Assembly (NCBI GenBank): GCA_013375485.1
Contig: JABXKB010000004.1
Coordinates: 1-38,578, forward strand
Length of the DNA: 38,578 nucleotides
Direction of reading: 5' to 3'
Source: Promethearchaeota archaeon
GTDB taxonomy: Archaea; Asgardarchaeota; Lokiarchaeia; Sigyniarchaeales; SOKP01
Under the pieces are notes generated by a model that worked only from the letters and a program-made list of their open reading frames with translations, was not told the DNA's origin and made no database searches. Made by a program: the position numbers and the translations under genes. Positions 1-38,578 of the stretch are shown here, piece by piece (the first letter of the stretch is position 1; every line of letters begins with the position of its first letter).

Positions 1-1041
1 TTCAATTACTCTAGAAATAGCTTTAGGCGGTAGAGTAAACTCATATTTTCCATAAGAGAATTCAATATATAATTTTTTGAAAACTTTACCTTTTTCCTTT
101 ATTCTTGTTAAATCTTGGACTGGGGCTTTAAATATTAATTCTTTTTTCTTTTTAACTATACCATACTCATGAACAAATGACAGATCAAAATTGGTTATAA
201 ATAAGATCCCTTTATCTTTCTTACATTTTTCTTGGGTATTCAAACCATTAGTTAGTTTGGCAAAAATCGCATAAACAGGTTTTTCCCCTTCTGCTAGTCT
301 TAATAATTTCTTGTATTCGCTAAAATAATAACTAACCTTACCAATAAATTGTAAGTTATTTTCGAAGGTTTCAAAACTATCGCTAAAAGTGCTTAAGTTA
401 TTTTTTATAAACTCATCAATAGCATGATAGCTTCTTGACAAATTTTCAAATATACCTTCTATGATTGTTATATTTGAATTTGGTTGGGGGTAAATATCAA
501 AGAAATATTCCTTATTTTGATTTAATTGATGAAAATGAACGTTTGTTTTTTCAAATAAAGTATTCTGTATATAAAGAAATAATTTAAAAAGAGCTAACAA
601 ATCTGATTCCATTTGAGGAAAATGATAATACTTATTAGGAGGATCTCTTACCTCTTTAATTTTTGATTGAAATAGATACAATTTGTCAAGTACTTCTTTT
701 AAAGGTTGAATAAATAAACGTGAATTTTTAATTAATTCCAAAAATCTCTTTTCTAATTCTTCTTTTTTCTCATAAATATTAACTATTTGATGAGAATCAC
801 ATTTTGGGCAAGATTTCAGTAGTTGATTGGCTTTAGTAATATTATCCTTACCACAATCCTTACAAACTTTCTTATTTTCAGACTCAAGAATTTGAATATT
901 TCTAGATTTACAATCCTGACAAATAAAGAAATCCACTTTTTTTTCATGGAGGCATTCAGAACAACAACTAGAGCCACACTCTTCACAATAATAAGCTAAC
1001 TTTACATATCTGTGACAAAATCTACACACTTGTTCTGACAT
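1..1041 (-). CDS. Cys-rich zinc-finger (B-box-like) protein with helical middle region and C-terminal PH/GRAM-like region; C-terminus truncated by window edge
   Basis: Manual reverse-strand translation from ATG at 1041 is open for 347 codons to base 1 (no stop). N-term MSEQVCRFCHRYVKLAYYCEECGSSCCSECLHEKKVDFFICQDCKSRNIQ...KVCKDCGKDN...KSCPKCDSHQ; C-term ...KCKKDKGILFITNFDLSFVHEYGIVKKKKELIFKAPVQDLTRIKEKGKVFKKLYIEFSYGKYEFTLPPKAISRVIE. Absent from ORF track because it runs off the edge. Confidence 0.8.
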   Translation of the reverse strand, partial: MSEQVCRFCHRYVKLAYYCEECGSSCCSECLHEKKVDFFICQDCKSRNIQILESENKKVCKDCGKDNITKANQLLKSCPKCDSHQIVNIYEKKEELEKRFLELIKNSRLFIQPLKEVLDKLYLFQSKIKEVRDPPNKYYHFPQMESDLLALFKLFLYIQNTLFEKTNVHFHQLNQNKEYFFDIYPQPNSNITIIEGIFENLSRSYHAIDEFIKNNLSTFSDSFETFENNLQFIGKVSYYFSEYKKLLRLAEGEKPVYAIFAKLTNGLNTQEKCKKDKGILFITNFDLSFVHEYGIVKKKKELIFKAPVQDLTRIKEKGKVFKKLYIEFSYGKYEFTLPPKAISRVIE

Positions 1042-1200
1042 TTTTAATACTTAAACCCAACCAAATGAGGTAAAAATTACCTTTAAAATCGCATTATCAG
1101 AAGAATAAGAAATTCCAAAACATAAAAAAAGCTATATTATTCTCGTATCATGTAATATTCAGATATAACTAAGGGAGATTAAGAATCGATTGAACAATTA

Positions 1201-1494
1201 TTATTTTATTATTTTTACTTTTTTACCTAAAGCTTGACCTGGAACCCCAGCTTTTTTGAAATGAGCTCTTACTGCTCCATTATTTCCATGAGCTCGAGTT
1301 ATAACTCCCTTTAGCTCTTTACCAGTAGGAGTAATCCAAACAACAGTCCTACCAATAAGTTTATTAGCATCTTTTCTTGTTTTTATATTAGGAAATACTA
1401 ATATACAGTGCTTCTGGTGTATTGTGTGGCGACCTCGTTTATAATTTGAGATTACTCCTTCTATTCCAAGCATGTTTAACTTGTTTAATGACAT
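1201..1494 (-). CDS. rpl35ae: Ribosomal protein eL33 (L35Ae family)
   Basis: 97 aa; GVISNYKRGRHTIHQKHCILVFPNIKTRKDANKLIGRTVVWITPTGKELKGVITRAHGNNGAVRAHFKKAGVPGQALGKKVKI matches the L35Ae/eL33 family pattern. Confidence 0.9.
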   Translation of the reverse strand: MSLNKLNMLGIEGVISNYKRGRHTIHQKHCILVFPNIKTRKDANKLIGRTVVWITPTGKELKGVITRAHGNNGAVRAHFKKAGVPGQALGKKVKIIK

Positions 1495-1634
1495 TAGGTA
1501 AAACCTGTTTAATAATTACATCAATCTATTATCTGAAAAATATTTCAAAACTATTAAGTTTTTTTAATTAATTTATCTTATTTTGAAAGTGTTTGTTAAT
1601 TCATTTTTTTTATTCTATATGAGTTGAAAAAATT

Positions 1635-2438
1635 TTGAAGAAAGATAAACCAGAAGTGGAAAGTTATTTCGATCAGTATGCTAAAGATTATAATTATGAT
1701 GATCTTCCTCCTGGAGCTATGAGGTTCGCTGACGATATAACTTGGCACTTTATATCAAAATATTTACCAAAAAATTTGAATGCTAAAATACTAGATGCTG
1801 GAGCAGGAGAAGGGTATTGGACACAGAAACTTATTGAAATTGGATATAAGAATATTACATTATTAGACATTTCTCAAAGTATGCTAAATGAAGCAAAAAA
1901 AAGGCTTTCAGAAATAAATCTTGAAATTAATGTTCAATTTATTAAAGGAAATATTATAAATATGAAAGAGCTTGAGGAAAATACATTCGATTATGTATTT
2001 TCTCAATATGATGCAGTATCTTATTGTATGGAACCAAAATTAGCTATGAAAGAATTAGCAAGAGTAGCTAAAAAGAATTCTTATGTAATTGTTTCTTTAG
2101 ATACTAAATTTAGTAGGGTATTAGAATTCATTGAGGCTGAGCAGATATCAGAACTTAAAAAACTTCTTGAAACCAACGTTTCAAATGAAATGGGATTTCC
2201 ATCATATAACCTAACATGGGAAGAATTAGAAGAATGTTATACAGAGGCGGGATTAAGAGTCCTTGAAGTCGTTGGAGCTCCAGTTTTTGTACATCTAGTT
2301 AATGAAGAAATATTAAAGAAGTTAGAGTCGAATCCAGAAATTAGAAATGAACTTTTAAAAATAGAGCTACAAAATTGCACTAATAAATCCCTGGTAAATT
2401 TTGCAGGTCATCTTCAAATGATTGGAAAAAAAGTATAA
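1635..2438 (+). CDS. Class I SAM-dependent methyltransferase
   Basis: ILDAGAGEGYWTQKLIEIGYKNITLLDISQSML (motif I/II), FDYVFSQYDAVSYC; TTG start. Confidence 0.85.
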   Translation: MKKDKPEVESYFDQYAKDYNYDDLPPGAMRFADDITWHFISKYLPKNLNAKILDAGAGEGYWTQKLIEIGYKNITLLDISQSMLNEAKKRLSEINLEINVQFIKGNIINMKELEENTFDYVFSQYDAVSYCMEPKLAMKELARVAKKNSYVIVSLDTKFSRVLEFIEAEQISELKKLLETNVSNEMGFPSYNLTWEELEECYTEAGLRVLEVVGAPVFVHLVNEEILKKLESNPEIRNELLKIELQNCTNKSLVNFAGHLQMIGKKV

Positions 2439-2519
2439 AAGATTATTTTGGATTCTATTCTTAAACTTATTTGAGAAAAAAAAAAGATTTTTGTTTTAAC
2501 TCACTTTAAATATAAACCA

Positions 2520-3923
2520 ATGAGAGTTTCTTTTAATAAGATTATAATTTCACCTAAGGATTTTATTGGTAGCCCAATGGCGGGTTATACCAGAAAAAAT
2601 CCTTGTTTGGGAAAGTTAGATGATCTTTATGCATATGGAGTTCTGATTGAAGGAAATAGGGAAGAAAAAGGGAAAAATGTATTATTACTCATCTCATTAG
2701 ATTTATTAAAGATTCCAATAGCACTCAGTAATTATATTAAGAAAAAAATAAAAGAAAAACATTCATCTCTAGAAGCTGACCAAATTTTAATTCACTGTAC
2801 TCATACTCATTCGGCACCTGATCTCACTGGTGAATTTTATTGGCCAGGAGGTCTATTAAACGTAATGAAGGGAATAATGTTCGGTAGAAATCGAAGTGAC
2901 CATTATATTGTTTGGTTTGTAAAACAAATAGTCAGAATGGTTGAAGATTTAATTAAGAATTTAATGTCATGTAAAATGGCATGGTTGAAAAAAAAGTTTA
3001 ATCCAGACATTGTTATAAATAGGCGACATCCATCTCGTCAATCAATTCCAGAATTAGGTATAATTAGTTTCATTAATGTAGATAATAATAGCTTAATTGG
3101 ATTTATTGTTAATTACTCTTGCCATCCAACAACATTATCATTTCAAAATAACAAGCTATCGGCAGATTACCCCGGCAAAATTATAGAAAGAATTTCCCAA
3201 CTTACCCATAACAAGGTTGGTGTGATTTTTTTTAATGGAACTGCAGGTGACCTAAACCCTATTACAACCTGTGGAACAAATTATCAAAAATTAGAACATG
3301 ATAAATCATTGATTTATGATCAATTAGGTACTTACATTCACACAAAAAAAATAGGATACGCTATTGCTGAAAAAGCATTAAATTTAACAAAATCTATAGC
3401 TAAAAAGGATTATTTTAATGATTTAGAATTTCAATTCTATTTAAATTACTTCTGGATTCCAGTGAAAGATTTTAATTATTTCTCTAAAACTTGGTTTAGG
3501 AACAAATTAATTTATTGTTTTAAAAAATATCTTTTATTGAAGGTTGCAAGAATCACTTTAAAAGAATCTAACTTTCCTGCTTTTACTATAAAGCGAAAAA
3601 AATTAAAAATCCATGCAAAAACAGTGATACAATTTGTCAAATTCAATTTGAAAAATGAATTAAATTCAAAAACAATCGGTGTTATAACCGTTCCAGGGGA
3701 ACTTTTTGAAGACTATGGGAATCTATTCCTTAAAAAATCTCCTACCAAAAGAGAGAACTCCTTTGTATTTCAAAATTCTAACGATTGGATATCGTATTTA
3801 TTTCCTGCTAAGGATTATATAGAAGAAGGGGGATATGAGCCACTTGCTAGTTTTAGTCCCGTATGTGGGTACTTTATAGAAAAAAAGATGTTGGGACTCT
3901 TTAGAGAAATTGAAAATAGTTGA
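2520..3923 (+). CDS. Neutral/alkaline ceramidase-superfamily (PF04734-like) protein; substrate unknown
   Basis: HCTHTHSAPD, NYSCHPTTLSFQNNKLSADYPG, FFNGTAGDLNP metal/active-site-type motifs. Confidence 0.7.
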   Translation: MRVSFNKIIISPKDFIGSPMAGYTRKNPCLGKLDDLYAYGVLIEGNREEKGKNVLLLISLDLLKIPIALSNYIKKKIKEKHSSLEADQILIHCTHTHSAPDLTGEFYWPGGLLNVMKGIMFGRNRSDHYIVWFVKQIVRMVEDLIKNLMSCKMAWLKKKFNPDIVINRRHPSRQSIPELGIISFINVDNNSLIGFIVNYSCHPTTLSFQNNKLSADYPGKIIERISQLTHNKVGVIFFNGTAGDLNPITTCGTNYQKLEHDKSLIYDQLGTYIHTKKIGYAIAEKALNLTKSIAKKDYFNDLEFQFYLNYFWIPVKDFNYFSKTWFRNKLIYCFKKYLLLKVARITLKESNFPAFTIKRKKLKIHAKTVIQFVKFNLKNELNSKTIGVITVPGELFEDYGNLFLKKSPTKRENSFVFQNSNDWISYLFPAKDYIEEGGYEPLASFSPVCGYFIEKKMLGLFREIENS

Positions 3924-3935
3924 GTATAAAAAATC

Positions 3936-5102
3936 TCAATTTAACATTTCATAAGATTTATTCCAAGCCTCTAAATTGATAAATTTTAATTTTTCTTGGA
4001 ATTTCTCTTCAGAAATTTTATCCTCTTGCTGTATTAAGCCACTAATTTTGGAGATAAAAGAAAGCTCAATACGCCTTAGTTCAGATTTCTTGTTTATTGG
4101 TTTAGAAGTTGTATGTTTACACCAGAACCAATCAGAATTAACTATTTGATATGGTCCGGGGTTATAATACTTTTGACCCTCAACAGGAAAAGCATAAGGC
4201 TTATAAATACTAACACATGGAAGAGTAGTTCCTGTAAACCAGTGAATTGATTTTTTTCCATTTCTCAAATGGGAAACTTGAGACCCAGTTGATTCAAACC
4301 CTCCATGCATGCAAATACCTGCCTGGTGTTCCCTCAGAAAATCCATCATTAATTTAGGAGTTATTTTTCCTATGTTCTCATTCAATAATATTGAAGTTTT
4401 TCCTCCTCTTGAATATGGTGATGGTATTGTAGAAATCGGGGATCCTGAAAATGTTTCAGCAAAATCGAATTGATCTTTATTTTTGCAATATTTTTTTTCG
4501 ATAGCGTATTCAATTATTCCTTTCTTTCTAAAGTCTCCTTTACCTCTGATAGTAATGCCATTTGATATTGAACGCATATTTTTGATCTTTTCTACAATCC
4601 ACCATTTATCAGCAGTCTCTAAGACATAAGCTTCTTTGGGATCTGCAATTATAAATGAATTATGGTACATCCAACTCGGATCATCATATGCACAACCACC
4701 TCCTTGTCCAAATTTTTCTAATAAATCGATCATTATCTCCATTGCTTCTCTTGCAGTTTTACCTCTCTCCAGACCTAACCTTAATAAATCCATTCCTAAT
4801 AATCCAATACTTCTTAGAGGCTCATGTGTATATACTGCCTCATTTCCAATTACAACTCCATGTTCATTAGCACCCATTTCTGCCCCCCATATCCAATATG
4901 GTTGGCTTAATAAAATAGCATAAGTTTCCGAAACTTGAGGAATTTCTATATAAGTACATTTTAACGTATCTCCTTTTTCAAAGCTCATTCTGGGGGAATA
5001 TGTTATCAATTGTACTTCATTAAATGGGCGATCCGAATTCTTTCCAAAAATTATACTTCCATCTTCTGTTGAATTCCCTAATGCTACTAGAGTATCACAC
5101 AT
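3936..5102 (-). CDS. Secernin-like / C69-family N-terminal nucleophile hydrolase
   Basis: MCDTLVAL N-terminal Cys2; CTYIEIPQVSETYAILLSQPYWIWGAEMGANEHGVVIGNEAVYT, LLGMDLLRLGLERGKTAREAM, IHWFTGTTLPCVSIYKPYAFPVEG are secernin-type blocks. Confidence 0.85.
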   Translation of the reverse strand: MCDTLVALGNSTEDGSIIFGKNSDRPFNEVQLITYSPRMSFEKGDTLKCTYIEIPQVSETYAILLSQPYWIWGAEMGANEHGVVIGNEAVYTHEPLRSIGLLGMDLLRLGLERGKTAREAMEIMIDLLEKFGQGGGCAYDDPSWMYHNSFIIADPKEAYVLETADKWWIVEKIKNMRSISNGITIRGKGDFRKKGIIEYAIEKKYCKNKDQFDFAETFSGSPISTIPSPYSRGGKTSILLNENIGKITPKLMMDFLREHQAGICMHGGFESTGSQVSHLRNGKKSIHWFTGTTLPCVSIYKPYAFPVEGQKYYNPGPYQIVNSDWFWCKHTTSKPINKKSELRRIELSFISKISGLIQQEDKISEEKFQEKLKFINLEAWNKSYEMLN

Positions 5103-5146
5103 AAATCATCATTTTAATGAAAGTTATAGAATAAATAGTTGTGAAA

Positions 5147-6382
5147 TTAGATTTTTTTAAGATAATTCAAAGCGGTTAAAGCATAGATTTTGGTTACATT
5201 TATTACATCATCTATGTAGACAAACTCATCTTGAGCGTGATAGTTATTCTCTCCCCTAAGAGGTCCAATTAAAATAGTTTCTATACCTTTTTCTTGAAAT
5301 ATTTGAGCGTCAGTAGTTGGTATAGACGTCTTAAAATCTCTTTCTTCTTCGAATACAGTTTTGAATGCTTTTTTTACTGCTTGTGCAAAAATAGAATTTG
5401 TTTCTGTTATGCGAGGTTTTATAAAAGCTGCTACTTGGGCAGTAATGTTTAAGTTTGGATCTTCTTTTTCAAGAGATTCTACAAAGTTAAAGATTCTTAC
5501 CTTGATACTCTCTAGATCCATTTCTGGAATGACACAAATTGCGCATTGCAAAACGCATTTATCTGGAGTTGTGAGTAATGAATTTCCTCCATTTATCATT
5601 GTAAAATTTACAGAACTTACTTTCGATGGAAGTTCAGGAGGGATAGGATATTTAGTTTCCATTTGTATTAATTCTTCTTGTAATCCTATAAGGAAATTCA
5701 TAATTTTCACCATCTTTGCAATAGCATTTATTCCTGAATATTTATTGCGATTAGGTGGAGGTAAATCTGGATAGGCTTGTGCTTGGCGACGCATTCCTTT
5801 AATAATAAAACTCATTTGCATGGTTCCACCTAGATAAGCAATTGGATAATCACAACAAACATCACCTAATAAACAAGCATCTCCTGTTATAACTTCATCC
5901 TTTACGAGATATTCAGAACCTAGTAAACCACCGATTTCCTCGTTAATTACAGCAGTTATTATTAATTTTCCATTTAAATTTATTCCTAGATCTAATAAGG
6001 CTTTAATAGCGAAAATTTCTGCCGCCACACATGCTTTATCATCAGCAGCTCCACGTCCATAAATTTTATTCCCAACAATCTCTCCTCCATGCGGATCTTT
6101 CGTCCAACCATCATCCGTTGCAACTGTATCAATATGAGCATTAAATATTAGAGATGGCCCATTATCATTTCCTATTTCTCCAATAATATTCTTCTTTTTA
6201 ACTTTTGTATTTATTTTAAATTCCTTCATTTTAGATTCAACAAATTTCGATATTTCTTTATACTTCCCTGGTGGTACTTCAGAAGGTATCTGAACCAACT
6301 CTTGAAGAAATCGGATAATTTCATCTTTCATACCATCTATTTTTTCCATAACTATCTTTTCCATTTTGTCCATTATTTTCAC
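5147..6382 (-). CDS. M20-family metallopeptidase (ArgE/DapE-like deacylase)
   Basis: FNAHIDTVATDDGWTKDPHGGEIVGNKIYGRGAADDKACVAAE; INEEIGGLLGSEYL; C-terminal ENNYHAQDEFVYIDD. GTG start. Confidence 0.88.
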   Translation of the reverse strand: MKIMDKMEKIVMEKIDGMKDEIIRFLQELVQIPSEVPPGKYKEISKFVESKMKEFKINTKVKKKNIIGEIGNDNGPSLIFNAHIDTVATDDGWTKDPHGGEIVGNKIYGRGAADDKACVAAEIFAIKALLDLGINLNGKLIITAVINEEIGGLLGSEYLVKDEVITGDACLLGDVCCDYPIAYLGGTMQMSFIIKGMRRQAQAYPDLPPPNRNKYSGINAIAKMVKIMNFLIGLQEELIQMETKYPIPPELPSKVSSVNFTMINGGNSLLTTPDKCVLQCAICVIPEMDLESIKVRIFNFVESLEKEDPNLNITAQVAAFIKPRITETNSIFAQAVKKAFKTVFEEERDFKTSIPTTDAQIFQEKGIETILIGPLRGENNYHAQDEFVYIDDVINVTKIYALTALNYLKKI

Positions 6383-6695
6383 GAGCGGTTTATGATTCTT
6401 AATAAAAAAGAAAATGGTGTTATTAATATAAAGTATGGTCTAAAAAAATTAAAAGGATGCATTGTAGAAGATTTATAAATAAAAATCTATCAGGTCTGGT
6501 TTATAATATTGCTAATATGTTTCTTTCATTTTATTATTTAATTTACTTTTTGTCGTATATGGACCAAACAAAACCAATTTTGATTAAGTTTTAATAAAAT
6601 TCAATTTTTAACGAATTAGACTTAATTATTTTAGAATTTATTCTTATTATATAGATTTACAACAATTTACTGTATGATAGAATTATTGAACTGAA

Positions 6696-8495
6696 TTGAT
6701 AGAAAACAAAGATAAAATTTGGATTTTTACCTTCGAATATGCGGGAATTGTGAAAGTAGGAGGTCTTGGAGAAGTACCCGTAAATCAAGCTAATCACTTA
6801 GCTAATGATTATGATATCACAGTTTTTATTCCTTCACATGGTCAAATGCAATCCTTAGAAAAAACATATGAATGGCAAAAACTACCTTTTAATTGTGTAG
6901 GACAAATTAATCCTTCCCCGTTTGGAATAATAGAACCAGAAGCTACCTATAATATTTCTTTTTATAAGATAAAAATCAATAATGTAAATATTATCTTATT
7001 GCATGGAGAAAATCCATTTAGCTCAAAATTTCTTGATGATAAAATTGTATATAATCCAGATACACTAAGTGGAAAGATATGTCTTTTTAGTATAGGAATG
7101 CGTTGTTATATTGATTTTTTAATCGATAATCGTAAAAAAAATTTACCAGATATAATTCATATACACGATTATCATGCTGTTATACCATTTATTGGAATAA
7201 AGCAAATATTAGCTAAAAATGGGTTAGATGTGGCTTCTTTAATTACTATCCATTTATTAACTTGGCCAAGATATCCAATTGATTTTTATAGAACTTGTGG
7301 AATAGATCATACTCCCATCACTATTCATTTAAAAGAAGGACTTAAAGCATTAACTCTCTATGAAATTTTCTCTATTTGTAAAAAGATAACCGAAGATTAT
7401 CAGAATCCTACATTAGAGTTGATAGGTGCGTTTGTTAGTGATTTGGTGACAACTGTAAGTCAATCATATTTAAAATCAGACATAATTCCTAATTGTGGTA
7501 ATGAACTAATTGAGTTCAAATCCAATTTCGTTTGGGATGGTTGTGATTGGGATTATGATGAAATTTTTAAGCAAGTATTAAAAAATCATGAAAATGAGAT
7601 AAGAGAATTGTATAATATATCCCAAGAGAAAGAATTAACTCTAGCCAATATGAAGAGATATTTATTAACTCATAAGTTATCTCATTTGGATAGAAGTCCA
7701 TTAATACGTTCAGAAAAAGTTATGAATGTAATTAATGAGATTTCAAATGGGAATGAATTCGTTAAAGACGGATATATAAAGGCCTTCAACGAATCAGGTC
7801 CATTAGTAATTACAACGGGAAGAATTTCACCCCAGAAAGGATTTGAAACAATTTTAGAAGCGATTCCAATAGTAATAAAAGTAATACCTAATGCTAAATT
7901 CTTATTCCTCATATTACCTACTGATTATAGTTTAAATGAAATTAGGAATTATGCCCATTATGTTAAAAAATATCCTAATAATCTAAGGATTCTTTATGGA
8001 GTGGCTACAGATATTTTTCATCTTGCGCATATTTCTTCTGATGCTTATTGTGCATTGTCTAGATGGGAACCATTCGGTATTATTGCTTTAGAAGCAATGT
8101 CTGCAAAATTACCTGTAATCGCAACAAAAGTGGGAGGATTTCAAGAATCTATAATAGACATTAGAAGTTTTCCTGAAATAGGAACTGGTATTTTGATTGA
8201 TAAAGACAGTCCCTCACAATTTGCTGAAGCCTTAATTTCTCTTTTTAAATTAAAGGAGATTTCCGAAAAAGTAAAAGATAAGGAAGCTATTTATGATAAT
8301 GAGAATTTTCGATTAGTTAATCAGATTCCTGATAAAATACTTGAATCTTTAGTACTATTAGATCCAAATTATTACAATAAGATTAAAGAAAACTGTTATA
8401 AAAGAGTAGTAAATAATTTTAGATGGAGCATTGTCTCTAAGAAATTAATTGACTTATATACAATGATAAAAAATCTTCGGTCACTGAACATGTAA
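6696..8495 (+). CDS. Glycogen/starch synthase-like glycosyltransferase (GT5-type)
   Basis: IFTFEYAGIVKVGGLGEVPVNQANHLA (KxGGLG-like), TTGRISPQKGFETILEAIP, EPFGIIALEAMSAKLPVIATKVGGFQESI. Confidence 0.85.
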   Translation: MIENKDKIWIFTFEYAGIVKVGGLGEVPVNQANHLANDYDITVFIPSHGQMQSLEKTYEWQKLPFNCVGQINPSPFGIIEPEATYNISFYKIKINNVNIILLHGENPFSSKFLDDKIVYNPDTLSGKICLFSIGMRCYIDFLIDNRKKNLPDIIHIHDYHAVIPFIGIKQILAKNGLDVASLITIHLLTWPRYPIDFYRTCGIDHTPITIHLKEGLKALTLYEIFSICKKITEDYQNPTLELIGAFVSDLVTTVSQSYLKSDIIPNCGNELIEFKSNFVWDGCDWDYDEIFKQVLKNHENEIRELYNISQEKELTLANMKRYLLTHKLSHLDRSPLIRSEKVMNVINEISNGNEFVKDGYIKAFNESGPLVITTGRISPQKGFETILEAIPIVIKVIPNAKFLFLILPTDYSLNEIRNYAHYVKKYPNNLRILYGVATDIFHLAHISSDAYCALSRWEPFGIIALEAMSAKLPVIATKVGGFQESIIDIRSFPEIGTGILIDKDSPSQFAEALISLFKLKEISEKVKDKEAIYDNENFRLVNQIPDKILESLVLLDPNYYNKIKENCYKRVVNNFRWSIVSKKLIDLYTMIKNLRSLNM

Positions 8496-8510
8496 GGAGT
8501 TAATCTTTTA

Positions 8511-9677
8511 ATGCTTTCTAAAAGATCTGTTGTTCTTATTTTAATCTCGGTTCTAATCTATGGTACAGCTACTATGGCACTTATTTATTATCTTCCTCAA
8601 TATTTACTAGATATGGGGTTTGAACGTCCCGTTGTACAAATCATTACAACAATTTACCCTTTCTCTTCGATTTTTTTGCCTCAAATTTTAGGAAAGTTTT
8701 CAGATAAAATACAAAACAGGTATTTATTTATTGCATTGGGTGCAATTGGTATAAGTTTAATTAATTTATCTTTAATTTTTTCAAAGAATTTAATATTTAT
8801 AATGATTTTTTTAATTCTTTATAGTATTTTTAGCGTTAGTTATAGGTTAAATTTTACTCTGTATCAAGAATTGACAAAAAATAGTCCTAAATTCATCACT
8901 TATTACAATGCAATTTCAGTATTTGGTTGGTTTCTTGGTTCCCAACTTGGGGGGATCTTTATAGATGTATATGGGGTTTCACAGATATTTATATTTTTAT
9001 TAATCATTTCAATATTTAATATTTTAGTTATCTCATTTATTAGAGAGAATAGAAAAGACATAATTGAGCACTATAATAATGAAGAAAATGAAAAATTAAA
9101 ACTTAATAATTTAAATGAGGAGGATGAAAAACCATCAATCTCTAAATCAATTTATATAGCCCTCTTTTCACGACATTTCGGAGTTAGACCAATAATTACA
9201 ATTTTAGCAGTTTTAATGGCTTTGCATTTGAGCAGTAATACACAGATTGGATTTTTGTTGGGATTTAACCCTTTACTTCAATTCTTTATAATGCTCTTAA
9301 CTGGTAAAATTATTTCAAAAAAGAATGAGAAATATATCTTTATGTTAGGATTTTTTTTAAGTAGTGGGGCTATACTTGGTTATATGTTAGCAACTAACTT
9401 CTTTGGCTTTTTTATTGCTCAAATTATGGTTTCTGTTTCTTATGCGTTATTTTGGAATGCTACCCAAATCTACATTGCTCAAAAAACAAATCCAAGTAAT
9501 AAAGGTAAATATATGGGATATATTAATTCAAGTTTTTTTTCAGGGGGTTTTCTTGGAGGTGTTTTTTTCAGTTTATTATTATCATTTAATTCAGACTATT
9601 ATGCTTTCATGTGGATAATGCTCATTTTTCCCTTGATTTCTACGTTAATTATATCTTTAAAATTTAAAAACCAATAA
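8511..9677 (+). CDS. Major facilitator superfamily transporter (paralog 1)
   Basis: Multiple hydrophobic helices; GKFSDKIQNRYLFIALGAIGIS (MFS loop 2-3-type motif). Confidence 0.82.
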   Translation: MLSKRSVVLILISVLIYGTATMALIYYLPQYLLDMGFERPVVQIITTIYPFSSIFLPQILGKFSDKIQNRYLFIALGAIGISLINLSLIFSKNLIFIMIFLILYSIFSVSYRLNFTLYQELTKNSPKFITYYNAISVFGWFLGSQLGGIFIDVYGVSQIFIFLLIISIFNILVISFIRENRKDIIEHYNNEENEKLKLNNLNEEDEKPSISKSIYIALFSRHFGVRPIITILAVLMALHLSSNTQIGFLLGFNPLLQFFIMLLTGKIISKKNEKYIFMLGFFLSSGAILGYMLATNFFGFFIAQIMVSVSYALFWNATQIYIAQKTNPSNKGKYMGYINSSFFSGGFLGGVFFSLLLSFNSDYYAFMWIMLIFPLISTLIISLKFKNQ

Positions 9678-9795
9678 TATAATTATGAGGAAAATTAACT
9701 CTACCACTACAAGAAAGGCTCTTATTTCATAAATTATTTAATAAAGTAATTATTTGTTAGCTATTTTAATATAATTACTCAAAGGGGAGCATAAA

Positions 9796-11016
9796 TTGAT
9801 CTTATCAAAAAAATCTATTATTTTAATTTTATTTTCTGTTTTTATTATTAATACAGCCGCAATAATTGTTTATACTTATGTGCCTAAATACCTATTATTT
9901 TTAGGTATAGAAAAACCATTAATGCAGCTTATAATTACAATTTTTCCTTTAACTGCTTTTATTTTTCCCCCTTTATATGGTTTTTATTCAGATAAAATTC
10001 AAAATAGGTATAAGTTTATTTTATTTGGTTCTATTGGCATAACAATTGCTTACTTTTTTTTATTATTAACCCAGAATTTGATATTAATAGTTGTATTGAT
10101 ATTTCTTTTTGGTTTTTTTATGGCATCATCTAACTTATTAATCACGTTATTTGCGGAATTAGTAGAAGATGATAAAACACTCATTTCTTACTTTAACGCT
10201 TCAGTTGTAGCCGGTTGGTTTGTTGGAGCTCAATTTGGTGGCATTTACATTGATTTTTATGGAATCGAGCATATATTTTTGTTTATTTTCCTAATTTCTT
10301 TACCAAATGTAATTGTAGTTGTTTTTATTAAGGAAAAGAGATCTTTGATTTTAGAAAGGTATAACAGAGAGGTAGAGAAAAACGCCCATAACCTTGTTTT
10401 AAATAATGAAGAAGAGATTTCAATTTCTCAATCAATTTATTATGGTTTATTTTTCAGAAATTTTAGCATCAAGCCAATTATGCCAATCCTTGCAATTATC
10501 ATGAGTTTTCACTTAGGCAATGATACAGAGATTGGATTTTTGATTGGAATAAATTTCTTATTACAATTTTTTCAGATGCTATTAATAGGAAAGATAATTA
10601 CCAATAAAAATATTAAATCCTTCATGATTATTGGCTATACTTTAAGCTCAATTACTATTTTCGGATATATTATTTCAACTAATTTCTGGAGTTATATACT
10701 TTTTCAATTTTTAGTTTCTTTTAGTTATTCTATGCATTGGGCAGCTACTATAACTTATATAGCTCAGAAGACTTCACCCAAAAATAAAGGAAAGTATATG
10801 GGTTATGCTAACACTAGTATTTTTTCAGGTAGTTTTGTAGGAGGACTTTTATTCAGCTTATTATTATCTGTTTTTAACTCAGATTATTATATTGTAATGT
10901 ATTTTATGATAATATTCCCCGCAATTTCCACTTTTATCATTTTTTTAAAATTCAAACCAGATCAAACAATCACTCCTTATGCCAAAAAGGAGAGAGATTC
11001 TGAATTATTGCATTAG
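9796..11016 (+). CDS. Major facilitator superfamily transporter (paralog 2)
   Basis: Collinear similarity to 8511-9677 (GFYSDKIQNRYKFILFGSIGIT; AQKTSPKNKGKYMGY vs AQKTNPSNKGKYMGY). TTG start. Confidence 0.82.
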   Translation: MILSKKSIILILFSVFIINTAAIIVYTYVPKYLLFLGIEKPLMQLIITIFPLTAFIFPPLYGFYSDKIQNRYKFILFGSIGITIAYFFLLLTQNLILIVVLIFLFGFFMASSNLLITLFAELVEDDKTLISYFNASVVAGWFVGAQFGGIYIDFYGIEHIFLFIFLISLPNVIVVVFIKEKRSLILERYNREVEKNAHNLVLNNEEEISISQSIYYGLFFRNFSIKPIMPILAIIMSFHLGNDTEIGFLIGINFLLQFFQMLLIGKIITNKNIKSFMIIGYTLSSITIFGYIISTNFWSYILFQFLVSFSYSMHWAATITYIAQKTSPKNKGKYMGYANTSIFSGSFVGGLLFSLLLSVFNSDYYIVMYFMIIFPAISTFIIFLKFKPDQTITPYAKKERDSELLH

Positions 11017-12943
11017 GTTTATCAGGAATTATTTCTAATTCTCTTCTTATCCAATCTGAAATCCATTTATATTTTGCTTTAAATCGACTATCCATAAAAA
11101 TAATTGCCCCTTTATCCGATATTTTTCTTATAGGTCTTCCAGAAGCTTGGTTGGCTCGCTGAACTGCGGGATATAAGTAAGCGAAATTCCACCCTTGTTT
11201 TTTAAACACTTTATCATAATAAGCAATTTTTGCCTCAACTCTAGGAGTTGGTAGATGATATGGAAATCCAGCAATTATAACAGAATTCATGAAGTCTCCG
11301 GGGTAATCTTCGCCTTCGGAATTCCTCCCTCCACATACACCTAATAAAACAGCTCCCCCATTTGAGGACATACTCTTAAAATCATCGACTAATGCAGTAT
11401 TTTCAGAAGCGGATAACCTTGGTTCTTCAAAAAATAATTTTTTATTATTTTTTTGTACTATAGATTCTATACCATTTTCTATAAGTGCATTTAGAATTCG
11501 ATAGGAGGCACAAAAAATCCCTACATTAGCGGGAGTACAGTGTAAAACCTCATTAATTTTCTCAATCATCTTTTTAAACATTTTTGGTATTCTATTATCT
11601 CTTTTAGTATCAACTCCTTCAGTGATAATAGCCTTAACATTTTTATTACTAAATGGTGAAGCTGCTATAATGCCTTTATAACTCTTTCCACACTCATTTA
11701 AACCCATTAAATTATTAAAGACATAGGGATTCACAGTACCAGAGAGATTTAAACAGGTGTAACCTCTTTTTAAGAGAGGAATAGAAATTTCTCTTGGATC
11801 TAATGCTACAATTTCAAGTGATAATGATCTTTTTCCTTTAATTGTTTTCAGATTGTAGCAAAAGAAATAGTTATCTAAAGTGTATGTTTTCATCCATTTC
11901 AACCAAAATTCTGCTAAAGAACCAACAAAATCTCTTGAAATTTCGCCATTAGCGAGTTTTTCCTCGTGAATAGATACACTATAATCATGAAGTTCTTCGA
12001 TAAAATTCTTAAATCCATTTAAATCATGAAATCCAAGTTTTTTATGAATTACACTTAAAAATTTTCCTGGTACAATCGCTTTTTCTTCAATTCTTAGATT
12101 ATTTTTTTTTTCCTGTAATTGATCTAATAAAATTTTAACAAAACTCTGCATTAAGATAGGAGATCTATACATTTCTAAATCTTTTAAACAAAGTCTTAAT
12201 GAATATGGTGTGATTTTTTTTGAATTTACTTCTGTTGCAACATCAATTATATTATGACATTCATCCAATACTAATATACAGTTTTGAAGCTCTTGTCCAA
12301 TAAATTCTAAAAAAGAATCTCGAATGAATGGATTGAAGATCCATTGATAATTACAAATAATTACTTTCATCTGTTCAAGTAAGAACTTACTTAAGAAATA
12401 AGGACAAAGTTTTTTTTCCTTACAGAAGTTTAGTAGGTCTTCTGCATCTACTGGTTTATTAAATAATTCCGGTGCTATCGATATTGGATTTTCATTTTGT
12501 CCCTTCTTTTTTAATAAATTCAAAAAATAAATACAATTCCTATTTTTTCTTAAATCTCCACAAACAGACATAGCTTCCCTAGGATTTAGCTTAAGAGATA
12601 ACAAAGTTTCATTTAGGCACATCTCATTTCTTCCTCTTATAGATAAAGCATTAAGTCTAATCCCTAGATTATCATCGATTATTTTATGTGAGATTTTCAT
12701 TAATTCTTTTATTATTCTACGATTTTGAGAATGAGTTCGACACATGTATATTATTTTTAAATCTTTCTCATAAACTAAAGGTAAAAGCCCACATAAAGCA
12801 ATAATTGTCTTTCCTGTTCCATTCGGAGCTAATAATAGAGTAATTTTTTTTGATCTTGAACTTATTTCAATCTGATTAGTAATATTTTCTTGATTTTCTC
12901 TGAATCTCTCGTAGGGAAAAAATGATGAATAGTTTATCTTTAA
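10970..12943 (-). CDS. XPD/Rad3-family (DinG-like) Fe-S DNA helicase; start codon unresolved
   Basis: Frame stays open upstream of the tracked ATG (12745) to 12943 and encodes NYSSFFPYERFRENQENI...LLLAPNGTGKTIIALCGLLPL (Walker A). Downstream: four Cys in Fe-S region (SVCGDLRKNRNC...NFCKEKKLCPYFLSK), LDECHN (motif II), QANQASGRPIR (motif VI). Confidence 0.85.
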   Translation of the reverse strand, partial: LKINYSSFFPYERFRENQENITNQIEISSRSKKITLLLAPNGTGKTIIALCGLLPLVYEKDLKIIYMCRTHSQNRRIIKELMKISHKIIDDNLGIRLNALSIRGRNEMCLNETLLSLKLNPREAMSVCGDLRKNRNCIYFLNLLKKKGQNENPISIAPELFNKPVDAEDLLNFCKEKKLCPYFLSKFLLEQMKVIICNYQWIFNPFIRDSFLEFIGQELQNCILVLDECHNIIDVATEVNSKKITPYSLRLCLKDLEMYRSPILMQSFVKILLDQLQEKKNNLRIEEKAIVPGKFLSVIHKKLGFHDLNGFKNFIEELHDYSVSIHEEKLANGEISRDFVGSLAEFWLKWMKTYTLDNYFFCYNLKTIKGKRSLSLEIVALDPREISIPLLKRGYTCLNLSGTVNPYVFNNLMGLNECGKSYKGIIAASPFSNKNVKAIITEGVDTKRDNRIPKMFKKMIEKINEVLHCTPANVGIFCASYRILNALIENGIESIVQKNNKKLFFEEPRLSASENTALVDDFKSMSSNGGAVLLGVCGGRNSEGEDYPGDFMNSVIIAGFPYHLPTPRVEAKIAYYDKVFKKQGWNFAYLYPAVQRANQASGRPIRKISDKGAIIFMDSRFKAKYKWISDWIRRELEIIPDKPNAIIQNLSPFWHKE

Positions 12944-13129
12944 TCACAGAATTCTAATTTATGTATTTCATTCTAGTTTAACCCTTATATAGCCATAGAC
13001 TATAAAAATTTATTTATTCTCAAACAAACATAACCAAAATCTGAAATATAATGGAAACTTGCTCATTATTTTCATAGTAAATATTCAATTTAAACAATAT
13101 TTATATAGAAATTTGTTCAATTTACTTTT

Positions 13130-13963
13130 ATGAAATTCGAACAATTAATTTATGAAGAGAAGGATCAAGTAGCAAAGATCACCCTTAATCGCCCAAAAGT
13201 TTTAAATGCTTTAAGTATGCAACTTTCTGATGAACTTGTAGCCAGTATAGAATTGGTACGCCAATCTACAAAATTAAGATTTTTAGTAATTGAGGGTGCT
13301 GGTAATAATTTTAGTGTAGGTGATGACATTACTGAAATGCTTAAATGGGGCGACGCGAATGGAATAACACGACGTGTAAGATATTATCAAAATATGGCAA
13401 ATCAACTTGAAGAGTTAGATAAAATTACAATTGCAGCGGTAGACGGTTTCGCAGTTGGTGGAGGATTAGAGATTACAATGGTATGTGATTTTGTTATTGC
13501 AACTGAGAGAGCTAAGTGGGGAATGCCAGAAGTGGATGTAGGGATAACACCAGGTTGGGGAGGAACAACTAGATTATCACGTCTTATTGGAAGACGTAGG
13601 GCAAAAGAAATCAATTTAATAGGGGCACTTCATACAGCCCAACGAGCTGTAGAATGGAATTTGTGGAATCGTGTTGTTCCTAATGATCGACTTGATATTG
13701 AAGTAGAAAATTTACTCAATGTACTCAAATCTAAAAATCAACAAGGCATAAGGCAGTTGAAATTTATCATAAATAAAGGAGTTGAGTGTGATCTTTATAC
13801 AGCACAGGGTTTTGAAGTGTTATCAGGAGCGTTAACAGGAGCAGTTAGTGGAATGTGGAAAATAAAAGATGCTGATCGAGGTGCTGGAGTAATGGGATTT
13901 GCTCAAAAGAATGAGCTTTGGGAAAGAAGAAGAAGCTTAGCCAAAAATTTCTGGACTGATTAA
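13130..13963 (+). CDS. Enoyl-CoA hydratase/isomerase family protein
   Basis: ITLNRPKVLNALS, IAAVDGFAVGGGLEITMVCDFVIATERAKWGMPEVDVGITPGWGGTTRL. Confidence 0.92.
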   Translation: MKFEQLIYEEKDQVAKITLNRPKVLNALSMQLSDELVASIELVRQSTKLRFLVIEGAGNNFSVGDDITEMLKWGDANGITRRVRYYQNMANQLEELDKITIAAVDGFAVGGGLEITMVCDFVIATERAKWGMPEVDVGITPGWGGTTRLSRLIGRRRAKEINLIGALHTAQRAVEWNLWNRVVPNDRLDIEVENLLNVLKSKNQQGIRQLKFIINKGVECDLYTAQGFEVLSGALTGAVSGMWKIKDADRGAGVMGFAQKNELWERRRSLAKNFWTD

Positions 13964-13996
13964 ATTTAATATAAAATGATTTCATGAACTATAAAA

Positions 13997-15433
13997 TTAA
14001 TCATGTAGAATAGGTTTTCTTGCAGCAGTAACTGCGTCTAATCGTTTAACCGGCATATTTTGAGGTGCATTTTTTAAAAGTTCAGGATGTGTTCTAGCTT
14101 CCTCATAAATATTATTCATTACTTCGACAAAATTATCTAAAGATTGTTTTGATTCAGTTTCAGTAGGCTCAATCATTAAAGCTCCCGGAACGATTAATGG
14201 AAAATAGATTGTTGGTGCGTACATTCCATAATCAAGAATACGTTTTGCGATGTCTTCTGTTGAAACTTCGTTGGGCATTCCTTGATCTGAGAGTACAAAT
14301 TCATGTTGACAGATTCGATTGAAAGGAAGATTAAATTTTTTCTGTAAAAGAATCCGTAAATAATTCGCATTTAAAACAGCAATCTGTCCGACCTTTTTTA
14401 ACCCCTCGGCTCCTAATGCTAATATATAGGCATACGCTCTTATTATCACTCCAAAATTCCCCCAAAAAGCTTTTATTCTTCCAATAGATAAATCATCATC
14501 TTCTCTACATATAATACCTTTTTCAGTTGAAATTAAACATGGTTTTGGGAGAAAAGGTATAAATTCTTTTACCACACCTACAGGTCCTGAACCGGGTCCA
14601 CCTCCACCGTGAGGTGTAGAAAAAGTTTTATGTAAATTTAGGTGAACAATATCAAATCCCATGTCCCGAGGACGACAAATACCTAACATTGGATTTAAAT
14701 TTGCACCATCATAATAACATAATCCCCCATTGTCATGTACTATACGTGTAATCTCCTTTATCTGTCTATCAAATACTCCTAAAGTATTAGGATTTGTAAG
14801 CATAATTCCTGCAACATCACCTTCCTGCATCGCAAATTCTAATTGATCTAATGGAACCTCTCCAAATTCATTTGATGTTAATTCTATAATTGAAAAACCT
14901 GCCATTTTTGCTGATGCTGGATTAGTTCCATGAGCAGAATCTGGAATAATTATTTTCTGTTTTTTAACACCCCTACTCTCAAAAAACTTTTTCATTATTA
15001 ATAAACCCACTAATTCTCCATGAGCTCCAGCTGCAGGTTGTAAAGTAAATCCATCCATACCTGTTATTTCCCCCAGTTGTCTTGAAATATGATAAAGCAG
15101 TTCAAGACAACCTTGATTTTCTTCTTGTAATGGATGAACATGTGTGAAGCCTGATAATTTTGCAATAGTTTCATTTACTTTAGGATTATATTTCATAGTA
15201 CAAGAGCCTAATGGATAAATTCCGGTATCACCTCCATAATTTCGATTACTTAATTTGATGAAATGTCGAACGATTTCGATCTCTGGAATATTTGGAATTG
15301 GTAAATCTTTTCGTTGTAAATTTTCTGGTAAAATTTCATTTAGTCCGGTTTGTTCTATATCCATTTTAGGTACAAAATTTTTCTGTGTGGTTTCATTTTC
15401 TTTTTCAAAGATCAATTGAATGTTAGAGCTCAC
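13997..15433 (-). CDS. gcvPB: Glycine dehydrogenase (decarboxylating) subunit 2
   Basis: PLP-lysine motif HLNLHKTFSTPHGGGGPGSGPVGV; GSCTMKYNPKVNE; LQPAAGAHGELVG. Confidence 0.95.
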   Translation of the reverse strand: MSSNIQLIFEKENETTQKNFVPKMDIEQTGLNEILPENLQRKDLPIPNIPEIEIVRHFIKLSNRNYGGDTGIYPLGSCTMKYNPKVNETIAKLSGFTHVHPLQEENQGCLELLYHISRQLGEITGMDGFTLQPAAGAHGELVGLLIMKKFFESRGVKKQKIIIPDSAHGTNPASAKMAGFSIIELTSNEFGEVPLDQLEFAMQEGDVAGIMLTNPNTLGVFDRQIKEITRIVHDNGGLCYYDGANLNPMLGICRPRDMGFDIVHLNLHKTFSTPHGGGGPGSGPVGVVKEFIPFLPKPCLISTEKGIICREDDDLSIGRIKAFWGNFGVIIRAYAYILALGAEGLKKVGQIAVLNANYLRILLQKKFNLPFNRICQHEFVLSDQGMPNEVSTEDIAKRILDYGMYAPTIYFPLIVPGALMIEPTETESKQSLDNFVEVMNNIYEEARTHPELLKNAPQNMPVKRLDAVTAARKPILHD

Positions 15434-15435
15434 TA

Positions 15436-16776
15436 TTATTTCTCCTCCGTTTTAATATTAGATGCTAAATGAGCTGCTTCAAGAAAGCTATCAATTGATT
15501 TTTTGGAGTTCATTTCAGTTATACAAACTAATGCAACATCTTTCATTTCGGGGTAATACTTAGAGATTTTTAGTGGAGGCTGAAGATCTAGTTGTCTACA
15601 TATCTTAATTAGAGTGTCAATATTAGGACATTTGACTAAAAACTCATTATATGTTGGTTTTTTATTCAATATTTCATAACCCTGAATTTTAGTTATTTCT
15701 TTTTTAACATAATGAGCTTTCTGAAAATTTTGAGTTGCAACCTCTTTTAAACCATTTCTTCCTAAAGCTAAAAGATAAGTTAATGCTGCCAATGAGCATA
15801 AAGCCTGATTAGTACAAATATTAGAACTTGCTTTTTCTCTGCGTATATGTTGTTCTCGTGCTTGTAATGTTAATATAAATCCACTTTTTTTCCCATTAAT
15901 TTCTGTTGTTTTTCCAATTAATCTTCCTGGTATCTTCCTTAAGTATTTTTGTTTAGCAGTAAAAATTCCTAACCCGGGCCCGCCAAAAGAGAGACTTAGC
16001 CCAAAAGGTTGTCCCTCAGCGACAAAAATATCTATATCTGTTGAACCCGGAGGATTTAAAACTCCCAAACAAGTTGGATCGGTCATAACTTGAATAACCA
16101 AACAATTAGGCGCTTTTTCTCGCACTTTATTAGTGAAATTCGAAACATCTTCAATATCGCCGAAGAAATTAGGACTTTGAAATAATACTGCTGCTACATC
16201 ATTATTTAAATTACTTCTCAAATTTTCTTCACTAACAATTTTGACACTTATATTTTGACCCCAACAATAAGTTCTAACCACTTCTTCATATTCAGGGTGA
16301 ATTCCTTTTAGCAATACAACCGTATTTTTGCGTGTTATAATTGTTGACATAATAGCTGCTTCAGCAAGAGCAGTTGATCCATCATACATGCTAGCATTAG
16401 CAACATCCATCTGTGTGAGTCGAGAGATTACTGTTTGATATTCATAAATAGCTTGCAAATAACCTTGACTAGCTTCAGCTTGATACGGCGTATAAGAAGT
16501 ATAAAACTCAGATCTCGAGGTTACAAAATCAACTAAAGATGGGATATAATGATAATAACATCCTGCTCCTAAGAAGGAACTCGAATATACTTTATTCTTT
16601 TGAGAAATTTTCTGTAATCGATATAAAAGATCTGGTTCAGATAAACCAGAAGGTAGATTAAGTTTATCAATAATTAAATCTTTAGGGATATCTTGAAAAA
16701 GATCTTGTAAAGATTTTACATCTATTACATCCAACATTTCAGTAATCGTCTTGTTATCATGAGGAATAAAATCCAA
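15436..16776 (-). CDS. gcvPA: Glycine dehydrogenase (decarboxylating) subunit 1
   Basis: FLGAGCYYHYIPSLVDFVTSRSEFYTSYTPYQAEASQGYLQAIYEYQTVISRLTQMDVANASMYDGSTALAEA; 2 bp upstream of gcvPB. Confidence 0.95.
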   Translation of the reverse strand: MDFIPHDNKTITEMLDVIDVKSLQDLFQDIPKDLIIDKLNLPSGLSEPDLLYRLQKISQKNKVYSSSFLGAGCYYHYIPSLVDFVTSRSEFYTSYTPYQAEASQGYLQAIYEYQTVISRLTQMDVANASMYDGSTALAEAAIMSTIITRKNTVVLLKGIHPEYEEVVRTYCWGQNISVKIVSEENLRSNLNNDVAAVLFQSPNFFGDIEDVSNFTNKVREKAPNCLVIQVMTDPTCLGVLNPPGSTDIDIFVAEGQPFGLSLSFGGPGLGIFTAKQKYLRKIPGRLIGKTTEINGKKSGFILTLQAREQHIRREKASSNICTNQALCSLAALTYLLALGRNGLKEVATQNFQKAHYVKKEITKIQGYEILNKKPTYNEFLVKCPNIDTLIKICRQLDLQPPLKISKYYPEMKDVALVCITEMNSKKSIDSFLEAAHLASNIKTEEK

Positions 16777-16834
16777 ACTAACTCCCCTTTTAGGTATTTA
16801 TTACGAATTAATTAAAACAATAAAGAAAAAAATA

Positions 16835-17230
16835 TTAATGTTCTTCGTTTTGGATTAATTGTTTATATTTTTCAGCAGATAAAAGTCCATCTATTTCACT
16901 AGCATTAGAAAGCTTAATCTTTATCATCCATCCATCAATAAATGGAGAAGAATTAACAAGTTCTGGATTATCAGCAAGATTTTGGTTTACTCCAATAATT
17001 TCTCCTGATAGTGGCATTATTAAATCGCCAACAGCTTTCACTGATTCAATTTCTGCTGCATTACTTCCCTTTTCAAATATCATACCAAGTTCAGGAAGTT
17101 CCACAAATACAATATCACCTAATTGATGTTGAGCATAATCCGTAATTCCAACTGTTGCAGTGGAATCTTCAATTCTTATCCATTCATGAGATGATGAGTA
17201 TTTTAAACCGTCAGGAAATTTATACTCCAT
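16835..17230 (-). CDS. gcvH: Glycine cleavage system H protein
   Basis: Lipoyl-lysine motif IESVKAVGDLIMPLSGEI; likely start is MEYKF (17230) rather than the tracked 17272. Confidence 0.95.
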   Translation of the reverse strand: MEYKFPDGLKYSSSHEWIRIEDSTATVGITDYAQHQLGDIVFVELPELGMIFEKGSNAAEIESVKAVGDLIMPLSGEIIGVNQNLADNPELVNSSPFIDGWMIKIKLSNASEIDGLLSAEKYKQLIQNEEH

Positions 17231-17264
17231 TATTTTCACTTTTTCTTTGTATTGTGTAGTTTTA

Positions 17265-18362
17265 TTAAACATTACGGTAAAAAGGTGTAGAAACTATTTC
17301 TCCTTTTAAGAGTTTATTGCGAATTTCAATTTCAATTTTATTTCCTATTTCACTATATTGTTTTTCAACGAGTCCTAAACCAATTGTTTTCTTAAGTGTA
17401 GGTGAATATCCTCCTGAAGTAACGAATCCAATTTCATTGCCATTTTTAAAGATTTTAAAATTCTCTCTAATAATACCTTTATCAATCAAATTAAGGCCTA
17501 CTATAATTCTTTTAGCTCCTTCAGATTTTTGGTTCATCAAAACATTCTTTCCTATATATTCAATCCCTTCTTTGGGTTTTACTAGCCAACTAAGTCCCGC
17601 TTCAATAGGAGTAATAGCATCACTTATCTCATGACCATATAATGAATAAGAAGCTTCTAATCTTAATGAATCTCTAGCTCCTAAGCCTGCTGGGATAGCC
17701 CCAGTGTTTAGTAGATCATTCCAGATCTTTTCTGCGAATTCATTTTCAAAGGAGATTTCAAATCCACGCTCTCCCGTATATCCTGTTCTCGCTATAAATA
17801 TTGAATTACCTTTAAGGGTACAATGAGCAAAATAAAACCTATTAATTTGAGAAAGATCAACATCTACAAGTGGTTGAAGATTTTCATCCGTTTTTGGACC
17901 TTGAAAGGCTATTCTTGATCTTTTTGTTGAAAGATTTGTGATTTTAACATCTGATTCCCCTATATGATCATTTAACCACTTGAAGTCTTTTTCAATATTA
18001 CTCGCATTAACAATCATTCTAAAACGTTCAGGGGTTTCCTCATAATATACGAGATCATCTACAACGGCTCCGTTTTCATAACACATACAGGAATACTGAC
18101 CTTTAGATGGCTCTAATAAATTTAAATCATTTATCATTATATATTGAAGAAATTTAATGACATCTTTGCCTTCAAGGAAAAATTCACCCATATGCGAAAT
18201 ATCAAATATACCCGAGTGAGAACGAACAGCTTCGTGTTCCTTTATTATACTTTCATATTGTACTGGCATATACCAACCAGCAAAATTAACCATCCGTGCA
18301 GCATGTTTTACATGAGTTTCATAAAGTGCTGTTTTTTTAATATTATCTAGTTCATTACTCAT
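17265..18362 (-). CDS. gcvT: Glycine cleavage system T protein (aminomethyltransferase)
   Basis: MVNFAGWYMPVQYESIIKEHEAVRSHSGIFDISHMGEF; ARTGYTGERGFEIS; AGLGARDSLRLEASYSLYGHEI. Probable start MSNEL (18362). Confidence 0.95.
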   Translation of the reverse strand: MSNELDNIKKTALYETHVKHAARMVNFAGWYMPVQYESIIKEHEAVRSHSGIFDISHMGEFFLEGKDVIKFLQYIMINDLNLLEPSKGQYSCMCYENGAVVDDLVYYEETPERFRMIVNASNIEKDFKWLNDHIGESDVKITNLSTKRSRIAFQGPKTDENLQPLVDVDLSQINRFYFAHCTLKGNSIFIARTGYTGERGFEISFENEFAEKIWNDLLNTGAIPAGLGARDSLRLEASYSLYGHEISDAITPIEAGLSWLVKPKEGIEYIGKNVLMNQKSEGAKRIIVGLNLIDKGIIRENFKIFKNGNEIGFVTSGGYSPTLKKTIGLGLVEKQYSEIGNKIEIEIRNKLLKGEIVSTPFYRNV

Positions 18363-18536
18363 AATTTCTACACACACTTACATTATTAATGTGTTTGAGA
18401 TATATAGTGGAATAAAATATGTGCTTAATTAAAATTTTTTGGCTTTCGGATAATAGCCAAAAGTTTACTTTATTAGTTTTGATATTCTAGACTAAAATCG
18501 TAAAAATTTATTTATTAGGTATATTTTAATTAAAAA

Positions 18537-19412
18537 ATGAATGAAAAAAATAATAAAAATCATTATTTATCATTAAAAGACATAATCTCTGAGAGTCTTC
18601 TAAGAGATTTAATTTTATTCACATTCCTTTTTCTATTAATAATAACTCAAGCTTGGGATAATATACTCTTGTTATTATTTCCTCTAACAACATACACATT
18701 TTCACTTTTCTTTCGTATTCTCGGGACAAACAAAAAGAAAACTCTATTTGAAAACAGTCTAATTATTTATAATCCTTTAGGTATAGAAGAAACTAATGCA
18801 AATCGATTATTATTTTCTACGATGTTTCAATTAATCTTAATTTTCTGGTTAGGCGCTGAATCGTTGTACAATCCAATCATAGTTAATAGCTATTTATTAT
18901 TTTTTAAAGGTTTCCTTATCTTTTTTTATACATTTGCGTTTTTTTGGATTTTCATTGATATATGGAAATATACTAGGATAGAAATATTAACTGACACAAT
19001 TAAAGCCGAAATTGATTCTCATTCTGCAAGAGATTTAAGAAATATTATCTCATTTTTGCAATTAAAAAATTTTAAATTAACCTCTCTAATCAATTTTTTC
19101 GTCTTCATAATTTTGAACATTCTTAATTTGATTTTTAATATGTTTATAAATAATAATTTAAGTTTTGGGGTACAATTTTATCTTCCAGGTTCTCAACTAA
19201 TAACTTTCTCATATTTTTTCTATGGAATCCTTATTATTCCTCCAGTACTGTCATTAATTCTATTCAGTTTAAATTATAAAGCTATTAATAATTTTAATAG
19301 AGAAAAGTTGGATAAAATTATTGAAGCACTACCAAGAAACTTGCAAGTAAAAATAATTGAAAACCTTAAAGCACTGAATAATAAAATTAAAAAACGATTA
19401 AACATTGAATAG
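18537..19412 (+). CDS. Multi-pass integral membrane protein of unknown function with basic cytosolic-type C-terminal tail
   Basis: Several hydrophobic segments; C-term NREKLDKIIEALPRNLQVKIIENLKALNNKIKKRLNIE; TATA-like AT-rich element upstream. Confidence 0.75.
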   Translation: MNEKNNKNHYLSLKDIISESLLRDLILFTFLFLLIITQAWDNILLLLFPLTTYTFSLFFRILGTNKKKTLFENSLIIYNPLGIEETNANRLLFSTMFQLILIFWLGAESLYNPIIVNSYLLFFKGFLIFFYTFAFFWIFIDIWKYTRIEILTDTIKAEIDSHSARDLRNIISFLQLKNFKLTSLINFFVFIILNILNLIFNMFINNNLSFGVQFYLPGSQLITFSYFFYGILIIPPVLSLILFSLNYKAINNFNREKLDKIIEALPRNLQVKIIENLKALNNKIKKRLNIE

Positions 19413-19478
19413 AAATTTATTAAAATCATAATTTACATTATTATAAATAATATCCTCAAAAGAATTAGGTTCTGGATC

Positions 19479-20018
19479 ATGGCTCAGCGAAAGATGCTCT
19501 TTAAAGTGGTTATTGTGGGAGATGGGGGAGTAGGTAAAAGTACTATGGTACAGAGACTAACAACGGGGCAGTTTATCCCTCAGAAAATTACAATAGGAAC
19601 TGATCTTGCAGTCCAGAGAATACAAATCGATAATAAAACAACTGTAAATCTTCAGATCTGGGATTTTGCGGGAGAAAGACGTTTTAGATTGTTTTTACCT
19701 AATTACTCTCGAGGAGCAACTGGATGCTTACTTTGTTATGATATAACAAGGCAAACTAGTTTTGACAGTTTGGATGAGTGGTTTAAAATTGTAAATGAAA
19801 ATGCTATTGATCCCGTATTTATCTTAGTTGGAGAAAAACTTGATTTAGCAGACATCAGAAGAAGTGTACGATATGAACATGCTGAAGAATTCAAAAATAA
19901 ATATAATTTAGATTACTTTTTTGAGACTTCCTCAAAAAGTGGTGAAAATAATAAAATGATTTTTGAAACATTAACTCATTCGATTATTAAGAAAAGACAA
20001 CTTCTTAAAAAAGAATAA
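19479..20018 (+). CDS. Ras/Rab-like small GTPase
   Basis: G1 GDGGVGKST, G3 WDFAGERRF, G4-position VGEKLDL, G5 ETSSKSG; 179 aa. Confidence 0.92.
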   Translation: MAQRKMLFKVVIVGDGGVGKSTMVQRLTTGQFIPQKITIGTDLAVQRIQIDNKTTVNLQIWDFAGERRFRLFLPNYSRGATGCLLCYDITRQTSFDSLDEWFKIVNENAIDPVFILVGEKLDLADIRRSVRYEHAEEFKNKYNLDYFFETSSKSGENNKMIFETLTHSIIKKRQLLKKE

Positions 20019-20075
20019 TTTCATTTTTCAAATAAATAGAAAAAAAGAAATAAAATACTAAAAGAACTGTTTATT

Positions 20076-21020
20076 TTATTCTTCAAGCATATCTTTTAAC
20101 TCATCCACGTTAAGATTTAAGTACTTAGCTGTTATTAAATCTTTACCCAGAAGAGTTAGAAAGTTTTTCTTGCGTTTTTTATTTAAAAACTTCTTCATCT
20201 CAGATAAGTCTGGATTTGGATCTGTAATTTCGATCAATTTTTTTTTAACTGCGGTATCTACAAGTTTTTGTCCAATATCTGTTCTAATAATTAATAATGC
20301 TTCTCCAGAACCTTTTGGAGCACCCCATGGAGAGTAGGAAATATCTGAAAATTCTCCTGAGAAATCGGTACAATATTTACATCCTGTCATACCTCCAGAA
20401 GAACACGCAAATGCTATTTTTAATGAAGTACGTTCTGCTCCAGTATTAAAATCAGAGACTAAAATTTTAGCAAGTCCTTGTAAATGACAGGGATTAGCTA
20501 TTATTCCAATATCTCGTTTATAAGCTTTATATGCTTGACCAATTCCAGTGACCAAAGGTCCAGCATTATCCATTGTAGCTTTCGGTATGTATTTTTTAGC
20601 GCCTTTAGCATTATCTACAACAACTGGAAATGCTACTGGTGGTTTTTTAGTTTTTGGCTGACTTAAAACCATGTGTTTAACAATTCCCGCATCAAAAGCA
20701 GCAATTACTAGATTATATAAAATAGTATCTTTATTTTTTGATTTTACTTGAATTATATCGTTATAGACTCCAACAGCTAGATCAATACGAGTTTTTCCAA
20801 ACATTTTCAGCTCCATTTCTGATATAGGGAGAAAATTTCGTGGACAGGAATTGTAGCAGAGTCCTACGGTTTCAGCACACTCATCTACAACATAAGCTTC
20901 TCCATTTTCTTTATTAAAATCCATATGTGGACAGAAAGCATTACAACTCCCACAGTGAATGCATAAACCAGCATAGATCACTTCATTTTCGAGATCTTGA
21001 CTCGATTTTTCAACTTTCAT
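20076..21020 (-). CDS. FrhB/FdhB-like coenzyme F420 oxidoreductase beta subunit
   Basis: Cys-rich N-term CIHCGSCNAFCPH...CAETVGLCYNSCPR; IANPCHLQGLAKI; CKYCTDFSGEFSDISYSPWGAPKGSGEALLIIRT. Confidence 0.88.
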   Translation of the reverse strand: MKVEKSSQDLENEVIYAGLCIHCGSCNAFCPHMDFNKENGEAYVVDECAETVGLCYNSCPRNFLPISEMELKMFGKTRIDLAVGVYNDIIQVKSKNKDTILYNLVIAAFDAGIVKHMVLSQPKTKKPPVAFPVVVDNAKGAKKYIPKATMDNAGPLVTGIGQAYKAYKRDIGIIANPCHLQGLAKILVSDFNTGAERTSLKIAFACSSGGMTGCKYCTDFSGEFSDISYSPWGAPKGSGEALLIIRTDIGQKLVDTAVKKKLIEITDPNPDLSEMKKFLNKKRKKNFLTLLGKDLITAKYLNLNVDELKDMLEE

Positions 21021-21265
21021 TTGATTTAACCATGTTCATTATTTTATGATTGTGTGAAATTTCATTTTCATACTAAAACTAAAGTGTTAAGATATTTAAT
21101 TTTTTTTTTTTATGCTCTATTATATGTAATATGTCTTTGTTAGTATTTTGTGAAATCTGTATACCTCTAATCCACTAAATCAATAAAGTATATAAGCTTT
21201 TTTAGAGAGACAACTTATATTTACTTTAAGGAAGAACAATAAAACACGACATCTATGAGAAACTC

Positions 21266-21508
21266 ATGGAAAAGTATGAATTAAATAAATATTTAAGTTT
21301 AAAGCTTGAAGATGGAAAAACTAATATATATATTGGAGAAGAATTATTTCTGCAGTGTAAATCTCTGATACTAAATATCCCAAAAAATAAAATTAAAGAA
21401 CTTTCCAATATAAAATCCATTGATGAAGCCACTGAAAAACTTTTACTTTTTCAATGTACTCAGTACAATTTTTACACTCTGGAAGCTTACATAAAAACTC
21501 TTTTTTAG
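21266..21508 (+). CDS. Short protein resembling the N-terminal part of a large Lokiarchaeal paralogous family; possibly a remnant
   Basis: YLSLKLEDGKTNIYIGEELFLQCKSLILNIPKNKIKELSNIKSIDEATEKL resembles, from memory, a recurring Loki family motif; ends abruptly at 80 aa. Confidence 0.5.
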   Translation: MEKYELNKYLSLKLEDGKTNIYIGEELFLQCKSLILNIPKNKIKELSNIKSIDEATEKLLLFQCTQYNFYTLEAYIKTLF

Positions 21509-21725
21509 AGAGATGGCATGTATTTTCGAAGGGACAAATAATTAAGTTTAATTTTGAAAGAAAATCGACTTTAACACTCGTCTTAATAGTTGATTTTTAG
21601 GTAGTTTTGAATAAAAAACAAGAGTTGTTCTTTTTAAAATGGTGCAGAACGAAAATTTTATAAATAAAATCTTTTTCTTATCAAATTCTAACCTTTTTAG
21701 CTTAAACAAGGAAAAATAACATCCC

Positions 21726-22004
21726 TTAAGGTTCATCTAATAAACGGGAGCAAGTTTCATCAAGTTTTTTTATTAAATGATCTCGATCTTTCCAAGTGAT
21801 CCATGTGCTTCCTGATTTTTCGAAATGGAACCCATCATATTCATCTTTTATTTTTGCTAATGTTTTCTTTATAAAACTCCAAGAAAACCCAGTATCTTCG
21901 ACTATTTTTGCTATAGCAATAGGATGGTTTAGATCGAGGTATTTATTAAAATAATCTATTAATTTCTCGAAACCTGATTTAGGAGGATTTTCTGATTGAT
22001 TCAT
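21726..22004 (-). CDS. Small winged-helix-like DNA-binding protein (putative)
   Basis: 92 aa; DLNHPIAIAKIVEDTGFSWSFIKKTLAKIKDEYDGFHFEKSGSTWITWK has helix-turn-helix plus wing layout. Confidence 0.55.
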   Translation of the reverse strand: MNQSENPPKSGFEKLIDYFNKYLDLNHPIAIAKIVEDTGFSWSFIKKTLAKIKDEYDGFHFEKSGSTWITWKDRDHLIKKLDETCSRLLDEP

Positions 22005-22157
22005 AATGATTCCTTTTTACTATTTTTTTAATCATTTGAATTAGTTTATCAAGAATCTATAATTTAAGTTAATAGATTAATTTTATTTAAGTAGTATATC
22101 ATCAAATTTTTATTATAACCATTGTTTTTGGGAGTATAGTCTAAACTACAATAAATT

Positions 22158-22574
22158 TTGATATTTATGTCTAATAATAATATTAATCCCTCAAAAGAAA
22201 GTACCTTCGCTGAAGCTATTGCAAATATATATAAACCTCTAAACAATAATAAGAAATTCAAGGAAGAGTATAAAAATGATACTTTTAAAATTTTATTAAA
22301 TCCTAAAGATGGGAAATTTGCTGCTTTAATTACAGTAGATAATGGAAAATTATCAGTTGAAAGTATAGAAAATACATCTAAAAAAAACCTTGATCAAAAA
22401 GTTTTGGGATGGAATGGGTTAATGCAAACAACTAAAGAATTATTCAGTTCAATAGGGAGGGGAGAATTATCAACAAGCGATATAGCAAAGAAGGTTGTAA
22501 CACGTAAAATTAAAGTTAAAAATACTAAAATTTTAACGAAATTCTCGGAGTTAGGTTCTATATTAAGAGAATAA
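22158..22574 (+). CDS. SCP2-like sterol/lipid-transfer domain protein (putative)
   Basis: FKILLNPKDGKFAALITVDNGKLSVESIENTS...LFSSIGRGELSTSDIAKKVVTRKIKVKNTKILTKFSELGSILRE resembles the SCP2 fold pattern; likely start ATG 22167. Confidence 0.6.
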   Translation: MIFMSNNNINPSKESTFAEAIANIYKPLNNNKKFKEEYKNDTFKILLNPKDGKFAALITVDNGKLSVESIENTSKKNLDQKVLGWNGLMQTTKELFSSIGRGELSTSDIAKKVVTRKIKVKNTKILTKFSELGSILRE

Positions 22575-22692
22575 ATTACATTCGACAAGAGAAAATTTTT
22601 TTATATTAAACCTAGATACAAATTCAAGTCTAAAAATCACAATTGTAGGTCTAAAAATGATTATTAGTTTTGATTCGTTCTTTTGAAGGTTT

Positions 22693-23871
22693 CTATTTAC
22701 GCATTTGAATAAATTTCCCAGATTTCATTAACTCACATGGTTTTAAATAAGTTAATCCTGATTTTTCTACAAAATCTTCTAATAAATTTGTCCAGTTCTT
22801 GTAATTTCTTTTACCAGCTCCAAACGGTCCTGGAAGATCCATCCCCGCTAGCATTGTATCATCAATTATTTTATATCCTGAGACAATTCCTTCTTCTAGA
22901 AGTTTACATCCTTCATTTAATTGAATTGCCATAAACAGTTCAAGATCAAGAATTCCAGAACATTTTTCCATATTTATAAGTGGTCTTCCTTCCATCCATT
23001 TGAAGAGTCCTTTTCCCGTTTTTCTTCCTAAATCTTTATTATTTACTAATTTTGTTAAGGTTTTTCCAGGAGTAAAATCATCGGATAAAACTTCCTTAAA
23101 ATAATTCAGGGCATTATAAATCACATCTAGCCCTAAATAATCCCATCTTGCAAAAGGTCCTATTTCCATTAACTCCTTAGTATCAGCATCTATTTGTTCT
23201 AATGGAATGCCTTTCTCCATAGCAAAATCAAGGAGCCAATTTATATAAGCACTCGTTCCTATTGTTAACCTATTTACAATAAATCCTGGGCTTTCTTTTT
23301 CAAGAACTGGTAAAAACCTCTTTCCTTTAAGTGCAGGAAATTGTTGACAAACTTTCTTGGCTATCACAACAGTATTTTCTGAAGTTTCTCTTCCCTTAAT
23401 AATTTCAATCAATCTAAGTACTACAATTGGAGTAAAAAAATGACATCCCACAACTCGATCAGATCTCCCTGAAGAAGATGCTATTTCAGTTATACTCATT
23501 GTTGATGTATTAGTTGCTAAGATTGCATGCTTTGGTGAGTATTTTCCCAATTTCTCAAAAAGTTGTTGCTTAATTTGCATTAATTCTGGAATTGCCTCAA
23601 TTATAAAATCAGCATTAGATACCGCTTTTTTTAGATCTACTTCTTTAATTAGATTTTTCATTAATCCAGAAGCTGTAAATCCCTCTCTTAACTTCCCTTT
23701 AACTTCTAGTCTTTTTAATCCATCTTCAATTTTATTTTCTGCTTTCTCGAGTATTTTATAACTTAAATCGTTTAAAATTACAGGCTTGAAACCTCCCATT
23801 AAAGCCACTTGAGCGATTTCATGACCCATAGTTCCAGCACCGATGACACTTATTGACTTTATATTGACCAT
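22693..23871 (-). CDS. 3-hydroxyacyl-CoA dehydrogenase
   Basis: ISVIGAGTMGHEIAQVALMGG (NAD Rossmann), ILATNTSTMSITEIAS, VGCHFFTPIVVLRLIEII, ESPGFIVNRL. Confidence 0.93.
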   Translation of the reverse strand: MVNIKSISVIGAGTMGHEIAQVALMGGFKPVILNDLSYKILEKAENKIEDGLKRLEVKGKLREGFTASGLMKNLIKEVDLKKAVSNADFIIEAIPELMQIKQQLFEKLGKYSPKHAILATNTSTMSITEIASSSGRSDRVVGCHFFTPIVVLRLIEIIKGRETSENTVVIAKKVCQQFPALKGKRFLPVLEKESPGFIVNRLTIGTSAYINWLLDFAMEKGIPLEQIDADTKELMEIGPFARWDYLGLDVIYNALNYFKEVLSDDFTPGKTLTKLVNNKDLGRKTGKGLFKWMEGRPLINMEKCSGILDLELFMAIQLNEGCKLLEEGIVSGYKIIDDTMLAGMDLPGPFGAGKRNYKNWTNLLEDFVEKSGLTYLKPCELMKSGKFIQMRK

Positions 23872-23954
23872 TGGTTTATTCCTCCATATAGCATCAACAT
23901 TTTTAATTAGTTAATAAAATTAATAGTTATTTTCTTAAAAAAAATTAATTCTAG

Positions 23955-24938
23955 TTAAACAAAAAAAGTTGAAATTAAATACCATGATAGTATCATTGTA
24001 CCTATTCCGAGAAAAATTGATATTGGTAAACCAGGTAAAATTTTATTTCTTTTTAATCCTGAAATTGTAATACCTGTTCCTACAAGAATAGCAATAGCAG
24101 TTAAAATCATTACAAATATATTATTTGTTTGAATAAGTGCACTGGAAGTTAACATACTATAAAACGCTAAATCTCCTATTCCAATTTCCAATTTAGACGT
24201 ATCATACTCATATTCTCCATTTTCAATTTTTTGTTGTAGTTCTACATCAGATAAAACATTCCCATCCTCAGGAGTTGATGCAATATCGATTAAAACTTTT
24301 ATTGGTCCATGTTTATATAAAACAGCAAAAATATCCCAACAAGAAATTCCTACTAATATGGCTAGGGTTGTCCAAAGGGGCATTAAAACACCCATTGATG
24401 CTCCAATTAATAATCCTATATATAATACGACGAAATTTTTTGTTTTTATTGATTTAGAAGTAAAATATTGATACATCATAAGAATTGTAAAAACTGCTGA
24501 AAGGATAATCAATTCATAATAAAATAAATAAAATAAATGTGGTAATCTCAAAAATAATAAATAAAGCACAATTTGTCCAAAAAACCAAGTTTGAAAAAAT
24601 CCGATTAGGGCAAAACTAAATCCAAAAATATACATCAGAACGCCAATACCTTTTTTTTTTATAATATATATTATTACAAATGCTGAGATTACCGCTAATG
24701 CTGTATAAATTAACCCATTTAAAAGCCCTCCCAATGCTCCCATTTCACTTTCTGAAAAGTATCCCCCATCAATCTGAAATCCAGCTTCAACATAAGTTAA
24801 ATAAGCTAAAATTCCCGCTATAATAACTACGAGAATTATAGGTAATGGGTACAGTTTTCTTGTTATTCTATATGTTGGAAAAAAGTGAGGGATAAAATCT
24901 TTTTTCACAATTTCTTTATTTTCAGGACTTTCAACCAT
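23955..24938 (-). CDS. Presenilin/signal-peptide-peptidase-like intramembrane aspartyl protease
   Basis: Polytopic; CWDIFAVLYKHGPIKVL (first Asp, WD instead of YD), LEIGIGDLAFYSML (GxGD), KILPGLPISI at the PAL-motif position; hydrophilic loop between the two Asp segments. Confidence 0.75.
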   Translation of the reverse strand: MVESPENKEIVKKDFIPHFFPTYRITRKLYPLPIILVVIIAGILAYLTYVEAGFQIDGGYFSESEMGALGGLLNGLIYTALAVISAFVIIYIIKKKGIGVLMYIFGFSFALIGFFQTWFFGQIVLYLLFLRLPHLFYLFYYELIILSAVFTILMMYQYFTSKSIKTKNFVVLYIGLLIGASMGVLMPLWTTLAILVGISCWDIFAVLYKHGPIKVLIDIASTPEDGNVLSDVELQQKIENGEYEYDTSKLEIGIGDLAFYSMLTSSALIQTNNIFVMILTAIAILVGTGITISGLKRNKILPGLPISIFLGIGTMILSWYLISTFFV

Positions 24939-25061
24939 AATTTAGAGTAGTTATTTAATTAAAATATTGATTTTTAGATTATAATATTATTACTGACTTA
25001 AATACCTATTAATAATAAAATCCTGTTTTTCAATTTTCAATTATTAGAAAGAAACTTCTTA

Positions 25062-25835
25062 TTGACTGCAACTTTAAATCTTTTAGTTATGCCAAAACTC
25101 CAAAAGTATATTCAAAAAATACGAAGATACAAAGTGAAATTAACAAATTTGATTAATCGAATAGGGATCTCTTACCCTATAGAATTTGAGTTAATTGATG
25201 AGATACCAAAAGAACTCATTTTACCATGTCATTTAGGAATTCTATTTTTTGGAGATTTTGATACGTTTTTCTTTAAAAAAATTGAAATTAATTTAAATCA
25301 TGTATTTGATTCTTTTTTTTTTAATATTAGAAACTTAGGAGGTTACAATTTTACTATTAAGCTTTTCTATAAGGGTGTCAAAAAAGAATATAGAGAAATG
25401 AAAAAATCGTCTAATAAAATTAAAATACATCCGACTAATAAATTCTATCAAATCTTAATTAATAAAAGGATCGAAGAGAACCTTGGAATGATACTCGCAA
25501 TTACCGATCTCCCTATATTTTCAAGTAATAATGATAATATCTTATTTTTATTCGGAGAAACTCACTTAAAACATCGATGCTGTATAGTATCATCATTAAA
25601 ATTAAAAGAACAATTCTATTATAGACCACAAAATCGTGCTCTTTTTGAAGAACGAATTCTTAAAGAAATTATACATGAAATTGGTCATTTAACTTTAGGT
25701 CCTAATCATTGCCATAACCATTTTTGCGTTATGAAATTTTCTAAAGATATTAATGAAATTGATGAAAAAAAAAAGGAATTATGTGAAACATGTAAAATAA
25801 AATTAAATAAAATTAGAAAAAAATACAACTTCTAA
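25062..25835 (+). CDS. Archaemetzincin-like zinc metalloprotease
   Basis: KEIIHEIGHLTLGPNHCHNHFCVMKFSKDINEIDEKKKELCETC: HExxH followed by H-C, CVM and CxxC as in archaemetzincins. Confidence 0.85.
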   Translation: MTATLNLLVMPKLQKYIQKIRRYKVKLTNLINRIGISYPIEFELIDEIPKELILPCHLGILFFGDFDTFFFKKIEINLNHVFDSFFFNIRNLGGYNFTIKLFYKGVKKEYREMKKSSNKIKIHPTNKFYQILINKRIEENLGMILAITDLPIFSSNNDNILFLFGETHLKHRCCIVSSLKLKEQFYYRPQNRALFEERILKEIIHEIGHLTLGPNHCHNHFCVMKFSKDINEIDEKKKELCETCKIKLNKIRKKYNF

Positions 25836-25854
25836 TGAATTTCAAAAAAAATTA

Positions 25855-27105
25855 TTAAAAGCTAACAATTGGTAATTTATGTATAAATTCTTTAACCAAT
25901 TCGACTCTATTTTTCCTTTCCTTTTTATAATATCTCAAAGGATAAAGTTCATTTATTATAAATTTATAAAGCTTTATCCAGGTCTTAGCAACTTTACTAA
26001 TTCTATAGTTATGAGCTACCATTTTAGAATGAACACCCATTTCTGCCCGTAAATCGTCATTCTTAAATAATTCTACCACTCTTTTATTGAATTCATCAAA
26101 ATTATTAGCGAGATATCCTGTTTTGCCATGTTTAATTACATTTGAAATTCCAACTGCGTTTGCTCCTACACAAGGTGTTCCTTGTGCCATTGCTTCAATT
26201 AAAACTAACCCTTCTGCTTCAATCCAAGACCAGAGACAAGCTAAATCTGCAGTATTATATAATTTTAGTAAATCTGTAAAAGGAACTCGACCCAGATAAG
26301 AAACATTATCCTTATAATTCTGCTTTTTAATAAACTTTAATATATGAGATGATGAAGGTCCATCACTCCCAACTAGTACTAAATGTGAATCTGGAACTTC
26401 TTTTTGGATCTTTTTGAATGATTTTATTACACTAAGTTGATGCTTTTCAGGGGATAACCTAGAAGCATATAAAAGTATCTTTTTACTGTCTAAATCATAT
26501 TTATCTCGTATTCCATTTTCTTTTACGTCTGTAAAATATAAATCTGAAATTCCATTAGTTAAACATATAATTGGCTCTTTAAATCTTTGATCTCTAAGTA
26601 AATCCTTTTTTGATTTTGTTGGTACTGAGACAAGATCATATTTATCTAATACATGTCTTTCATAACGCCAAACCCAATCCATTCTCGCTAATAATTTACC
26701 AAGTAAGGGTATATACTGTGCAGTATAAAAAGATAGTGGAGAATTATGCGTTCCTGTCATAGGAATACCTAAATATTTTGCCCAATTGATTGCCATAGAA
26801 CCAAAACTAGCATGTGTATGAATATGGGCAATATCTAGATAATCATGGTTACAAAAAAAGTATTTGTGTAATGGAAGACTTAATACAAAACCAGTTTTAG
26901 GAGAAATTTTAGCCCCAAAGAAATTATGGAGATGTAGGTTATTCGGTATGTTTTTAGGTTTGTTAATTCCAGGGGCGAAAACATGAATGTTGTGTCCTGT
27001 ATATTTAGCCATAGCTTCAGCAAGGTTTCTACAAGCAATCGCTGTACCATTCACTTGTGAATACATTGAAGTGAAGAATCCGATATCTAATTTCTGTTTA
27101 ACCAT
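25855..27105 (-). CDS. Glycosyltransferase family 4 (lipid glycosyltransferase-like)
   Basis: GFFTSMYSQVNGTAIACRNLAEAM, LLYASRLSPEKHQLSVIKSFKKI, EAEGLVLIEAMAQGTPCVGANAVGISNVI. Confidence 0.88.
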   Translation of the reverse strand: MVKQKLDIGFFTSMYSQVNGTAIACRNLAEAMAKYTGHNIHVFAPGINKPKNIPNNLHLHNFFGAKISPKTGFVLSLPLHKYFFCNHDYLDIAHIHTHASFGSMAINWAKYLGIPMTGTHNSPLSFYTAQYIPLLGKLLARMDWVWRYERHVLDKYDLVSVPTKSKKDLLRDQRFKEPIICLTNGISDLYFTDVKENGIRDKYDLDSKKILLYASRLSPEKHQLSVIKSFKKIQKEVPDSHLVLVGSDGPSSSHILKFIKKQNYKDNVSYLGRVPFTDLLKLYNTADLACLWSWIEAEGLVLIEAMAQGTPCVGANAVGISNVIKHGKTGYLANNFDEFNKRVVELFKNDDLRAEMGVHSKMVAHNYRISKVAKTWIKLYKFIINELYPLRYYKKERKNRVELVKEFIHKLPIVSF

Positions 27106-27638
27106 TATGCTTCAAGGGGAAAAGTTTGAAGTTATTAGAAAAAATTGTTCGTTTAAAAAACATGTTTTTTATTTATTTATTTTAATTAAACACTTGTTTA
27201 TATAAAAAGATATAATATTTAATAAAAAAAATTCGATTTTTTAATAAGGTTATTAATAACAAAATTGAATCTATTAATACTTATATACAAAATATCTAAT
27301 TTCATGAAGTTTAACTATTAATATATATTAAGAATTTGATAGGATGTTTCTATTCTAATAGATTTTCCAACATTAATAGTAGTATTTAAATTTCAAAAAT
27401 TAGCTTGAAATTAATAAATAAATACCTTGATAGAGCCTTATTAATACGATTTTGTTCCTTCACTTCACTCTTCTTCAATTCTTGTAAAAAATTGATTTAT
27501 TAATCTAAAAATTAATTGTTAATATTTCATTTTTACTGGTTTTTGGATTGATAATTCTATTTTAAATATATATGACTATTGTCATATTTGATTGTTAAAA
27601 TAATAAAATTTTTTTGTATTAGCAAATGATATAATAAC

Positions 27639-27818
27639 ATGGACTCACAAGAAGAAAAGAAAATTATTGAAGAAATCATGAGTCAAAGAAGATTGTCTTA
27701 TTCAATTGAAGTATTAGACATCCAAGGAGATAAATATACTATACGTAACAATTTCGGTTCTTCAATGATATATGTGAAGAAGGGAGAGTATTTTTTATTA
27801 GAAGGAGAATTAGAATAA
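27639..27818 (+). CDS. Small 59-aa protein, unknown
   Basis: ATG ORF MDSQEEKKIIEEIMSQRRLSYSIEVLDIQGDKYTIRNNFGSSMIYVKKGEYFLLEGELE*; below the 60-aa cut-off of the track, in a long AT-rich intergenic region. Confidence 0.55.
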   Translation: MDSQEEKKIIEEIMSQRRLSYSIEVLDIQGDKYTIRNNFGSSMIYVKKGEYFLLEGELE

Positions 27819-28192
27819 AAATTAAAACGTTTTTATTAATAAACTTTAATTTATCAATTATTAATTAAAAATTGTTTATCTTATAGGTTATTTTATTTTT
27901 AATTTAATAAAGAAAATTCTTATATTATTTTTTAGTTAAGAATTTAAAATAATAATTTTATAAATTAATTAATAGAAGCATAATATTTTCAATAATATTT
28001 GGTTGATTAAATATTCGAAGAAGAAGGATTGGGACAGACACAACGGAAGGAAAATTCATTGAAAAATTTCGAGCTGTCATAGATGACAACACTTCACTTT
28101 CTATTTATAATAAAAAGAAGAGATCATTTTGTATCATACGAAAAGATTTAGCAAAATCATATGAAATTGAGGTAGATGCTTCCGAAGCGCCA

Positions 28193-29146
28193 GTGTTAAA
28201 TAAGATGCTAAGTGATCCAGAACCTTATGAGAGCTCTATTGCAGATGTGAAAATTTTAGAGGAAGAAATTATACCAATAAATGAAGCTTTTCTGAAAGTT
28301 TTTGGTTCTGATAAAGAGTTAAAATTAAATTCCATTAAATTAGCTATTGGTAGTAATTACAATGACTATGTTACAATTGAAGAGAATGATTTGGTTAAAT
28401 TTGATGTTAAACCAACGCTTACTGGTTTGTTGGATTTTATCAAAAGCAATAAAGAAAGTATTTTAGGATTTTTAGATTGTGAATATATTAGTGAAGAGGG
28501 TAATGTCATATATTTAAATTGTGGGAAAAAGAATATATCAGAAAATATTTACTCTATAAAAGTATTGATCCTTGCTTCTATGCAACAAAGGGGATTTTTT
28601 CTTCAACAAGAACATAAGTATTATGGTCTACAGCTTTATTTAATTATAGAATCAAGAAAATCTAACGATAGTTTATTATTTGAGCTATTGAGAGAACTAA
28701 ATATTGATTGGGAAGTAATCTTCTTTAGAAGAAAACTTGCTATTCATGATTGGACTGAAATAGAATGTGAAAAAAACTCTGAAAATCTTAAAAGTTTTCT
28801 TCGTGCTAAATTTGAATCCTTAAATTATTTTGATGTTAATAATATAATTCGGTTAGTAGTTAAAAATCAATTACCATTTAAAGTAGCGAACAAAATGGCT
28901 TCTTTGTTATATAAAATGAAAAGTGAACGATCGCTTAGATTTCATGAAAAACAATTTCAAGAGAATCCATATGAAGATGATCCAGTTCAACAAGATGAAT
29001 ATTCAATAACTCTTAAAAAAGCAGAAGTTGCTGCTGCTGCTAAATTAGCATGCGCGTATTTAGGATTTCAAAAGAAAATTAAATTTGATCGAGATATTTC
29101 TGTTGATGAAATATTGAAATATGAAGCGGAAATAAATAATTTGTAA
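28193..29146 (+). CDS. Protein of unknown function; coding frame extends upstream to about 28007
   Basis: 317-aa ORF from GTG; in-frame upstream IGTDTTEGKFIEKFRAVIDDNTSLSIYNKKKRSFCIIRKDLAKSYEIEVDASEAP without stop. No family recognised. Confidence 0.75.
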   Translation: MLNKMLSDPEPYESSIADVKILEEEIIPINEAFLKVFGSDKELKLNSIKLAIGSNYNDYVTIEENDLVKFDVKPTLTGLLDFIKSNKESILGFLDCEYISEEGNVIYLNCGKKNISENIYSIKVLILASMQQRGFFLQQEHKYYGLQLYLIIESRKSNDSLLFELLRELNIDWEVIFFRRKLAIHDWTEIECEKNSENLKSFLRAKFESLNYFDVNNIIRLVVKNQLPFKVANKMASLLYKMKSERSLRFHEKQFQENPYEDDPVQQDEYSITLKKAEVAAAAKLACAYLGFQKKIKFDRDISVDEILKYEAEINNL

Positions 29147-29206
29147 AATCTCTTGCTTTTCAATAATAAAAAAAACTTTAGGAAATAGTTTTTAGTAAAT
29201 CTTTGT

Positions 29207-30202
29207 TTAATTCAACCCATAGGACTGTCTTAATAACTCATGATTTACTTTTCCTACGGTGATGCTTTTACCTGTATTAATATTTGTGATTGTATATTTT
29301 GCTGGAGCGAATAATCCAGGATCTATTTCATAGAAATTATAGTTTGCTGTTTTGAATATTTCGAGAAATGGTTTTCCATAACTAGAGGATGTATGTGCGG
29401 GGGCTTTTTTAACGAGTTCAAATAATTCTACTTCATTTTCCTTCTCAACTTTAATTGTGTAATATGTCAATCCCGCAGCAATTATAGAGTCATTAGTACG
29501 CCCCATTGCACCAAGATCGTCTTTAGCAATAGGAGCAATTGTAGTGGTCCCAAAACCATTAGTTATTACATCTATTGGAAATTTTATTTCGTGCAACTTA
29601 TGTATTCCAGTCTCTACGATTCTAGCAGCTACTTGAATGGAACCGGTCAAACAAGCAGTTGGAGCACAGATTGCATAAGCATTGTTTGGATTAACACCAC
29701 ATTTGTTAGCCACAATATCCATAACTTCTTCATTTGGTAATTTTGGAGTTTCAAAAACAATAACAGCACAATTTGAATCATCAGTATAATCTAATTCTTC
29801 AAAAATTTTTTCTACCTTACTCTTAGCACGAGCAGGTCCTGATCCTAATGATTGAAAAACTATTTTTTTTTTCAATTGTCCCTCTTTTTCTACTTCTTTT
29901 TTCAATTTAACGTTCCATCCCGCCAATTGAGAAGCCATACAGGAAATTACCGGTTCGGAAGTATATACATTTACACTTGGTATATAATGTCCATCTAAAT
30001 TATAAGAAGAAAATTTGACTGTCCCTAACCCTCCCATACAAATCTCTCCCAGAAGTTTTCCTCCAATCCAAGAAGCTTTAGCCATATCGAGAATAATTGA
30101 GCCATTATCTAATTTATATATCTTTATATTATAAATTTCCTTATTTTGTATGATTCTTTCAACGATTTTCTTAGCTAGTTCATTAATTTTTACATGAAGC
30201 AC
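29207..30202 (-). CDS. mch: Methenyltetrahydromethanopterin cyclohydrolase
   Basis: MASWIGGKLLGEICMGGLGTV-like block (AKASWIGGKLLGEICMGGLGTVKF), SLGSGPARAKS, GAMGRTNDSIIAAGLTYY, YGKPFLEIFKTANYNFYEIDPGLFAPA. Confidence 0.93.
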   Translation of the reverse strand: MLHVKINELAKKIVERIIQNKEIYNIKIYKLDNGSIILDMAKASWIGGKLLGEICMGGLGTVKFSSYNLDGHYIPSVNVYTSEPVISCMASQLAGWNVKLKKEVEKEGQLKKKIVFQSLGSGPARAKSKVEKIFEELDYTDDSNCAVIVFETPKLPNEEVMDIVANKCGVNPNNAYAICAPTACLTGSIQVAARIVETGIHKLHEIKFPIDVITNGFGTTTIAPIAKDDLGAMGRTNDSIIAAGLTYYTIKVEKENEVELFELVKKAPAHTSSSYGKPFLEIFKTANYNFYEIDPGLFAPAKYTITNINTGKSITVGKVNHELLRQSYGLN

Positions 30203-30315
30203 TTATTTTCACCTTATTAAATTTACTTTTTTTAATTGAGTATTTATTATTATTTTGATAATGTAATATATTATAATATTAATTTTGCATTTATGACTAT
30301 CCTCTAATAATAAAG

Positions 30316-31836
30316 ATGATTAATTTCAAAGAAAGGATGGAAACGCTTTTTGGAGCAATTGAAATTGTAAAAAATAACTTTCTTAATAGTTTAAAAGAAA
30401 AAAATTCATCTATTCATATATATACACATTTAGACGCTGATGGATTGAGCTCAGGTGCAATTCTGGGTAAAGCTCTGTTTAGAGAAAATATACCGTTTCA
30501 AATCACAGTTTTACGCCAATTAGAGAAAGAAGAAATAACAAAAATATCTGAAAATATTAAAGAATTCAAAAATTTTTTATTTTTTTCTGATTTTGGTAGT
30601 GGTCAATACTTAGAACTTCAAAGTCAATTAATTTTAAAGGAGAATTATAATTCTTTTATTATTTTAGATCATCATCTTCCCCAGAATGTATCTTCTAAAG
30701 AAGATATTGATTTAATTGAGGAAATTCATAAAAATAGCTTTCAATGGCACATTAATCCATATTTTTTCAGAGTTGATGGAAGTTTAGAGATATCTGGTGC
30801 AGGTATATGTTATTTATTTGCCAAATCTTTAAATAAAAAAAACACAGATTTATCTTCAATAGCGCTTGTTGGGGCAATGGGTGATATTCAAAACCATGGT
30901 CCAAATAAATCATTTTTGGGCATAAATTCACTTATTTTAGAAGATGCTAAAAGTATAGGATTAATTGAAATTAAAAATGATTTAAATTTTTCTTCAATAA
31001 AACCATTAAACGAAGCGATTGCCTATTCTAAAGAAATAACTCTGCCGGGATTAACTGGTGATGTCAATAGAACTCTAATATTTCTACAAACTTTAGGTAT
31101 ATTGATGGAAAACTCAAATGGTAATATTCGCACATTAAATGAACTTAATCAAGATGAAAAACAAAAGATTTCTACCGCAATTATTGAGTATATATCAACG
31201 AAGCTTGATGTTGAACCAAGTGAAATTGTTAAGAAATTAATTATAAATAGATATTTGCTAAAAAATGAATTAAGTGGATCAGAATTTCATGATTTAACAG
31301 AATTTTCCAATCTTTTAAATGCTTGTGGACGAACTAATAGTGCATCATTAGGGATTGCTATAGCAATGGGAGATAGAAAAAAAGCTTATCAGAAATCTCA
31401 AGAGGTACAAACAAATTACAAAAAATCATTATTTAAGAGTTTAGCATGGATTCAGGATAATCAAAAAATACAACACATGGAATATATTCAATATTTTTTC
31501 GGAGAGGATGTTATCCCAGAAAATATTATTGGAACAATTGCTTCAATGTTAGTATTCGAAAATCTTGAAGGTTTTGATAAATCAAAACCAATATTTGGTT
31601 TAGCAAAAAGAGAAAATGAAAACGTCTATAAAGTTTCGGGAAGAGTACATAAAAAAATAGTGTCAAAAGGGGTAAATCTTTCGCAAGCTATTAGAGAAGC
31701 ATGCAAACTCTCAAATTTAGATGTATTAGGGGGAGGACATCCCCCAGCAGCAGGAACAAAAATCCCTATTGATAAATCAGAGGAGTTTCTGGAAAACTGC
31801 AACATTATTATTAGAAATCAATTAAAAAAAAAATAA
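30316..31836 (+). CDS. DHH-family phosphoesterase, RecJ/GAN (Cdc45-related)-like exonuclease
   Basis: YTHLDADGLSSGAIL, FFSDFGSGQ, ILDHHLP, C-terminal DHHA1 LGGGHPPAAGTKIP. Confidence 0.85.
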   Translation: MINFKERMETLFGAIEIVKNNFLNSLKEKNSSIHIYTHLDADGLSSGAILGKALFRENIPFQITVLRQLEKEEITKISENIKEFKNFLFFSDFGSGQYLELQSQLILKENYNSFIILDHHLPQNVSSKEDIDLIEEIHKNSFQWHINPYFFRVDGSLEISGAGICYLFAKSLNKKNTDLSSIALVGAMGDIQNHGPNKSFLGINSLILEDAKSIGLIEIKNDLNFSSIKPLNEAIAYSKEITLPGLTGDVNRTLIFLQTLGILMENSNGNIRTLNELNQDEKQKISTAIIEYISTKLDVEPSEIVKKLIINRYLLKNELSGSEFHDLTEFSNLLNACGRTNSASLGIAIAMGDRKKAYQKSQEVQTNYKKSLFKSLAWIQDNQKIQHMEYIQYFFGEDVIPENIIGTIASMLVFENLEGFDKSKPIFGLAKRENENVYKVSGRVHKKIVSKGVNLSQAIREACKLSNLDVLGGGHPPAAGTKIPIDKSEEFLENCNIIIRNQLKKK

Positions 31837-31860
31837 AATTATAAATTTAAAAGAAATCAT

Positions 31861-33168
31861 TTAAACTTGATACATTTCTCCTGTTTCAGGAGCTACTGAA
31901 TTATAATCTTTATTAACTAATTCACTTGCTAAGCTAGTGGTTGATTTATTATCTCCATGAATACAGAAAATATCTCTATTTGAATTCTTTTGGAAATTCA
32001 AATTTTCAATATAGTTATGAATGTGTATGTTATCAGAATGGCTTGAAAAATCGAAATAATCGTAGTCACATTTTGCTTCGATTTTTAAATCTACTATTGT
32101 TTTTCGATTTCTTCTTGATTCATTAAATTCAAAAATTCCATCATCTAATAATCTCCTTCCTGGAGTTCCTTCCACTTGATATCCAACCAAATAAACTGCT
32201 GAAAAAGGATCTAGTAATATTGATTGGATATAATCAATTGCAGTTCCTCCTTTAAGCATTCCAGAAGGTGAAATAATAACTCCATTAGTGTTTTTGACCT
32301 TTGACCTAATTTTGGGTCTAGACACAAATTGTGTGTTCTTTAAGGCTTTTTTAAATAATTTAATATTTTTTATATAATCTGGGTAATCTAAATATAACAT
32401 TGATATTTTTCTTGCTAAACCGTCAATAAAAATCTTTCCATTGTAATTAAATTTTTCCAAAATTAGCAATGCTTCTTGAGAGCGTGCAACTCCAAATGCT
32501 GGAATTAAAACTCTCCCACCATTATCAGTAATGTTAATTATTTTCTCCACAAATTCTTTTTCTAGTTTTTCTCTTGGAGGATGTTCCTTAAGAGCATACG
32601 TAGATTCTATGATCAAAGTATCTATCTTAGGGATATTATTAGAATTTGCTGGATTAATTAAATTAGTAATTTGTGAATTAATATCACCTGAATATAAAAT
32701 TTTTTTATTATCTACTTCAATCAAAATGGATACACTTCCGGGAATGTGCCCTGCGTCAAAAAATGTTATAAAAAAATTATCATGAATCTTTTGACGGTTT
32801 CCATTTTTTAGAAAAAAGGAATTTTGTATTAAATAATCTAATTCTCGATACCCAAATGGATAATTGTAATTCGAAATTTTAATCATATCTTTTATCAGAA
32901 CTTCAGTTATAGCTAAAGTAATTGGATTTGTAAAAAAAGGAATCGTTTTGGTCTTATATAAAAAAGGTAACGCACCTGAATGATCGATATGGCTATGAGT
33001 TAATGCGACAGCTTTTAGATTATCTATATTTATTTTATATGGGAGTCTCTCTTCTCCACGAAATCGAATCCCATAATCTAACATACATTTAACACCACTT
33101 TTAGATTCTATTAAGATAGCACTACGTCCAACTTCTCTACATCCCCCAAGAAATGAAATATTAACCAT
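31861..33168 (-). CDS. Metallo-beta-lactamase/beta-CASP ribonuclease (CPSF73-related)
   Basis: LTHSHIDHSGALPFL, FDAGHIPGSVSILIE, ILYSGDIN, GRVLIPAFGVARSQE, ISPSGMLKGG, DFSSHSD, IHGD. Confidence 0.9.
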   Translation of the reverse strand: MVNISFLGGCREVGRSAILIESKSGVKCMLDYGIRFRGEERLPYKINIDNLKAVALTHSHIDHSGALPFLYKTKTIPFFTNPITLAITEVLIKDMIKISNYNYPFGYRELDYLIQNSFFLKNGNRQKIHDNFFITFFDAGHIPGSVSILIEVDNKKILYSGDINSQITNLINPANSNNIPKIDTLIIESTYALKEHPPREKLEKEFVEKIINITDNGGRVLIPAFGVARSQEALLILEKFNYNGKIFIDGLARKISMLYLDYPDYIKNIKLFKKALKNTQFVSRPKIRSKVKNTNGVIISPSGMLKGGTAIDYIQSILLDPFSAVYLVGYQVEGTPGRRLLDDGIFEFNESRRNRKTIVDLKIEAKCDYDYFDFSSHSDNIHIHNYIENLNFQKNSNRDIFCIHGDNKSTTSLASELVNKDYNSVAPETGEMYQV

Positions 33169-33361
33169 TTTTAAATGTCCCTAAGATCATTTTAAGCTTC
33201 AAAAGAATTATTATATACTTTAAACAAATAAGAAAATAATAATTTTATCAAATACGAAAATCAAACTTTTAAAAATATTTTCAAAACTTCAAATATTATT
33301 TAGATTTATCTTAAAGTCCAGGATTTTTAAAAAAAAAAGAAGTTCAAAAGAAATAGTAAGG

Positions 33362-34120
33362 TTATTTTATTTTCTTTATACTATTAGTTATCAAAGCAAT
33401 GACATTATTAACATTTTTACCAAAGATTTCTAAAATTTCTTCCCAAGTAACAGGTACTTCATCATCTTTCCAACAATCGTAATCTGTAGACATAGCAACA
33501 GCTGCGAATGGAATACCCACTTCATTTGCTAAAATTGTCTCAGAAGCTATACTCATATTAATCACATCTGCCCCCCATATCCTAAACATCTCTGATTCTG
33601 CTCTTGTTGAAAATCTGGGACCTTCAATGGTAACAACTGTTCCTTTTTCATGATATTTAAGATTAAGTTCCCTAGCAGTTTCAATAAGGATATTTCTTAA
33701 TTCTTCTGAATAAGGATCTGCCATTGGAGTGTGTTTCATATCTCCAGGGTCAAATTTCTCAAAAAATGATACTTTCCTTAGCCTAGTGAAGTCAATAAAT
33801 TGGTCAAGAATAACAAAATCACCTCGTCCAATTTGTTCTCTCAAGCTTCCACAAGCTGTTGTTGCTATGATATGAGTACAGCTTTGACTTTTTAATGCTT
33901 GTATGTTAGCTCTATAATTTACTTGCGTTGGCGGAATAGTATGCTCTCTTCCATGTCTAGCTATGAGAATTACATCAACATCATGAATCTTCCCAGATTT
34001 AAGAGGAGAGGTAGGTTTTCCGTATGGTGTATCAACTTCTATATCTTTACTATCCTTTAAAATATCCGGATTATCTAATCCAGAGCCGCCAATTATTCCA
34101 ATTTTTACCATAATATTCAC
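33362..34120 (-). CDS. mtnP: S-methyl-5'-thioadenosine phosphorylase
   Basis: IGIIGGSGLDNPDIL, VDTPYGKPTSPL, ARHGREHTIPPTQVNYRANI, TTACGSLREQIGRGDFVILDQFIDFT, STDYDCWK. Confidence 0.93.
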   Translation of the reverse strand: MNIMVKIGIIGGSGLDNPDILKDSKDIEVDTPYGKPTSPLKSGKIHDVDVILIARHGREHTIPPTQVNYRANIQALKSQSCTHIIATTACGSLREQIGRGDFVILDQFIDFTRLRKVSFFEKFDPGDMKHTPMADPYSEELRNILIETARELNLKYHEKGTVVTIEGPRFSTRAESEMFRIWGADVINMSIASETILANEVGIPFAAVAMSTDYDCWKDDEVPVTWEEILEIFGKNVNNVIALITNSIKKIK

Positions 34121-34346
34121 AATATAGAATTTTTTTAATTATAATGTTAGAAATTTAATAAATTATTTTTAAAAAAAATTGCCTGCTTTCATAAAAGATT
34201 CAGAGTTATTTCATTTGATTCTTATTAAGAAATTAAAAATAAAGTTAACTATAATGAAAATATCTAGCAAGATAACAATTCCTATAAAGTTTTAACATAA
34301 CATGAATTACTACGAAATATATTTCTAAAATTCAATTCATAATATC

Positions 34347-35345
34347 ATGAGAAAAACTAAGGTTCTTGTTCTCGGTTCTTTAGCAATTGATTATATCATG
34401 GGATTTAAAGAGAATTTTATTAATGCTGTTTCAATAGATCATGAAAAAGAAGAGTATCAAAGTAATATCACAGCAGATAGTCGACAGCAGTATTTTGGTG
34501 GTACCGCGGGTAATATTGCTTATAATTTAGGTTTATTAAATATAGCAGATGTATTTTTATTAGGTTCAGTAGGAAAAGATTTTGAAAGTTTAGGTTATAA
34601 AGATCACATTAAGCAATTCGATAACATTGAACTTGGAATTGATATTCATAAGGAACTCTTCACTGCTGCGTGCTATATTGTTAATGATATTAAAGCGAAT
34701 CAAATGATTGTTTTTCATGGGGGAGCGTTAGATAAATGCAAGGATATCGATTTAAATGAAAAAATTAAAGATCCTGAGAATTTTTCTTATGCTATAAATT
34801 CTACTCAAAGCGCTGATGCAATGGAAAGTTTCGCAGATCAATTATATAATTTAAAAATACCCACCATTTTCGATCCAGGACAAGTGACTCCTCTTTTTCC
34901 AAAAGAACTGTTATTAGATATCATAGAAAAATCAGAGATTCTAATCGGAAATATGTATGAAATAAATCAAATAAAACACAAAATTGGGGTAACTGAAGAT
35001 GAGTTAATCAAAATAATAAATGCGGTAATCATCACTAAAGGTCCAGAAGGTTCAGAACTAATTTATAAAGATGTAAAAGAAAAAATTTTTCGAATAAATA
35101 TCCCAATTGCGACTCCAGATAAACTAGAAGATACTACTGGGGCGGGTGATGGATACCGAGCGGGTATATTAACAGGATTAACTTTAGATATGACTTTATT
35201 GGATTCATGTCGATTAGGTGCTATAATTGGATCATTTGTAGTGGAAACTAGGGGTGCTCAAACTCAAAAATTTGATATTGATAAGGTAAGAAAAAGATTT
35301 TTTGGATTATTTGGTTACATTCCACCAGAATTAGAAAGAATATAA
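34347..35345 (+). CDS. PfkB-family carbohydrate/nucleoside kinase (adenosine-kinase-like)
   Basis: FGGTAGNIAYNLGLL and DTTGAGDGYRAGILTGL (PfkB signatures; the GDGYRAG form is typical of adenosine-kinase-like members). Confidence 0.85.
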   Translation: MRKTKVLVLGSLAIDYIMGFKENFINAVSIDHEKEEYQSNITADSRQQYFGGTAGNIAYNLGLLNIADVFLLGSVGKDFESLGYKDHIKQFDNIELGIDIHKELFTAACYIVNDIKANQMIVFHGGALDKCKDIDLNEKIKDPENFSYAINSTQSADAMESFADQLYNLKIPTIFDPGQVTPLFPKELLLDIIEKSEILIGNMYEINQIKHKIGVTEDELIKIINAVIITKGPEGSELIYKDVKEKIFRINIPIATPDKLEDTTGAGDGYRAGILTGLTLDMTLLDSCRLGAIIGSFVVETRGAQTQKFDIDKVRKRFFGLFGYIPPELERI

Positions 35346-35395
35346 AAAAATTATTTTTAAATAAAAAAGCTTTACACAATTATTATTAGATCATT

Positions 35396-35923
35396 TTATT
35401 CTTCTACGGGAATCTCTATTAAAGAAAGAACATCGTAACCCTTTAATTTATCTCTCCCATGTAAATTTCCTGTTAATTCAATTACAAAAGCAATTCCTAT
35501 TACTTCACCAAATGCTTTTTCAACTAAATTACATGCTGCTTTTGCAGTACCACCAGTTGCCAATAAATCATCAAAAACCAAGACTTTATCCCCCTCTTCA
35601 ATTGCATCAGTATGCATTTCAATACTATCTGTTCCATATTCAAGTTCATAGGTTTCACTTAGAGTTTTATAGGGTAGTTTACCCGGTTTTCTCATTAAGA
35701 CAAATCCAGCACCTAATTGATAAGCTATAATTCCACCCCATACATATCCACGTGCTTCTATAGCTGCTACTTTAGTAATTCCTTTTCCTCTATAATGATC
35801 GATAATTCTGTCGCATGATTCTTTAAAAGCAGCATGTGCTTTCGCTAATGTGGTAATATCTTTAAACTGGATTCCCTCAACGGGGAAGTCCGGTACATTC
35901 CTTATATAGTCCTCTAAATTCAT
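35396..35923 (-). CDS. apt: Adenine phosphoribosyltransferase
   Basis: IRNVPDFPVEGIQFKDITTL, AIEARGYVWG, RKPGKLPYKT, VLVFDDLLATGGTAKAA (PRPP loop). Confidence 0.95.
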   Translation of the reverse strand: MNLEDYIRNVPDFPVEGIQFKDITTLAKAHAAFKESCDRIIDHYRGKGITKVAAIEARGYVWGGIIAYQLGAGFVLMRKPGKLPYKTLSETYELEYGTDSIEMHTDAIEEGDKVLVFDDLLATGGTAKAACNLVEKAFGEVIGIAFVIELTGNLHGRDKLKGYDVLSLIEIPVEE

Positions 35924-35960
35924 TTCAATTCATTTTATACTTTTAAATTTAGAATGCAAT

Positions 35961-36028
35961 TAATTAAAATTGATAATTAAAAATGATAATTAAAAATGAT
36001 TAATTAAAAATAGTTAATTAAAAATAAG
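35961..36028. repeat. Short tandem repeat, about 5 copies of TAATTAAAAATGA(T)
   Basis: Copies start at 35961, 35974, 35987, 36001, 36015 with 13-14 bp spacing, in the divergent apt / Rag-like intergenic region. Confidence 0.8.
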
Positions 36029-36172
36029 ATCAAATTCATACAATAGCAAATTTTCTTTTAATAATTAGAAAAAATTAAATAAAAATTAAAGTATAAAAAA
36101 TATATAAAGAATAATTTTAACATAAATACTAAATCTAGTTGTAAATAAATGAAAATTTATTACAAATAAGAG

Positions 36173-37138
36173 TTGTTAACCTTGAAAATATTACTTTTTG
36201 GACCTGCAGGAGCAGGTAAGACATCACTAATGCGTACAACATGCCTCGGGTATAATTTTATGAAAGTTTTAAATTTGAAACCTACCAAAGGTGTTTCTCG
36301 AGAGAATTTTATTTTCCGTGGTATAATGGAGCTTAACGTTTGGGACCTTGGAGGTCAAGAACGGTACATGGAGCGATATTTCTCAGAATCTCAACGCGAA
36401 CTAATATTTTCAGAAGCAAAAACAGCTGTATTTATGGTTGATTCTGTAGCAATAGATCCTGAAGTACGTGATATTTTTGAAAAATTCTTGAAATATGTAT
36501 TAGAATTTTCTCCTAAGATCAATATGATTTATGTATTATTAAATAAAATTGATTTAAATGAATCGAAAGAGGATGAATTCTATGAAATCCTAACTAAGGA
36601 TTTAAATAATGGTTTAATGGAAAGAATTTCATTCACTCCTGTATCTGTTAAAGAAGGTAGTGCTCAACATAGATTAATTGAAATCCTCGATTATGAGATT
36701 CAGAAGAATACTCTATCAATGCAACGTCTAGGAAAAATACGCCATTTATTAGATGAGTTGAAAATCAATACTTTATCTGAATATCTTTTGTTCAACCAAC
36801 CCGATGGATTGTTAATTTCTTCTACATTTGGTAAGTTTGAATCAAAACCATTACAGTTTATGAAATTTGAAATCGGGACTTTAGATTCTAATATTTATAG
36901 TATTTATCAACAGATTATGGAACTTCAAAATGTTTCAAATCTTTCTCCTTTATCATTATCAACTGTTGTCTATGAATCAGATGATTGTTGGATTTTAGTG
37001 AAAGAGGTCAGTAATGGAGCAGTTTTAATGGCAGTCACAAGGAGTAAGAGCCCCGAAGTTTTTTCTAGTGTTATGAATGCTATGACTGGTGATTCATTCA
37101 AAAATTTAAAACTATATTTGAAATCTTCTGAATACTAA
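36173..37138 (+). CDS. Rag/Gtr-like GTPase with C-terminal roadblock/longin-like region
   Basis: G1 GPAGAGKTS, G3 WDLGGQER, G4 LLNKIDL; C-terminal ~120 aa (LLDELKINTLSEYLLFNQPDGLLISSTFGKFES...CWILVKEVSNGAVLMAVTRSKSPEVFSSVMNAMTGDSFKNLKLYL) reads as a roadblock-like alpha/beta domain. Confidence 0.82.
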   Translation: MLTLKILLFGPAGAGKTSLMRTTCLGYNFMKVLNLKPTKGVSRENFIFRGIMELNVWDLGGQERYMERYFSESQRELIFSEAKTAVFMVDSVAIDPEVRDIFEKFLKYVLEFSPKINMIYVLLNKIDLNESKEDEFYEILTKDLNNGLMERISFTPVSVKEGSAQHRLIEILDYEIQKNTLSMQRLGKIRHLLDELKINTLSEYLLFNQPDGLLISSTFGKFESKPLQFMKFEIGTLDSNIYSIYQQIMELQNVSNLSPLSLSTVVYESDDCWILVKEVSNGAVLMAVTRSKSPEVFSSVMNAMTGDSFKNLKLYLKSSEY

Positions 37139-37197
37139 ATTTAAAGATTGAAAATAAAAAATTAGATTTTAAGTAAGTTTTATTAATTCTTTTTATA

Positions 37198-38043
37198 TTA
37201 TTGTTCTTTATCATATAACCCAATCTTTGATAAAAATCTTTGTTGCTTTGCATGGTGTGGTCTTCTGATAACTGTATCATTGGATTTTTCCATTTCCCTT
37301 GCTTCATCACATATTAACGCGGCAATTCTCATCATTTCATGGGCTGCGGCTAATAATGGCATATATTCAGATCTTTCTCTTAATTGGAAACATGCTTTTC
37401 CTGTAACTCTTGATACTGAAGCAGCAAGTTCAAAAGCAGCAATTGCTTTAGCTCTAGCATAAGGATTAGAGAACTTAGCAGCTTCGGTTGCGATGTTTGC
37501 ATCAATGATAATTTGAGGTAAACTAGGTGTTCTACCTTCAAGCATATCCATAATGACTTTATTTAGTTCCTCAGCGATTACCTGAAGCGCTCCGGTGATT
37601 GCTAGAACCTTTAGCAAATCTGAGTTAAATATACTCATTTCAATATGATCAAGAAAAGGTCTACGTGCTCCGATCATACTGTCACAATTTACTAAAATAT
37701 AACCCATGTTCTTTTCTTTAATTTCATCAATAGCTTTTTTAGCAGGAGCATCAGAAATTACTATAGTGGGGATAACGCCCGACATTTCTCTTACTGCTTT
37801 AGGTCCCGGTAAAGCTGCATTTGGGCTTGACATTATTATTAATTCTGGCTCAAATTCAAGTAATTGTTTCATAGTTTCTACACAATGACTTGCAGGATGC
37901 ATTTTAGCACCAGAAGTTACTTCTCTTACATTGATTCTCGTAGATTCTGCTCTTTCATCCATTAAAAAAGCCAATAACAAGGAAGAACCAATTGTCCCAT
38001 TTTTAAGAATGCCGATCTTAAGTATTTTCTCTTCTTCGCTCAT
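37198..38043 (-). CDS. mtd: F420-dependent methylenetetrahydromethanopterin dehydrogenase
   Basis: KIGILKNGTIGSSLLLAFLMDERAES, VREVTSGAKMHP, PNAALPGPKAVREM, YMPLLAAAHEMMRIAALICDEAREMEKSNDTVIRRPHH; likely start MSEEE at 38043. Confidence 0.95.
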   Translation of the reverse strand: MSEEEKILKIGILKNGTIGSSLLLAFLMDERAESTRINVREVTSGAKMHPASHCVETMKQLLEFEPELIIMSSPNAALPGPKAVREMSGVIPTIVISDAPAKKAIDEIKEKNMGYILVNCDSMIGARRPFLDHIEMSIFNSDLLKVLAITGALQVIAEELNKVIMDMLEGRTPSLPQIIIDANIATEAAKFSNPYARAKAIAAFELAASVSRVTGKACFQLRERSEYMPLLAAAHEMMRIAALICDEAREMEKSNDTVIRRPHHAKQQRFLSKIGLYDKEQ

Positions 38044-38218
38044 TTTATTCAACTTTTTTATATAATATCTCATTTTAAAATTAGAATTATATAACCTTAC
38101 AATTTTACAACGTTTTTATTTTTTTTTTAAAATTTTATATAAAATAGAATGCTATAAGTTAATACAAATTATTAAAATTTTTAAAACAAAAACACTATTA
38201 AAAGGAGTATTATTTAAA

Positions 38219-38578
38219 ATGGAGATAAATGGTGTAGAAATTGAAAATACCTATTCTGAAGCATTTGGGGCCGTTTTTAGTAGAATTCTAGTAACAGCAA
38301 AAAATGAGAAATGGGCGAATATTGCAGGTCAGGTTACCACTGGATATGGAACTTCAACTATCCATTGCGATGCTGAAGCGGGAATAGATATATTTGTTAC
38401 CCCTGATAAGACACCTGATAACCGTCCTGGAGTAATTTTAATGTTTTTTAAAAATAAAAAAGAAGAAATGAGTAAAGTAGTAATGAATCGTGTTGGACAG
38501 TGTATTTTTACATGTCCTACAACTGCTTGTTTTGATGCGTTAGATGCCTCATTAGATCCTGAAAAAATATTTGAAATA
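38219..38578 (+). CDS. ftr: Formylmethanofuran--tetrahydromethanopterin formyltransferase, N-terminal part (truncated by window end)
   Basis: Manual translation of 120 open codons: MEINGVEIENTYSEAFGAVFSRILVTAKNEKWANIAGQVTTGYGTSTIHCDAEAGIDIFVTPDKTPDNRPGVILMFFKNKKEEMSKVVMNRVGQCIFTCPTTACFDALDASLDPEKIFEI. Confidence 0.93.
   Translation, partial: MEINGVEIENTYSEAFGAVFSRILVTAKNEKWANIAGQVTTGYGTSTIHCDAEAGIDIFVTPDKTPDNRPGVILMFFKNKKEEMSKVVMNRVGQCIFTCPTTACFDALDASLDPEKIFEI

Follow-up and report, generated by a model that had tools for sequence, protein, structure and literature searches.

The window, by which we mean the whole stretch of 38,578 nucleotides analysed here, begins with part of a gene whose product we assign, on its sequence-derived architecture, to Znr_CC_PH_SB (also Znr_PH_CC_SB), a known, experimentally unstudied Asgard family, since every feature of that family can be recognised in it. 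We consider the protein to be probably an ESCRT-I-type adaptor. In 2024, an mBio paper introduced the family (cog.011556) as Asgard proteins in which three zinc ribbons are combined with coiled coil, PH domain and steadiness box (PMC10936438). It is absent in eukaryotes and likely ancestral in Asgard archaea (Makarova et al., PMC10936438), and the published account, one paragraph without experiment, regards it as a likely ESCRT-I component whose PH domain, judging from Vps36, is expected to associate with membranes (PMC10936438). A literature search for experimental work on Znr_CC_PH_SB, including binding or localisation data, found none. The initial annotation had described the same frame as an unlisted, TRIM-like protein of eukaryote-like flavour, with a B-box-like zinc region of at least three CxxC knuckles, a Lys/Glu-rich helical middle and a PH/GRAM-like C-terminal segment. 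The zinc and PH parts of this reading, the helical middle and the eukaryote-like flavour are borne out below, whereas the family is not unlisted and the TRIM-like label does not hold.

The minus-strand frame described at positions 1 to 1,041 is genuine: it starts with an ATG at 1041, runs for 347 codons without a stop and is open at the window edge, i.e. the gene is truncated by the contig end. When the genome of the window (457 contigs totalling 4.6 Mb) was searched, the last 48 residues of the frame recurred at the end of contig G000:C451 (3,360 bp), which shows an exact overlap of 144 nt with the window start. Leftward extension, as had been suggested, thus continues the frame on C451 and yields a protein of 660 aa. 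The join is supported by a genus-mate (L034), which encodes an uninterrupted 660-aa ortholog with 92% identity over the window part. The gene and the parts of its product are as follows:

Window 1..1041, minus strand: Znr-CC-PH-SB gene, codons 1-347 of 660 (open reading frame and 144-nt contig overlap)
910..1026, minus strand: residues 6-44, eight invariant cysteines in a B-box/FYVE/RING-like pattern (conserved in 63/63; Pfam and PDB matches)
799..864, minus strand: residues 60-81, four invariant cysteines, predicted zinc ribbon (conserved in 63/63; A2L_zn_ribbon)
301..777, minus strand: residues 89-247, run of long helices corresponding to the 'CC' in Znr_CC_PH_SB (AlphaFold2, L034 ortholog)
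1..279, minus strand: residues 255-347, PH/GRAM-like domain (AlphaFold2, profiles, Foldseek), its last helix running onto C451
G000:C451 (L003:2275-3216), minus strand: remaining 313 codons and stop (continuation of the frame)

The domain order is therefore a 12-cysteine zinc region, a helical region, a PH/GRAM-like domain, a disordered linker rich in N, P and Q, and a C-terminal steadiness box. Pfam searches with the window fragment alone gave weak and misleading matches (Nop5_N, PAZ_4) and neither PH nor B-box at cut-off, which made family-wide scans necessary; the window protein or its closest ortholog stays below the Pfam cut-off for every domain, and the domain assignments rest on family profiles. 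Of 228 Asgard genomes, a family profile built from 43 full-length members matched 211 at E <1e-3 and 154 at E <1e-30; matches that miss the stricter threshold may reflect no more than similarity in the zinc or steadiness-box part. One homologue per genome was found in 77/83 Lokiarchaeia genomes and in 17/18 of the high-quality ones.

The diagnostic part of the protein, the steadiness box, lies on C451 and is invisible from the window sequence. In the AlphaFold2 model of the L034 ortholog, the C-terminus forms a two-helix hairpin (566-606 and 612-654), which profile comparisons identify as a steadiness box of the Vps23/TSG101 core type. The three top matches of a hairpin-only profile against the PDB were all yeast Vps23 core (1.3e-6, 1.7e-6 and 8e-6), with human TSG101 (0.0035) and VPS37B (0.11) lower down. 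Pfam Vps23_core matched 30/43 full-length members, above the curated cut-off in one case (G002:C122), and the C451 part of the window gene is the sole Vps23_core match in its own genome (2.8e-4). In f28, the largest of the non-Loki families, the sequence signal of the steadiness box is weak. The steadiness box is the assembly module of ESCRT-I, and its presence therefore marks an ESCRT protein and not a TRIM-like one.

The hairpin follows a linker predicted to be disordered (411-573 in the L034 model) and N/P/Q-rich in composition, which is 16-235 aa long in nearly all members; the linkers of 63 members contain no TSG101-binding P[ST]AP motif. A core hairpin after a disordered linker is shared with Vps23/TSG101, but in place of a recognised UEV domain the window protein has zinc sites, helices and a PH domain at its N-terminus. 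No UEV domain was among the listed Pfam matches of the protein or its family, which are thus not placed as Vps23/TSG101 orthologs. A genome-wide search with Pfam UEV models likewise gave no match in the protein's own genome, but none in any control genome either.

At the N-terminus, we found six CxxC knuckles, twice the minimum previously proposed, and hence three putative zinc sites as in Znr_CC_PH_SB. Their twelve cysteines (C6, C9, C19, C22, C27, C30, C41, C44, C60, C63, C78 and C81) are invariant in 63/63 homologues across Asgard archaea, so the feature is not due to chance. Residues 6-44 have the spacing C-x2-C-x9-C-x2-C-x4-C-x2-C-x10-C-x2-C, which suggests cross-brace zinc pairing. The B-box-like character of the region is supported by Pfam zf-B_box matches in 22/23 family members (best 3.9e-5). 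For PF00643, one distant member scored exactly 24.1 bits, the curated cut-off, and the L034 ortholog 15.4 bits; the last ligands of the module are C-x2-C. An ANCHR-like B-box profile matched 16/23 members and the FYVE profile 7/23 (best 3.2e-5). The eight-cysteine cross-brace spacing is common to FYVE proteins such as Vps27/HRS and ANCHR, but the basic PI3P motif of FYVE domains, R(R/K)HHCR, is absent from all 23 aligned members. The remaining four cysteines resemble a zinc ribbon (A2L_zn_ribbon, 2.3e-4 in the L034 ortholog), and the model places small strands in the zinc region (residues 1-88).

Profile searches of the zinc region against the PDB matched RNF4 RING, TRIM2 B-box and PHD structures. 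With the cross-brace cysteine pattern and the layout of zinc finger and coiled coil, these matches could be taken to indicate a TRIM-like or RING-like ubiquitin ligase, as RNF4 RING ranked first (2.2e-7, in two stretches) and the TRIM2 B-box second. The RNF4 match, however, spans only part of the ring pattern, and Pfam RING was weak and seen in 3/23 members (0.0024, below cut-off), the window protein itself giving no RING match. Neither the arrangement of a RING followed by a B-box nor the TRIM combination of RING, B-box and coiled coil was found. Since the C-terminal steadiness box and the ESCRT neighbourhood also favour the adaptor reading, we regard a ubiquitin ligase as very unlikely.

The Lys/Glu-rich middle corresponds to long helices at residues 89-247, modelled as 89-110, 112-132, 144-181 and 188-242 with pLDDT mostly >85 (AlphaFold2, L034 ortholog). 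It is followed by a seven-strand barrel with a C-terminal helix at residues ~255-353 of this 92%-identical protein, and further helices extend to residue 408. Refolded alone, the PH domain reached a pLDDT of 85.5. Among 50 PH regions, bPH_3 matched 26 (best 2.5e-8; above cut-off in several members) and the GRAM model 20. Foldseek with the isolated PH region returned a clean list of PH-like structures, including the Lam6 PH-like domain and MTMR2 as well as the PH domains of Exo84 and TBC1D23 (target TM 0.65-0.68). Model, profiles and Foldseek thus agree on a helical region followed by a PH domain, the order of Znr_CC_PH_SB.

With the full model, Foldseek instead ranked the DH-PH structures of Tiam1, ECT2 and Dbs first, and two Ras-superfamily GTPases are encoded in the window. 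In that reading, the helical domain would be the exchange domain, followed by PH, of a factor acting on the many small GTPases of Lokiarchaeia. The superpositions were poor (TM <=0.33, rmsd mostly ~20 Å) and agreed only in the order of helices then PH, and neither a RhoGEF family nor a DH domain was among the listed Pfam matches. For these reasons we rejected the DH-PH reading, which we judge extremely improbable.

A closer parallel to the proposed adaptor is the N-terminal GLUE domain of yeast Vps36 (ESCRT-II), a PH domain with inserted zinc fingers, which likewise combines a PH-like fold and zinc fingers in an ESCRT protein. The Vps36 GLUE profile matched 16/50 PH regions (best 3.1e-4), and Vps36 GLUE was the top, albeit weak, PDB match of the PH profile (E 0.084). 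In contrast to the split PH domain with inserted NZF fingers in Vps36, the PH domain of the window protein is continuous in the model and its knuckles lie N-terminal to it; it has no EAP30 winged helices and carries a steadiness box instead. Compared with the published Znr_CC_PH_SB, no difference in architecture was seen: both have three zinc sites, a coiled-coil or helical region, PH, a steadiness box and an ESCRT context. What our analysis adds to that description (PMC10936438) is that the first two zinc sites look like a B-box/FYVE cross-brace and not like ribbons, that the chain has a long disordered stretch ahead of the steadiness box, and that the family is near-universal in Lokiarchaeia.

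The gene neighbourhood provides further evidence for an ESCRT function. An ESCRT-III gene of the Snf7 family, generally in convergent orientation, is near the family gene in 49/65 compared loci; these 49 cover nine Asgard families, and loci within one genus are non-independent. Since a typical Loki genome has one or two ESCRT-III genes that can be detected, chance does not explain this adjacency. In several non-Loki families, the region also holds genes for Vps4 (MIT-AAA), Vps25 and EAP30. In the genome of the window, the order is L35Ae, the Znr-CC-PH-SB gene, a methionine-synthase-like gene, a leucine-rich-repeat-like gene and an ESCRT-III tail:

Window 1201..1494, minus strand: ribosomal protein L35Ae, co-directed upstream neighbour (PF01247, 3.8e-17)
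C451:3-71 (L003), far contig end: ESCRT-III tail, last 23 codons

A Snf7 search of the same MAG found no ESCRT-III elsewhere, and the rest of the tail gene is missing from the assembly. Because the 23-codon tail sits at the end of C451, the apparent absence of ESCRT-III is most likely an assembly gap. L35Ae adjoins the family gene in 32 of the compared loci and is conserved there in Lokiarchaeia; despite this adjacency, it is outside the system. Vps28 was detected in 69/83 Lokiarchaeia genomes, in the present one on C413; Pfam models found no EAP30 in this genome.

That the conserved neighbour is ESCRT-III and not the vps28/vps22 cluster, together with the location of Vps28 on a different contig and the ANCHR-like B-box profile in 16/23 members, would also suit an ESCRT-III-side regulator resembling ANCHR/ZFYVE19 or CHMP7, which would gate Vps4 or ESCRT-III at the filament and would not be a stoichiometric ESCRT-I subunit. 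The steadiness box argues against this, being specifically an assembly element of ESCRT-I, and ANCHR is not known to have one. We therefore consider such a regulator unlikely, although less so than the alternatives discussed above.

In eukaryotes, ESCRT membrane recruitment is split between Vps36-GLUE and ESCRT-0. Building on the computed architecture, conservation, steadiness-box homology and gene neighbourhood, we propose that in the Asgard adaptor the steadiness-box hairpin would pack onto its counterparts in Vps28 and/or other steadiness-box proteins within an ESCRT-I headpiece, with the flexible N/P/Q-rich linker tethering the N-terminal half. The PH/GRAM-like domain would contact the membrane or a membrane-bound partner, and the cross-brace zinc module and ribbon may bind another protein, perhaps cargo or ubiquitin. 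In this way, the protein could recruit ESCRT-I to the membrane, along with the product of the neighbouring ESCRT-III gene. Asgard archaea are reported to have no full-length Vps36 (Hatano et al. 2022, PMC9192718). The same study describes a freestanding Loki steadiness-box protein for which two-hybrid tests indicate possible binding to Vps28 and Vps22; against this background, the adaptor model is plausible and can be put to the test. More tentatively, the family might represent an ancestral Asgard membrane adaptor for ESCRT that unites an ESCRT-0 FYVE-type zinc finger, a Vps36-GLUE PH domain and a Vps23 steadiness box in one chain and couples ESCRT-I directly to the adjacently encoded ESCRT-III without Vps36, a possibility that we hold to be less likely than its opposite. 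Few features tie Asgard archaea to eukaryotes as clearly as ESCRT does, and the question addressed here is how Asgard ESCRT-I reaches membranes without full-length Vps36 or ESCRT-0. Being single-copy, nearly universal, equipped with PH and steadiness box and encoded beside ESCRT-III, the Loki protein is a direct candidate for testing this.

Several other features were observed. The window encodes a Ras-family small GTPase (19479-20018; PF00071, 1.2e-41) and a Gtr1/RagA-like GTPase (36173-37138; PF04670, 8.9e-23), the latter with a C-terminal extension of ~170 aa that has no Pfam match at 1e-3; the same applies to the open reading frames at 28193-29146 (317 aa) and 22158-22574 (138 aa). Probable glycine cleavage genes, named by reading the sequence, form one run at 13997-18377 and would encode the P protein in two halves together with the H and T proteins, and mch, mtd and ftr of the tetrahydromethanopterin C1 pathway (29207-30202, 37198-38073 and 38219-38578) lie within 9.4 kb. 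Elsewhere in the genome, a Vps28 C-terminal-like domain is part of an 803-aa open frame (L119, G000:C207, 84-362). Frames of ~800 aa like this one recur in most Loki genomes and perhaps belong to the multidomain Vps28_C type known from Asgard archaea.
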